Positions 1-46,395 of a DNA stretch of 46,395 nucleotides are shown here, in pieces; the first letter of the stretch is position 1, and every line of letters starts with the position of its first letter. This stretch comes from a virus. The stretch lies in IMG/VR virus record IMGVR_UViG_3300031841_003377, positions 1 through 46,395 of that record; one strand, 5' to 3'. Under the pieces are notes generated by a model that ran no database searches, had not been told where the DNA came from, and was given only the letters and a program-made list of their open reading frames with translations. Both the position numbers and the translations under genes were made by a program.

Positions 1-1301
1 GCTGTTAATGAACCTGTTATATCAACACTACCTGTAAACTCATGGAATGTCAGGCCTGGAACTGATCCTGAACCAAATTGGTTACTACCGGAGAACGTCG
101 ATGCATTTTGTACCTGAAAATCAAATCCGCTGAATAAGAATGTTCCATTAAATATAGAACTATCTTGTACTATCAAATTACTAGCAGTAACATGTTGTAC
201 ACTTACACGTGATCCATCATCATAACGTTCAATGCCATCTTCACCAAAGGAGCCAGATCCTCCTCGAAGTACTATACCACTACCAGATATTGTTCCTGCC
301 TTAATACCGGTTATATCATTTAAACTAGAATCTACATTAATTGTTACATTACCAGCGCCAGATGTATTAATATTTGTTCCTGCAGTAATACCGGTAATAC
401 CACCTAAGTTATTACTCGACTCGGCAGCAATACGACCTGTTGCAGAATCATATACAAGTGTTTTTGTAAATATTGAAGTTGTATCTAATGCTGCATCGGT
501 ATGTATATCTTTAATATATGCACCTCCCGACCCGCTAACACCGCCAGCGAATGTTAACCCAGAATCTTTAGTAGCCAATGTTCCTATACCTACTCTTGAT
601 CCACTTACATGTATTACTTTATCTGACGTTCCATTTACTAAAGCAAATTCAGCTTTTGCAGCAATTGATGATGGTTTTACTTGTATAGCATAATTTCGGT
701 GGCTCACAGAGCCTTCGAAAATCATACGATCTGTTAATGTAGTTTCGGCGTCGGCAGCATGCCATTTAATAACAGGCGTAGTACGTTGGTTATCGCCATA
801 CAAGAATAACGTAGATATACTAGATGATATAGATGCAGTATTTGCTAGGCCTGTACTATCTCTGAATTCTAAATCGGCATACTTTAATACAATGTCGCCT
901 TGATTTTTCGCCGCATTATTATCGATGGCAATATGATTATTAAAGAATGTTGTATCACTACCGCCGACATTTGCTCCAGCATTAAATGTAACAGATCCAA
1001 TTGTAGTTACAGGTTGGCCGGCAAAGCTTATCGATGAATTTGCAACTTTTATAGAACTACCACCATTACCTACAATTACATGATTTGACGTCAACTCTTC
1101 GCCGGATACATAATCAGTGCCGCCTTGAACGGCATATGCAGAACCAGTAGCAACTCTACCGGTACTATCTAATACAAGTGGTATTGTACTAGTTGATCCA
1201 GTTACATTGCCGGTAAATATTAATGGTACATCAGAAGATGCTGTTACTGCATTTAAATGCGCATCACTGCCTGATACTATTATTTTTTTCCATTCTGCCA
1301 T
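1..1301 (-). CDS. Tail-fibre-like structural protein (partial; C-terminus beyond the window)
   Basis: The reading frame is open from an ATG at 1301 to the window edge with no stop, so about 433 N-terminal residues are visible and the C-terminus is missing. It begins MAEWKKIIVSGSDAHLNAV and continues as Ser/Thr/Gly/Asn-rich, beta-prone sequence. Fibre-type phrases include GSRVGIGT and two GIT/GIK-AGT turns. Trimeric phage fibres commonly look like this. It lies 12 nt after the stop of the 367-residue gene, so it is probably read from the same message, with only a weak purine-rich ribosome site (AGAGAATAG). I infer a tail fibre from composition and from being last in a run of fibre-like genes. 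The receptor-binding part, if present, would be in the missing C-terminus. Confidence 0.75.
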   Translation of the reverse strand, partial: MAEWKKIIVSGSDAHLNAVTASSDVPLIFTGNVTGSTSTIPLVLDSTGRVATGSAYAVQGGTDYVSGEELTSNHVIVGNGGSSIKVANSSISFAGQPVTTIGSVTFNAGANVGGSDTTFFNNHIAIDNNAAKNQGDIVLKYADLEFRDSTGLANTASISSSISTLFLYGDNQRTTPVIKWHAADAETTLTDRMIFEGSVSHRNYAIQVKPSSIAAKAEFALVNGTSDKVIHVSGSRVGIGTLATKDSGLTFAGGVSGSGGAYIKDIHTDAALDTTSIFTKTLVYDSATGRIAAESSNNLGGITGITAGTNINTSGAGNVTINVDSSLNDITGIKAGTISGSGIVLRGGSGSFGEDGIERYDDGSRVSVQHVTASNLIVQDSSIFNGTFLFSGFDFQVQNASTFSGSNQFGSGSVPGLTFHEFTGSVDITGSLT

Positions 1302-1313
1302 ATCTATTCTCTA

Positions 1314-2417
1314 TTATAATTGCGGTGTAAATGATGATGTATATATTCTCGGTACTAATTCTGTAGCGCCTCCGAAGCTGCTTGTCTTAAGACCAAACAC
1401 TAAATCTGTTGTATTATTGAAAGTTCCCACCATAGTTCTTCGGCCGGTCGGATAATAAAATCCATTTGCAGCTGCTTGAGTCAGTGTTGCATTTGAATAA
1501 AATAATGCACCGGATTGAGCCAATGTACCACTATATGGTAATTGTACTGCAGTACTGCCACTAACGGGCCAATATATTATCGATTCCGAACCGAAGTTTG
1601 ATACAAAGTCTGGGCGAGTCGGATGATATAAAAATCCGCCCGATGCTATTTTGATATCATCTTCAAAGAAGTTATATTGTCTAGGCGCGATAAACTCTGG
1701 AGTTGCTGAATTAGCAAAGTTAAATGTTGTCTCATCGCCATCACCAAATAGTTTTGCTTTCAAAATAAATCTAGCAAATTTACCTTCATCATTGTTCGTA
1801 CCATTAATGAAAATAGATGTGCCTAGGCCGACGCCGACAGATCCAGATGCCGTATTTGGATTGCTATTATTAGTTAAGCTCGAACCGGACAATGTAGTTG
1901 GGTTGAATAAATGGCTCCAACTAGCAGTAAATTCATTTTGACAAATTTCATGTTTGGTATCACCCGGTGAAAAACTCCAGGTAGCGCCGCCGGCATTTTG
2001 CGATGTATTAGTAATTAAAAACGTAGTAGTTCCAATACCGCCTACATCAGATGTATATGATGCAGTTATTGATGCACCTTCTTGTCCTAAAACAATTACA
2101 TCTGTTGGTAGACTTGCTAAATTAAATTTATTATTGAAACTAGATGAAAGTTGACTAGCAACACTAGGTATGAACTGTGACTCAATAAAATTAGTAGTCA
2201 TAGCTCTAAAGCTAGCTTTAGGTATTGGTACATAAAACTTATCACCTTGCCTAACTATACGACTTGCATCTACAAAACTTTGATTGAAAAAGTTTGCTTC
2301 TTTTAATGCTTTTGGTATACGCTGTTTAGTACGGAATGTAGTATTTGTATCGCCTGAATCAGCAGCGGATGCACTTAATTGTGAGAATAACTGTTTATTA
2401 AAATCTTTTAATGCCAT
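1314..2417 (-). CDS. Virion structural protein, probably tail-fibre associated
   Basis: This is a 367-residue protein with no domain I recognise. The first 90 or so residues are mixed and partly charged (MALKDFNKQLFSQLSAS...). The rest is rich in Ser, Thr, Asn, Gly and aromatic residues, as in beta-structured tail proteins. Motif-like segments include GKFARFILKAKLFGDGDE near the middle and YYPTGRRTMVGTF towards the C-terminus. The start at 2417 lies 19 nt after the ATATTTATA element at 2437-2445, so it probably begins a transcript that continues into the gene ending beyond position 1. A structural role is inferred from composition and neighbours only. Confidence 0.65.
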   Translation of the reverse strand: MALKDFNKQLFSQLSASAADSGDTNTTFRTKQRIPKALKEANFFNQSFVDASRIVRQGDKFYVPIPKASFRAMTTNFIESQFIPSVASQLSSSFNNKFNLASLPTDVIVLGQEGASITASYTSDVGGIGTTTFLITNTSQNAGGATWSFSPGDTKHEICQNEFTASWSHLFNPTTLSGSSLTNNSNPNTASGSVGVGLGTSIFINGTNNDEGKFARFILKAKLFGDGDETTFNFANSATPEFIAPRQYNFFEDDIKIASGGFLYHPTRPDFVSNFGSESIIYWPVSGSTAVQLPYSGTLAQSGALFYSNATLTQAAANGFYYPTGRRTMVGTFNNTTDLVFGLKTSSFGGATELVPRIYTSSFTPQL

Positions 2418-2436
2418 AGTTCGATACCTACTTTTT

Positions 2437-2445
2437 TATAAATAT
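2437..2445 (-). promoter_or_regulatory. ATATTTATA late-type element before the 367-residue gene
   Basis: Exact nonamer ATATTTATA on the coding strand followed by an A-run (AAAAAAG), 19 nt before the ATG at 2417. It shares bases with the TGA stop of the upstream gene. Its reverse complement contains the T4 late promoter core TATAAATA. Promoter function is inferred from recurrence across the window. Confidence 0.55.
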
Positions 2446-2873
2446 CAATCATTATCAAAACCTAAGAAAAAATTGCCATTGGCATTATAATATAAACCGC
2501 CGGCGACGGGAGTCGGAGGAGTGTTAAATGCTCCTAATACAGTAACGCCTTCGGCATTAACAACAAATCTAGTAGCATGATCGCTGATATTAGGATCATA
2601 TTGTTTAATAATAAACAAATTGTTAATGCCTATATCATTGTCGGTCGGATCTTGACGTATTTCTAATTCAGCATCGGGGTCTACTAATTCAAAGTCGCCA
2701 ATACCTACATTGCCTTCTTTATAGTATAGATCGTCATTACTTTTGCGTATCCATGCGCCGTCAGCTGATCCTGAAGGTCCTTGTGCTCCTTGTGGACCAG
2801 TTGCGCCTAATAGGCCGGGCGTGCCTTGAGGCCCCTGGGCTACTACTTTTATGACCTTAGTAGGTATGGCCAT
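2445..2873 (-). CDS. Short tail protein with collagen-like Gly-X-Y segment
   Basis: This 142-residue protein has about seven consecutive Gly-X-Y triplets (GPQGTPGLLGATGPQ and on) at roughly residues 14-35. A beta-type region follows, with fibre phrases GNVGIGDFELVDPDAEL and GLYYNANGNFFLGFDND at the C-terminus. Collagen-like triplets in phage proteins form trimeric shafts, so a fibre or fibre-tip role is likely. The start at 2873 is supported by AAGGAA just upstream. The gap to the upstream gene is 7 nt with no late-type element, so it is probably cotranscribed with the 134-residue gene. The C-terminal stop overlaps the late-type element of the next gene. Confidence 0.7.
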   Translation of the reverse strand: MAIPTKVIKVVAQGPQGTPGLLGATGPQGAQGPSGSADGAWIRKSNDDLYYKEGNVGIGDFELVDPDAELEIRQDPTDNDIGINNLFIIKQYDPNISDHATRFVVNAEGVTVLGAFNTPPTPVAGGLYYNANGNFFLGFDND

Positions 2874-2880
2874 AGTTTCC

Positions 2881-3285
2881 TTATATTGTCGTTACTTCAC
2901 GACTTAAACGAACATCACCCTGTAATATACGAGTTTTGTCGATACCATCACTGATTTCTAAATCATACACTGCCTCACCGAAATTAAAATCGTCAGTAAC
3001 TTCATGGCCTATGTATATACCAATCTTTCCTTGATTAATTGCAGTCGAAAAATTACTACCAGACATACTCAAAAATGCTTTGTTCGATCCTTTTTGATAT
3101 ATTCCAGTCGCGTCTAAGCTGGAAGACATTGATAAAATCGCATCGGCGCCGAAACCTGGCTTGATTTGCATACGAGCATTATAACCGGTTAAATCAATTG
3201 CAGTGCCGGATGAATCTTGATACTGTATTTCAAAAATAGTAGTCGTACCTTGTTCTATAGTAAACGAATATTTGCCTGCTGCCAT
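2881..3285 (-). CDS. Small beta-rich tail/baseplate protein
   Basis: 134 residues starting MAAGKYSFTIEQGTTTIFEI. The pattern of an N-terminal strand, then IEQG, then 'IDLTGYNARMQIKP' is one I associate with small immunoglobulin-like or BppU-N-like tail proteins in marine phages. The C-terminal part (YIGHEVTDDFNFGEAVYDLEI, followed by ILQGDVRLSREVT) fits the same beta-sandwich reading. No catalytic motif is visible. It has a strong ribosome site (AAAGGGAG) and a late-type element at 3302-3310, so it likely opens a two-gene set with the collagen-like protein. Family assignment is by resemblance only. Confidence 0.65.
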   Translation of the reverse strand: MAAGKYSFTIEQGTTTIFEIQYQDSSGTAIDLTGYNARMQIKPGFGADAILSMSSSLDATGIYQKGSNKAFLSMSGSNFSTAINQGKIGIYIGHEVTDDFNFGEAVYDLEISDGIDKTRILQGDVRLSREVTTI

Positions 3286-3301
3286 AGCAAACTCCCTTTA
3301 C

Positions 3302-3310
3302 TATAAATAT
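3302..3310 (-). promoter_or_regulatory. ATATTTATA late-type element before the 134-residue gene
   Basis: Exact nonamer on the coding strand in a 25-nt gap, 16 nt before the ATG at 3285 and directly followed by the ribosome site AAAGGGAG. Confidence 0.55.
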
Positions 3311-3979
3311 TTAGGAAACAGTATTAATAGAGCTTATATTGGCAATTGCAACTGTATTTATAGTTGCTATACTAGCCTTTGCGACGCCCGATACAGTTGC
3401 TACATTAGCAGGGCCAGATGCGCCTAATGTATAATCTAGAGTTATTGTAGTATTGAAATCTATCGATACATCCTCAGTAGCATTTGTATCTGTATTCTGA
3501 AAGTCAGAATCATGCATAATCACAGCTACTGTAAAGTCATTGTTGTTTTGAATATCAGATAGCGCTGCTGACGTCAAGGTGTATTCATTGTTTGACGTTG
3601 ACCACGTAGTAAGCTCTGTCGAGTAAGCAGTGTTATAATCCAAAGAACTAAACATATCCGAGGTAGCGAGTGCCGTACCGCCATCTCCTCCGAAAGCTGT
3701 ACTTTTAATTAAGATCGTGTCATTTGGATCTGCCTGAGTAGCGCTCCCCCCTTGTATATCAATATGAGCAGCCGTTACAGTTCCTGTAATAGCACTTGTA
3801 TCAAAATGAATAAATGCTCGAGCGAATCTATGAGCACCTCTACCAACAAAAAACTGTGGTGATTTGTCCCCAGTTGGTCCATCTGTAACGGTTCCTGAAT
3901 CGGAGCTTCTGGCCGTGCTAAAGCTTGAGTTTGTAACCCCTACAATATAACCCGTTCTATTTGCGTTAATCGTTGGCAT
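3311..3979 (-). CDS. DNRLRE/CBM96-like beta-sandwich protein, probable fibre accessory
   Basis: 222 residues. The segment around residues 46-65 (GRGAHRFARAFIHFDTSAI), followed by AAHIDIQGG and later DYNTAYSTELTTW and SIDFNTTITLDYT, resembles DNRLRE/CBM96-type carbohydrate-binding modules. In those, an arginine-rich 'R-x-hydrophobic-x-x-F-D' strand precedes a jelly-roll. The last 40 residues switch to a low-complexity Ala/Ser/Val/Ile/Asn run with repeated VA(T/S)(V/I) and INTV phrases. In a phage tail region the natural reading is a glycan-binding fibre or fibre cap. It follows the 394-residue fibre by 12 nt with no late-type element, so the two are probably cotranscribed. Confidence 0.55.
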   Translation of the reverse strand: MPTINANRTGYIVGVTNSSFSTARSSDSGTVTDGPTGDKSPQFFVGRGAHRFARAFIHFDTSAITGTVTAAHIDIQGGSATQADPNDTILIKSTAFGGDGGTALATSDMFSSLDYNTAYSTELTTWSTSNNEYTLTSAALSDIQNNNDFTVAVIMHDSDFQNTDTNATEDVSIDFNTTITLDYTLGASGPANVATVSGVAKASIATINTVAIANISSINTVS

Positions 3980-3991
3980 TTAAATAACTCA

Positions 3992-5176
3992 TTACGAAGC
4001 TACGATATAAGTTGCATCAGGATTGAAATATGCTTGCGAACCGCCGTTAAGATTATATCCTACTGCTCTAATAACATCACCACTTCCAGATGTAGGAGTG
4101 GATGTTGCTCGACCATCTGTAGTACTTAAATATAAAGTAGAACCTGTAGGAGTAGTAGTAGCTACTATAAGATCACATATTCCTCTAATTAAAAATCCAT
4201 CTGCAGCATTACTAGATACAGCTACCCCTAATAATCCTGATGAAGAAATTTCGAAGTCAGCATCTGTTTTAAACCAGTTACCATCTGCATTGAGTCTATA
4301 AATACTACCCGCAGTTACGGCACTTGTAGCAGTACCATATTTTATTATTTCTCCTTTAGGAGTTGTAGTTGTAACACTTGTAACGTCATTGTATACTAAG
4401 TTTCCGACTGCAGCATCAATTCTAGATGCACTTATACCGGCCGAAGCGGTAATAGGAGTACTAATAGGACTATATATTTCTAAATTGGTATCCGCCCTTA
4501 ATTCGATATTATTATCGGCATGGATTTCAAGATTTTCTGGATTATCAGTATCTGCCATAATATATGTATTAGTAGCATCAGAATCGAATGATATCTTATT
4601 ATTTTGAAAATCAAATGTATGTCCACTTGTACCATCGCCGAACTTTAAAGTACTATGCGAACCATATGGAGTAATATAAGGAGATGTAGCACCAAAGACG
4701 CCTCCAAAAATTCTCACAGTCGCCGAATCATTGTTGGTAGCCGCAATATCAAGTATCGAACTATCAAATTTTAACTTGTTACTACCTTCAATAGTATCAG
4801 CATCCGTAAATACTGCTACTTGATTATCTGCAGGCGTTCCCGAGGTATCTACATACCCTGCTCCTTCAATGGTTGTTATTCTAGAACTAAAACCGCCCGA
4901 AGCTGCTGTAAATGAACCACTTACATCAGATGCAATTTGTGCAGAACTAGAAACCGTGCCCGCTGTAGGCGTCGATGGTACATTTGTCAATGCCGAGCCA
5001 TCGCCTTTAAATGCAGATGCAGTCATTTGGTTAACTGCAAAATTTTGCTTTACTGCCGATCCATCTCCGTAGAAAAAGTTGCCATCAGCAACATTGATTG
5101 CTAATTCACCTTCTGCTAACGAACTAGGGGAGTTGCCGGCAGTTGTACTATGTTTTGTTTTTATCGTTGTAGCCAT
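3992..5176 (-). CDS. Tail fibre protein
   Basis: 394 residues with a classic fibre layout. The N-terminus (MATTIKTKHSTTAGNSPSSL, then EGELAINVADGNFFYGDG) is typical of proteins that cap or attach fibres in T4-type marine phages. The middle is Ser/Thr/Asp/Asn-rich with SSAQIASDVSGSF and LEIHADNNIELRADTNLEI phrases. The last 130 residues form a distinct beta domain (GEIIKYGTATSAVTAGSIY, then TTPTGSTLYLSTTDGRAT) like the small barrel found at the ends of many fibres. The ATG at 5176 is only 6 nt from a late-type element and has no clear ribosome site, which would give a nearly leaderless message if the element is a promoter. Confidence 0.75.
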   Translation of the reverse strand: MATTIKTKHSTTAGNSPSSLAEGELAINVADGNFFYGDGSAVKQNFAVNQMTASAFKGDGSALTNVPSTPTAGTVSSSAQIASDVSGSFTAASGGFSSRITTIEGAGYVDTSGTPADNQVAVFTDADTIEGSNKLKFDSSILDIAATNNDSATVRIFGGVFGATSPYITPYGSHSTLKFGDGTSGHTFDFQNNKISFDSDATNTYIMADTDNPENLEIHADNNIELRADTNLEIYSPISTPITASAGISASRIDAAVGNLVYNDVTSVTTTTPKGEIIKYGTATSAVTAGSIYRLNADGNWFKTDADFEISSSGLLGVAVSSNAADGFLIRGICDLIVATTTPTGSTLYLSTTDGRATSTPTSGSGDVIRAVGYNLNGGSQAYFNPDATYIVAS

Positions 5177-5182
5177 ATCATA

Positions 5183-5191
5183 TATAAATAT
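5183..5191 (-). promoter_or_regulatory. ATATTTATA late-type element before the 394-residue fibre gene
   Basis: Exact nonamer on the coding strand, 6 nt before the ATG at 5176, the closest spacing of the exact copies in this window. No ribosome site lies between. Confidence 0.5.
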
Positions 5192-5195
5192 CTAG

Positions 5196-5723
5196 TTAGA
5201 ATGAACCGCCATTGATTGTAGCAACGAAAGATGCAGTTGCGACTATCATACTCGATGATACCACATTTTCTGCATTCAATTTTATTTTTACTCTTGCATC
5301 CGTATAATATAAATTAGATCCTTCACCTATTTCGTCCGTAGAAAGATTAACGTCGCCCGACGAATCCGGCGCCTCTGAGTTAACTGTTTTTACGAATTCC
5401 GCGGAACTTGATATAACACCTGCAGGAAGTTCTGTTAAAAATGATCCGGTTTGGCCGTTAAACGCTCCTGATATAGCTGTAGCAGTAAATGGCGACGATG
5501 TTAAAAACGAGCTAGTCTGTGCATTGGTTACAAAATTTGCAGAACTGGATAATACGCCGGATGGTAATTCTGTTAAGAATGAACTAGTCTGTGCATTGGT
5601 TATGATGCCAATATCATTACCTAATCCATCTGCAAATGTAACAGGATTCTGTGTAGTATCAGCCTGAACCAAGACCTGGAACGACTGTGAAATAAATTGT
5701 CCTGATAAATCGCCGAAGGGCAT
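5196..5723 (-). CDS. Small tail-fibre protein with internal repeats
   Basis: 175 residues, Ser/Thr/Phe-rich. TNAQTSSFLT occurs twice, and SSFLTELPSGVLSSSA recurs as GSFLTELPAGVISSSA, so the middle of the protein is a degenerate tandem duplication. The C-terminal third contains GEGSNLYYTDARVKIKL, a phrase very common in T4-type fibre shafts, and ends in ATASFVATINGGSF. It starts at 5723 with AAGG upstream, 8 nt after the stop of the preceding gene. A fibre or fibre-chaperone role is inferred from these repeats and from location. Confidence 0.7.
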   Translation of the reverse strand: MPFGDLSGQFISQSFQVLVQADTTQNPVTFADGLGNDIGIITNAQTSSFLTELPSGVLSSSANFVTNAQTSSFLTSSPFTATAISGAFNGQTGSFLTELPAGVISSSAEFVKTVNSEAPDSSGDVNLSTDEIGEGSNLYYTDARVKIKLNAENVVSSSMIVATASFVATINGGSF

Positions 5724-5731
5724 TTATAACC

Positions 5732-6283
5732 TTATTTTTTTGCGAGGCCTTTAAGGACTCCGCTTATAACTTTTTTCTGTTGCGATTCTGTCAATGGAAA
5801 GTGTTTTGTATACACACCGATAATATGATTGACGTCATCACGTCTAACTGTCAAGTTAGTTAAATCAATGTTTTCATGTACTAACAATTTGAGTATGTTT
5901 GTCACATGCTTAATATCATTAGATTCACGTTTAACATTACTAACTTTAACAGATTCTGTAATTTTTTTGTTGTTTTGTGATTTCACTTCTACTGTAACCT
6001 GTTTAGATGCTTGAATTTCAAAATCGGATGTCCATGGAGTAAAGTATGTATCTTCTGCAATGACCTCTAGCTTGATAGATCCTTTCGTATCTTCATCTAC
6101 TAAGCCGCGGAGTTTACGAATTGGAATAGAACATTTGCCGGTAGAATCGATCTTACCATTAAACATTAAGCTGTAATCAGAAGTTTCGACGACTAATCTA
6201 GCTTTTGATTTAGTTAAACTAGCGCCAGTGATCTTAACGTCGCATTCAAATAATTCTGATTTGTCTGTATATAATTTATACAT
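5732..6283 (-). CDS. Protein of unknown function (tail/fibre cluster)
   Basis: 183 residues from the ATG at 6283. I chose this over a TTG at 6298 because GGAG lies at the right distance before the ATG. Translation begins MYKLYTDKSELFECDVKI. The first 110 residues look like one or two small beta domains (Lys/Glu/Asp with alternating hydrophobics). A charged stretch follows, and the C-terminus looks helical (HFPLTESQQKKVISGVLKGL). It overlaps the end of the 113-residue gene by 8 nt, implying coupled translation. No family is recognised. Its position at the head of the fibre genes suggests a connector, chaperone or assembly factor, but nothing in the sequence proves this. Confidence 0.65.
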   Translation of the reverse strand: MYKLYTDKSELFECDVKITGASLTKSKARLVVETSDYSLMFNGKIDSTGKCSIPIRKLRGLVDEDTKGSIKLEVIAEDTYFTPWTSDFEIQASKQVTVEVKSQNNKKITESVKVSNVKRESNDIKHVTNILKLLVHENIDLTNLTVRRDDVNHIIGVYTKHFPLTESQQKKVISGVLKGLAKK

Positions 6284-6617
6284 GTATATTCTCCGCAATG
6301 ATATCTATGTCTAATACTTCTTTTATGACCATTTGTACATCTTCTACTGTTATCTCCAAGTCATCCTTTATACTTTTCCTTCCTTCATACACTTTGATAT
6401 TATTTTTGAATGTAACTACTAGATTAATGAATCGTTTTTTATCTGCTTTCGGCATACTATTGATTGCAGCTAAAACATCTTTACCGGTTGCTGCAGCTTC
6501 GTCTATTGCATCAGCAGCTCTTTGAGCAATAGCTTGAGCCTCATCCCATTTAAGTTGTATTGCAGGTTGTCGATCGCCCCAATACTTGTTCGATTCACTC
6601 CATGTTTGAAATCCCAT
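6276..6617 (-). CDS. Small helical protein of unknown function
   Basis: 113 residues starting MGFQTWSESNKYWGDRQPAI. It is strongly helical and alanine/acid-rich in the middle (AQAIAQRAADAIDEAAATG), followed by KADKKRFINLVVTFKNNIKVYEG. No catalytic or metal-binding motif is seen. The ATG at 6617 has no clear Shine-Dalgarno sequence but sits directly after a one-mismatch late-type element at 6622-6630. It is the first of a likely three-gene set running to 5196. No function can be assigned. Confidence 0.6.
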   Translation of the reverse strand: MGFQTWSESNKYWGDRQPAIQLKWDEAQAIAQRAADAIDEAAATGKDVLAAINSMPKADKKRFINLVVTFKNNIKVYEGRKSIKDDLEITVEDVQMVIKEVLDIDIIAENIHV

Positions 6618-6621
6618 TTCT

Positions 6622-6630
6622 AATAAATAT
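6622..6630 (-). promoter_or_regulatory. Variant late-type element (ATATTTATT)
   Basis: One mismatch to the ATATTTATA nonamer, in the 14-nt gap between the phoH stop and the ATG at 6617. Spacing to the ATG is 4 nt. Confidence 0.4.
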
Positions 6631-6631
6631 C

Positions 6632-7297
6632 TTAGTTATAGCCATTCAATAGATCTAATAACTCATCAATTGATTCATGTCTATGATTATCGAGTAAGAT
6701 AGTCTTGTATACAAATTTAGAATCTTTAATCTTAGCAACTTCATGTACTGCCGAATAGTTACGATCACGTAAATCAATTTGTTGTGTATCGCCCGTAAAT
6801 AACATTTTAGAATCTTTACCTAGTCTACCAATTGCCATAGCTAACTGTGCTTTAGTTAAGTTTTGAAATTCATCTACAATAACAACACAGTTATCAAACG
6901 TACGACCTCTGAAGTGAGCTAATGATACTAATTCAATAGCTTCTTCCTTTTCCATACGTTCTAAAATATCAGGCTTGTTATATACTTTGCGCATGTTAGA
7001 ACGAATTGGAACTAACCATGGTTCCATCTTTTCTCTTTCAGAACCGGGTAAGAATCCGTTATCTTCCGTAGATACCGTCGGCCTTGTTATGATAATTTTA
7101 TTACATTGACGTTTAAAGTACATATCCAATGCTACTTGTACTGCTAGTAATGTTTTACCCGAACCTGCTTTACCTACTATAAAATTGAAAGGATGCTTTA
7201 ATATTTCAGCTTTTGAAAGCTTCTGTTCTTCGGATAATGATAAAGAAAACCTAATTGGACCTTTGGGTGGGGTTTTCTCAATGTTCTGCTTTGCCAT
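6632..7297 (-). CDS. phoH: PhoH-like ATPase
   Basis: 221 residues. Walker A is GKAGSGKT at residues 42-49 and Walker B is VVIVDEF at about 138-144. Between them TRPTVSTEDNGFLPGSEREK, and after them FTGDTQQID, are hallmarks of the PhoH family. The length is short, matching the ATPase core without the KH or PIN extensions seen in some bacterial versions. PhoH-like ATPases are frequent in marine phages; their role is not settled (RNA metabolism is suspected). The gene has its own control block: a terminator after gp23, then a late-type element at 7313-7321, then AGGAG before the ATG. It is therefore probably transcribed separately from capsid genes despite being adjacent. Confidence 0.95.
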   Translation of the reverse strand: MAKQNIEKTPPKGPIRFSLSLSEEQKLSKAEILKHPFNFIVGKAGSGKTLLAVQVALDMYFKRQCNKIIITRPTVSTEDNGFLPGSEREKMEPWLVPIRSNMRKVYNKPDILERMEKEEAIELVSLAHFRGRTFDNCVVIVDEFQNLTKAQLAMAIGRLGKDSKMLFTGDTQQIDLRDRNYSAVHEVAKIKDSKFVYKTILLDNHRHESIDELLDLLNGYN

Positions 7298-7312
7298 GTA
7301 ACTCCTATTTTA

Positions 7313-7321
7313 TATAAATAT
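7313..7321 (-). promoter_or_regulatory. ATATTTATA late-type element before phoH
   Basis: Exact nonamer on the coding strand immediately after the gp23 terminator hairpin, 15 nt before the phoH ATG. The order terminator, element, ribosome site, ATG is good circumstantial evidence that the element starts transcription. Confidence 0.6.
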
Positions 7322-7324
7322 GTA

Positions 7325-7351
7325 GAAAAGGGAGACCGAAGCCTCCCTTTC
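7325..7351 (-). terminator. Rho-independent terminator after gp23 (UUCG tetraloop)
   Basis: On the minus strand AAAGGGAGGC-TTCG-GTCTCCCTTT forms a 10-bp stem (one G-U pair) capped by a C(UUCG)G tetraloop and followed by TTTTC. It lies 23 nt past the gp23 stop codon. The stable tetraloop and terminal T-run fit an intrinsic terminator for the capsid transcript. Confidence 0.85.
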
Positions 7352-7373
7352 CAAAGTATCATGTAATCACGAC

Positions 7374-9167
7374 TTAGATAGTGTCGAGACCAGCAACATG
7401 GATCTTTCCATAGAACTCTGGTCTGACCATCTTCTTGGCGTAACGAGTCATTACACCCTTTCTTGGGGTGAAGTTGGTTGGATCGTACACCAATGGAGTC
7501 ATAATAAGTGGGATGTATGGAGCATAAACAGCACCAGTTTCAAGGAACTGTGTTCCTCTGTATCCCATCAAGATTGTATTCTCGGTCATGTATGGGTTCT
7601 TGTAAACTTGGAATCTATTGTTAATAGCACCAACTTTCTGAACACCCATTGCAAATTGCATCTTATCACCGTCCGTATCAGCTGCATATCCTGGAATAGA
7701 TTCGAGGATAGTTGCAACAGTTGGAGAACAAACTAAGAAGTTTGCACCGCCACGGAGGGTCAACTGATGAATCTTATTGCTAACCTTCTGGATCTTAGTT
7801 CCTAAAGTTTGGAACCAAGTACCTTGGTTGTATGCTTGAGCAGTTGCATTAGACTGAACGAAGCTGTTCGTTCCGCCGTCAAACTCAAAACCAATCTTAG
7901 CATTCCAACGCTCTGTTGTCTGAGCATTCTGGATCAACATGTCTAAAATTTCCAAGTCAATTTCTTGAGAAACGTACTCAGATAACATGCTAGTCAATTC
8001 TGCTTCAGCATCAATGCTATGGTATGCATTAAGGTCTTGAGCGAACTCAGGCGACCAAACAGCCTTCAACTTACGAGTCTTAGCAACAATTGCCTCACTT
8101 CTCATTTCCAGATTGATTTCTGGAATATCTAATGAGTTGTCAGCATCGTTAGTGTATGCAGGATCTGCAGTAGCCTCAAAGTCACCTCTGGTCTTATCCG
8201 TTGGCTGCTTATGGTATGCAACTTCTACAACACCGCCGGCACTAAATACTTTAGGAACTGAATCAGTCTCTACCAAGAACAATACTACTTCGGTACTAGC
8301 AAGATCAGTTGAGGCAGCGTCCAATGTAATTGTGCGCGTAAATTCTGGAACGACGGTAGTGATACCAGAACCAGAAACGTTAAACGCTCTAACACCGTTC
8401 AAATCAGCATTACATGTACCATCGGTACCATCCGTATCCAACTCACCAGCTTTAACAGCAAGAACTTGATATACTTTGCTATTAGCAACTGCAGAAGCAG
8501 AGAATTCAGAATTAAAGTTAGTGTAACGATTTAATTGTTCTCCGGTCAACTTAGCTGCGCCTTCCGTGAATTTGTTAGTGAAAGGATCATATGAGCCGCT
8601 CAAGATATCAGTAATATTAACTAATACTTTGTTAGTATCGTTAATAGTGTATCCGAAACGACCTGAACCGTACAAACCTTCGGTTGCAGTAGCACCAGCT
8701 GGTACATCAGTACCAGCACCGCCGGCATTAGTAATACCAAACACAGAACCTGCTTGTGAAGCTCTATTAGTTTCGCCACTTACAAAATCGTTACCAGTTG
8801 CAGTATTGAAGCCATTTGTTCCTTGTGCAGTACCGTACTTAAAGTCTAAGTAGAATACCAGTCCGGAAGGAAGATTCATTGGCTGAACTGAAACGAAGTC
8901 TTTTGCAGCAATTTCAGCAAAAATTCTACGAACCAATGGGAGGGCAACACCAGCCCACTGCTCGTCAGATGCGCCAGTACCGGTCTTGTTAACTTCCGAT
9001 ACCAACTGCTTGGCTTGGTTCTCTAAAAGAACCGCCATGCCTTTTCTTTCAACCTCGGAATCCAAACCTTCCAAAAGGCCGGTCTTTTCCCACTTGTTTT
9101 CCAAGAGGACTGCTGCGGCATTCTGGTTAGCTTGTGCTTCGCGAGGTAATAAGGAATTTACATTCAT
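7374..9167 (-). CDS. gp23: Major capsid protein, gp23-type
   Basis: 597 residues. The N-terminal prodomain (KWEKTGLLEGLDSEVERKG, then MAVLLENQAKQL) aligns with the T4 gp23 head peptide. The phrase VQPMNLPSGLVFYLDFKYG around residues 95-115 matches the conserved gp23 start of the mature fold. Later SPEFAQDLNAYHSIDAEAEL and the closing ARYAKKMVRPEFYGKIHV are also characteristic. gp23 forms the hexamers of the prolate head after cleavage of the prodomain by gp21, encoded at 17142-17747. Candidate cleavage contexts of the L/I-x-E type (LLEG) are present, but the exact site is not determined here. AAAGGA precedes the ATG, 16 nt after gp22, and a strong terminator follows. Confidence 0.97.
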   Translation of the reverse strand: MNVNSLLPREAQANQNAAAVLLENKWEKTGLLEGLDSEVERKGMAVLLENQAKQLVSEVNKTGTGASDEQWAGVALPLVRRIFAEIAAKDFVSVQPMNLPSGLVFYLDFKYGTAQGTNGFNTATGNDFVSGETNRASQAGSVFGITNAGGAGTDVPAGATATEGLYGSGRFGYTINDTNKVLVNITDILSGSYDPFTNKFTEGAAKLTGEQLNRYTNFNSEFSASAVANSKVYQVLAVKAGELDTDGTDGTCNADLNGVRAFNVSGSGITTVVPEFTRTITLDAASTDLASTEVVLFLVETDSVPKVFSAGGVVEVAYHKQPTDKTRGDFEATADPAYTNDADNSLDIPEINLEMRSEAIVAKTRKLKAVWSPEFAQDLNAYHSIDAEAELTSMLSEYVSQEIDLEILDMLIQNAQTTERWNAKIGFEFDGGTNSFVQSNATAQAYNQGTWFQTLGTKIQKVSNKIHQLTLRGGANFLVCSPTVATILESIPGYAADTDGDKMQFAMGVQKVGAINNRFQVYKNPYMTENTILMGYRGTQFLETGAVYAPYIPLIMTPLVYDPTNFTPRKGVMTRYAKKMVRPEFYGKIHVAGLDTI

Positions 9168-9183
9168 TTTTTTCCTTTAATGA

Positions 9184-10197
9184 TTAGAGATTAGCTAACT
9201 TCTTCCAACGAGCTGCTAAATCATTGCCTTCACTTAAGACTTGCTTACGTGGTGCAGTTGACTTACCGGCTGGCTTCGAAGCATAGCTTTCTTTGATTTG
9301 TCTTTTTGTCTTATTCAATGAGAAGCCTTCAGCCAATGTAGAGTAAATCAACTTAACTTCGCGCAAGTTACCTGCACGATCAAAGTTTTCAATTACCTTC
9401 ATCTTTTGAGACTCATTCAAAGAATAATTTCTAAACAACTTGTTAGAGAACAACAATTTTGCATTGAGAAGATTAACTTCATTGATCTTAGACTTCAAGA
9501 ACTTGATGACATCGTAAGCTTCTTTCAACTCTTCGTCTTTAGCTTCGTCAACTTTTTCGTCTTCGCCTTCGTCCATTTTTTCGTCTTCACCTTCGTCCAT
9601 GTCTTCTTCCTCACGAAGAGCTTTGATAATTTCGTCTAAAGAGATATCTTCATCCATATCTTCTTTTTCGCCTTCATCAACTTTTTCCTCTTCTTCGGTC
9701 AAATCACCTTCTCCAGGATCTTCAGTTTTAGATGCACCCATGTCGACTTTGTTGTCACCTGCGCCAATGCCGGAATCGTCTAAGTTCTCTTCAAGCTCAT
9801 CTTCAAGTTCCTTGATAATAGCTTCGAGTTCTAAATCTTCTTCCATGTCATCACCGCCCATTTCATCCATGTCACCATGTTCGCCTTCTTCCATATCACC
9901 ATGCTCGCCTTCTTCCATATCAGATCCGTAGTCGCCTTCATCCATGTCTTCTTCCTCAGCCATTGGCTCTTCAGCAGGAGCAGGTGCTTCAGCACCAGCA
10001 GCAGCATCCATACCATCGGTATTGGTTTCAACAGGATCTTCGGCTTCTTCCATCTCTTCTTCTTCAGAAATCTTTGCAGATAACATGCTTTGAAGTCTTG
10101 GGGTGAATGCTTCTTCTAATGCAATCTTTGCATTTGCTAACGCGGTTTCTCTAACAGCTTTTGCGTCCGCGATAGCCTCTTTTAAGAGATCATTCAT
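9184..10197 (-). CDS. gp22: Prohead core scaffolding protein, gp22-type
   Basis: 337 residues and extremely acidic. A short helical head (MNDLLKEAIADAKAVRETAL) is followed by roughly 170 residues dominated by Glu/Asp/Met/Gly with local repeats (MEEGEHGD twice, MDEGEDEK twice). The C-terminal part is a helical, more basic domain ending NDLAARWKKLANL. Composition, size, and position directly before gp23 identify the T4-type scaffold core that is assembled inside the prohead and later degraded by gp21. It carries the best ribosome site in the window (AGGAGG) and a 190-nt leader with three inverted repeats, so high expression is expected. The acidic repeats are unusually long compared with T4 gp22 (269 residues). 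Confidence 0.9.
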   Translation of the reverse strand: MNDLLKEAIADAKAVRETALANAKIALEEAFTPRLQSMLSAKISEEEEMEEAEDPVETNTDGMDAAAGAEAPAPAEEPMAEEEDMDEGDYGSDMEEGEHGDMEEGEHGDMDEMGGDDMEEDLELEAIIKELEDELEENLDDSGIGAGDNKVDMGASKTEDPGEGDLTEEEEKVDEGEKEDMDEDISLDEIIKALREEEDMDEGEDEKMDEGEDEKVDEAKDEELKEAYDVIKFLKSKINEVNLLNAKLLFSNKLFRNYSLNESQKMKVIENFDRAGNLREVKLIYSTLAEGFSLNKTKRQIKESYASKPAGKSTAPRKQVLSEGNDLAARWKKLANL

Positions 10198-10222
10198 TTT
10201 TTCCTCCTATTTAAATTGGAAA

Positions 10223-10242
10223 TGAGATTATTCTGAATCTCA
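10223..10242 (-). repeat. Inverted repeat 1 in the gp22 leader
   Basis: Perfect 7-bp arms TGAGATT / AATCTCA around a 6-nt loop, 26 nt upstream of the gp22 ATG. First of three consecutive inverted repeats counted from the gene. Confidence 0.6.
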
Positions 10243-10244
10243 AT

Positions 10245-10265
10245 AAGTATTGAAAATAAATACTT
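10245..10265 (-). repeat. Inverted repeat 2 in the gp22 leader
   Basis: Perfect 7-bp arms AAGTATT / AATACTT around a 7-nt loop. On the coding strand it contains GTATTTATT, one mismatch from the variant late-type element ATATTTATT, so it may overlap a degenerate start signal. Confidence 0.6.
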
Positions 10266-10270
10266 GAGTG

Positions 10271-10290
10271 ACTGTATATTTGTATACAGT
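10271..10290 (-). repeat. Inverted repeat 3 in the gp22 leader
   Basis: Perfect 8-bp arms ACTGTATA / TATACAGT around a 4-nt loop (TTTG on the plus strand). It is the strongest of the three and could be an operator or a hairpin in the leader RNA. Positions 10291-10347 beyond it are AT-rich with no further structure that I can support. Confidence 0.65.
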
Positions 10291-10347
10291 ATCGTTTAAC
10301 AATAATATATATTGACCTACTTAAGAAAACCGTTCATATCGATAGTA

Positions 10348-10372
10348 GAAAAGACGGACTAGCCGCCTTTTC
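10348..10372 (-). terminator. Rho-independent terminator after the bS21 gene
   Basis: On the minus strand GAAAAGGCGG-CTAGT-CCGTCTTTTC forms a 10-bp stem (one G-U pair) with a 5-nt loop, starting 16 nt after the bS21 stop. The T-run lies within the 3' arm rather than beyond it, so termination may be partial. It separates the bS21 set from the gp22 leader. Confidence 0.7.
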
Positions 10373-10388
10373 ATTGAAACATGTTAAA

Positions 10389-10643
10389 TTAAATACGTTT
10401 CAAGGTTTCTTGCTGTGCAATATACTTACGACGCTTTTTAGCTAATCGTCTAGTAACTGCAGGCTTTTCAAATTGCGTACGATCTTTCATCACTTGCAAT
10501 TTACCAGATTCTTTCAATTGACGCTTCCAAGATTTAATAGCATAATTAAAGTTAGATCTATTAAGCTTATCTCGGGTGACCTTTGCGCCAATTTCTGCAC
10601 CGGGCAGAATCATCTGATGTCTAAGTAACTTTTTCTGATTCAT
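10389..10643 (-). CDS. rpsU: Phage-encoded bS21-like ribosomal protein
   Basis: 84 residues, highly basic. From about residue 32 the sequence FNYAIKSWKRQLKESGKLQV, then the FEKP element and TRRLAKKRRKYI, follows bS21 closely (compare E. coli 'FDVALRRFKRSCEKAG ... FYEKPTTERKRAK'). The first 30 residues are an extension not found in short bS21 proteins. bS21 homologues are known from marine phages and are thought to enter host 30S subunits, where bS21 lies next to the anti-Shine-Dalgarno end of 16S rRNA. Unlike most genes here, its ATG has no clear Shine-Dalgarno sequence. A 13-bp palindrome-like stretch (10674-10686) lies in the 47-nt gap upstream. It is last in its set and is followed by a terminator. 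Confidence 0.85.
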   Translation of the reverse strand: MNQKKLLRHQMILPGAEIGAKVTRDKLNRSNFNYAIKSWKRQLKESGKLQVMKDRTQFEKPAVTRRLAKKRRKYIAQQETLKRI

Positions 10644-10690
10644 ATAGTTTATTTTGCTCTAATATAAGAACAAATCTTTAAAAGATCAAA

Positions 10691-11200
10691 TTATTTTAAT
10701 CTCTTTGATTTATCACCGGTCATATGATCATCATATGCAGGGCCTCTGTCCGATACGCCCGCAGTATATTGATCTTCATCCAACGGTCCTTCGTCTTTCA
10801 TAGCTTCGCCGATCTTATAGTATCTATTTAATACCGTACCCATATCATCATATGCAGATTCTAGACGCTGTTGTAAGCCTGACATTTCTTTTGACGTCTT
10901 TTCAAATACCTTGAATGCCTCATTCATTTGCTTCATATGTCTAGATACCGTAACATTATCAAACCAATGTTCTGATTCTGATATTGTAAGCTTTTCTGCT
11001 TGTTCGATAATATTGCCTAATGTTTTTGTAACTTCGCGGAGTGTATCTTGACGATAAATCATCTCACCAATCTTATGAAAGTTAGCAACGGCCTCTAAAA
11101 ATGTACGGCGCTGCTCGCTAGTCATTTTTTGTTCTTCATCCTCACCTAAGTACTTTTCATTGAGGATATGCTTCATTAATTGTTTTTCATACTTAAGCAT
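10691..11200 (-). CDS. Helical protein of unknown function
   Basis: 169 residues from the ATG at 11200, chosen over a further upstream ATG (11230) because the downstream start leaves only an 8-nt overlap with the preceding gene and has GGAG upstream. It begins MLKYEKQLMKHILNEKYLG and is almost entirely charged and helical with likely coiled-coil stretches (MNEAFKVFEKTSKEMSGL, QQRLESAYDDMGTVL). The tail is hydrophilic (DRGPAYDDHMTGDKSKRLK). No domain is recognised. It shares an operon with a second coiled-coil protein and bS21, and could be an internal head or assembly protein, but this is a guess. Confidence 0.65.
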   Translation of the reverse strand: MLKYEKQLMKHILNEKYLGEDEEQKMTSEQRRTFLEAVANFHKIGEMIYRQDTLREVTKTLGNIIEQAEKLTISESEHWFDNVTVSRHMKQMNEAFKVFEKTSKEMSGLQQRLESAYDDMGTVLNRYYKIGEAMKDEGPLDEDQYTAGVSDRGPAYDDHMTGDKSKRLK

Positions 11201-11483
11201 CGTATGATCTCCGTGTTTTTGCTTGTTCAAGTAATCTTACTATACCTTCTAATTGTTTTTCAGCTCCGCCGATATATCTACTAATAACGTTAACGGACTG
11301 TTCGGCCTTGTCGGCTACCATTCCATATACATTCTCATCTTCAGCAATAGCCTCTAATTGGCCGACGAGATCGCGTTGTGCAGCTTCTAATGCTTCCATA
11401 ACACCTTCAATTGCTTCGATATGCATATCATAATTAAATGAAAAGCTATCATCTTGTTCTTTTAGTAGTGACTTGAGTTTCAT
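11193..11483 (-). CDS. Small coiled-coil protein of unknown function
   Basis: 96 residues from the ATG at 11483. The open frame extends upstream to 11585, but the shorter start has AAGGA at proper distance and begins one base after the preceding stop, whereas the longer form would overlap the previous gene by about 100 nt. The sequence (MKLKSLLKEQDDSFSFNYD, then MEALEAAQRDLVGQLEAIAE and GGAEKQLEGIVRLLEQAK) is a heptad-like helical protein. It is probably a partner of the 169-residue helical protein encoded just downstream. Function unknown. Confidence 0.65.
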   Translation of the reverse strand: MKLKSLLKEQDDSFSFNYDMHIEAIEGVMEALEAAQRDLVGQLEAIAEDENVYGMVADKAEQSVNVISRYIGGAEKQLEGIVRLLEQAKTRRSYDA

Positions 11484-11484
11484 T

Positions 11485-11673
11485 TTATCCTTCGTATGTA
11501 TCGCCATACTTTGTAGGTGTTTTACCTTTTGGTGTAGTCGGTCCATATGTACTAACAGAAGCTTGTAATCCTTTACCGTTTTCAAATGCTAATGTATCAA
11601 CGGTTACTCCGGTCGTCGGCTTACCATTTGCATTGGTAGGACCGTATTGTGATTTCATGTCTTTTAATGGCAT
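11485..11673 (-). CDS. 62-residue protein with an internal YGPT duplication
   Basis: The protein is MPLKDMKSQYGPTNANGKPT... to its C-terminal KYGDTYEG. Two copies of a short module, QYGPTNANGKPT and TYGPTTPKGKTPT, flank a central TLAFENGKGL segment. It is hydrophilic, Gly/Thr/Pro/Lys-rich and has no cysteine or membrane segment. It opens the bS21 set: a late-type element at 11687-11695 and AAGGA lie before its ATG. Short Gly/Thr-rich proteins expressed with head genes can be minor head or decoration proteins; that is speculation here. Confidence 0.65.
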   Translation of the reverse strand: MPLKDMKSQYGPTNANGKPTTGVTVDTLAFENGKGLQASVSTYGPTTPKGKTPTKYGDTYEG

Positions 11674-11686
11674 AGGTTTCCTTTTT

Positions 11687-11695
11687 TATAAATAT
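11687..11695 (-). promoter_or_regulatory. ATATTTATA late-type element before the bS21 gene set
   Basis: Exact nonamer followed by AAAAAAGGA on the coding strand, 13 nt before the ATG at 11673. Together with the terminator at 10348-10372 it brackets a four-gene unit ending in bS21. Confidence 0.55.
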
Positions 11696-11703
11696 GAACG
11701 ACC

Positions 11704-12087
11704 TTAACGTTTACCGCCGTCATATGCAACGGCATGGCCCTCTTCAATAAGTTGTTTATTTACATTTGTAAGTGTGATAGGTGTATCAGATACTACTGGA
11801 GACAATGACTCTATAAATATAGTACCTAAGGCACGTCCATACTTACCAACTCCACTTACTTGTATTACACATTCGTTTTTATTAAACTCTAACATTTCAA
11901 TAAGACGTTCTTTTGCAGCTAACCCACGTTTCTTTTCTTCTAAATCACGTGTTCTCGTTTCCGGCGTATTAATACCTTCTAATCGAACTCGTATCTTTTT
12001 CCAGGTATGAAATCCTAGATCAATTGTGCAATCGACCGTATCGCCATCAACGACTCGATCGACTACTGCATTATATTCATACATCAT
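11704..12087 (-). CDS. Staphylococcal nuclease-like (thermonuclease) protein
   Basis: 127 residues. VVDGDTVDCTI (residues 12-22) provides the metal-site DGDT. RVRLEGINTPE (33-43) contains Arg35 and Glu43, which coincide in number with the catalytic pair of S. aureus nuclease. GKYGRALG (81-88) supplies the second catalytic Arg. All key residues of the SNase fold are therefore present, so it should be a Ca-dependent nuclease. There is no signal peptide, so it would act in the cytoplasm, for example on host DNA or RNA. It overlaps the preceding membrane-protein gene by ATGA, indicating coupling. One extra copy of the late-type nonamer lies inside it at 11812-11820, with unknown meaning. Confidence 0.9.
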   Translation of the reverse strand: MMYEYNAVVDRVVDGDTVDCTIDLGFHTWKKIRVRLEGINTPETRTRDLEEKKRGLAAKERLIEMLEFNKNECVIQVSGVGKYGRALGTIFIESLSPVVSDTPITLTNVNKQLIEEGHAVAYDGGKR

Positions 12088-12308
12088 TCTTCCTTTTTAC
12101 CAGCAAATTTTTCTAAGCCGGCAATTCCGAAGCATCCTAAAACTATTAATGTAAATGAATCGTATACAAATTCGTTGATAACTAAATCTTGTCCGGACCA
12201 GCCTGAAGCTAAGTCTGCTACCATAATTACGCACATGATCAAGAATGCGATAAATCCTACTATCGTTTTTTCATTCCAATCATTGTTATTCTTAAAAATT
12301 TCCCACAT
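12084..12308 (-). CDS. Small two-helix membrane protein
   Basis: 74 residues. A short polar N-terminus (MWEIFKNNNDWNEK) is followed by a hydrophobic segment (TIVGFIAFLIMCVIMVADL), a short loop, and a second one (FTLIVLGCFGIAGLEKFAG) with a basic tail KKEE. This predicts two membrane spans in the inner membrane. Small proteins like this can be holin-like or accessory to envelope genes, but a convincing holin exists elsewhere (23418-23813). AGGAAAAG precedes the ATG, 11 nt after the stop of the outer-membrane candidate, suggesting cotranscription with the export cassette. Confidence 0.65.
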   Translation of the reverse strand: MWEIFKNNNDWNEKTIVGFIAFLIMCVIMVADLASGWSGQDLVINEFVYDSFTLIVLGCFGIAGLEKFAGKKEE

Positions 12309-12319
12309 GTCTTTTCCTA

Positions 12320-13354
12320 TTAAATTATTCTATAGTTGAATCCGATTGAGAAGTCGTGCCAATTTCTATCCCAGTATTTGTGGTATTTAGCTTCACTAAA
12401 GACTCCTAATCGTTTGTTGATTTGCCATCCAAATATTATACCAGCAGTATAGTCTAACCATTGGTTACCTTCCACAAAGTTGTTGTAAGAGTATTCATTG
12501 TTAGAATTAACATGTAATGGCAAAACACTTGCCCATGAATGAAACCATAATGTTTTAGTATAGTGATAGTAGTCATATCCTAATACTAAAGAATAGTTCC
12601 ATTGATTGGGCAACAATGATCTTTCTTGATCTACATACTCGCTTAATACTTCTGGCAATGCTACTGCATTCCATACAATGTTATTATCAGCAACTACATC
12701 TCCGTTAGGATTTAGCCACTCGCCTTCAAAGTTAGTTGTATAACCTTGTTCTAATGCTACATTAGTAAAATCAGCTCCCGCCAATCCTACTAAAGGGTCA
12801 AATCCGTATGGTTCTGAAAAGCGCTGAACTAATCCTGTATTCAATGAAAACTTCTTACCTAGATTGTATCTATAACGTTGAGATGCTTCATAATACTTAA
12901 GATCTGCAAAGCCATCTTGCACATATTCCATTTTCAAAATCCAATGATCATGTACATATCTAAGGAAGTGTTGCTGATCGACAAAGTAGTTACCCTGTTG
13001 TCTTTTGTAGTCAAACTCAAATAAGTATTCTAATCCTTCTACATTACCTACAGTAGCAGCGTCTGAAACAGAAGTTTCGGTACCGTCATAAAAGTAGTTC
13101 TTTCTGTTTTCATAATCCAAACGTGCAATTTTTCTAACACCAAAGGCTAATGTATAATCAAATGGAGTTGAAATAATTTCTTCTTCCAATATGCCAGATG
13201 ACGGGTTGATAGAATATACACTAATATCTGCTAACGAGTTGTTACCAGTAACTGCAGTATAGAAAGTAGCAAATTTAAGTTGTTTTTGTACAAACTGTGC
13301 TTGCGCTGTTAAAGAACAAGTTGCTACTAATAGTATAGCTAATAATTTTTTCAT
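12320..13354 (-). CDS. Predicted outer-membrane beta-barrel protein
   Basis: 344 residues. The first 20 (MKKLLAILLVATCSLTAQAQ) are a textbook signal peptide of the type seen in Bacteroidota. The mature part is rich in alternating aromatic/hydrophobic and polar residues (for example HFLRYVHDHWILKMEYVQDG, YRYNLGKKFSLNTGLVQRF, LDYTAGIIFGWQINKRLGV) and ends in a strand FSIGFNYRII, as expected for an outer-membrane barrel. I cannot place it in PorP/SprF or another named family. It begins on the ATGA of the type IX cargo gene, so translation is coupled. Coupling to a cargo is reminiscent of SprB/SprF-type pairs, but the cargo CTD here is the other (type A) kind. It could be a phage-encoded surface modifier. 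Confidence 0.7.
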   Translation of the reverse strand: MKKLLAILLVATCSLTAQAQFVQKQLKFATFYTAVTGNNSLADISVYSINPSSGILEEEIISTPFDYTLAFGVRKIARLDYENRKNYFYDGTETSVSDAATVGNVEGLEYLFEFDYKRQQGNYFVDQQHFLRYVHDHWILKMEYVQDGFADLKYYEASQRYRYNLGKKFSLNTGLVQRFSEPYGFDPLVGLAGADFTNVALEQGYTTNFEGEWLNPNGDVVADNNIVWNAVALPEVLSEYVDQERSLLPNQWNYSLVLGYDYYHYTKTLWFHSWASVLPLHVNSNNEYSYNNFVEGNQWLDYTAGIIFGWQINKRLGVFSEAKYHKYWDRNWHDFSIGFNYRII

Positions 13355-16300
13355 TGTTTGATAATTTTTTTAGTGAACTGAAGATCGTTATGAGTAAGTA
13401 TCAAGTTATAAACTCCGCCTTCGAATTTACTCATATCAATTTGTCTTGCATTAGGTTGTTGTAATACAGGTTGCCCCATTGCATTATATAACGTTGCACT
13501 AACATTTAAGTTACTTGCAATAGTAATATTATCTTTAGTTGGATTCGGAAACACAATAATTTGTGTCTCGCCGTACTCTTGTACATTTGTTACGGTATTT
13601 TCATCACAGTAGTTGTACAATTCTTGGCATCCATCTGCCCATTCATTATTGCAGCATGTTGGGCTAACATCTATAACCCATGCAAAACACTCGCTACCTA
13701 AATCTAATAAATTATATGCTTCAACTACCGGATCAATGCAATTAGCATAAACAGTTTCGCACGTGCCGTTATCTGTATTAGCTTCTTCATCATAGTTAGC
13801 AGCTTGAGGATCAGTACAACCGTATATGAATTCTTCACAGCTAAAGTCCTCTGTATTAGCCTCGGGGTCATAATTGTATGCGCTAGGGTCTGTACAGCCC
13901 TCTATGATAGGTATACAGGTGCCATTATCAACAGTTGCTAGCTCATTATAATTAAATGCTAATGAATCCGTACAACCATATATTGGCAGTATACAACTAA
14001 AGTCATCTACGTTAGCCAATTCATTATAATTAAGTGCTTCTGGATTTGTACATCCTTCAACTATTTCTATACATGTACCATTATCAATGTTTGCATTTAA
14101 ATCATAGTTTAAAGCAGTTTCATCAGTACATCCGTATATTGGTAGAATGCAGCTCAAGTCATCTACGTTCGCGTCTGGGTCAAAGTTTATTGCATCTGGA
14201 TTCATACATCCTTCTATAACAGGGATACATGTTCCGTTGTCAGTCGTTGCCAATTCATTGTAATTGAATGCAGTAGTATCAGTACATCCGTATATTGGCA
14301 AATCACATTCAAAGTTATTAACGTTAGCTAATGGATCAAAGTTAAGTGCTAATGGATCCATACACCCTTCTACAACAGGCTCACAAGAACTATTATCTAC
14401 GTTAGCTAATTCATTATAATTGAATGCAGTAGGATCGGTACACCCGTATATAGCATCTATACACGATCCATCTTCTACATTTGCATCAGCATTATAATTT
14501 AATGCACTTGCATCAGTACATCCGACTACTATAGGAATACATGCTCCATTATCTACATTTGCTAATGGATCATAGTTAGTTGAATTAGTTTCGGTACATC
14601 CAAAGACTGCCAATGTCTGACAATCGCCGTTATCAAAATCAGCTTCAAATCCTTGTGTATAATATTCTAAATATCCGGCTTGCATACACCCGGGTGCATA
14701 ATAACAACTTTCATCGTCCCAGTTAGCTTGGTCATTATAATTAACAGCTGCGGCATCAGTACAGCCGTTTATAAATGGTACACATGTATTACCGCAATAG
14801 AGATCGACCTCATAAGCATACCAGCCACTTTCCCCGGTAAATGGAATAGCACTAAAGAAAGGAACGTTGATCATAACTTCGCCTTCTGGGTTAGTTAATG
14901 TAAATCCACATTGTTGAATTGTGTTAACTGATTGAGGTGTTATGAAAAAGTATAAGTAAGTTTTTTTAGTAGCATCTAATGTAACTGAAAAGCTTAATTC
15001 GGTACCGTCATTAGGACCCATTTGATATAAAGGAGAATTATACCATAATTGATAAATACCTAAAGAACTACCAAACCAGCCGTCGCCGACGCCATCAGTT
15101 ATTGTCAAAGTATAATCACAAACTGCTATAACATCTTCTGTATTTGCTTCCGGATTCCAGTTAAATGCTGTTTCATCTAAACATCCTAATACAACGGGAG
15201 TTAAACAGCTACCATTATCAATTTCTGCTTCGGAGTTAAATTCTGTAAAGTTAGGATCAGTACAACCTTCTAATAATACGACGCCGTCACATGTTGCTGG
15301 AGTAAATTGATCTGAGCCTCCTAGATATCCATAATTTCCATCCGGAAACTCATCTTGAAGATTATATAATTCATTTCCGTTACAATCTAAAATTACTATA
15401 TTGCCATTAACAAGATTAGGGTTATTAGTAGCACATGGACCGCACAACCCATCTCCATACGAATCTTCTATTACAATATCATATTGTTGATCAACAGGTA
15501 CGCATGTTGCTGTTGATATCGGAATACCCGGGGCGGCTCCTGCATAAGTACCTACGGGGGCAGATGCTACAGCGCCTAAATCGCCATATAAAATCCAACT
15601 TGTTTCAGCACCAAAATTATCAGGAGTTACTATAACTTCGACTAAAGTTTGGCCTTCAACACATTCTACTGTTTGAGATATGCAAGAGCCGTCGTCAAAA
15701 TTAGCCCATGGGTTCCAGTTAAGAGCGCTCGGGTCCGAACAGCCCGGAATGGCACCACATGGTAAGCATGATTCCCAACAGTAAGAAGGAAGAACTATTT
15801 CATCTTCCTGCGTTATATTCAATGTCCTATTTACAAACCCATTTCCGTCAAATAGGAAGCATGATCCTGCGCTAATACCTACTGGCAGTTCTTGTATATC
15901 AGGAGTATTAAAATCTGCAAATTTCCATAAATGATTTCCTAATGGTACTTCAACTTCTAGAAACCATTCATCATCTTCATCATAACTCATTGGAAGTACT
16001 TGCCAGCCATTCCAACTACCTAATACACCAGGCGTTTCTATAGTAGGAGGAGCGTTAGCTAAATCTACTCTAAATAAAACATTTGCAGTCGGCGGTGTAA
16101 AAATACAAGGATCTAAAGTAAAAGTATATTCTGCAACAGAATCTCCGAACTCTAAATCTTCAACTACGAGTCCTGTACAGTTATTTTCTAATGTAAAATA
16201 ACCAGCACCAAAGCCGCAACAAATGCCGTCGCCAAACGTATCTGTAATAGTAAAAGTATATTCTACCCCAGATTCCAAAAACAAAGTTTGTTCTGCAGTA

Positions 16301-16482
16301 CCGTTTACATATTCTTGAAATCCGTAGCCCGGACTAGTATATACAGTATCAGTGTCTTGGGTAACAACCCAGGCCGTCTCATTCGGATACTGGTCAAATT
16401 GTATAAAAAGGTCTAAATATGTTGGCTGGGCAGCACATGTTAGACCTAATAAAAATAGGATTGGGGTTAGTATTTGTTTCAT
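13351..16482 (-). CDS. Large cysteine-rich repeat protein with type IX secretion C-terminal domain
   Basis: 1043 residues. Signal peptide MKQILTPILFLLGLTCAAQ. Residues 20-240 contain a beta domain with DTFGDGICCGFG and a starch-binding-like Ig segment (FRVDLANAPP...GVLGSWNGW). Further DxxGDG modules follow (DSYGDGLCG, DGVGDGWFG). About 16 copies of a GCxDPxAxNYxxxANxDxxSC module are present. The last 11 form an uninterrupted 26-residue tandem array at residues 628-908, each with two cysteines. Residues 977-1043 (VFPNPTKDN ... GGVYNLILTHND ... KKIIKQ) are a type A Por-secretion sorting domain. It should cross the inner membrane by Sec and be placed on the cell surface by the host type IX system. 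It overlaps both neighbours (TAATG, ATGA). Confidence 0.85.
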   Translation of the reverse strand: MKQILTPILFLLGLTCAAQPTYLDLFIQFDQYPNETAWVVTQDTDTVYTSPGYGFQEYVNGTAEQTLFLESGVEYTFTITDTFGDGICCGFGAGYFTLENNCTGLVVEDLEFGDSVAEYTFTLDPCIFTPPTANVLFRVDLANAPPTIETPGVLGSWNGWQVLPMSYDEDDEWFLEVEVPLGNHLWKFADFNTPDIQELPVGISAGSCFLFDGNGFVNRTLNITQEDEIVLPSYCWESCLPCGAIPGCSDPSALNWNPWANFDDGSCISQTVECVEGQTLVEVIVTPDNFGAETSWILYGDLGAVASAPVGTYAGAAPGIPISTATCVPVDQQYDIVIEDSYGDGLCGPCATNNPNLVNGNIVILDCNGNELYNLQDEFPDGNYGYLGGSDQFTPATCDGVVLLEGCTDPNFTEFNSEAEIDNGSCLTPVVLGCLDETAFNWNPEANTEDVIAVCDYTLTITDGVGDGWFGSSLGIYQLWYNSPLYQMGPNDGTELSFSVTLDATKKTYLYFFITPQSVNTIQQCGFTLTNPEGEVMINVPFFSAIPFTGESGWYAYEVDLYCGNTCVPFINGCTDAAAVNYNDQANWDDESCYYAPGCMQAGYLEYYTQGFEADFDNGDCQTLAVFGCTETNSTNYDPLANVDNGACIPIVVGCTDASALNYNADANVEDGSCIDAIYGCTDPTAFNYNELANVDNSSCEPVVEGCMDPLALNFDPLANVNNFECDLPIYGCTDTTAFNYNELATTDNGTCIPVIEGCMNPDAINFDPDANVDDLSCILPIYGCTDETALNYDLNANIDNGTCIEIVEGCTNPEALNYNELANVDDFSCILPIYGCTDSLAFNYNELATVDNGTCIPIIEGCTDPSAYNYDPEANTEDFSCEEFIYGCTDPQAANYDEEANTDNGTCETVYANCIDPVVEAYNLLDLGSECFAWVIDVSPTCCNNEWADGCQELYNYCDENTVTNVQEYGETQIIVFPNPTKDNITIASNLNVSATLYNAMGQPVLQQPNARQIDMSKFEGGVYNLILTHNDLQFTKKIIKQ
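13759..14601 (-). repeat. 78-bp coding tandem repeat array (11 units)
   Basis: Eleven direct repeats of 26 codons, from the first GC of unit 1 at 14601 to the last Cys codon ending at 13759 (843 nt, 281 codons). Adjacent units alternate between two types, one ending DDFSC/DDLSC and one ending DNGTC, so a 156-bp higher-order doublet is visible over several units. Divergence among units is mostly silent or conservative, which suggests selection on the protein pattern. Confidence 0.85.
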
Positions 16483-16850
16483 TAGAACTTGCTCATTATA
16501 ATATTATCTATAGATTCTTGTACATCTTCTTTCGTAGCTTCCATTGACATCATAATGTTAGCTTGAAATCTTTCAACTTCTTCGCCGTCTTCCATTACTA
16601 AAATTGTAGGAACAACTACTATTTTATACTCATTTGGCAAACTAGGATCAGTAGTAATGTCTACCGTAGTAGTAGTACAATCGGTTAATTCATTTAACCA
16701 TTGAACTTCGTTTGCTGCATTAAATTTTGCATTAAATTGTACAACACATATTCCATCGCCGCACAATTCTGATTTTTCTTCTTCCATCATTGGCATCGTC
16801 ATTGCCGTTCCGATAAGTAAAGCTGCCAATGTCGTAACTAAATATTTCAT
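16482..16850 (-). CDS. Exported thioredoxin-fold protein lacking the usual CxxC
   Basis: 122 residues. Signal peptide MKYLVTTLAALLIGTAMT. The mature part reads as a small thioredoxin fold: CVVQFNAKFNAANEVQWLNEL (first strand and helix), then TTVDITTDPSL, then the cis-Pro strand IVVVPTILVMEDGEEVERF. Where thioredoxins have W-C-G-P-C this protein has F-N-A-A-N, so the normal redox pair is missing. Cysteines occur instead just before the fold (CGDGIC) and later (LTDC). It may be a chaperone-like or atypical disulfide protein for the cysteine-rich cargo, whose start codon overlaps its stop (TAATG). AAAGGA precedes its ATG. Fold assignment is by pattern only. Confidence 0.6.
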   Translation of the reverse strand: MKYLVTTLAALLIGTAMTMPMMEEEKSELCGDGICVVQFNAKFNAANEVQWLNELTDCTTTTVDITTDPSLPNEYKIVVVPTILVMEDGEEVERFQANIMMSMEATKEDVQESIDNIIMSKF

Positions 16851-16854
16851 GATG

Positions 16855-17142
16855 TTAATCCTTTAAATCATCTATCTTTTCTTCTAAACGTATTATGGAT
16901 GATTTGATTTCAGTCACATCTTCTTGTGTACTCATTATTGTTTGTCGGACCAATTGGTCCTTCATATCAAATTCCATCCTAGTTATTTCGGGATCGGGAG
17001 GTAATGGTAACTCTTTTGCTTCTGCAATATCTGCTTGAAGCGTAAACCACATTCCGATTATAGTAGCAAGTGCTACTCCTATACCACCTAAGGTTTTGAC
17101 ACTAACTGAAAAGCTAGTATCTTCATTCAATTCTTTTGCCAT
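16855..17142 (-). CDS. Small membrane-anchored coiled-coil protein
   Basis: 95 residues. After a polar start (MAKELNEDTSFSVSVKTLG) a single hydrophobic span (GIGVALATIIGMWFTLQADI) is followed by a Pro-rich joint (ELPLPPDPE) and a C-terminal coiled coil (VTEIKSSIIRLEEKIDDLKD). This layout resembles inner-membrane spanin-like or holin-accessory proteins, but there is no outer-membrane partner that I can identify. The ATG overlaps the gp21 stop (TAATG) with GGGAG upstream. Function unknown; a role in the envelope or lysis is plausible. Confidence 0.6.
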   Translation of the reverse strand: MAKELNEDTSFSVSVKTLGGIGVALATIIGMWFTLQADIAEAKELPLPPDPEITRMEFDMKDQLVRQTIMSTQEDVTEIKSSIIRLEEKIDDLKD

Positions 17143-17747
17143 TAGAACTCCCTAATAATGTCCGTAATAATACGATCAATATTGTTGTATTTGTTATCAA
17201 CAACCTTATTAACTGATTCATTCACGGGCGAAAGGAATGCTCCATGTGTAGACGGATTTGATACAAAATCAAATGCAATTAATTCAAAATCGGGCTGTAC
17301 TTCTAATGTACCTTCTCCCTCTTTCATAACTTCTTTAACGGAGCCCATACCCCGTGATGATATGCCAAGCTTGATGCCTGACTTAAATAATTCTTTTAAT
17401 ATATTGCCGGACGGTGTAGAAAGTACTTCAACAGTACCAACTAAGTCATCGCCCTTCCATGCCATCTCTAAAACGTTATGCGATACATTGTTTAAGTTAA
17501 CGACACTAGAATCGGGGTGATCTAATTCTCCCAATGCCCTACGCTCTGAAATAAATGACTGAGAATATTTCTTTGCTTCGCGCATTAAGACTTCTTTTGG
17601 ATATACTCTTCCATTTTGATTTTTAGCTTCAGCACGTTGAAGAACTCCCGATACAACTAACTTACCATTGTTTTCAGATAATGATTCATTAATTTGTTGT
17701 GGTGATACTTCAAATAAAGTATAATCTACAAGTAATTTTTTAGACAT
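17142..17747 (-). CDS. gp21: Prohead core protease, gp21-type
   Basis: 201 residues. The N-terminal segment VVSGVLQRAEAKNQNGRVYP, the catalytic-His context ELDHPDS (His77) and the catalytic-Ser context LGISSRG (Ser131) are conserved in T4 gp21 and related herpesvirus-like prohead proteases. The following DFELIAFDFVSNPSTHGAF is also typical. It is packaged in the prohead core, processes capsid and scaffold proteins, then digests itself. AAAGGA lies within the end of the preceding 49-residue gene and the ATG overlaps that gene's stop. In T4 gene 22 follows directly; here about 6.8 kb of accessory genes intervene. Confidence 0.95.
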   Translation of the reverse strand: MSKKLLVDYTLFEVSPQQINESLSENNGKLVVSGVLQRAEAKNQNGRVYPKEVLMREAKKYSQSFISERRALGELDHPDSSVVNLNNVSHNVLEMAWKGDDLVGTVEVLSTPSGNILKELFKSGIKLGISSRGMGSVKEVMKEGEGTLEVQPDFELIAFDFVSNPSTHGAFLSPVNESVNKVVDNKYNNIDRIITDIIREF

Positions 17748-17896
17748 TATATTCCTTTCATAAATAAGCCAGAGTTTATAAACTGCTGTTGCTGTTCATA
17801 TCTTTTACGTTCATCGGAATATTTGCGCTTAGCTTCGTTAAGTGGCATGTCCGGATGAGCTTTTGCAAACTGTTGCCATGTACGATTTGGAATCAT
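17747..17896 (-). CDS. Micro-gene, 49 residues, unknown function
   Basis: A short frame from ATG at 17896 to TAA at 17747. It starts MIPNRTWQQFAKAHPDMPLN, continues through a basic helical region (RKYSDERKRYEQQQQF) and ends NSGLFMKGI. Its ATG overlaps the stop of the upstream 262-residue gene (ATGA) and its stop overlaps the gp21 start (TAATG). It exactly fills the space between two genes, which strongly suggests it is real and translationally coupled. No family recognised. It could be an internal scaffold or protease-associated peptide, by location only. Confidence 0.65.
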   Translation of the reverse strand: MIPNRTWQQFAKAHPDMPLNEAKRKYSDERKRYEQQQQFINSGLFMKGI

Positions 17897-18681
17897 TTTG
17901 ACAACTCTCTCAATCTATTAGATATACGAGTCATACGCTCGTTAATTTTAGCAAACCGTCTGCCGGTAGCTTTCCAGAAGTGAGATGAATCAACGCCCAT
18001 CTCTTGCTTAAGTCGTAAATTGTTAGCTACAATCTTTTCCATTTCAGCTAACATTTTATTCACTTCTTGTATACCTCTGTTTACTTTTTGTTGGGGCGTT
18101 GATGTAGGATCTTTTTTATAATCTCTGTATGAGACCTCGTTAAGGCCTTCCATTTGACCTATCATACGCTTATACGTACTTTCCATTTTACGATAATGCT
18201 TATTAGTGTCTTTAGTCTTCTTCATACCTAACATTTCTGCACTATCATTTTCATCCTCTTTGCCGCTCTTACTAAATGCCCTAGGGGTCATATATTCTCC
18301 ACCGCCGCTAGCAGTCGTATTCATTTCTTCTAAGTCGACGTCCTCTTCAAACTTACCAGTTCTAAAATTGTAGTTAGCAGGAAGTTTATCACCCTTCTCA
18401 CCTTTACGACTTCTCTTTTGCAATTCTTTACGAAATTGATCTACGGCTTTATTAATCTCAGCAGCGCCTAATGCTACAAACTCATCCATTTGCTCTTCTT
18501 CGCCCTCTGCACGCATAGCAACATTTTTTAATTTGTTGTGAAGATATGAATCAGTATCGTCAACATCCCCATCATTATCAATATCTCTATCATCGAGATC
18601 TTTAAATGATTTTTTAGCGTCTTTTTTAGAAATTTTATCTAATGCCTCAAAGGCTAAATCCAATTGATCAATTAACTTCAT
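17893..18681 (-). CDS. Prohead-region protein with an EF-hand-like calcium loop
   Basis: 262 residues, charged and helical. Residues 33-44 (DIDNDGDVDDTD) form a complete EF-hand or dockerin-type loop with acidic residues at positions 1, 3, 5, 9 and 12 and Gly at 6. The middle is basic and Lys/Glu-rich (FRKELQKRSRKGEKGDKLP); the end (RFAKINERMTRISNRLREL) is a probable coiled coil. The loop suggests Ca-dependent folding. Location between portal and protease, plus the scaffold-like charge pattern, suggests a head-assembly or internal head protein. The start overlaps the stop of the 105-residue gene (ATGA). No named family is claimed. Confidence 0.65.
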   Translation of the reverse strand: MKLIDQLDLAFEALDKISKKDAKKSFKDLDDRDIDNDGDVDDTDSYLHNKLKNVAMRAEGEEEQMDEFVALGAAEINKAVDQFRKELQKRSRKGEKGDKLPANYNFRTGKFEEDVDLEEMNTTASGGGEYMTPRAFSKSGKEDENDSAEMLGMKKTKDTNKHYRKMESTYKRMIGQMEGLNEVSYRDYKKDPTSTPQQKVNRGIQEVNKMLAEMEKIVANNLRLKQEMGVDSSHFWKATGRRFAKINERMTRISNRLRELSK

Positions 18682-18995
18682 TGTTGTCTCTTAAATATAT
18701 AAGCTTCGCCGGTACCGGTAATTTTACTAACAGATAAATCAATTATTTCATTTAACGGAAGAGCTCCAAATGCTACAGTACCGCCCGAGCTTAAACTTGC
18801 AGTAGCTACGCCGGCCGATTGAACTAAGATTGCACCGTAGCCGTAATCAGATCCTGTAAAATCTAATTGTGTACCTGTATAATGCTTTACACTAGTATAT
18901 ACGCCAGGATCGCCGTTGCGTTCAAACTGTGTATTACTAGCAGTTCTCCAACCCGCGGTTGTTGACCAATATGCATTTTTATTTGATCTTGCCAT
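18678..18995 (-). CDS. Small beta-rich protein, possible head/tail decoration
   Basis: 105 residues, Gly/Ser/Thr/Tyr-rich and probably all beta (MARSNKNAYWSTTAGWRTAS, YGYGAILVQSAGVATASL, then VAFGALPLNEIIDLSVSKI). No signal peptide, membrane segment or catalytic motif. AGGAG precedes the ATG, which overlaps the stop of the upstream gene (TAATG). A structural role is inferred from composition and from position among head genes. Confidence 0.6.
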   Translation of the reverse strand: MARSNKNAYWSTTAGWRTASNTQFERNGDPGVYTSVKHYTGTQLDFTGSDYGYGAILVQSAGVATASLSSGGTVAFGALPLNEIIDLSVSKITGTGEAYIFKRQQ

Positions 18996-19837
18996 TATTT
19001 GCTCCTAACTGCTTTAAGTTCTGATATCAATTCGTAATAACGAAGTAATGTCAAAACATCTTTATCTTCGACAATGTGTTTTTTTGTTAACTTCGTCAAC
19101 AAATTAGAAACTTCAGTAAGTTTAATTTTTAACACTTTACTAGGAACCGTCATTTTAAGTTGCTTAATCTCTGCAGAAATGTTTTTAGTCTCTTGCAAGA
19201 TATACTTTTTTAACTTAACTGTATTTGTAACGTTGTTAATGTATTCTCTTAACATACGTTTTTGTGATTCATTAAGAGCGGCATATTTTTCATTGAACTT
19301 ATCAACTACTAACTTAGATGCTAAAATGCGAACATCTTTGCTTTCTGATACCAATCTTGGCTTAGCTTCAATTTTAGCTGGAGCTTGTTGAATATGTTCA
19401 ATTAGTGCAAATTTGTTACTAACATATGCACGAGGATCATCTGCCTCGGCATATTCAAACAACTTATAAACTGCGGCATGCGTTTTATAATTGTTTACTC
19501 TAGCCTTAAAAAATTCTTCTACCAAGAACGTATCACGAATGTCCTTGATTAAATTATACTTCTCCCTCTTCAACGCCTGCTCATTTACAGTACCGCGTGT
19601 ACGTAAGACAGCCTCGAGGAATTTCTCCGCCTGATTTTCATTTGTAAATTTTTCTTCATGCAATGATCTATATAATTTAAGTTCATTACTAAGTTGTGAA
19701 TTTTTATTGAAGTGCCGGCGAATAATTTTCAATGCTTTAGATTCGCGATTATGCATTGTATCGCTAGCGACTTGGCGGACGAGAAGTTCGAATATAAGTC
19801 CAGTATTTCGTACTTTGGAATGTTTAATTCGTTTCAT
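18995..19837 (-). CDS. Helical protein of unknown function in the head cluster
   Basis: 280 residues starting MKRIKHSKVRNTGLIFELLV. It is basic and strongly helical throughout (for example ALKIIRRHFNKNSQL, EVSNLLTKLTKKHIVEDKDV, LLRYYELISELKAVRSK). I recognise the general type from T4-like marine phages, where a similar hypothetical protein sits near the portal gene, but no function is known to me. It starts the long operon that includes gp21 and the export cassette. A late-type element lies 33 nt upstream (19871-19879), the longest spacing in the window, and no strong ribosome site is visible. Confidence 0.65.
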   Translation of the reverse strand: MKRIKHSKVRNTGLIFELLVRQVASDTMHNRESKALKIIRRHFNKNSQLSNELKLYRSLHEEKFTNENQAEKFLEAVLRTRGTVNEQALKREKYNLIKDIRDTFLVEEFFKARVNNYKTHAAVYKLFEYAEADDPRAYVSNKFALIEHIQQAPAKIEAKPRLVSESKDVRILASKLVVDKFNEKYAALNESQKRMLREYINNVTNTVKLKKYILQETKNISAEIKQLKMTVPSKVLKIKLTEVSNLLTKLTKKHIVEDKDVLTLLRYYELISELKAVRSK

Positions 19838-19870
19838 GAATTCATCGCCCTGTTATAGTATATACTTTTT

Positions 19871-19879
19871 TATAAATAT
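19871..19879 (-). promoter_or_regulatory. ATATTTATA late-type element before the gp21/export operon
   Basis: Exact nonamer followed by AAAAAAG in the 57-nt gap after the portal gene, 33 nt before the ATG at 19837. No other exact copy lies between genes until 11687, so this may drive all genes from 19837 to 11704, including the type IX cargo. Confidence 0.55.
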
Positions 19880-19894
19880 ATGGAGTTTACTAAA

Positions 19895-21781
19895 TCAATC
19901 ATCTAATAACTGTGATTCGTCTAACATTGTACCAGAATCTTTATCAGTTTCTTTTGCATTTAATGTCTCTTGCAAAATAGCCGATGTCTTAATATTACTT
20001 TTTAATGATTGAATAAATGCTTTTGTATTAACATTTTCCATGCTTAGCGGTGATCCGCCACGATATTGTGGTTGTAATGGCGACGGATCTGTTTGAAATG
20101 TCTTGCCAAGTTGTTTGATAGCTAATGGGTCTTTGCCATTAGGTGAAGTTTCTTTGCCCCATGTACCAGGTTCCTTTGGTCTTCCTGGGCCGGCGACATG
20201 TTCTTGTTCTTGTCCAGGCAACAACTCTCCACCTTTATTAGCTACGTGCATTGATGCAATATCATGCGGAGTGCCAAAACTCATATTTGTTTTCTTAGGA
20301 TCATTACCTTCGGACTTGATCTGTTCTTTTCTAAACAATTCTTTAAGGTCTTCAATAACCTGTTCTTGTTCTGCAGACCATTCATCTTGACTCATTCCAA
20401 ATACATTTTCATAGATCCAACGTTCTGAGAAAAGTTGAGATTCTTTAAGTGAATTAGCTAATCCTATTCTTTCGTTTAACGTTTCAATTTTTTGCTTTTC
20501 ATAAATAAGCGATGGATTAGTTAATGACAACTTAAAGTTGACTAAATCCTCATCTTGAAAACCCTGAGAATATAAATGTACAATAGCAATCTTTGTAAGT
20601 TCAGAGCAGAAAATCTTTTGAATTCTTTCAATTGTTCTTGCAAATCTGACATCCTCCGCTGCTAATGTTGCTTTACCTTCAACGCCTTCATCATATCCTA
20701 AGAACGCTTTCGGTATTCTTAATGCGGCATGCATCTTATTTCTTAAGTATTCAATATCTTCAATCTGTCCATCATTGCCCAATCCTGCCAATGATTCGAT
20801 TTGAGTACCACTATCTCCTCCACGAACCGGTAAGTAGAAGTCCTCCATCATATTTTGCATATTGAACTTAAGATTGTAGTCGCCCGTCTTTTCATCAACG
20901 TATGGCACTTTCTTCATCTTGTTGACAATAGTTTGCATATGCTGATCAACTTCGCCGGGAGGTATGTTACCTACGTCAATCTTAAATATACGACGTTCTG
21001 GAGCGCGCATTATACGATGGATAAGCATTGCATCTTCCATCAATGTCAACTGCTTGAAGATTTTTCTAGCCGGCTCTACCATTGACTTACCGTATGGCAA
21101 AAAGTTCGTATCAGATAACAAACGGAAATGTGCTATTTCATAATTCTCAAACTCTTGTTGTTGTCCGGCGCCTCTTTTAGATCCGTACATTGTATTAGTA
21201 CCTTCGAAGAAGAATTTATATGCATATGGATTCATTTCATCAAATCCTTCTTCACGTCTAATTTCATATGCTGATAATGGTGTTACATTGACAATGCCAA
21301 TTTCATCCTCAATATCTAAATGTAAAAAGAAATCGCCATACTTACATGCATTTCTAATCCATGGCCATAAGTTGTAATCGATATTCAAAATATCATAAAA
21401 CAGATTACGTAGTATTTTTCTAATTTCATCATTAGGCGATGTGATTGTAAGTGTGTCGCCGTCGTTGTCTTTTACTGTAGATTCGTCCGCATATATGTCT
21501 AATGCCGATGATATGATAGGATCCATGTCCATAGCCTCATAATCAGTAAATAACTCTAATTTAGATGAATAAAATGTATAGTTTTGATTGTATGTAGCTG
21601 TTCCGCCCATACCGCGGTGCATGCCAGAGAATCTATCAACGTATCTATTATTAGATATTGCGCCGCCGGATTGTAGTCGATTAGTATCAATCGCTCTAAG
21701 ACGATTTTTTGAAATTCGTCGAACTACAACATTAGTAGAAAACAATCTACCTAATCTAGCCCGTAATGATGTATCTGCCAT
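19895..21781 (-). CDS. gp20: Portal vertex protein, gp20-type
   Basis: 628 residues. The T4 portal signatures are present: YYSSKLELFTDY-like N-terminal region (here YTFYSSKLELFTDYEAMDMD), PIISSALDIYADEST, then NACKYGDFFLHLDIED, later RAPERRIFKIDVGNIPPGE and the GLGNDGQIEDIEYLRNKM region. It forms the dodecameric ring through which terminase (next gene upstream) pumps DNA and to which the neck attaches. The C-terminal 130 residues are hydrophilic with GRPKEPGTWGKETSPNG and are probably flexible. A late-type element lies 16 nt before the ATG. Confidence 0.96.
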   Translation of the reverse strand: MADTSLRARLGRLFSTNVVVRRISKNRLRAIDTNRLQSGGAISNNRYVDRFSGMHRGMGGTATYNQNYTFYSSKLELFTDYEAMDMDPIISSALDIYADESTVKDNDGDTLTITSPNDEIRKILRNLFYDILNIDYNLWPWIRNACKYGDFFLHLDIEDEIGIVNVTPLSAYEIRREEGFDEMNPYAYKFFFEGTNTMYGSKRGAGQQQEFENYEIAHFRLLSDTNFLPYGKSMVEPARKIFKQLTLMEDAMLIHRIMRAPERRIFKIDVGNIPPGEVDQHMQTIVNKMKKVPYVDEKTGDYNLKFNMQNMMEDFYLPVRGGDSGTQIESLAGLGNDGQIEDIEYLRNKMHAALRIPKAFLGYDEGVEGKATLAAEDVRFARTIERIQKIFCSELTKIAIVHLYSQGFQDEDLVNFKLSLTNPSLIYEKQKIETLNERIGLANSLKESQLFSERWIYENVFGMSQDEWSAEQEQVIEDLKELFRKEQIKSEGNDPKKTNMSFGTPHDIASMHVANKGGELLPGQEQEHVAGPGRPKEPGTWGKETSPNGKDPLAIKQLGKTFQTDPSPLQPQYRGGSPLSMENVNTKAFIQSLKSNIKTSAILQETLNAKETDKDSGTMLDESQLLDD

Positions 21782-21797
21782 GTTAAGACTCGTTTTT

Positions 21798-21806
21798 TAT
21801 AAATAT
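21798..21806 (-). promoter_or_regulatory. ATATTTATA late-type element before the portal gene
   Basis: Exact nonamer followed by AAAAAAC on the coding strand, overlapping the TGA stop of the terminase gene, 16 nt before the portal ATG. Confidence 0.55.
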
Positions 21807-23377
21807 CAAAGCAGCCAGTTTAAGCCTTCGTCATCTTTACCTGCTTTCCAATCCCAAGATGTATTCGCATTATTATTAGTATACACGCCATGATCAACCT
21901 TACCAAAATATCCTAACGACTTTCTAGAAAGTTCTATTCCTTGTTGACGCAGTCGTAATGCTGTATCACGTACCCATAGTGCAATACCGAAGGCCATGAC
22001 AAGGTCATCATTGTATCCATGTTGAGCTTCAGCTCGTTGTCCATTCCAAATGAAAACAAATAATTCATCGATTAGTCGTTTACTATGTACTATTGGAGAC
22101 TTTTCTCTGAAATAAGTTTCTAACTTAGAAATGACTAGTGGTCTAGTTTTTGATGTAGTCGAAAATCCCGGTACCTTTTGTGCTTTACTTTTAAGATCAT
22201 ATCCCTTAGCTAAATGTAAATGTTCATCAACATATGCATCCTGCTTATAAGAATAATATAGATTTTCATATCCTTGATCGATTGCAACCTGAATTGCTGC
22301 CCAGCCTATATTTGCATTCTCAATTACTAGTAATGCTTTATTCCATTCTGTAGCAACTGATACTAACATGTTACCATAATCTGTAGTTCCTATCTTGCCT
22401 TTATATTCTGCAACTTGTTTCATGCTCTCTATTTCAATGACATGAAATGCAGAATAGTCCGCGCCATCGCCTCTCGCAACGTCAGCAACCACTACGTAAT
22501 CTTTAGTATAGTCCGGATATTCCCATATCCAATAGTTTGAATCAAATCCCCGCCTTTCTACAGGGTCTTTTATATATGTTTGCTCATACCATTGCAATAT
22601 CGGACCGTCAACTACCGTATGACCGGATGTAATAAAGTCACAATCGCACTCCTGTGCCGCATGCTTCTCACCTAACAATCCAGTTTGTTGATCGCGCCAT
22701 TCTTGATCTCGTTCCGGATGTACTGTCCAGTGTAATATGGTAGGCATAAATTGTCCGCCAGCTTCAGCATCGACCCATGTTTTATGAAACCAATTGCCGG
22801 TGCCATTAGGTGTAGATAATGCAACACATCCTCCACCAGTTGCAAGAGTCTGCTGAGCAGATGCCCATATTTCTTCAATGTTCTTAATAAATGCAGCCTC
22901 GTCAATGACAAGTAATGATAATGCTTCAGAACGACCGGCTGTACCAGCACTTGAAACAGCTTTTACCTGTGAACCATTCTTGAATCGTAGACTTAGTTTA
23001 TTATCTTCTAACGTTTTGCCCTTTAGCCAACTAGGTAGATTTTCATGCATCACACGTATCTTTGTAACAAGATTCTTTGCTACTTCCTGAGTTGTTGCAA
23101 TGACAAGAACATTGTAGTCAGATTTAAATAACATGTTCCATAACACAAATCCGGCAGATAATGTTGATATACCTAACTGTCTAGATTTAAGTATTACGTT
23201 ATAACGATTATGTTGCAATGTAGTTAGTGTATCCGCTTGGAATGGATACAAGTTAAAGTACATTTTACCTTTTGTAGGATGTTGAATGACACAATATTTA
23301 CGCATAAAATGTACAGGGTCTTGTGCACATTTCTTATACTCTTCGCGTATTATTTCTTTGAGATTACGTTGCGGCAT
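21806..23377 (-). CDS. gp17: Terminase large subunit, gp17-type
   Basis: 523 residues. Walker A-like SRQLGIST at 65-72 and Walker B LLVIDEAAF around 155-163 (Asp159, Glu160) define the packaging ATPase. The motif III region CVALSTPNGTGNWF follows. The C-terminal nuclease domain has YVVVADVARGDGADYSAFHV with its metal-binding Asp, and later VIENANIGWAAIQVAI. It is shorter than T4 gp17 (610 residues), mainly at the ends. It cuts concatemeric DNA and drives it into proheads through the portal encoded next. The 40-nt gap upstream (23378-23417) is AT-rich and carries no exact late-type element or good ribosome site. Confidence 0.97.
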   Translation of the reverse strand: MPQRNLKEIIREEYKKCAQDPVHFMRKYCVIQHPTKGKMYFNLYPFQADTLTTLQHNRYNVILKSRQLGISTLSAGFVLWNMLFKSDYNVLVIATTQEVAKNLVTKIRVMHENLPSWLKGKTLEDNKLSLRFKNGSQVKAVSSAGTAGRSEALSLLVIDEAAFIKNIEEIWASAQQTLATGGGCVALSTPNGTGNWFHKTWVDAEAGGQFMPTILHWTVHPERDQEWRDQQTGLLGEKHAAQECDCDFITSGHTVVDGPILQWYEQTYIKDPVERRGFDSNYWIWEYPDYTKDYVVVADVARGDGADYSAFHVIEIESMKQVAEYKGKIGTTDYGNMLVSVATEWNKALLVIENANIGWAAIQVAIDQGYENLYYSYKQDAYVDEHLHLAKGYDLKSKAQKVPGFSTTSKTRPLVISKLETYFREKSPIVHSKRLIDELFVFIWNGQRAEAQHGYNDDLVMAFGIALWVRDTALRLRQQGIELSRKSLGYFGKVDHGVYTNNNANTSWDWKAGKDDEGLNWLL

Positions 23378-23417
23378 TATAACATATAATATAAGAAGTT
23401 ATTTTCGTAAAGTAAAA

Positions 23418-23813
23418 TTACTTACGAGCTTTTTCAATAGTACGGCCAGCAAAGTATGCACCATATACTGTAATTAATAACGTCTGATAAATAGGCTTAT
23501 ATGCATCATTAATCGTAAACTCACCTAAGTTTCCATCAAAGAATGACATTAATACAAAAATGGCTGTTAAAAAAATAAGGACTAATGGACGAATGTTTTT
23601 CGAAAGCCAGTTATCAGACTTCATATCAGCTTCCCAACGAGCCGTTACTTGTTCCTGGGCTTTTGTTTCATGATCGAGTATAAGTTGTTTTAACTTTATC
23701 TTAGCTTCTTTACGTTCTTCATCGGACGTTATTAAATTATCTAATACTCCGCCTACCGATTCTACTAACTTTCCAGCATTTCCTGATAATAAATTTTTTA
23801 ACAACTTAGCCAT
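23418..23813 (-). CDS. Holin of the 3TM superfamily
   Basis: 131 residues. An amphipathic N-terminus (LLKNLLSGNAGKLVESVGGV) and a charged helical segment (DEERKEAKIKLKQLILDHET, then WEADMKSDNWLSKNIRPL) precede one clear hydrophobic span (LVLIFLTAIFVLMSFF). A second membrane-proximal segment (YQTLLITVYGAYFAGRTIEK) follows, with basic C-terminal residues. The W-x-x-D...D-N-W-L-S-K-N-x-R-P pattern is what I know from holins of the 3TM/GTA type. It would permeabilise the inner membrane for lysis. No endolysin is visible in this window. GGAG precedes the ATG, which starts one base after the preceding stop, so it is coupled to head-region genes. Confidence 0.85.
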   Translation of the reverse strand: MAKLLKNLLSGNAGKLVESVGGVLDNLITSDEERKEAKIKLKQLILDHETKAQEQVTARWEADMKSDNWLSKNIRPLVLIFLTAIFVLMSFFDGNLGEFTINDAYKPIYQTLLITVYGAYFAGRTIEKARK

Positions 23814-23814
23814 A

Positions 23815-24426
23815 TTACTCCAATTGTGATCTTATTTCTTCTTTGAGTTTTTGATAATCTTCGTCTACTTTTTTAGTATATCCAGTTATATCCATTTCAC
23901 CCATTTTACCATCCGCATTTTGCCAATACGTCTCTGTAAGTTGCTGTTTTAATATTTCTACTTCTTTATCAGCATCTTTAAACCAACCTTCGGCATTACG
24001 ACGCATAATATCTTTTTCATATTCGAGCCATGCCTCGGGGCCTTTGTTTCTAATAGCAGTTTCTTCTTTTAACACGCATCCGAAGCATTTTTTATGCGTA
24101 CCGTAAAATTTAGTATTCAATTTAGCTTCATCTCCACGCATATTAGCGCTACACTCCGGACATTGATCTGGAACACGTAGTATATCTTTTACTAATTCAT
24201 TAACACTGTTCTTAGGACGTTTACTACGAAACCCGTCATGTTGTGTTACTACATATACAGCGCCATTAGCAGTTGTTTCTTCCCACGTGTCTCCAACTTC
24301 ATGTTTCTGATTTTTCTTTGCTACGCTCTCAGCATCGCTAAAACCAAATGACTTTCTAGTTTGTGTCTTGTGGGTGCCGGCAATCATTTCTCTGACTGCC
24401 TTTACATTCTGTAACTTATTACTCAT
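23815..24426 (-). CDS. Zinc-ribbon-like protein of unknown function
   Basis: 203 residues. A basic N-terminus (LQNVKAVREMIAGTHKTQTR) is followed by a conserved-looking EVGDTWEETTANGAVYVVTQ. A C-x2-C ... C-x2-C pair (QCPECSANM and KKCFGCV, about 30 residues apart) is likely to bind zinc. The C-terminal third is charged and helical. Proteins of this kind occur near packaging genes of T4-type marine phages, and a small-terminase or DNA-binding role is conceivable but not shown. It starts 3 nt after the preceding stop with no obvious ribosome site. Confidence 0.65.
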   Translation of the reverse strand: MSNKLQNVKAVREMIAGTHKTQTRKSFGFSDAESVAKKNQKHEVGDTWEETTANGAVYVVTQHDGFRSKRPKNSVNELVKDILRVPDQCPECSANMRGDEAKLNTKFYGTHKKCFGCVLKEETAIRNKGPEAWLEYEKDIMRRNAEGWFKDADKEVEILKQQLTETYWQNADGKMGEMDITGYTKKVDEDYQKLKEEIRSQLE

Positions 24427-24429
24427 ACG

Positions 24430-24960
24430 TTATAATTGTTTTATTGTCATACGAAGCTTACGCTTTGCAGCATCATCTAATGGTAAGCCTTTAAGGAAAT
24501 TCATTACAAATTCGTGCTGCTTAGTTGCGGGCTGCGACTCTAATGCTTTCTTTAAATTTGCAAATGCCTGTGTCTTAGATAATTTATCTGCTCTTGAAGC
24601 AATCGCACCAGTCATCTCTTCTTCATTAACGCTTTCTGTAGGCATGGAATCTGCCTGTGATTGTGTTTCAGCGCCTGATAAAGATCTTTGTGCTCTTGAC
24701 TTAATTGCTGCAAACTCACGTGATGAAATACCTATCTGCTGCATTAATGCAACTAATAAATCTACTTTTACATTTTTTGGCAGACGTGATAATTTATCAA
24801 CATCTATCATATTTAAGATTCTATCAAGTTGTCTGCCGCGGCCGCCTAATGTAGAACGAACTCTACTTCCGACTTGACCCAAAAAAGATCCGGCAGGCGC
24901 TTCGTTCATAGCACGCTTTATCTCTAAACGAATTGCTTTACGTAATGTCTCGTTTTTCAT
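24430..24960 (-). CDS. Helical basic protein, unknown function
   Basis: 176 residues starting MKNETLRKAIRLEIKRAMNE. It is basic at the N-terminus (VGSRVRSTLGGRGRQLDRI) with a Gln/Ser-rich linker in the middle, and ends in a helical repeat-like region (FVMNFLKGLPLDDAAKRKL). No motif known to me. It lies before terminase and holin and is preceded by a variant late-type element and AAAGG. A small-terminase-like role is possible from gene order, since T4 gene 16 precedes 17, but sequence gives no support. Confidence 0.6.
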   Translation of the reverse strand: MKNETLRKAIRLEIKRAMNEAPAGSFLGQVGSRVRSTLGGRGRQLDRILNMIDVDKLSRLPKNVKVDLLVALMQQIGISSREFAAIKSRAQRSLSGAETQSQADSMPTESVNEEEMTGAIASRADKLSKTQAFANLKKALESQPATKQHEFVMNFLKGLPLDDAAKRKLRMTIKQL

Positions 24961-24975
24961 TCTATTGCCTTTTTT

Positions 24976-24984
24976 AATAAATAT
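24976..24984 (-). promoter_or_regulatory. Variant late-type element (ATATTTATT)
   Basis: One mismatch to the nonamer, followed by AAAAAAGG, about 15 nt before the ATG at 24960. It may serve the 176-residue, zinc-ribbon, holin and terminase genes. Confidence 0.45.
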
Positions 24985-24991
24985 GTATGTA

Positions 24992-27274
24992 TTAAGTAAA
25001 CTTCTGTGTTTTATCTAGGGTAAAGTTAGCCCGACTAAATTCTATACGATCGACAAATTTAACACCATTGCCAATTCTATCGACTGCTACATAGCCTTCG
25101 GGTGCTGTTACTCGTAATCCGCCGCGGCCGTCATCTACAAAATGTTTTGTATTATAAACTGCATTATTGTATTTTTTGACAAAGATAAGTTTAGCTTCTG
25201 ATAATAATTTGGATATAGTAAACAAATTTACAATATCATTTTTACGATCTGCAATTCGCTGCATTTGTTCTATACCGGATTGTGTTGCGCGTGCCTTCCC
25301 CGCATCAGATTTTAGTTTTTCTACTTTCTTATCAATTCGTGTCTGCATCCAGTTTGCGAATTTATCAAACGATAAAGCCGGATTTGATACAAACTCTCCG
25401 GTTTTTATTTCTGAATTAAGATAGATATTCAGTTCGGCACTTGGCAGTTCATCATAATTTATCTTAACAGCATCGGCTTGTTTAATTAATGATTGTACTT
25501 CTTTTGCTTCATTAGCAGTTAATGTCACTACGCCGGTAGTGTCTTTAAAGAATGCATCATCAAACCATACATTTGGATCACGTCTCAATTTAGTTACATC
25601 AGCGCCAAACTGTGCTCCAGATGTTAATGACTGATATGTTGTATGAAATACAATACCAAATTTAGCAGCAGCGACTTTTCGTCCTAATTCAGAATCAGAT
25701 TCCACTGCATATGTTATTGTATTTGGCCTAAATGTCAAATGAGACTTACCGTCAATGTTTTTAGATTTTATCATAGAATCGTCAAACATAAAATCGCCTT
25801 GTAAAATATTTTGAATGCCTAACGGAGGTAAATAATCTAATGCCTTTTTAAGTTTATCTGCTAAGCCTGGTGCCTGTCCGTGATTGATATCTACATCTTC
25901 TTTTGTGTAGTTAATCTTCGGTATTTTATTAAATATAGACTTTGTACCTACAAAGAATTTACCATTATCAGGATTGATGCCAGCGAACAATGCCGGCGCG
26001 CCGTCCCATTTAACTGAGGTATTTACTTTACTGTTTGAATTACCGGCCAGATTTTTTAGTAATTCTACTAGAAATGATCTAGCTTGCTTATATCCGTCCT
26101 CTCCCTGTGTTAATACTAATTCTTCCAAATGCGTCAAATGAGTATTGGCCTTCGCCTCATCTAAAATTTCTTCCGTGATTATCGATAACCAATCAGTAGA
26201 CAACAAACGTTCTTGTACCAAAGGCTCCGGAGTATTTGGTTCCAATTTACTACTATCGATTGAATCAGATGCATCTAAAAAGTTTAAGAATTTATATCCT
26301 ACTTGCTGTGCTACATTGCTTATATACTTACTCCATTCTTTATATGCCTTCGACCCGCGCATTTCTTTAGAGTAATTTGTACCAGCATCTTTCGCCCCAG
26401 CATCACCTACAGGAAAATATGATACCGACATAGGCGGGCCTTTTGGAAATTCTGTATTATGTACTGTTATAGGATCATCTTTAACAATATAATTAAGTAC
26501 TGAGTATCCTAATCGTTTTGCCATTTCATTATTTTTAGCACGATATGTAGCTTGATTACCATAGAAATATCTAGGACCATCATCTACCATACCTAATCCT
26601 AATGGTCCAGTAGAACTGTTCTCTATTAGAAAACGTTCAATGGATTCATTGGCTACTTGCGAAAATTTTTTGCGGAGTAGATTATAGACTTTCGGATTGA
26701 AGAATCCCATAATATTGCGGAAATCATCTTGACTCGCATTTGCCAGTGCCTGACGTAATACTGTGCCGGACATTTCGCCATATCCAGGAACATCAAGAGA
26801 TACGTGAGGTGCCACATATAGGTAGCCATGCTTTGTATATGGCTGTAGATTGTTTTTGTTTTTATCATAGTATTGAAAGTAACTAGGTTCGCCATTCTTT
26901 TTAACTCCTACTCTAAATCTAGGATCTTCTTGCATATCCTTTTTACCAACTGCAAATAATACTGCAGTAGTTTCTGGATCATAGTTGCTAGTTATTTCTA
27001 ACGATTGATATGGATTCTTAACCTGAACTACGTTTGTAATGCCATGTTGAGCCATTACCATTTGTTTTTCTTTAAAGTTCAAAGGCGACTTAGGTAATTT
27101 AACCTTGTCAGATGTTGCAATAAACGTATTTGATTTGCCAAATTTACTTGCAAGTTTTTTGTAGACTGCAGCATGATGTTGACCCATGGGCTGAAATCTG
27201 CCTGGGTAAATCACAATAACATTTTTTATCGTATTTTCAGATAATATCTGTTCCGCTAACCATTCGCCTAACAT
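24992..27274 (-). CDS. Cytidylyltransferase-like / KxDG ligase-like fusion protein
   Basis: 760 residues with two nucleotidyl-transfer signatures. Residues 19-34 (VIVIYPGRFQPMGQHH) look like the first strand and HxGH region of NMN/cytidylyltransferases, but with G-x-H-H instead of H-x-G-H. SGTVLRQAL near 170 resembles the second (ISxTxxR) motif. A middle domain of unknown type follows. At about residue 420 VKWDGAPALFAGI, then FFVGTKSIF and later ILQGDFMFDD, resemble motifs I, Ia and III of covalent nucleotidyltransferases (ligases, capping enzymes). Lys in KWDG would be the adenylated residue. Similar proteins exist in other T4-type marine phages as conserved unknowns. A nucleic-acid or NAD repair role is inferred, not shown. 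Confidence 0.65.
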   Translation of the reverse strand: MLGEWLAEQILSENTIKNVIVIYPGRFQPMGQHHAAVYKKLASKFGKSNTFIATSDKVKLPKSPLNFKEKQMVMAQHGITNVVQVKNPYQSLEITSNYDPETTAVLFAVGKKDMQEDPRFRVGVKKNGEPSYFQYYDKNKNNLQPYTKHGYLYVAPHVSLDVPGYGEMSGTVLRQALANASQDDFRNIMGFFNPKVYNLLRKKFSQVANESIERFLIENSSTGPLGLGMVDDGPRYFYGNQATYRAKNNEMAKRLGYSVLNYIVKDDPITVHNTEFPKGPPMSVSYFPVGDAGAKDAGTNYSKEMRGSKAYKEWSKYISNVAQQVGYKFLNFLDASDSIDSSKLEPNTPEPLVQERLLSTDWLSIITEEILDEAKANTHLTHLEELVLTQGEDGYKQARSFLVELLKNLAGNSNSKVNTSVKWDGAPALFAGINPDNGKFFVGTKSIFNKIPKINYTKEDVDINHGQAPGLADKLKKALDYLPPLGIQNILQGDFMFDDSMIKSKNIDGKSHLTFRPNTITYAVESDSELGRKVAAAKFGIVFHTTYQSLTSGAQFGADVTKLRRDPNVWFDDAFFKDTTGVVTLTANEAKEVQSLIKQADAVKINYDELPSAELNIYLNSEIKTGEFVSNPALSFDKFANWMQTRIDKKVEKLKSDAGKARATQSGIEQMQRIADRKNDIVNLFTISKLLSEAKLIFVKKYNNAVYNTKHFVDDGRGGLRVTAPEGYVAVDRIGNGVKFVDRIEFSRANFTLDKTQKFT

Positions 27275-27287
27275 ACAATGCCTTTGT

Positions 27288-27296
27288 TATAAATAT
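27288..27296 (-). promoter_or_regulatory. ATATTTATA late-type element before the 760-residue gene
   Basis: Exact nonamer followed by ACAAAGG, overlapping the TAA stop of the upstream fibre gene, 13 nt before the ATG at 27274. Confidence 0.55.
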
Positions 27297-28507
27297 TAGA
27301 ATGTACCACCTTCTATCAATCCAAATGACCCGGTGCCATCCATTTCAATATTGCCTGTACCATACATACTACCGGTCTGCAATGACATGTATGGAAAACT
27401 ATTCGATGATTTTTGAAATTCAAGTTTACTTCTAATACTGTTTGAGAAATCTTTTATTAGAATCGATGCACTCATTTCTTGAAAGAATCCGGAGTCACTG
27501 ACTCCATTATATCTCCAATCAATTATATCAATCGCAGGGTTAGTTGTATCCTTTGCTACTGCTAATACTACTCTACCAGTTGCACCAGAAGTGCCGATAG
27601 ACTCGACATCTGCTCTTATTTTAGCTAATGACCCCGATGTTTCTATATCGTTAAAACTACCAGATTCAATAACAAAATCAATTTCGCCGGCCGAATCGCC
27701 TTGTTGTACTGCATTGTTACCCCGACCTGAACGTAATATTAATTTAGTTCCGTCCGCAGTATTTTCCGTTGTACGTACATCGAAGGGTTGCTTAGGGTCT
27801 GTTGTGCCTATGCCTATACGACCGGACTCTGAAACAAATAACAACTGTCCTTTACTACTAGAAATAGCTAGATCTCGTTTCCTTGTACCTACTAATTCTA
27901 TATTTATACTAGCCTGATCAACATCGGGATGCCCCGGGGCATCGGATTTAGCAGAATGATTGCCAGAGCCAGTAATTGAATGAATTACAAAGCCGTATGA
28001 CGATGTCAATTGAGCATTAAATCTAGCCGGAAGTGTTTTACCCGGCGTTCTACATGTTACAGTAACTGCCGACCCCGTACGTGATATATTAAATGGCGCA
28101 CTGCCTAGTCTAGTTACTTTATCTGACATACTAGCTGATAGCGCAGTAAATGTTGCTAAAGCTACATCGTTAGCCGTATCACCTAGATTGATACTAGCCG
28201 TTACATGCTTACCTCGTAGCGTTCTAATTCTAGTAGGTGTAAATATGCTAGATGATACACTAGGATTTGATCCAGTTGTATATAATACTGCTAAGCGCTG
28301 GCCGTTAGTATCTGAAAATAATAAAAAACTACCACTACTATTAGTAGGTGCTAAATGCCCATCGGTATTGGCAGAACATGTAACTTCGTATGATGATGAA
28401 GAAAATGATTCTGCTATATATGGATTTATAGTAGAACTACCGGAAGGAATAAACTGTATACGTCCTCTGTGTATTATTATTTTATCATTACGTAATTTTG
28501 TCGACAT
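27296..28507 (-). CDS. Tail-fibre protein
   Basis: 403 residues, Ser/Thr/Gly-rich with beta-type segments. GRIGIGTTDPKQPFDVR at about residue 230 is a phrase typical of phage fibre shafts and of chaperone-dependent fibre heads. The C-terminus (SMYGTGNIEMDGTGSFGLIE) is glycine-rich. The N-terminal 100 residues form a separate domain (KIIIHRGRIQFIPSGSSTIN). It begins on the stop codon of the 2382-residue gene (TAATG), so the two are translationally coupled and probably assemble together. No enzymatic motif seen. Confidence 0.7.
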   Translation of the reverse strand: MSTKLRNDKIIIHRGRIQFIPSGSSTINPYIAESFSSSSYEVTCSANTDGHLAPTNSSGSFLLFSDTNGQRLAVLYTTGSNPSVSSSIFTPTRIRTLRGKHVTASINLGDTANDVALATFTALSASMSDKVTRLGSAPFNISRTGSAVTVTCRTPGKTLPARFNAQLTSSYGFVIHSITGSGNHSAKSDAPGHPDVDQASINIELVGTRKRDLAISSSKGQLLFVSESGRIGIGTTDPKQPFDVRTTENTADGTKLILRSGRGNNAVQQGDSAGEIDFVIESGSFNDIETSGSLAKIRADVESIGTSGATGRVVLAVAKDTTNPAIDIIDWRYNGVSDSGFFQEMSASILIKDFSNSIRSKLEFQKSSNSFPYMSLQTGSMYGTGNIEMDGTGSFGLIEGGTF

Positions 28508-31500
28508 TATGGTAATCCACTTTCTCCAGATCCATTTGACATTATTCCAAATTCATTACGTATATTAGGAATTGTAGATCCGGTATAATATGTTACAATT
28601 GCAGAACTATCAAATGTATTAATAATCTTTTGTAATTGCGTTTCGCCGCATGTTAATAAGCTCATATTTGCTAATATAATTGGTTTAGGTGTACTTGACG
28701 GATTTCCTGTGGTACCTAGACTATCGCCAATATCGTCGCGACGAGCTTTACATGATATATTAACAAAATTATCACTGAAATCCATTTCATCACCCTCGAA
28801 TATAGATCTGGCACCGTCAATATCCAGTACCATTATACCAGGTGCATGTACTGGGTATCTCGGTGGATTTGCGCCTAGATTTGCATCAAAACTTGCACCC
28901 GCTACATCGAGGCTGTCTTGTGCAAACTGCCCAACACTAAGTCTAGGCATGAATATACCCGTTTGTGCAAGGCCGGCATCAAAATCACCATTATCATAGA
29001 AGCGCGCGATATCTTCGGCATCAAAATGTTCTAATTCATTATTAGCAACTGATTGAAATTCCCATTTTAATGTTATTGCCGTTGTACTATCTTTAAGTGC
29101 GGCATAATATATAAGTACTATGTATTCATCAGACCCAGGTATAAATGCATTAAATAAAGTAGTTGAATTTTCTGGATGTACAATACTAGAACCTAAAGGC
29201 ATTGTAGCCATTTTTTGAAAACATGAAGTATAAGTGGTATCGTCTCGATAGTTGTCATTTGTAATAGATGGCACCGGTATATCGCCTACGCCGCTTTGTC
29301 CACTATCAGAGCTGTTCGGAAATACGCCGTTCCAAACAGAACCATATATAGTCTGGCCTCGGAAACTATTACCAGAGTCTAATCGAAGATTAGTAGTATC
29401 AACTATTTTGTTACCTTCTAAATCTTGTACTAACAATGCACTAGATGTTACTGCACCCGTATCCGTTACGTTAAATACTCGACCTTCGTCGTCTTCGCCA
29501 AATGAATCATTTCTAGGGCCGGCGCCGATAAGCATTCTATTAGCATTACTAAGTTTAGTAGGACGAAGAAACATAGTTGGATTGCTCGAGCCCGGAAGAG
29601 TTGTTGTCGATCTTAAATCAGTCGTTTCAATGTTCCAGCCGCCGATAGTTCCGCTCTCTGCTTTTAACACACCAGCTTTGGTTACACTAAATGGAGCATC
29701 GGCGAAGGCGCTAGCGCCCATGGAAATGCCGACTGACGGTTGTAGTCGTATTGTATCGGTTCCAGAACCGCCTTGAAGATATGTATTTGCAATACTCCAT
29801 CCGCCTATACTACCGCCGGCAGTAGCGGTTATAACGCCGGTAATAGAAAGATTGCCGGCTTCATCAAATTGCAATTTAGGACTATCACTACCGCCTATTA
29901 CCAATGTACCATTATCTAAATCAAATTTAGATCCTTGCGATGCGCCCCAATTATTAGAACGTATCTTACCAGTAGTTATTCTATCGCCTTCAATAGTAGT
30001 ACTGCGAAGTTGCGCATCAGGACCTACATATACTGCCTCTATATTATCTGGTGTGAGAGCGACGTCCCATATTTTAATATCCGATATTTGACCGTCGAAG
30101 AAGACAGAGCCGCCGTCGGGGTTGCCGCCTATGGTCAGAAACTCTACAGTATCTAGATCTGTATTATCAATAGTCTCTATAGATTGTTCGCCATTAGATG
30201 ATAGTTGTTTCGCATTTACATATAATTTTGGCGTACTGCCATGTTCTAATATTAAAGTATAAAAATTCCATTCATAACGATTGAACCCTGCAATCTCATA
30301 ATCAGTAACGGACTGGCCTGTGCCGCCAGACCTCTGGTGGGTAATCCGTAGATCATTGCCGCCGCTTTCGGCAAAGAAGTTAACGCTAAGAAATGTACTA
30401 TTACTAGCATCTGACCCGATTGTAACTATCGAGCCGCCGGCATTAGTACTGTTATCTAATTTAGCCCAAAATGTAGCTGCCAAATCGGCGCCCGACGTCA
30501 GACTTCCGGAAATGCTGCGGGCTTTTAAAGCGTTTAACGAAGAGTTATTGACATATAAAGCTTTACCTCGAGGTCCGGCGTCACTTCCGGAAACTATAGT
30601 AGTAGGTTCCGTCGCTGAGCCAGATGCATGAGCGCCATTTATAAGATCTGGAGCTACATAGCCGCCGTTGTCAATTTTTTGAAATCCGTCTAATGGATAA
30701 TGAGCTTTTAGATTTGCTGAATTAGGCTGTTCTGGGAACGATGAAACTTCAATTTTTCCTTTAAAGTAACCATTAGTTGTATAGATGCCATACCCAGTAA
30801 CTCCATCACTAAAGTTATTATCAGTTATTCCTGATAGATCACCTACCCTTACAATCGTATTAACAGTTCCAAATACGGAATCTGCATCATCACCGGTATG
30901 CTGTTGACTACCTAAGCCCGTCCCAGATCGTTCGACTATATCTATATACGGTGTATTTGTATCAGTAGGCTGAGCATTTAATAGAATATATCCTGTGCCG
31001 TCACTTCCCTGAGACGCCATAGACTGGCCATCTTTCATTTTAGCAATAAAGAACCCTCGCTCATTACCCTCGACTCGAGCATCTAAGTTGCGTTCAACTG
31101 TTAATGTAGGCTTAACTCTATCAATTGCACCTCCCAATGTTAACAGTGTAGAACCAGTTTGCATTCCATATGAATTGCCATCAGTACCTTGGCCTACTGC
31201 TTGCATATACAATTGATTAACAATACCGGGGGCAGAACCTGTCGTATTCACGAACATATCCTGTACCTCGGCGTTGATTTTAGATTTAATATTGCTAATA
31301 GACTCTGCCTTACTACCGCCGACAGTGAAGTAATATTGATTATTAGCAATTACATCAGCTTGATTAGTTGTAGTACCCGTAAATGTATAAAACTTAGATG
31401 CAGTAACAATTAAATTTGTATTGGCATCAATTGTATGTGAACTAAAATCAAATGTTCCGCTAGCCGGTGTTTCCGACGAACCTAAATCCGTATCGATTAC

Positions 31501-34500
31501 TCTCATATATTCACGGACAAATCCTTCTCTGCCATCTGGGCCTTGGTCTGTTGACTTAGCTACAAGTATTTCTCCATTAACAAACCCGCCGGCGTTATCT
31601 ACTGTCAATGACTGGCTAGCAATCATGCAATGCACGTCACGTATATAAACGGGGTCGGATGTATTTGTCGTTAATCTAAAACGAACTTGATTATACGTCG
31701 AAGGCGACGATGGTATATCAAATATAGCTGTATGAAATTGTGTTCCAGCAGATGTATATGATATCGTTCTTTGGCTGGCATTGACGGTGCCAGGGCCAGT
31801 ATATATAGGTAATACACGATTGATGCTAGCATCAGTGGCAAGGGCTAATCTATATGTTTGAGTTGTAGTAGCAGATCCAGATGAGTACCATGTCAATCGT
31901 AAAGTTTCGCCTTTCAATGAACCAGAATTAAAATCAAATGCCATATCGATTTGAGACGGGTCTTCAATTTTAAAGAAAATGTCGCTATCTAATACATTGT
32001 CAGCAGATATAGTAGTATCTGTACTAAGAACTATAGAAGCCTTATCATCGATTAGCGACGAAACTGGTGGTAAGTTAACAAATTGTATACTACGTGTCGC
32101 CGGTAGTGTTTCGCCACTATAATTTACATCTTCTTCGTACACAGATTTTACAATCGGGTAGTCTTTAAATCGTTCTTCCGGCTTATCAAGTTTAGCTGCA
32201 TTAGCAACCATTACTTGTCCGCCTACTACTGATACAGTATCTTTTTCAAATACTGCAGTAGATAATGTACCTCTAATAACAGCATTTTCAAATTCTGCTC
32301 TTCCGTCAGAACGTATTTGCCATCCAGTCGCATTTGCAGTCAACCCAGATATAAACGGATCGGTTTCAATAGTACCGTTTGAATTGATAACAATGCCTGG
32401 ATTAGCTTGGCTATTAACACCATTGTTAGAAATAATTTTATTTGTATCAAACTTCCATCCGGCGATTCTATTTGAACTGCCTAGCTCAAATATAGTTGCA
32501 CCTGCTTGTTTTGATACAATGCCGAAATTGTCCGAGGCTCTATACTTCATTTCGACAAAATCAGTATCAACATTATCAAATACTTTAAGGCCGGCGCTCG
32601 AACTCAAATGTACATTTGTATTTGCTAACGCCTCTTCGCCAATAGTCCAGCCTGCAATCGATGATACCCCAAATGGATCGAATGTTACTTTATAATTTTG
32701 ATCAGAGCTATTGCCGGCAAATTTTGCTAAACCAGAACTACTTATAAATGCTAAGTTTGCATTAGTAGGTTTAGGATTTGTGCCTCCATCGCTAGATCCT
32801 GCAGGAACAAAAATATCATTTGCTTCTAACGTAGCATTAATTATAGCGTTAGCTCCAATAATTAATCCTCCCGCGCCGTCATTAGCATCTGGATCTAAAT
32901 GAAATATAGACGATGATATTTCGATGTTTTGATTCGCGCCGCTTATAAATTGTGAATCGGTATTACCGATAAAAAACTGTTTAGCTTTTATATCTAGAAT
33001 AGAATCTCGGCCGGCCTGTGCCGTTTGGAAGATTAAATGGGCATCATCGGTATCATCAACTAATTCTAAACCAACGCCGTCATATGGTTGACCAGTAAAG
33101 TAATTGTTTTCACCAGGTAGTACCGAACCACTATATATCATAAATCCGCCAGCGGCGTCTTCACGTTCTGGTACTTTTGATGCCGAATATCCTCTAAAGC
33201 TAATGGCGCGCATGTACGCCGAATTTTCTCCGGCTAATTCAATACCTGCACCGACGGCATTACCGATAGTAACTGAACCGGTTATTAAATTATTCGTACC
33301 GTTTATATATTGATTTTCGCCAGTAAATATAGCACCGTATGCTACAGGTGATAAGTCAGCTAAATTACCACGATAATCAAATAATTGAAATTTGAATGTT
33401 AGAGGCGTATTAAGATGTGTCGACGGAATACGTTTTCCTACGCGTACAAAATTAGGAGAAAATCCAGTTTCAACATGAGAAACTAATTCTAACTGCCCTA
33501 TAGTCCATTCGCCGGATCTAATTACAAAATTTATATTAGCTTTTTCAATCGTAGCATCGGGCCTAAATCTAAATTCAAAAATAGTATTATTATCAACAAC
33601 GGCCGGCATCAATACAGTACCAATACGCGTTCCTAAATAATTGTTATCAGCATATATATTCGTATCAAAATTTGTATCTATCGGTGGGCCGTCGTTAGAG
33701 GGCATTGTTCTACGTACACCTGATACCGGCTCTGTCAATGTATTAGTAAATTCTGGATGTAACGTTGCACTTCCTAATGTAATAATATCCGTTACACCGG
33801 TACTCGTAATATTAGAACCAGATACATAAATATCTAGTCTAGGATGTTGAATTCGTATATCTTCCGACGCATCAACCCCTGTTACGGATCCACTATGTAT
33901 ACCTACACGTCCACGAATCTTATATTCCGTATCTTTAAATAGTTTCGGACGATACGTTTTAGCAATCGAAAATACAGATGAATGGCCTTGTTCGTAACTG
34001 AATTGTCCTTCGTATGAATCATTATCATCTGCGTCAATTTGACGTTGTATACGAGCGCCGCCGATAATAACGGTGTCATCATATGATGCTGTTACTCGTT
34101 GTCGATTGGTAGCAGACGCGTCATTATCTTTACCTATATATTCGAATCTCCAGTATTTGTATATTTCTTCTAAATCTTCGAATTGTCCATAGTTTTCATA
34201 TTGCGTACCTACAAGTATATTTGTTTCGAATGAGCCAGTATCAATTAATACTTGCTGCTCTTCTAATATAGTGTCGCCCATATCAACAAAATCACCAAAC
34301 ATGCCAGATGGCTTGTACAATGTTTTAACTTTAAATACATCGCCAGTTTCTGGTTCTATATCCGATAGAATGATATCAGCAAATGATTGAAAATTTTCTG
34401 TTTGTACGACTTCATCAGGCGCTACAAAACTTGAAGTAAAATTATATGTAAGTTCTACTTTCTTTTTTGTTATTGTAGCTTCGCCGGCTGTACCGCTAAA

Positions 34501-35655
34501 CACATCGAATGAAAATGCTATAGCGCCAAATGTATTATATGAATCATTATCAAAACCAGCATATTGAGCAATACGTGCTTTTGTACCACTAATAACATCA
34601 ACAATTGCAAACTTATATGTACCGAATATCGGCCTAGTACCAGATGCATTAAACTGATCTTCTGGATAAAAGGCTGTAGGCTTGTTTTTACCTTGAGGTA
34701 GATAATATTCGATGCCGTCTACAGTTATTCCCTTAACATTAAACGCACCTTCAATATTTACACGCGGATTGACTATGGTCACTACGCCCCCAATCATTCC
34801 GGCAGTAAATCTAAAGTCGTTCGCAGAATTGACCTCTATAATATTATTACCTGACAAAGTGTATAGAGGCGGTGCATCAGTTGTTTCATTCCCAGTAGCT
34901 GTTAATGAATCGTCTGTCTCGGTTATGTCATAAAACTGATCGCCGGCAATAGGTGCTGGTGAGCGTGCAGAATTGCCACCTGCTAAGCTAACCGGATCAA
35001 AGGTTGGAGCAGCCGGAAATGTAATAGGATTTTCTAAAATTTGTGCGCCAAATGAATCTACACTTCCTCCGGTAAATGAGCTCGAAACTCTTGTAAGTAC
35101 ACCATCAATAGTAACGGGTTGAAAGTATGGTTGAACAACTTCTGAAAGTGTTATCTTCGGTGTTTTCGTAATAATAATTTCTGTATCATTACGAGCCGAT
35201 GGCGCAACTCCGACACTAGTAGACCATAATACGTTAGGATATTCAAAATAATCATTATCTTGAAAATCTCTACTAAATGGAATAGGCTGACCGGTCGCTG
35301 GGTTGAATGATGCTCTAGATGCTAGATAAATTGTACATGGCCCAGGGGCTGTATCAGGATTTATATAAACTGCGGTTACACGTGTTCCATCCTTTTCGAT
35401 ATATCGAAGTGGTTTGTAAAAAATCGGATTACCGGTAGAATCTAATATTTCTACATATATAGGACTTTTCGAAACAAGATTACTAGGATGGGCTTTAATC
35501 TTAAAAAGATTCTTGCCGGCAGTAAATACGGTAGGCATTTCGACAATGCCAAAGAAGTCACGTGATGTACGATCTGTATCTCGAATATCGTACTGTCTAT
35601 CTTTTAGACCTATATACTCTACCTTTGTCGGTAACCTTCCTTCATATCTCGGCAT
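28507..35655 (-). CDS. Giant tail/baseplate protein with LamG-like domain
   Basis: 2382 residues, the largest gene here. The first 150 residues (MPRYEGRLPTKVEYIGLKDR) look like an attachment domain. A long beta-rich body follows. Around residues 1000-1115 and again 1950-2010 there are IAGW/IGGW phrases (SIAGWTIG, RIAGWKFD, SIGGWSIA, TIGGWNIE), a pattern common in tail-tip and host-contact proteins. At about 1648-1878 lies a LamG/concanavalin-type domain (LKAHYPLDGF ... ISDIKIWDVALTPDNIEAVY), likely glycan-binding. The C-terminal 250 residues form another domain. It opens with AAAGGG and a late-type element 14 nt upstream. It is probably a long side fibre or baseplate-attached adhesin; exact T4 equivalence cannot be stated. 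Confidence 0.8.
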   Translation of the reverse strand: MPRYEGRLPTKVEYIGLKDRQYDIRDTDRTSRDFFGIVEMPTVFTAGKNLFKIKAHPSNLVSKSPIYVEILDSTGNPIFYKPLRYIEKDGTRVTAVYINPDTAPGPCTIYLASRASFNPATGQPIPFSRDFQDNDYFEYPNVLWSTSVGVAPSARNDTEIIITKTPKITLSEVVQPYFQPVTIDGVLTRVSSSFTGGSVDSFGAQILENPITFPAAPTFDPVSLAGGNSARSPAPIAGDQFYDITETDDSLTATGNETTDAPPLYTLSGNNIIEVNSANDFRFTAGMIGGVVTIVNPRVNIEGAFNVKGITVDGIEYYLPQGKNKPTAFYPEDQFNASGTRPIFGTYKFAIVDVISGTKARIAQYAGFDNDSYNTFGAIAFSFDVFSGTAGEATITKKKVELTYNFTSSFVAPDEVVQTENFQSFADIILSDIEPETGDVFKVKTLYKPSGMFGDFVDMGDTILEEQQVLIDTGSFETNILVGTQYENYGQFEDLEEIYKYWRFEYIGKDNDASATNRQRVTASYDDTVIIGGARIQRQIDADDNDSYEGQFSYEQGHSSVFSIAKTYRPKLFKDTEYKIRGRVGIHSGSVTGVDASEDIRIQHPRLDIYVSGSNITSTGVTDIITLGSATLHPEFTNTLTEPVSGVRRTMPSNDGPPIDTNFDTNIYADNNYLGTRIGTVLMPAVVDNNTIFEFRFRPDATIEKANINFVIRSGEWTIGQLELVSHVETGFSPNFVRVGKRIPSTHLNTPLTFKFQLFDYRGNLADLSPVAYGAIFTGENQYINGTNNLITGSVTIGNAVGAGIELAGENSAYMRAISFRGYSASKVPEREDAAGGFMIYSGSVLPGENNYFTGQPYDGVGLELVDDTDDAHLIFQTAQAGRDSILDIKAKQFFIGNTDSQFISGANQNIEISSSIFHLDPDANDGAGGLIIGANAIINATLEANDIFVPAGSSDGGTNPKPTNANLAFISSSGLAKFAGNSSDQNYKVTFDPFGVSSIAGWTIGEEALANTNVHLSSSAGLKVFDNVDTDFVEMKYRASDNFGIVSKQAGATIFELGSSNRIAGWKFDTNKIISNNGVNSQANPGIVINSNGTIETDPFISGLTANATGWQIRSDGRAEFENAVIRGTLSTAVFEKDTVSVVGGQVMVANAAKLDKPEERFKDYPIVKSVYEEDVNYSGETLPATRSIQFVNLPPVSSLIDDKASIVLSTDTTISADNVLDSDIFFKIEDPSQIDMAFDFNSGSLKGETLRLTWYSSGSATTTQTYRLALATDASINRVLPIYTGPGTVNASQRTISYTSAGTQFHTAIFDIPSSPSTYNQVRFRLTTNTSDPVYIRDVHCMIASQSLTVDNAGGFVNGEILVAKSTDQGPDGREGFVREYMRVIDTDLGSSETPASGTFDFSSHTIDANTNLIVTASKFYTFTGTTTNQADVIANNQYYFTVGGSKAESISNIKSKINAEVQDMFVNTTGSAPGIVNQLYMQAVGQGTDGNSYGMQTGSTLLTLGGAIDRVKPTLTVERNLDARVEGNERGFFIAKMKDGQSMASQGSDGTGYILLNAQPTDTNTPYIDIVERSGTGLGSQQHTGDDADSVFGTVNTIVRVGDLSGITDNNFSDGVTGYGIYTTNGYFKGKIEVSSFPEQPNSANLKAHYPLDGFQKIDNGGYVAPDLINGAHASGSATEPTTIVSGSDAGPRGKALYVNNSSLNALKARSISGSLTSGADLAATFWAKLDNSTNAGGSIVTIGSDASNSTFLSVNFFAESGGNDLRITHQRSGGTGQSVTDYEIAGFNRYEWNFYTLILEHGSTPKLYVNAKQLSSNGEQSIETIDNTDLDTVEFLTIGGNPDGGSVFFDGQISDIKIWDVALTPDNIEAVYVGPDAQLRSTTIEGDRITTGKIRSNNWGASQGSKFDLDNGTLVIGGSDSPKLQFDEAGNLSITGVITATAGGSIGGWSIANTYLQGGSGTDTIRLQPSVGISMGASAFADAPFSVTKAGVLKAESGTIGGWNIETTDLRSTTTLPGSSNPTMFLRPTKLSNANRMLIGAGPRNDSFGEDDEGRVFNVTDTGAVTSSALLVQDLEGNKIVDTTNLRLDSGNSFRGQTIYGSVWNGVFPNSSDSGQSGVGDIPVPSITNDNYRDDTTYTSCFQKMATMPLGSSIVHPENSTTLFNAFIPGSDEYIVLIYYAALKDSTTAITLKWEFQSVANNELEHFDAEDIARFYDNGDFDAGLAQTGIFMPRLSVGQFAQDSLDVAGASFDANLGANPPRYPVHAPGIMVLDIDGARSIFEGDEMDFSDNFVNISCKARRDDIGDSLGTTGNPSSTPKPIILANMSLLTCGETQLQKIINTFDSSAIVTYYTGSTIPNIRNEFGIMSNGSGESGLP

Positions 35656-35669
35656 TCATTACCCTTTGT

Positions 35670-35678
35670 TATAAATAT
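35670..35678 (-). promoter_or_regulatory. ATATTTATA late-type element before the giant tail gene
   Basis: Exact nonamer followed by ACAAAGGG, overlapping the TGA stop of the recombination gene, 14 nt before the ATG at 35655. It marks the switch from DNA metabolism back to structural genes. Confidence 0.6.
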
Positions 35679-38600
35679 CAAGAGTAGTTTATTTTAGAAT
35701 ATCCGTTAGTCTTTTTGATCTCAATTAATTTATCTACAACATCGCGCATCGCATCTATATGAGAAATGCACAACATGAATTCAAACTGAGATTTAAGATA
35801 ATCAAATAACATGTACATGCTATTCAAGTTATCGGAATCTAAAACGCCAAATCCTTCATCAATTGCTAAGAAGTTCGGACGTGGTAAGCTCGTAACATTA
35901 ATTAGCGATGTTCTAATAGCTAATGATGAAATAAATTTCTCCATACCAGACGTTAATTCCAATGGCCAATAATTATCTTCGTCATATACAATATAACCAT
36001 TAATGTTCTTACCATCAGTTTCTAACAGTACTGTAAAGTCTACTATCTGTGTAAGTATGTTATTAATTTCTGCTTCGATTTGCGGCAATGCTTTTGATAT
36101 CAATTGATATGGCACACCATCACGTTTTACAGCTTTAAGATAATATTCATATCCTTTGTACTGTATTTCTAATTCACGCAATCTTTCAATAGCAGCTAAC
36201 GCCTCTTCTTTTTCTCGCTTTGCAATTTGTAACTTGCCAGAGAAGTGCATAATATTATCATCTAATGAACGAATCTCATCATTAAGACCAGTAATCTCAT
36301 CACGTACTTCAGTTATTTCTTTGTTCTTAGTTTTATTAAACTTAATATCATCTTCATGTTGTATAGCAGCATCTACAAGTTGCATTTGTTGACTAATACC
36401 AGCATCTATTTTCGGAAGTTGATTTTCTCGTATATTTTCTACAAGTTGTTTTTGAGTAAGAACATTTCGTTGCATACTGATATAATCATTTTTACATTGA
36501 TTATATTCTGCTAATTTTTTTGCAGCCGTCGAATTATTAATCGCCGATTCGATATCACTTAGTCTATTTTTAGCTAAAGATAATTCTTCTTTTAATATCG
36601 GTAATTGATTAGTAACGCGCTGAGTATCTTGTAACCATGGATTTGCCATACAATATTCGCAATCTGGGTTCCATCGATGTTTTTCTAATTTAGATAACAT
36701 CTTTTCAGCATGATCTATATCACGTTGTTTAGCGTTTATATTAGATTGTACTTTACCTGCTTCAATCTTAAACTCATTTACACGAGTAACTTCATTTTCT
36801 AGCTTGGTCACATTATATTGTTGTAGCCGATCATGTAAATCCGATTCACGCTGTGTTGCCCCGTCTAACGCATCTCGTTCGTCATTTAATGATAATTGTA
36901 TTTCGTCACGCTTTGCTTCTAACAAATTTAGACGATCCATCAATACATGTTTATCTTCATGTACATCAATTTGACGCAGTTCTTTTGTCAATTCTACAAT
37001 AATGTCATTTAGTCCATCTCGAATCGATTCGTGTTCTCGCTTTTCGTTTAACATACGTTCCAACGGAGCTTTTGATTGAGTTATAACGCGTTCGGCTTCT
37101 GCTAATGTTTCACTATGATCAGTACGTTTATATTCTCTAATCAATGCAGACGTATCGCGTATATCCTCGTTAGCAATCTGATATTGACGTTCGAATATAT
37201 CAATATCCAAGAACTGAGATAACAATTCTTTACGTTCGCGTTGTGACTTATCAATAAATCCGGTATTGTTATTTTGTAATGATAATGCAGTCAAAACAAA
37301 ATCATCATAACTGCCTAGATACTGTCGTATAATTTTATTCGTACCGTCACGTTGTTCGCCGTTAAGCATAGTAACATTGCCATTGGCATCTTCATGCCAG
37401 AAATTTACATCAACCTTTACATGGCCTTTATTGTTCTTACGACCTACACGTTCAATGAAATAATTCTTACCATCTAAATCAAAATGAAACTTACATATGA
37501 ATGATGATTTCTTATTATTGAGTACATTAACAGCTTTATGTGCACGACTACATTTATCAAAACAACAGAATGATAATGCATCTAACAATGTCGACTTACC
37601 ACTAGCATTTGGAGCAAAGAGACCATATGTGCCAGATACATTTGAGAAGTCTACAGTATTACCTTCGCCGTATGAGAACATGTTACTAAACTCAAAATAT
37701 TTAGGAGTCCAAATGACATTTCTTGTTAGTTCTGAATCAGGTAACTTTGAATGAACTGTACGATTGATATGTCGTACGCAGTCTAACATTTCTTCATCTA
37801 ATGCATGTTCATCAGATAAATATTCTGTTATTGCATTGTTCTGCCACTCTACTTCTCTAACGTCGCCAAATGATATTTTTTGATGCTGTATATTCGTGTT
37901 AAGTGCATTTAGCTTCTGAATAGAAATTTCTTGCACTTTATACTGTTGTTTTATCTTCGAAACAATTTCTTTGATATCAGCCGTGCTAGTATCTTTGATC
38001 TTAAGACGTAATCTTGGCTTTGGCGGAACCTTATCCGATGGATTGATTATTACGCCATTATCAACTTCAAACGTATAATATCCAAAATCATTTTCTATTT
38101 CAACAAATTCACAACTCTTAGATTCGATATCCCAGACCATGATACCATGGCCCAATGCTTCGCCGTGATTTTGTTGTACCAATGATCCGGCATATGCAAT
38201 TGTCTTATTCTCGTTTAAGAACTGAGGCTTATGAATATCACCGAGTAGAACGAGATCGTGTCCTGCAAACAATTCTGTAGTGACATGAGTGTTGCTGAGT
38301 GTAAATCCGGCATCCGTCGAAGCCATATTAACAGCGCCATGATGTAATGCAATCTTATAATCGCCTTCGAAATCAGATGCTTTAATGAAATCTACAGGCT
38401 TATCAAACACGGACATTACGTTAAAGTGTATGCCCGATATCAAATATATATCTGTGTCTTTGAGATAATGTAGATTTGGGTGATTCAAGGCTTTAACGAT
38501 TGGAGACAGGGCATCTAAACGACTAGAGTTATTTAGATTACAATCATGATTGCCTGTAATTAATAATACTGGTGCAATATCTGCTAATCGTTTAAAGAAT

Positions 38601-38824
38601 GTCGATACCTGATATACTAGTTCAGGTGACATGTCTGTCTTAGCATGTACGATATCTCCTGCTAGATAAATAACAGAATTAGGAGTATGAGTCTTACGAA
38701 TGTAAGTATACAATTTTTTGAATACTTGTTCATACTCTTTATGACGTTTGACATTACGTACATGCACATCTGCGATGTGATATATCTTATCAATACGATC
38801 TAAGCCAATGTTTATAGTGCGCAT
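35678..38824 (-). CDS. gp47/gp46: Mre11-Rad50-type fusion (gp47 + gp46 in one chain)
   Basis: 1048 residues in a single open frame. Residues 1-345 are a metallophosphatase like T4 gp47: DVH at 19-21, GD at 56-57, GNHD at 91-94, later LHHG and LLGDIHKPQ. From about 375 the protein is an SMC-type ATPase like gp46: Walker A APNASGKST near 405, a long coiled coil, a zinc-hook CEYC near 720, a signature-like LTSGMEKF near 960, and Walker B FLAIDEGFGVLD near 990. In T4 these are two adjacent genes encoding the subunits of the exonuclease that resects DNA for recombination-dependent replication. Here the two activities are covalently joined. The gene overlaps the primase end by 13 nt. Confidence 0.93.
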   Translation of the reverse strand: MRTINIGLDRIDKIYHIADVHVRNVKRHKEYEQVFKKLYTYIRKTHTPNSVIYLAGDIVHAKTDMSPELVYQVSTFFKRLADIAPVLLITGNHDCNLNNSSRLDALSPIVKALNHPNLHYLKDTDIYLISGIHFNVMSVFDKPVDFIKASDFEGDYKIALHHGAVNMASTDAGFTLSNTHVTTELFAGHDLVLLGDIHKPQFLNENKTIAYAGSLVQQNHGEALGHGIMVWDIESKSCEFVEIENDFGYYTFEVDNGVIINPSDKVPPKPRLRLKIKDTSTADIKEIVSKIKQQYKVQEISIQKLNALNTNIQHQKISFGDVREVEWQNNAITEYLSDEHALDEEMLDCVRHINRTVHSKLPDSELTRNVIWTPKYFEFSNMFSYGEGNTVDFSNVSGTYGLFAPNASGKSTLLDALSFCCFDKCSRAHKAVNVLNNKKSSFICKFHFDLDGKNYFIERVGRKNNKGHVKVDVNFWHEDANGNVTMLNGEQRDGTNKIIRQYLGSYDDFVLTALSLQNNNTGFIDKSQRERKELLSQFLDIDIFERQYQIANEDIRDTSALIREYKRTDHSETLAEAERVITQSKAPLERMLNEKREHESIRDGLNDIIVELTKELRQIDVHEDKHVLMDRLNLLEAKRDEIQLSLNDERDALDGATQRESDLHDRLQQYNVTKLENEVTRVNEFKIEAGKVQSNINAKQRDIDHAEKMLSKLEKHRWNPDCEYCMANPWLQDTQRVTNQLPILKEELSLAKNRLSDIESAINNSTAAKKLAEYNQCKNDYISMQRNVLTQKQLVENIRENQLPKIDAGISQQMQLVDAAIQHEDDIKFNKTKNKEITEVRDEITGLNDEIRSLDDNIMHFSGKLQIAKREKEEALAAIERLRELEIQYKGYEYYLKAVKRDGVPYQLISKALPQIEAEINNILTQIVDFTVLLETDGKNINGYIVYDEDNYWPLELTSGMEKFISSLAIRTSLINVTSLPRPNFLAIDEGFGVLDSDNLNSMYMLFDYLKSQFEFMLCISHIDAMRDVVDKLIEIKKTNGYSKINYS

Positions 38825-39738
38825 AGAATCTTCTCTTGCAATAGACGATCAGGACTAAGTTGTTCCGTTTCATCTATCAATGTTCTCATTTTCTCAAATC
38901 CTAAATCACTAGGATCTTTGCTAGTCAGGTCAACAAAGTATACGTTTATACCGTTACCTATAAAATATTCTGCTACCTCCAATGCTTGTTTTCTAGCATC
39001 TTCATCTAGACAGATGTATATATCTTTCACGCCGTTCTCTACAATACGACGTTTCAATGTATTTGAAATAGTCTTACCAAATAATGGAATTGCATTACGT
39101 TTAATTGCAATTGCATCAAATGCACCCTCTACAAGTACAATTGGCATATCCCAGTTGATATGCAACTCAAACCCTACAACATCTTTCGATGTAGGCGGAT
39201 TCTTATGTTTGTACTTATCATCCTCATAATATGCTCTAGATACAAAATAGTTTAAGCTACCATTGCCGTCATAACTCGGAATAACAATCTTACCATGGTA
39301 AGGCCCTTTATCACAGTATCCAATTCTATACTTGAATATATCAGATAATGTCACGCCACGTCTAAACAAATACGCAATTGCATTTCGAAACTCTGGCGCA
39401 GCTTTGTTTAGTATCCATAATGGATTGAACCCTTCGGGCAGTTGTAGGACTTCGGTGTTAGTTGTAGTTTTTGTAGGTTTATATTCAACATCATCGAGTA
39501 ATCCTACTAACTTAGCAATCTTATCTCTCTGAACATTTAACTTGCGAAATAAGATAGGTAACTTACGTCCTCGAGCATTACATACCCAACAATGCCAATA
39601 TTGAGAAACAATGTTAACTTCGAGTTTCTTCTTATGGTGATTACAGAACGGGCAATGGAAAGCTACATCATCACTAGACGTCTGTTTGCCTTTACCTAAG
39701 ACCGATTCTAGTAATGTAACGATGGCGTAACGACTCAT
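38812..39738 (-). CDS. gp61: DNA primase, gp61-type
   Basis: 308 residues. The zinc ribbon is CPFC at 29-32 paired with CWVC at 50-53. A Toprim domain follows with the conserved PIVLVEGAFDAIAIKRN (Glu) and YICLDEDARKQA (Asp-x-Asp), then VYFVDLTSKDPSDLG. It makes RNA primers for lagging-strand synthesis with a gp41-type helicase that is not in this window. The preceding 115-nt gap is AT-rich and lacks the late-type element, so this gene and the downstream recombination gene probably use an early or middle promoter. Its end overlaps the fusion gene. Confidence 0.92.
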   Translation of the reverse strand: MSRYAIVTLLESVLGKGKQTSSDDVAFHCPFCNHHKKKLEVNIVSQYWHCWVCNARGRKLPILFRKLNVQRDKIAKLVGLLDDVEYKPTKTTTNTEVLQLPEGFNPLWILNKAAPEFRNAIAYLFRRGVTLSDIFKYRIGYCDKGPYHGKIVIPSYDGNGSLNYFVSRAYYEDDKYKHKNPPTSKDVVGFELHINWDMPIVLVEGAFDAIAIKRNAIPLFGKTISNTLKRRIVENGVKDIYICLDEDARKQALEVAEYFIGNGINVYFVDLTSKDPSDLGFEKMRTLIDETEQLSPDRLLQEKILCAL

Positions 39739-39853
39739 ATATTATATATTATTAATATTAGCATTGACATACTTTCGTAAATCAATGTTTCATTCAAATA
39801 AAATTCTCATGAAAATTAATATTCATTGAATATATTATCAAAAACTCTAAAGA
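39739..39853 (-). other. AT-rich intergenic region before the primase gene
   Basis: 115 nt with no gene. It contains a small inverted repeat (ATATTC / GAATAT at 39819-39833, loop ATT) and a very AT-rich run (39739-39760) directly before the ATG. No ATATTTATA nonamer, no convincing -35/-10 pair and no Bacteroidota-type TTTG/TAnnTTTG pair at the right spacing could be found. It is the likely place for a non-late promoter. Confidence 0.4.
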
Positions 39854-40261
39854 TCAAGTTTTGTACCAACTTTCTGGCACTTCCTTCGACGCCCACTGGA
39901 TGCCATGCTTATCACAAAAATCGGCATATGTTGTTTTAGACCCTTTTCGTATTTTGTTATTAGGCGACTGAAAAACAATTCGTATATCTAATTCAGGATG
40001 TTGTTTGCGTACTAACAAATGCTTTTTACGATCTTCTAACGTCCATCTACCTTTTGCTTCAATAAGTATACCATTCGGTAGTCTAAAATCAATTGTATAC
40101 TTATGTGTAGTCGCTGGTTTGATATATGGTATTACAGTATCTTCATATCCAAATGATACATTTGCTTCATTTAGTTTTTCGGAAACTTTTAATTCGAACC
40201 CGCTTCTATAACCTTTTTTTTGTGCGTTCCTGCGCACCTTGGATTTTGATCTCCAACCCAT
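39854..40261 (-). CDS. T7-type endonuclease I (Holliday junction resolvase)
   Basis: 135 residues aligning over nearly the full length with T7 gp3. GYRSGFELKVSEKL contains Glu23. HKYTIDFRLPNGILIEAKG holds Asp58, Glu68 and Lys70. These correspond to the catalytic Glu20, Asp55, Glu65 and Lys67 of T7 endonuclease I with a constant offset of three. DRKKHLLVRKQHPELDIRIV and TTYADFCDKHGI are almost identical to T7. It resolves branched DNA before packaging. T4-type phages normally use endonuclease VII (gp49) for this. It has its own late-type element and AAAAGGA, matching the late need for debranching. Confidence 0.95.
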   Translation of the reverse strand: MGWRSKSKVRRNAQKKGYRSGFELKVSEKLNEANVSFGYEDTVIPYIKPATTHKYTIDFRLPNGILIEAKGRWTLEDRKKHLLVRKQHPELDIRIVFQSPNNKIRKGSKTTYADFCDKHGIQWASKEVPESWYKT

Positions 40262-40276
40262 AACTTATTCCTTTTG

Positions 40277-40285
40277 TATAAATAT
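40277..40285 (-). promoter_or_regulatory. ATATTTATA late-type element before endonuclease I
   Basis: Exact nonamer followed by CAAAAGGA, overlapping the TAA stop of the upstream tail gene, 15 nt before the ATG at 40261. Confidence 0.55.
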
Positions 40286-41997
40286 TAGTAGTCCCAACGG
40301 ATGATGAAATTCATATCAACATCATCTCTTTTTTGTACTGGCTGTGCAAATTTACCAACAGCTAACAATTGATTTTGATCATTATATAGTCCGATGGTAG
40401 ATATATATGGAAATGCTGTGCCATCCGTAAAAATAGTTTTACGTAACTCGCCCGGAGGTCTATTACTTTGGCCAGTAGCACATAATTCTGTTTCGCCCGC
40501 GGGCGGTCTATATGTAGCTGATGGATTCATTGAAACATTCATCGAATCGGCCGGGACTCGTACCATTACTTCATTTTCATATATTGTATGCTGACCTTTG
40601 TATGATACGTCAAATGTATTCTGAAAAAACCCAGAACCAGTATATTTGTTTAGTGGTGATGATACTACAATTTGTCCATTACGATAAAATACATTACCAG
40701 CTACATTAGTTTGATATAATTTAGGATTTGTAGCATCATCATCTGCCAATGTAGCTAATTGTGCTGCAGATGCACTAACATCATATAAACGAAATTCAGC
40801 TAATTCGTGTCCCGATGCCGCAGCATTTTGTGATGATAAATCTATAGTACCAAATAATACATCTGCATCATTTATTGTCGTATTTGCAGGCATTGTTGCA
40901 GATTGTGCAAGTGTGCCATCTATATACATAGATACTGTTTGAGTACTGCCATTATTAATTACGGCTACATGATACCAGTTATTTTCATCTAAACCACTTT
41001 TTTGTAATGTACGTTGTGTCGTGCCATCTGATAATCTAAAATTAATAATACATGTTGATTCTTGATGTTCAATAAAACATTCAAAAGGTCGCCTATAATT
41101 AGCATATGAACTATCAGCTAAATCAGATGCTAAATTCGTAATAATATTATCAGATGTAATAATTTTACTATTACGTCTATCCAATCGTTGTTCGGGTTTT
41201 ACTGCAAATTTTGATACTATACTATGCTTACCAGCACCAACGTCCGGAGCATAAACCCAAAAAGATAATGTCCAATCATCACATGCATTCATCCTATTGA
41301 ATATATCATTATGAGGTATTCTGATAGAACTAGTACTTGGCGACATAAATCGTGCAGCTAATCCACCTGACGGCCCATCTTCTAATGCAATTGCAGTTAA
41401 TTTAACATCTTCATCATGATGCTGCAATTCATATTTAATTATACCATCTGCGCGGCCTTTTCCAGATTGAGTTAAACGATATGCATTATTGAATGATAAA
41501 TACAATTTCAAGTCATTGTCATTCATCATTGATGACGTATTAATAGCTCCGTCGCGCAGATTACCATTTCCGTCATCTGTTAGTGTGATATAATCCGATG
41601 TAACAGAAACACTTTTAGGTTTAAGACGTTCGCCGACTTGAAAATAAGGTACTGTTAATATCGACGCTGAATAAAACAAACGTTTCTGCGTTTTCATACG
41701 ATTAGTTAATTCGCATGTACGTGCTGGATCATATGGATGCCGATAATACTTATGATCGATCTGTTTCCAAATTACTTGTTGATTTCTATTATCAATCGAA
41801 TTAGATGCATATAAATTATCTGAATCGCCTAAATGAGGCGGCGTGTCCTGGTATATACCATTATACGCAAAATATCCAGACTGACTAGCAACAGCTGGTG
41901 TTGTATTATTTAGCGTATAATTTTTATATGCTTTGAACGGACGAAATTGAACATCATTCGGCCGAATCGATCTAAAAACGGAAGGTATCGTCGGCAT
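40285..41997 (-). CDS. LamG-like tail protein
   Basis: 570 residues. At about 162-405 lies a LamG/concanavalin-type jelly roll (LKLYLSFNNAYRL ... DDWTLSFWVYAPD ... NNWYHVAVINNGS ... HELAEFRLYDVSAS). It is probably glycan-binding or structural. The last 40 residues, YISTIGLYNDQNQLLAVGKF, then AQPVQKRDDVDMNF and a final IIRWDY, match the end of the 404-residue protein encoded just upstream, so the two share a C-terminal module. AGGACGG precedes the ATG, 12 nt after that gene. It is likely a baseplate or tail-attached protein in a set with the 224- and 404-residue genes. Confidence 0.75.
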   Translation of the reverse strand: MPTIPSVFRSIRPNDVQFRPFKAYKNYTLNNTTPAVASQSGYFAYNGIYQDTPPHLGDSDNLYASNSIDNRNQQVIWKQIDHKYYRHPYDPARTCELTNRMKTQKRLFYSASILTVPYFQVGERLKPKSVSVTSDYITLTDDGNGNLRDGAINTSSMMNDNDLKLYLSFNNAYRLTQSGKGRADGIIKYELQHHDEDVKLTAIALEDGPSGGLAARFMSPSTSSIRIPHNDIFNRMNACDDWTLSFWVYAPDVGAGKHSIVSKFAVKPEQRLDRRNSKIITSDNIITNLASDLADSSYANYRRPFECFIEHQESTCIINFRLSDGTTQRTLQKSGLDENNWYHVAVINNGSTQTVSMYIDGTLAQSATMPANTTINDADVLFGTIDLSSQNAAASGHELAEFRLYDVSASAAQLATLADDDATNPKLYQTNVAGNVFYRNGQIVVSSPLNKYTGSGFFQNTFDVSYKGQHTIYENEVMVRVPADSMNVSMNPSATYRPPAGETELCATGQSNRPPGELRKTIFTDGTAFPYISTIGLYNDQNQLLAVGKFAQPVQKRDDVDMNFIIRWDY

Positions 41998-42009
41998 GCC
42001 GTCCTAATA

Positions 42010-43224
42010 TTAGAAATCTAATTTAATTTTAATTAGAGCTTCTCTGGTGAATGATTTTAACAATGGCTGAGATAACTTAGCTACTGCTAATAATTCTTTA
42101 CGATCATTATACAATCCTACGGTTGTGATATAAACTTGTGGATCTTGTATAAATGTATTGAATGCTAATTGACCCAATGATCCTGTTACGAATGAAGGAT
42201 TGTTCGAATAATTATATTCAGCATTTTTTAGTCTACAGAAAAAGTATGATGATTTAACTTGTTCTGAAGATCTAGCTTGAATTTGACCGCCACTACCCTT
42301 TAGCGACGAAAGTAATCGCAGATGATTGTAATTTTGAGCTGCGGAGTTATCAGTACTGAAATTCGGCTGTGCGCCTGTATCTAACGCAACACCATTAAAT
42401 ATAGCAATGCCATGCTGTGGATATAATAATCCGAAGTATGTCGGCGATGATGGATTATGAATTGTAGTAGTAGGCGAAATAGATCCAGATACTAAATTAT
42501 AAACTAATCCAGCTTCGCCGATACTGTTAGCATTTAATGATGAATCATCAATAATTTTAGTAGGAGTACCGGCAGTTGCGGCAGTTGTAGTAGCCGATGG
42601 CGTTTTTATAAATGTAAACTCAATATTTCCTGGATCAATTTTTTCTCTAATTCTAGCTCTATTAAAGTTTACAACATAGATATAATCTGAATCAGTACCG
42701 TTAAATGTAAATTTCTTATCATTAGGCGGCAATAACAATTGTGCATATTGCTTATAAATAGCTCTACTAGGCGTATCATCATTTAAATTACCAGTCGTAT
42801 CAAGAGATCCGGAACCGGCAAAGTGTCCATATGCTATAGAAAATTGTTCAATGGCAGTATTATCAGTTACTGGATCTTTATGATATATGTCATAAAAATA
42901 TGATTGCTGTGCTGCAGTTAATGAACTAGTAAACATCTCACTAGCTCCTACCAATGTGCCATCATTTCCAGAAAACATACCACGTGTTACGGTCTCAACA
43001 TTATTTCTAATGACATCATCTGCAGGGTCAAATTCTTGATATACTTTACCGAATTGAGCTCTACGACGTGCTTCTTCTCGCTGACGTATAATATCATCTG
43101 CTAATTGTCTAGCCAATGATTCTAATTGACCCTGTGCAGCAGAGGCGCCTGGACGCTTCAAACTACTTACTATATTTCCTCGTGTATCTCGTCTAACACC
43201 GGGTCTATATGTACTACGTGCCAT
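42010..43224 (-). CDS. Tail/baseplate structural protein
   Basis: 404 residues. The N-terminal 60 are basic and helical (LARQLADDIIRQREEARRRA), then the protein turns beta-rich with LLPPNDKKFTFNGTDSDYIY and YNLVSGSISPTTTIHNPSSP. The C-terminus YITTVGLYNDRKELLAVAKL, then SQPLLKSFTRE, is shared with the 570-residue LamG protein. A short conserved end module in two adjacent tail genes suggests a common docking surface. AAAGGA precedes the ATG, 11 nt after the 224-residue gene. Function beyond virion structure is unknown. Confidence 0.7.
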   Translation of the reverse strand: MARSTYRPGVRRDTRGNIVSSLKRPGASAAQGQLESLARQLADDIIRQREEARRRAQFGKVYQEFDPADDVIRNNVETVTRGMFSGNDGTLVGASEMFTSSLTAAQQSYFYDIYHKDPVTDNTAIEQFSIAYGHFAGSGSLDTTGNLNDDTPSRAIYKQYAQLLLPPNDKKFTFNGTDSDYIYVVNFNRARIREKIDPGNIEFTFIKTPSATTTAATAGTPTKIIDDSSLNANSIGEAGLVYNLVSGSISPTTTIHNPSSPTYFGLLYPQHGIAIFNGVALDTGAQPNFSTDNSAAQNYNHLRLLSSLKGSGGQIQARSSEQVKSSYFFCRLKNAEYNYSNNPSFVTGSLGQLAFNTFIQDPQVYITTVGLYNDRKELLAVAKLSQPLLKSFTREALIKIKLDF

Positions 43225-43235
43225 TATTTATTCCT

Positions 43236-43910
43236 TTATGATTGAGCCGTCGGCGCGCCGATTGTCGTTGCTAATTCTTGCTTCTTAACAGTTAACGTAA
43301 TAGAAGCCCGGCCACCGGTTTCATTTCCTATAATTAATATCGTTGCTGTTTTATCAGTTGCTAATTGAGGCTTAGCTGCAATTTCAAATTGCAATCCAGA
43401 TACTGCTACAGATTGTGCTGCTTCACTATCGCCAATAAACTGTGCCACAGTAGTATTCATTCCAGCAATTCCGGTTGTTCTTGTTACTCTAATTTCGGCT
43501 ACATCTGAATCAGAAAGTATTGCAGTATATCCAAATCGAGAATTGCCATTTGTAAAGTTTGTCGTTGCCGGAGAAATTATAGTAGTTTCATTTGATTGTA
43601 ATGAAATATTTGTAGCGCCTACGCTTACAACAGGAATACGTGCAGTACCTTTTGGTAGTGTAACAAGTTTATATTTCATCATTTGCGTCTCATCAGGTAA
43701 TGCTTCTACAATAGGCATATTTTCAATTGCCGCACCATAGTATGCTGTCCCTAATGGATGTTCGCTATTATATAAATCATAATCAACTTCATCATCTGCT
43801 AAAGCAAATTGAGTAATTTTAAACTCATCACGTCCTCTAGCTAATAATTCTCTACCTTTCTTAGTAAGAATTGCATCAACCGTGATTGTACTATTATTTA
43901 AGTATCCCAT
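43236..43910 (-). CDS. Tail/baseplate protein with Ig-like C-terminal domain
   Basis: 224 residues. The N-terminal domain begins MGYLNNSTITVDAILTKKGR and contains KITQFALADDEVDYDLYN, then an 'AIENMPIVEALPDETQMMKY' segment. This is a conserved pattern in tail proteins of T4-type marine phages. The C-terminal 95 residues are Ser/Thr/Ala-rich beta strands resembling an immunoglobulin-like fold and end in TVKKQELATTIGAPTAQS. A late-type element lies 18 nt before the ATG, making this the first gene of a three-gene set with the 404- and 570-residue proteins. Confidence 0.7.
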   Translation of the reverse strand: MGYLNNSTITVDAILTKKGRELLARGRDEFKITQFALADDEVDYDLYNSEHPLGTAYYGAAIENMPIVEALPDETQMMKYKLVTLPKGTARIPVVSVGATNISLQSNETTIISPATTNFTNGNSRFGYTAILSDSDVAEIRVTRTTGIAGMNTTVAQFIGDSEAAQSVAVSGLQFEIAAKPQLATDKTATILIIGNETGGRASITLTVKKQELATTIGAPTAQS

Positions 43911-43928
43911 AGTTTATTCCATCTTTTT

Positions 43929-43937
43929 TATAAATAT
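43929..43937 (-). promoter_or_regulatory. ATATTTATA late-type element before the 224-residue gene
   Basis: Exact nonamer followed by AAAAAAG, 18 nt before the ATG at 43910, in the 40-nt gap after the large tail gene. Confidence 0.55.
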
Positions 43938-43950
43938 CGGACTGTATCAA

Positions 43951-46395
43951 TTATCTTACATTTATATTACCAGGTGGTACAATTAATTTAGTTCCACCTG
44001 GAATTGGTTCAGGCGTTGTAGTATAAATTAATTGATTAGCATTTGCTTCATATACTTCAATTACCGGCTTATTGTTTATAGCTGCTATTGTAGTGCCGAT
44101 ATTTATCGCAGGTCCCGTTATTTTACATCCTTCGTAAAAAGGCTGTTCTACACTAGCAAAAAAATCATCCATATATGCTGCATCGACAAGACTCTGAGAA
44201 AAATATTGACCCCGCGATTGACTTATAAATTGATCATTATTACGAAGTTTTTTATCTACTATCGATGCATTACCTCTGTAATGAAAAACGACTCGTTTAA
44301 ATATATCGCTAGGCCTAGGATCATCAACAACAGGATCTAATGAACCAGTACCGTTAAATTCTTTTACAATCAATCCAAAATAATTACCTGGCAATGATGA
44401 CGTCGGCGGAACGACTGAATCACTATTTGAACCAGACTTAGTATGATATAATGATTCGCCTGAGATTATATTATCTATCAGACTAATTGATGCTGTAAAC
44501 ATAGGTAATGAACCAGACACAGATTTTACTGGCTCTGCTACGAGTCCATCAAATTGTGGATTTGTTATCACCGGACGCTTAGTTATAATTTCTTTTGCAC
44601 GTTCTAATGCATGCGGCTCAACTAATATACCCATTGCTTCATCAACACGTTCAGGTAACAATTGACGTATTTGATTGAACAATGAAAAATCAAATTGACT
44701 AAAGATTCTTATGAATGCATTGATGTCATTTTTGTTAGCAAACTTTTTCCAATACTCTCTACTGAAATGATATAAGTCCGGATATGTAAATTCAAACTCA
44801 TCGTCCGGATCACCTACATAATCATCTAATTCAACATCGCCTATTTGATTAAAAATATCTTTGTTTACTTGATCAGCCTGAGAATAAAACAATCCTAACT
44901 TGTTTGAATCGATAGGAGCAAAATCAAAACTAGAACGTTCTGCAGTATTGGTAGGAGATAATCGTCTAATTAAACTATTATTTTCTAATCGTATCTTTTG
45001 CGATCTAGGTAAATTGGCACCTAATGAAACGCCTTGTACATAATAAGTTTCTTCGACAGGCTCAAAATTACCGCGTTCTGCATTTTCCGGTGAACTAAAT
45101 CCATTAACTGTAGCTTCGCCGCCATGTAAAGTAGCACTTCCCGATGCCGGATGTTTACTCATAACTTTAGTACCGTTTGTCGAATAATCGATTGCATCTA
45201 AGTCAGTACCTAACGGTAAATGTCTATGTAATTTATCGTACGAAGCAGTTGGATCAGATGATGCAACATATGATGTAGGATTCAACGTATGAAAATTAAA
45301 TGTATTATCATCAATCGTTTCTTTCCATTCTCTATACTCTTGAATCGATCCACTAAATGTTGTAATATTTGTATCAGATACTGCGTTGATTTGTCCGTCG
45401 GGTGTATCGCCGTCTAAACGGCCGCCTATATAAACATACGAACCTGCAGAGCCATGAATATTCTCTTCAATGGTGCCAGTCGACCCCGAATGGATTACTT
45501 TGCCCGTAATATAATCAGACGCTTTTTGTACCTTTACTACGTTATCACCGCCGTTAGTAGTCCAACGTAGATTCCAAAATTCGCCATCAAATAATGGCAA
45601 AAAATCTGTAGTAGAATTTCCGGCGCCATCTGCAATTGCAATACGTCCCCATTGATCACTTCCGGAAAAGGATGCGGTATATAAAACGGCTACATGAAAA
45701 TTAACCGTGCCAGCATGTGAATAATACGACATTAACGCCATATCATCTTTAATGGCCGGCTTAAATCTAATTTCACGAGTACGTATAGTATCACTAACGG
45801 CCGGAACTAATATATGTGCATCTTCATTAATTTCTAGAGCGTAATTAAATCTATCTTCAATTAATGCAGGAACATCACCAGATACTTTCGGTCCGCCATA
45901 CTCTCTTATAGAAAGCAAAGTTTGCGGAATACCATATGCATTCATCAATGCTTTTACAGACCGGCCGGTACCTCTCGTCTTAAGGATATATGGTAAGTTA
46001 TTGACAATCCTACGCCATACTTCAGTAGTAATATCTTCGTTAGATTTAGAAAATATCGAACCAGTTTGAGCATATGCTCCTGACCCAGAATCAACGCCTA
46101 ATGCATATTGCCAGAGTGCAGATGCCTGATTACCGTTAGTTAACTTCCATCCTAACGATTCGGCTACATCATATAATATTTCCTTACTACGTCCTAATTT
46201 TGGATGTTCTTCTGGCTTATATGTTTTCGTTAATGCATCAATGTATGTATACAAAACATCAAAATGATGTCCGATCATATTAACAAACAACTCATATTGA
46301 TCATTGTTTGCATCATTACGAATATGTTCTGGTATTGTTTTAGCTAATGCCGTTTCACTTTCTGTATCATATAACGATGCGGATGCATAGACACC
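43951..46395 (-). CDS. Large tail protein with LamG-like region (partial; N-terminus beyond the window)
   Basis: The frame stays open to the window edge, so the start is missing; the internal TTG at 46290 is not the start. About 814 residues are visible. The N-terminal part seen (ASLYDTESETALAKTIPEHI) and LGRSKEILYDVAESLGWKL, then VWRRIVNNLPYILKTRGTGR, belong to a helical tail domain. Coding positions around 45250-45850 show a LamG-like beta domain (TREIRFKPAIKDD ... YVYIGGRLDGD ... SIQEYREWKE). The later part has YWKKFANKNDINAFIRIFSQ, then LLPERVDEAMGILVEP. It is probably a baseplate or tail-fibre attachment protein. The gene ends 14 nt before the next late-type element. Confidence 0.8.
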   Translation of the reverse strand, partial: GVYASASLYDTESETALAKTIPEHIRNDANNDQYELFVNMIGHHFDVLYTYIDALTKTYKPEEHPKLGRSKEILYDVAESLGWKLTNGNQASALWQYALGVDSGSGAYAQTGSIFSKSNEDITTEVWRRIVNNLPYILKTRGTGRSVKALMNAYGIPQTLLSIREYGGPKVSGDVPALIEDRFNYALEINEDAHILVPAVSDTIRTREIRFKPAIKDDMALMSYYSHAGTVNFHVAVLYTASFSGSDQWGRIAIADGAGNSTTDFLPLFDGEFWNLRWTTNGGDNVVKVQKASDYITGKVIHSGSTGTIEENIHGSAGSYVYIGGRLDGDTPDGQINAVSDTNITTFSGSIQEYREWKETIDDNTFNFHTLNPTSYVASSDPTASYDKLHRHLPLGTDLDAIDYSTNGTKVMSKHPASGSATLHGGEATVNGFSSPENAERGNFEPVEETYYVQGVSLGANLPRSQKIRLENNSLIRRLSPTNTAERSSFDFAPIDSNKLGLFYSQADQVNKDIFNQIGDVELDDYVGDPDDEFEFTYPDLYHFSREYWKKFANKNDINAFIRIFSQFDFSLFNQIRQLLPERVDEAMGILVEPHALERAKEIITKRPVITNPQFDGLVAEPVKSVSGSLPMFTASISLIDNIISGESLYHTKSGSNSDSVVPPTSSLPGNYFGLIVKEFNGTGSLDPVVDDPRPSDIFKRVVFHYRGNASIVDKKLRNNDQFISQSRGQYFSQSLVDAAYMDDFFASVEQPFYEGCKITGPAINIGTTIAAINNKPVIEVYEANANQLIYTTTPEPIPGGTKLIVPPGNINVR

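Follow-up and report, generated by a model that had tools for sequence, protein, structure and literature searches.

Why would a virus carry, beside its prohead protease gene, a gene for a secreted protein that ends in the sorting domain of a bacterial secretion system? The question was raised by a 46-kb fragment from a virus collection (46,395 nucleotides, IMG/VR record IMGVR_UViG_3300031841_003377), the whole of which is referred to here as the window. The window was judged to be T4-like from its capsid protein and prohead protease, and the nearest named relatives of the capsid were found in Microcystis phage Mel-JY01 (58%) and the Flavobacterium phages 'immuto' (55%). A first-pass annotation had described three consecutive genes, encoding a thioredoxin-fold protein, a repeat-rich cargo and an outer-membrane barrel, as a cassette for placing the cargo on the host surface through the host type IX secretion system (T9SS), the principal route of protein export in Bacteroidota, which are a major group in the sea. 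The observation was confirmed by the present analysis and is larger than had been claimed.

Gene organization of the module in the window

The three open reading frames were found as described, all on the minus strand (Table 1), and their ends overlap or nearly so: the thioredoxin-fold (TRX) and cargo genes share one base, and the cargo and barrel genes overlap by four bases. The linkage of these three genes was thereby upheld, while the view of the trio as the complete unit was not, as a fourth gene just upstream had been missed. This gene, designated COIL, is located between the prohead protease gene and the TRX gene, and its start overlaps the stop of the protease gene by one base.

Table 1. 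Genes and cargo domains of the module and its immediate neighbors in the window.
Feature	Position (nt)	Strand	Description
Prohead core protease (T4-type)	17142..17747	-	Directly upstream in the same gene run; PF03420 E 4.1e-28; phrog_207
COIL	16855..17142	-	95 aa; no Pfam or NCBIfam match
TRX	16482..16850	-	122-aa thioredoxin-fold protein; signal peptide (predicted)
CARGO	13351..16482	-	1043-aa Cys-rich secreted protein; type A T9SS sorting domain
Cargo, first exposed domain	16105..16425	-	DTFGDGICC motif; residues 20-126; alignment
Cargo, GCTDxxAxNY array	13744..14601	-	Eleven 26-residue repeats, two Cys each; residues 628-913
Cargo, CCW domain	13606..13740	-	C..AWVIDVSPTCCNNEW..GC; residues 915-959; directly upstream of sorting domain
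Cargo, Por_Secre_tail / TIGR04183	13360..13554	-	Type A sorting domain; residues 977-1041
BARREL	12320..13354	-	344 aa; predicted 12-strand outer-membrane beta-barrel; signal peptide (predicted)
TM	12084..12308	-	Small membrane protein, 74 aa, holin-like size; downstream of barrel
Staphylococcal-nuclease-like protein	11704..12087	-	PF00565 E 3.2e-11; phrog_452

The phage setting was evident from the prohead protease gene adjoining the module in the window. An essential linkage to this gene was ruled out, as most relatives of the module adjoin other genes. The small membrane protein gene accompanies the module in 50 of 205 loci, and the nuclease-like gene is often, not always, found beside it (35/205). 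No match was obtained when the window was searched for Rfam families and tRNAs.

The cargo carries a type A sorting domain and a conserved repeat architecture

The Por-type sorting domain noted at the end of the cargo was recovered by profile searches. The C-terminal region of the protein matched PF18962 (E 7.6e-10, 39.4 bits; cut-off 27), and the TIGR04183 HMM, which had been proposed as a check, gave an E-value of 5.5e-10 (39.1 bits; cut-off 23). The domain was also detected in 24 of 27 diverse cargos (E<=0.01) and, among 20 long viral contigs, exceeded the cut-off in 17.

The cargo is indeed Cys-rich, as 56 of its 1043 residues are Cys. It contains 14 copies of the GCTD repeat, those of the main array recurring at exactly 26 residues, compared with a mean of 0.035 and a maximum of one in shuffled sequences. 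One architecture was common to all of the long cargos of relatives (136/136), consisting of one to three domains with the DxxGDG motif, 4-25 GCTD repeat matches, a CC-W-C domain and the sorting domain. No host protein with this repeat architecture was found among 80 Bacteroidota loci carrying similar sorting domains. The description of the cargo as glycan-binding-like was sustained only as a faint likeness: the match of the window cargo to AMPK1_CBM (E 0.18) was below the cut-off, and a CBM_48 signal appeared in two of 27 related cargos (best E 0.0022). No catalytic domain was detected in 27 diverse cargos.

Comparison of 32 non-redundant loci revealed that the divergence of the barrel was correlated with that of the cargo CC-W-C domain (Spearman 0.79) and of the sorting domain (0.63), and was not tracked by two other cargo domains (0.22 and 0.28); the CCW domain was the part of the cargo following the barrel best. 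Such co-variation at the C-terminus, together with the decoupling of the other domains, would be expected of a display protein that is anchored and whose exposed parts can be exchanged. The co-variation may alternatively come from linked inheritance of neighboring genes alone, although this is not an alternative for the decoupling of the other domains.

The barrel appears to represent a new family

The assignment of the 344-residue protein as an outer-membrane barrel was supported by a structural model built with 26 diverse relatives, which showed a closed antiparallel barrel of 12 long strands at a mean pLDDT of 77, with residues 183-250 forming a helical insert. An earlier model, built with 17 close relatives, reached a pLDDT of only 55 and was discarded. 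The best solved matches in Foldseek were outer-membrane barrels such as NanC, KdgM, FadL and NalP, with TM-scores of up to 0.39 by query length corresponding to moderate confidence, and the best viral structure match was A0A516LKJ4 (E 4.8e-22, 23% identity).

Comparison with PorP/SprF and PorV had been suggested for this protein, and neither family was supported by HMM searches or structure prediction. PorP/SprF was ruled out because none of the 26 diverse barrels gave a match to its models with E<=1 in Pfam or NCBIfam. PorV, for which a FadL-like 14-strand fold would be expected, was ruled out by HMM, again with no family match for the 26 barrels, and was absent from the 50 best Foldseek matches of the 12-strand model, where FadL was one of many barrels. 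No match to the barrel family was obtained in Pfam, NCBIfam, PHROGs or PDB sequence searches. Judged by sequence, the barrel would constitute a family outside every library family searched. Its gene is located directly downstream of the cargo gene, as is commonly the case for PorP/SprF-like shuttles.

Properties of TRX and COIL

The thioredoxin fold, as annotated, was recognized at the level of the family, in which 29 of 30 members matched PF00085; the match of the single TRX in the window was weak, with an E-value of 7.9e-5 just under the cut-off, and its comparison to solved thioredoxins gave 5e-5. The active-site CxxC was replaced by NxxN, with Asn at both catalytic Cys positions in 165 of 172 distinct sequences, and CxxC was found in none of the 172, four of which were unmatched by the pattern used. 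The cis-Pro loop VVVPT was kept. TRX is therefore predicted to be redox-dead and unable to act as a disulfide enzyme, and a role as a disulfide isomerase for the Cys-rich cargo was rejected because CxxC has been lost. The inactive fold presumably serves as a binder or chaperone.

COIL consists of a short N-terminus, one hydrophobic segment (approximately residues 17-35) and a conserved charged coiled-coil-like tail (PEITRMEFDMKDQLVRQTIM). N-termini resembling signal peptides, which had been noted for the other three proteins, were scored by a hydrophobicity rule and found in 156 of 159 TRX, 125 of 139 cargo and 174 of 179 barrel homologues, compared with 74 of 1006 for other neighboring genes. 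If the four products formed an envelope-spanning apparatus, its parts would be an inner-membrane coiled coil, a redox-dead periplasmic thioredoxin, a barrel of a new family and a variable surface protein exported by T9SS.

Conservation of the module

A search for the same trio in related phages had been proposed, and the trio proved to be common to many related viruses. Scans of IMG/VR detected relatives of the module in hundreds of contigs of uncultured viruses, including close-barrel loci (25 and 73), 300 stretches with TRX and 378 with COIL, and a broad barrel alignment gave at least 553 matches. Local HMM tallies identified all four genes in 136 of 205 deduplicated loci and the COIL family in 158 of them. 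Nearly all incomplete loci ended at a contig or locus boundary; the locus L126 alone was flanked on each side by more than about 3.5-4.5 kb. The genes were arranged in three cyclic orders, cargo-barrel-coil-thioredoxin, coil-thioredoxin-cargo-barrel and barrel-coil-thioredoxin-cargo, and the 4-base overlap between cargo and barrel was seen in 83 loci of this gene-order survey. These results demonstrated that the four genes are a conserved linked module. The deepest branches, the L126 contig and the G1067 contig, contained barrel, COIL and TRX without the cargo on the DNA examined, and the three genes may have a job of their own.

Exchange between phage groups and the link to hosts

The module was present in T4-like contigs and also in contigs with a crAss-like terminase, the latter showing at least 38% identity in eight module contigs, 26-29% over most of the length in seven more, and weaker similarity in others. 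The T4-like contig L218 has a capsid protein 70% identical to that of the window, and its barrel shared 85% identity with a crAss-like phage barrel and 52% with the barrel of the window. In the barrel tree, the T4-like barrels were located in three places, and a single clade was rejected (AU p 3.5e-5). The module has thus been exchanged between T4-like and crAss-like phages, two unrelated groups, which suggests a role in the host cell that is not bound to one virion architecture.

Occurrence of the gene in related phages of hosts without T9SS had been named as an observation that would speak against the use of this system. The barrel had no tblastn match in the cultured-phage or gut crAss-like phage records examined, nor did COIL among the cultured phages examined. 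As for cellular genomes, the barrel was found in none of 396 sampled Bacteroidota genomes and gave two matches in 398 Flavobacteriales genomes, both in phage contigs inside the assemblies. The detection in Flavobacteriales assemblies by the barrel alignment served as a positive control for the empty Bacteroidota search. A pattern scan of genome contigs for a cellular barrel also found nothing, and on the genomes sampled a cellular origin of the barrel was rejected. The two Flavobacteriales assemblies are the only link to a host, and a weak one, as phage contigs there may be a matter of binning.

Possible function of the module

We give an even chance to the explanation that the module uses the host T9SS to display the cargo on the cell surface, the barrel acting as its partner or anchor. 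Sec would export the cargo, whose type A sorting domain would then direct it through the host T9SS to the outside of the infected cell, where it would stay. The co-encoded barrel in the outer membrane would be the cargo's own shuttle or anchor, and periplasmic, redox-dead TRX and membrane-anchored COIL would help the cargo across or hold the complex at the inner membrane. Once displayed, the protein would consist of exposed domains that vary, a stiff stalk of disulfide-rich repeats and a conserved anchor end, and by coating the cell it would most likely keep both newly released progeny and rival phages from adsorbing. We infer the use of the host T9SS, the contact between barrel and cargo, the late timing and the exclusion function; the first-pass annotation had likewise argued for late timing, and for protection of progeny over exclusion, which is presumptive as well. 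Seven of 25 related contigs encode, separately from the module cargo, another secreted protein bearing a type B sorting domain (TIGR04131), which speaks for display. What counts against display is that a type A cargo normally travels by PorV without a barrel of its own (PMC12618676).

The main rival to surface display is a lysis module for Bacteroidota, in which COIL, resembling an inner-membrane spanin, would extend through the periplasm together with TRX as far as the barrel, and jointly they would break the outer membrane, the cargo acting as a cap or trigger. The N-terminal hydrophobic segment and charged tail of COIL resemble the layout of an i-spanin, an amidase endolysin gene directly adjoins TRX in the T4-like contig of G859, and the cargo-less deepest branches agree with such a role. 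In 69 of 205 loci, a gene for an M15 endolysin or 3TM holin was found no further than four genes from the module, which fits a lysis role too. In the window, however, no M15 endolysin was found and the 3TM holin gene (23418-23813) is approximately 6 kb away. No o-spanin was apparent, and a long secreted protein with exchangeable and sorting domains has no place in known spanin action. We regard the lysis module as unlikely.

Type A cargos can be cleaved and then released or attached. It is conceivable, if quite improbable, that after cutting by the host sortase the phage cargo leaves the cell and attaches to virions, debris or the surfaces of algae, which would help progeny to be transmitted or to aggregate. 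The repeat- and Cys-rich, adhesin-like architecture would suit this role, whereas the dedicated barrel and the C-terminal co-variation favor anchoring over release. A slightly smaller chance is given to a metabolic or behavioral change by which the cargo would promote attachment of the infected cell to particles or its binding of polysaccharide. Polysaccharides are the target of many T9SS cargos in marine Bacteroidota, and the weak CBM_48 and AMPK_CBM signals point in the same direction; against this, the 27 diverse cargos lacked a catalytic domain, and the module is conserved in very different phages, while auxiliary genes are variable. That the genes are morons, ordinary host genes acquired by chance with no common function, is highly improbable. 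Single T9SS cargos do occur in other phages (PMC7468147), but the explanation is already contradicted by the conservation of the four-gene linkage over hundreds of contigs and by the distribution of the barrel in bacterial genomes.

A broader formulation, covering both display and lysis, is held tentatively and at somewhat less than even chances: the module may be a virus-specific envelope-spanning apparatus, exchanged as a unit by unrelated Bacteroidota phages, that takes over the cell surface or outer-membrane lysis. If true, phages would routinely rewrite the cell surfaces of Bacteroidota via a shared, exchanged module built on the T9SS signal. The module would then provide a handle on exclusion and lysis, both poorly known in Bacteroidota, and a marker for phages of T9SS-bearing hosts. 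It also brings a new barrel family, possibly serving type A cargo as a T9SS shuttle encoded by the phage, and a thioredoxin family whose active site is replaced by Asn nearly throughout.

Comparison with known systems

Phage-encoded envelope proteins near lysis genes are familiar from the outer-membrane morons and spanins of lambda, lom/bor and Rz/Rz1. The module resembles them in this location; they are not known to have a link to T9SS or a barrel-cargo pair. The first-pass annotation knew of no described system of this kind, which stands for the four-gene module, as no description was found in the literature searched (most subscription journals and preprints were outside its scope), and does not stand for phage T9SS cargos as such, which are known from Cryophage (PMC7468147) and crAss-like phages (PMC6949934).

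Bellas et al. (2020, PMC7468147) reported type A T9SS cargos encoded by Cryophage; these were taken to depend on the host system, and superinfection exclusion was one role suggested for them. The type A sorting domains on phage genes are shared with the module, whereas the Cryophage cargos are single, strain-variable, enzyme-like or PA14 proteins (endoglucanase, GH39, PA14), for which the passages considered report no barrel, thioredoxin or coiled-coil partner. In crAss-like phages, genes for proteins with T9SS sorting domains are known close to the head genes (PMC6949934), and our data also show such proteins in this group; those described there come from gut phages and have BACON domains, with no module described.

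Among bacterial systems, the closest likeness is to the pairs SprB/SprF and PG1035/PorP, in which an outer-membrane barrel is paired with a T9SS surface protein (PMC9143113, PMC12618676). Type B substrates use PorP/SprF barrels as cognate shuttle and anchor (PMC12618676, PMC9143113), and in F. johnsoniae the barrel gene is commonly found directly downstream of the cargo gene (PMC9143113, PMC12618676). Type A substrates normally use the general shuttle PorV and need no barrel of their own (PMC12618676). SprB/SprF and PG1035/PorP thus combine a type B cargo with a PorP/SprF barrel, whereas the phage module combines a type A cargo with a barrel of an unrelated family.

Candidate late-promoter motif in the window

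The scan of the window detected 13 copies of ATATTTATA, when compared to 3.5 expected, and no shuffle reached this number. Most of the copies are located a short distance 5' of genes, and the T4 late box TATAAATA is contained within the reverse complement of ATATTTATA. On these sequence grounds, ATATTTATA is a candidate late-promoter element of the window phage.

Gene content of related phages

A type B (TIGR04131) sorting domain was found on a second, separate T9SS cargo in the related loci L015 and L020 as well as in five more related phage contigs. The 96-kb crAss-like contig of locus L239 (G721) showed Por_Secre_tail matches close to each end; these may represent a single cargo gene that recurs at both contig termini, in which case the genome would be circular.

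Genes resembling those of the queuosine pathway (QueC, QueD and QueE-like; judged by eye) were located close to the module in L015 and L421, and thyX-like and ribonucleotide-reductase-like genes were also close to it in related phages. The L421 contig also encodes a canonical thioredoxin (WCGPC) approximately 5 kb from the redox-dead one. The loci L053, L353 and L368 shared a C-terminal motif, GPNG(I/V/M)L, on many small proteins, along with a tandem run of several paralogues of ~125 aa.

Coordinates of features in the window and related loci
Feature	Location	Strand	Source
ATATTTATA, example sites	window 2437-2445, 5183-5191, 21798-21806, 35670-35678	minus	window motif scan
142-aa protein	window 2445-2873		
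Capsid protein	window 7374-9167		
Acidic 337-aa protein	window 9184-10197		
Second T9SS cargo, type B (TIGR04131)	L015:13212-15299		
Second T9SS cargo, type B (TIGR04131)	L020:11451-13178		
Por_Secre_tail matches	G721:8027-8236, 95261-95470		
Queuosine-pathway-like genes	L015:10213-13092		
Queuosine-pathway-like genes	L421:8403-11034		
Canonical thioredoxin	L421:9679-9936		

Other genes in the window

The 142-aa protein has a brief collagen-like GPQG run at its start. The strongly acidic 337-aa protein, whose gene adjoins the capsid gene, probably belongs to the prohead core or acts as a scaffold. The capsid protein itself was nearest to that of Microcystis phage Mel-JY01, which infects a cyanobacterium, with Flavobacterium phages marginally behind.

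Follow-up and report, generated by a model that had tools for sequence, protein, structure and literature searches.

A phage gene encoding Mre11-like nuclease and Rad50-like ATPase as one polypeptide, probably of the R555 type

The window analysed here (the whole stretch of 46,395 nucleotides from IMG/VR record IMGVR_UViG_3300031841_003377), from an aquatic phage, contains a gene in which an Mre11-like nuclease and a Rad50-like ATPase follow one another in one frame. This raises the questions of whether the fusion is genuine and whether its product works like the complexes made of two chains. The gene lies at 35678..38824 on the minus strand, a detail that the earlier note leaves out; it begins with ATG and encodes 1,048 aa with zero internal stops. 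Pfam matched Metallophos (PF00149) at residues 13-200 (7e-11) and AAA_23 at residues 380-589 (8e-8), and PHROG 77, "SbcC-like", matched residues 281-1047 (3e-50). The single-polypeptide fusion described in the earlier note is full-length and genuine, one frame of 1,048 codons carrying both domains, and the fixed 1:1 ratio of nuclease and ATPase proposed there is encoded by this single frame. The product is very probably the phage's own Mre11-Rad50 (SbcCD) complex made as one chain of the R555 type, which would carry out standard M2R2 resection feeding RecA. The features of the gene and its upstream neighbours, all on the minus strand, are as follows.

39854..40261, minus strand: phage endonuclease I, T7 gp3-type Holliday junction resolvase (PF05367, 1e-52)
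38812..39738, minus strand: DnaG-type primase, directly upstream of the fusion gene and overlapping it by 13 bp (PHROG 47, 8e-41)
35678..38824, minus strand: Mre11/Rad50 (SbcDC) fusion gene, 1,048 aa (frame, Pfam, PHROG, motifs, model, Foldseek)
38090..38824, minus strand: Mre11-type calcineurin-like nuclease domain, residues 1-245, boundary approximate (Metallophos PF00149, model, Foldseek)
38237..38239, minus strand: codon 196 (Asp), equivalent of the metal ligand His206 of P. furiosus Mre11, giving GD-x-H rather than GH-x-H (alignment)
37871..38089, minus strand: capping domain, residues 246-318, approximate (order of secondary structure in the model)
37748..37852, minus strand: Rad50-binding helix-loop-helix (HLH), helices 325-340 and 344-359 (model, family alignment)
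37715..37747, minus strand: fusion linker, residues 360-370 (coil between the HLH and the first Rad50 strand in the model; near-constant length)
37199..37714, minus strand: Rad50 ATPase N-lobe, residues 371-542, with Walker A 403-411 and Q517 (AAA_23, motif alignment, model)
36128..37198, minus strand: coiled coil, residues 543-899, turning at the zinc hook (model helices)
36650..36661, minus strand: zinc hook CEYC, residues 722-725 (all 122 members covering the hook have both Cys)
35681..36127, minus strand: Rad50 ATPase C-lobe, residues 900-1048, with SGME 959-962, Walker B DE 989-990, D-loop, and switch His (Pfam, motif alignments)

The earlier note had placed all nuclease and ATPase motifs in order within this frame. 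Every motif that it named was present, but the last nuclease motif, motif V, is not canonical. The nuclease half carries D19-V-H21, G56-D57, G91-N-H-D94, H162, and G195-D196-I-H198, and the canonical five-motif Mre11 (SbcD) ligand set was found everywhere except at motif V, where the first His of the canonical GH-x-H is Asp, giving GDIH. In the ATPase half, the entire Rad50/SbcC feature set was found: Walker A (G409-K410), Q-loop (Q517), a coiled coil with a CxxC hook (C722-x-x-C725), signature (S959-G-M-E962), Walker B (D989-E990), D-loop (D996), and switch His (H1022). The nuclease half is a divergent rather than a canonical Mre11 homologue, and its fold and homology are clear.

Catalysis may differ from that of canonical enzymes because of Asp196, the SGME signature, and, in one subclade, a Gln in motif I. 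As a rival reading, the His206-to-Asp replacement could have abolished or altered cutting by the nuclease half, the protein then acting mainly as an ATP-driven DNA tether or as a nuclease that prefers another metal or substrate. An Asp occupies this metal-ligand position in 129/129 aligned family members, and GD-x-H is also present in the deeper fused relatives L055, L061, PTm1, pT24, and phiXF1; Mimivirus R555 has the same change (PMC3175470). All 10 split homologues sampled, as well as the XacN1 fusion, have the His of GH-x-H. Tenacibaculum phages PTm1 and pT24 and 24 of 128 family members carry Gln in place of the motif I His (D-x-Q); the 24 loci with this change at the motif I metal-ligand position are L022-L025, L028-L037, L043, L045-L047, L049, L051, L052, L054, L056, and L079. 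The ABC signature reads SGME in all 120 members covering it, slightly off the S-x-G-E of most split phage proteins. Set against a dead nuclease, D19, D57, N92, H93, H162, and H198, which such an enzyme would not need, are invariant in the family alignment, and Asp is able to bind Mn2+. H60 and D196 are likewise invariant wherever they are covered by family members. Since essentially one lineage is involved, the association of the fusion with the His-to-Asp change reads, from the alignments, as shared inheritance only and is no proof of a functional connection. On balance, we consider a lost or altered cutting chemistry improbable.

The surroundings of the gene were compared in the window and its relatives. 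A primase was directly upstream of the fusion gene in all 129 related loci with enough flanking sequence, and an endonuclease I relative was present in 97 of 129 related loci, within the sequence available. Elsewhere, the window carries structural and packaging genes of a tailed phage, those for terminase, portal, protease, the major head protein, holin, and PhoH. All nine relatives of 100 kb or longer encode a RecA-family recombinase, and two shorter fragments gave no match to one; no recA gene was recognised in the 46-kb window fragment, and the evidence for RecA comes from the relatives. In one of these, G006 (the contig of L044), the recA match at 85627-87921 is broken into two pieces, each in its own open frame and approximately 1.5 kb from the other, which suggests an intron or other insertion. 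In each of the nine large relatives, the fusion was the sole full-length match of the Rad50 type; Microcystis phage Mel-JY01 had two additional weak, partial matches, and three of the nine encoded small separate phosphoesterases without a Rad50 partner. Other genes of the window, all on the minus strand, include one directly downstream of the fusion gene (28507-35655), whose 2,382-aa product has a concanavalin/laminin-G domain but matches no PHROG, and one upstream (40285-41997) for a second laminin-G protein; the two flanking proteins are probably tail fibres or adhesins. A further gene (24992-27274) encodes 760 aa with an N-terminal cytidylyltransferase-like region (PHROG 395) and a PHROG 455 domain of unknown function.

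By analogy with T4 gp46/47, the most likely role of the fusion protein is DNA-end resection for recombination-dependent replication, for which the T4 proteins have been proposed to supply single-stranded DNA (PMC3016280). The main job could instead be an attack on host DNA or host defence, such as degradation of the host chromosome, and the T4 record does list gp46 and gp47 as required for host-DNA degradation as well as recombination. The fixed linkage to primase, the usual linkage to endonuclease I, and the RecA encoded in the same genomes all point instead to replication and recombination, and we therefore regard host attack as the main job as distinctly unlikely, although the two roles are not mutually exclusive. 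In the resection reading, two chains would be joined at the dimer interface of Mre11, at their Rad50 heads, and at the zinc hook, giving a standard M2R2 machine. ATP binding would close the Rad50 heads so that DNA ends are held, and the nuclease would resect these ends 3'-5' or nick near blocked ends. The 3' single-stranded DNA produced would be handed to the phage RecA, which would use it in repair and in recombination-dependent replication, in the manner of T4 gp46/47 and UvsX. In T4 Mre11-Rad50, ATP hydrolysis is needed for processive excision and not for excision of the first nucleotide (PMC13402864). A literature search found no biochemistry on any member of the window's fusion clade.

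We examined how the two halves are joined using an AlphaFold2 model built from 32 family members (mean pLDDT 83, pTM 0.49); at this pTM, the model does not fix domain placement, that is, whether a nuclease meets the ATPase of its own or of the partner chain. The modelled order is nuclease, capping domain, helices 325-340 and 344-359, a coil at 360-370, and then the Rad50 part, which opens with a strand at 371; a pair of coiled-coil arms, each of approximately 170 residues, join at the CEYC hook (722-725). Foldseek matched the N-terminal part to solved Mre11/SbcD chains (3qg5, 6s6v_B, and 4o43) and the C-terminal part to solved Rad50/SbcC chains (7yzp, 3av0, and 5dny). The best matches in BFVD, a viral fold library, were giant-virus proteins of 969-1389 aa, most of them named DNA repair exonuclease or DNA repair protein; the Tupanvirus homologue was 26% identical in the Foldseek alignment. 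BFVD also gave a full-length fold match to A0A068CB47 of Listeria phage LMTA-57 (1,009 aa); in the Herelleviridae relatives examined, the two genes are separate, so the LMTA-57 protein could represent either another independent fusion or an error in the reading frame.

The capping and HLH regions are kept ahead of the 11-residue linker, the spacing from the HLH to W372 is identical in 131 of 132 members (the remaining member has one residue more), and R368 and W372 are nearly invariant. For the T. maritima complex, 9-12 residues were calculated to be enough to link Mre11 with Rad50 (PMC3175470). Because the HLH is retained and the linker fits this calculated length, ordinary Mre11-Rad50 geometry is, for the modelled protein, a simpler expectation than the altered ATP gating raised in the earlier note, and ATP gating would probably be near that of the two-chain complex. 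With the normal docking element kept and the linker just sufficient, the fusion would most simply fix stoichiometry and assembly; its main benefit would be to secure 1:1 synthesis, assembly, and transfer as a single unit. The linker being a coil in the model, the protein might also be made as a fusion and then used as two chains, through an internal translation start or proteolysis. We found this very improbable: the sole start codons near the junction, 346 and 382, lack a Shine-Dalgarno sequence, and 382 lies beyond the first Rad50 strand; there is no slippery heptamer near the junction; and R368 and W372 of the linker region, being near-invariant, are unlike a disposable cleavage site. An internal start or a frameshift giving two chains was rejected on the same Shine-Dalgarno and slippery-site evidence.

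The continuity of the frame was judged from relatives. A first IMG/VR scan gave 56 loci, with the frame open wherever sequence was available, and a second scan with a family profile gave at least 581 confirmed relatives. The junction was surveyed in 143 loci, eight of them repeats of the same contig, and in 137 a single frame connected nuclease motif V with Walker A. Of the six exceptions, five end at contig edges; in the other, L059, an insertion interrupts the nuclease half, but the junction is still fused. Two separate genes at the fusion locus, which the earlier note had considered fatal to its claim, were found in none of the 143 related loci. Between the window and a near-identical contig (L011, 99% identical protein), codons 319-380 differed at 15 codons and at 0 amino acids (dN 0, dS 0.59), which indicates that the junction is under purifying selection. 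A stop or frameshift near codons 340-380, also raised in the earlier note, was excluded by the junction spacing, kept in 131/132 members, and by dN far below dS. A sequencing error or split gene is ruled out by frame and spacing in relatives and by purifying selection across the junction, and an assembly or sequencing error that merged two neighbouring genes has next to no chance of explaining a frame seen in so many metagenomes, with the other loci truncated or interrupted elsewhere, and again in the sequenced Microcystis phage Mel-JY01 (WWT39521.1).

L059 (LR756508.1) belongs to an uncultured phage of 484 kb, and approximately 1 kb (4607-5670) interrupts its fusion gene right after the motif V sequence GDIHKRQ; the insert contains a cysteine-rich open reading frame (4701-5615) that resembles a homing endonuclease, and a search for a group I intron gave no Rfam match. 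Close relatives on plasmids were not found, the sole match being a weak one to a split Ilyobacter sbcDC pair. Matches in the genome collection were limited to L077, L078, L079, and L080, short contigs in Nitrosopelagicus, bacterium, Gammaproteobacteria, and Pelagibacteraceae bins; these metagenome-assembled bins were rejected as cellular carriers, since the contigs look like phage contamination.

Trees of the nuclease and ATPase halves agreed in uniting the window family, L055, L061, PTm1, and pT24 in one fused clade (99/98 and 100/99 support) and in placing the window family outside the T4 group. phiXF1 is a long branch of unsure position. In both trees, the fusion ORF305 of Xanthomonas phage XacN1 grouped with split T4-type proteins, which means that the fusion arose at least twice among phages. 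A single origin for all phage fusions was rejected for XacN1 (AU p = 0.015, ATPase tree), and zero bootstrap trees, for either half, had one fusion origin.

The earlier note set the fusion against the separate chains of T4 and cellular systems; a premise of separate chains everywhere, or of a fusion unlike anything known, does not hold, since such fusions were published in 2011 (PMC3175470). In that work, Yoshida, Claverie, and Ogata described Mimivirus R555 and twelve other Mre11/Rad50 fusions from a Bacillus phage, bacteria, plasmids, and eukaryotes (PMC3175470). They found R555 relatives to be abundant in aquatic metagenomes, argued that many are phage, and noted primases and T7 gp3-like endonucleases as their scaffold neighbours (PMC3175470). 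Fusions of aquatic and probably phage origin beside primase and endonuclease genes were thus already known; new here are the single fused phage clade with XacN1 separate, the invariant His-to-Asp change, and RecA in the large relatives. In 2011, the family's members from aquatic metagenomes were known as fragments; the present data supply entire genes, their genomic surroundings, and a well-defined clade. Mel-JY01, a sequenced phage with a named host, has a relative of the fusion that is usable for tests. To ask whether nuclease and ATPase act in cis or in trans, a natural Mre11-Rad50 chain of this kind, with its constant linker, is convenient, and the replacement of His by Asp at a metal ligand throughout the lineage is a specific peculiarity open to testing. 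A more far-reaching idea, which we hold to be doubtful, is that the fused GD-x-H proteins of aquatic phages and giant viruses differ biochemically from other Mre11-Rad50 proteins and form a subfamily of their own. Its metal centre and ATP signature would be altered, and its nuclease and ATPase would obligatorily work within the same chain or be swapped between chains, changing how ATP controls cutting.

Among known systems, T4 gp47/gp46 and E. coli SbcD/SbcC share domains, motifs, and the presumed reaction with the window protein but are encoded by two genes and have the canonical GH-x-H; the T4 proteins further differ from this single chain in their S-x-G-E signature and shorter gp46 (560 aa). 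XacN1 ORF305 is also a Mre11-Rad50 fusion in one frame, but it branches with T4 gp47/gp46, has the canonical GH-x-H, and is an independent fusion. The proteins of Tenacibaculum phages PTm1 (1,318 aa) and pT24 (1,310 aa), named "DNA repair exonuclease / DNA repair", are fused, have GD-x-H at motif V and SGME, and fall in the same clade in both trees; they differ in the D-x-Q of motif I and are approximately 270 aa longer. The Mel-JY01 protein WWT39521.1 is a full-length fusion with 43% identity, a primase upstream, and RecA in the genome, yet is annotated merely as "AAA domain containing protein"; a literature search on Mel-JY01 found nothing. Mimivirus R555, compared through its published description, has 1,351 aa, approximately 300 aa more than the window protein, and has GDxxH in motif II and, in motif V, Asp in place of P. 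furiosus His206 (PMC3175470). The two have in common this motif and replacement, the N-to-C order, the capping domain and HLH, the short linker, and, for the R555 type, scaffolds with primase and T7 gp3-like endonuclease. By its anatomy, the window protein is a phage member of the R555-type fusion family.
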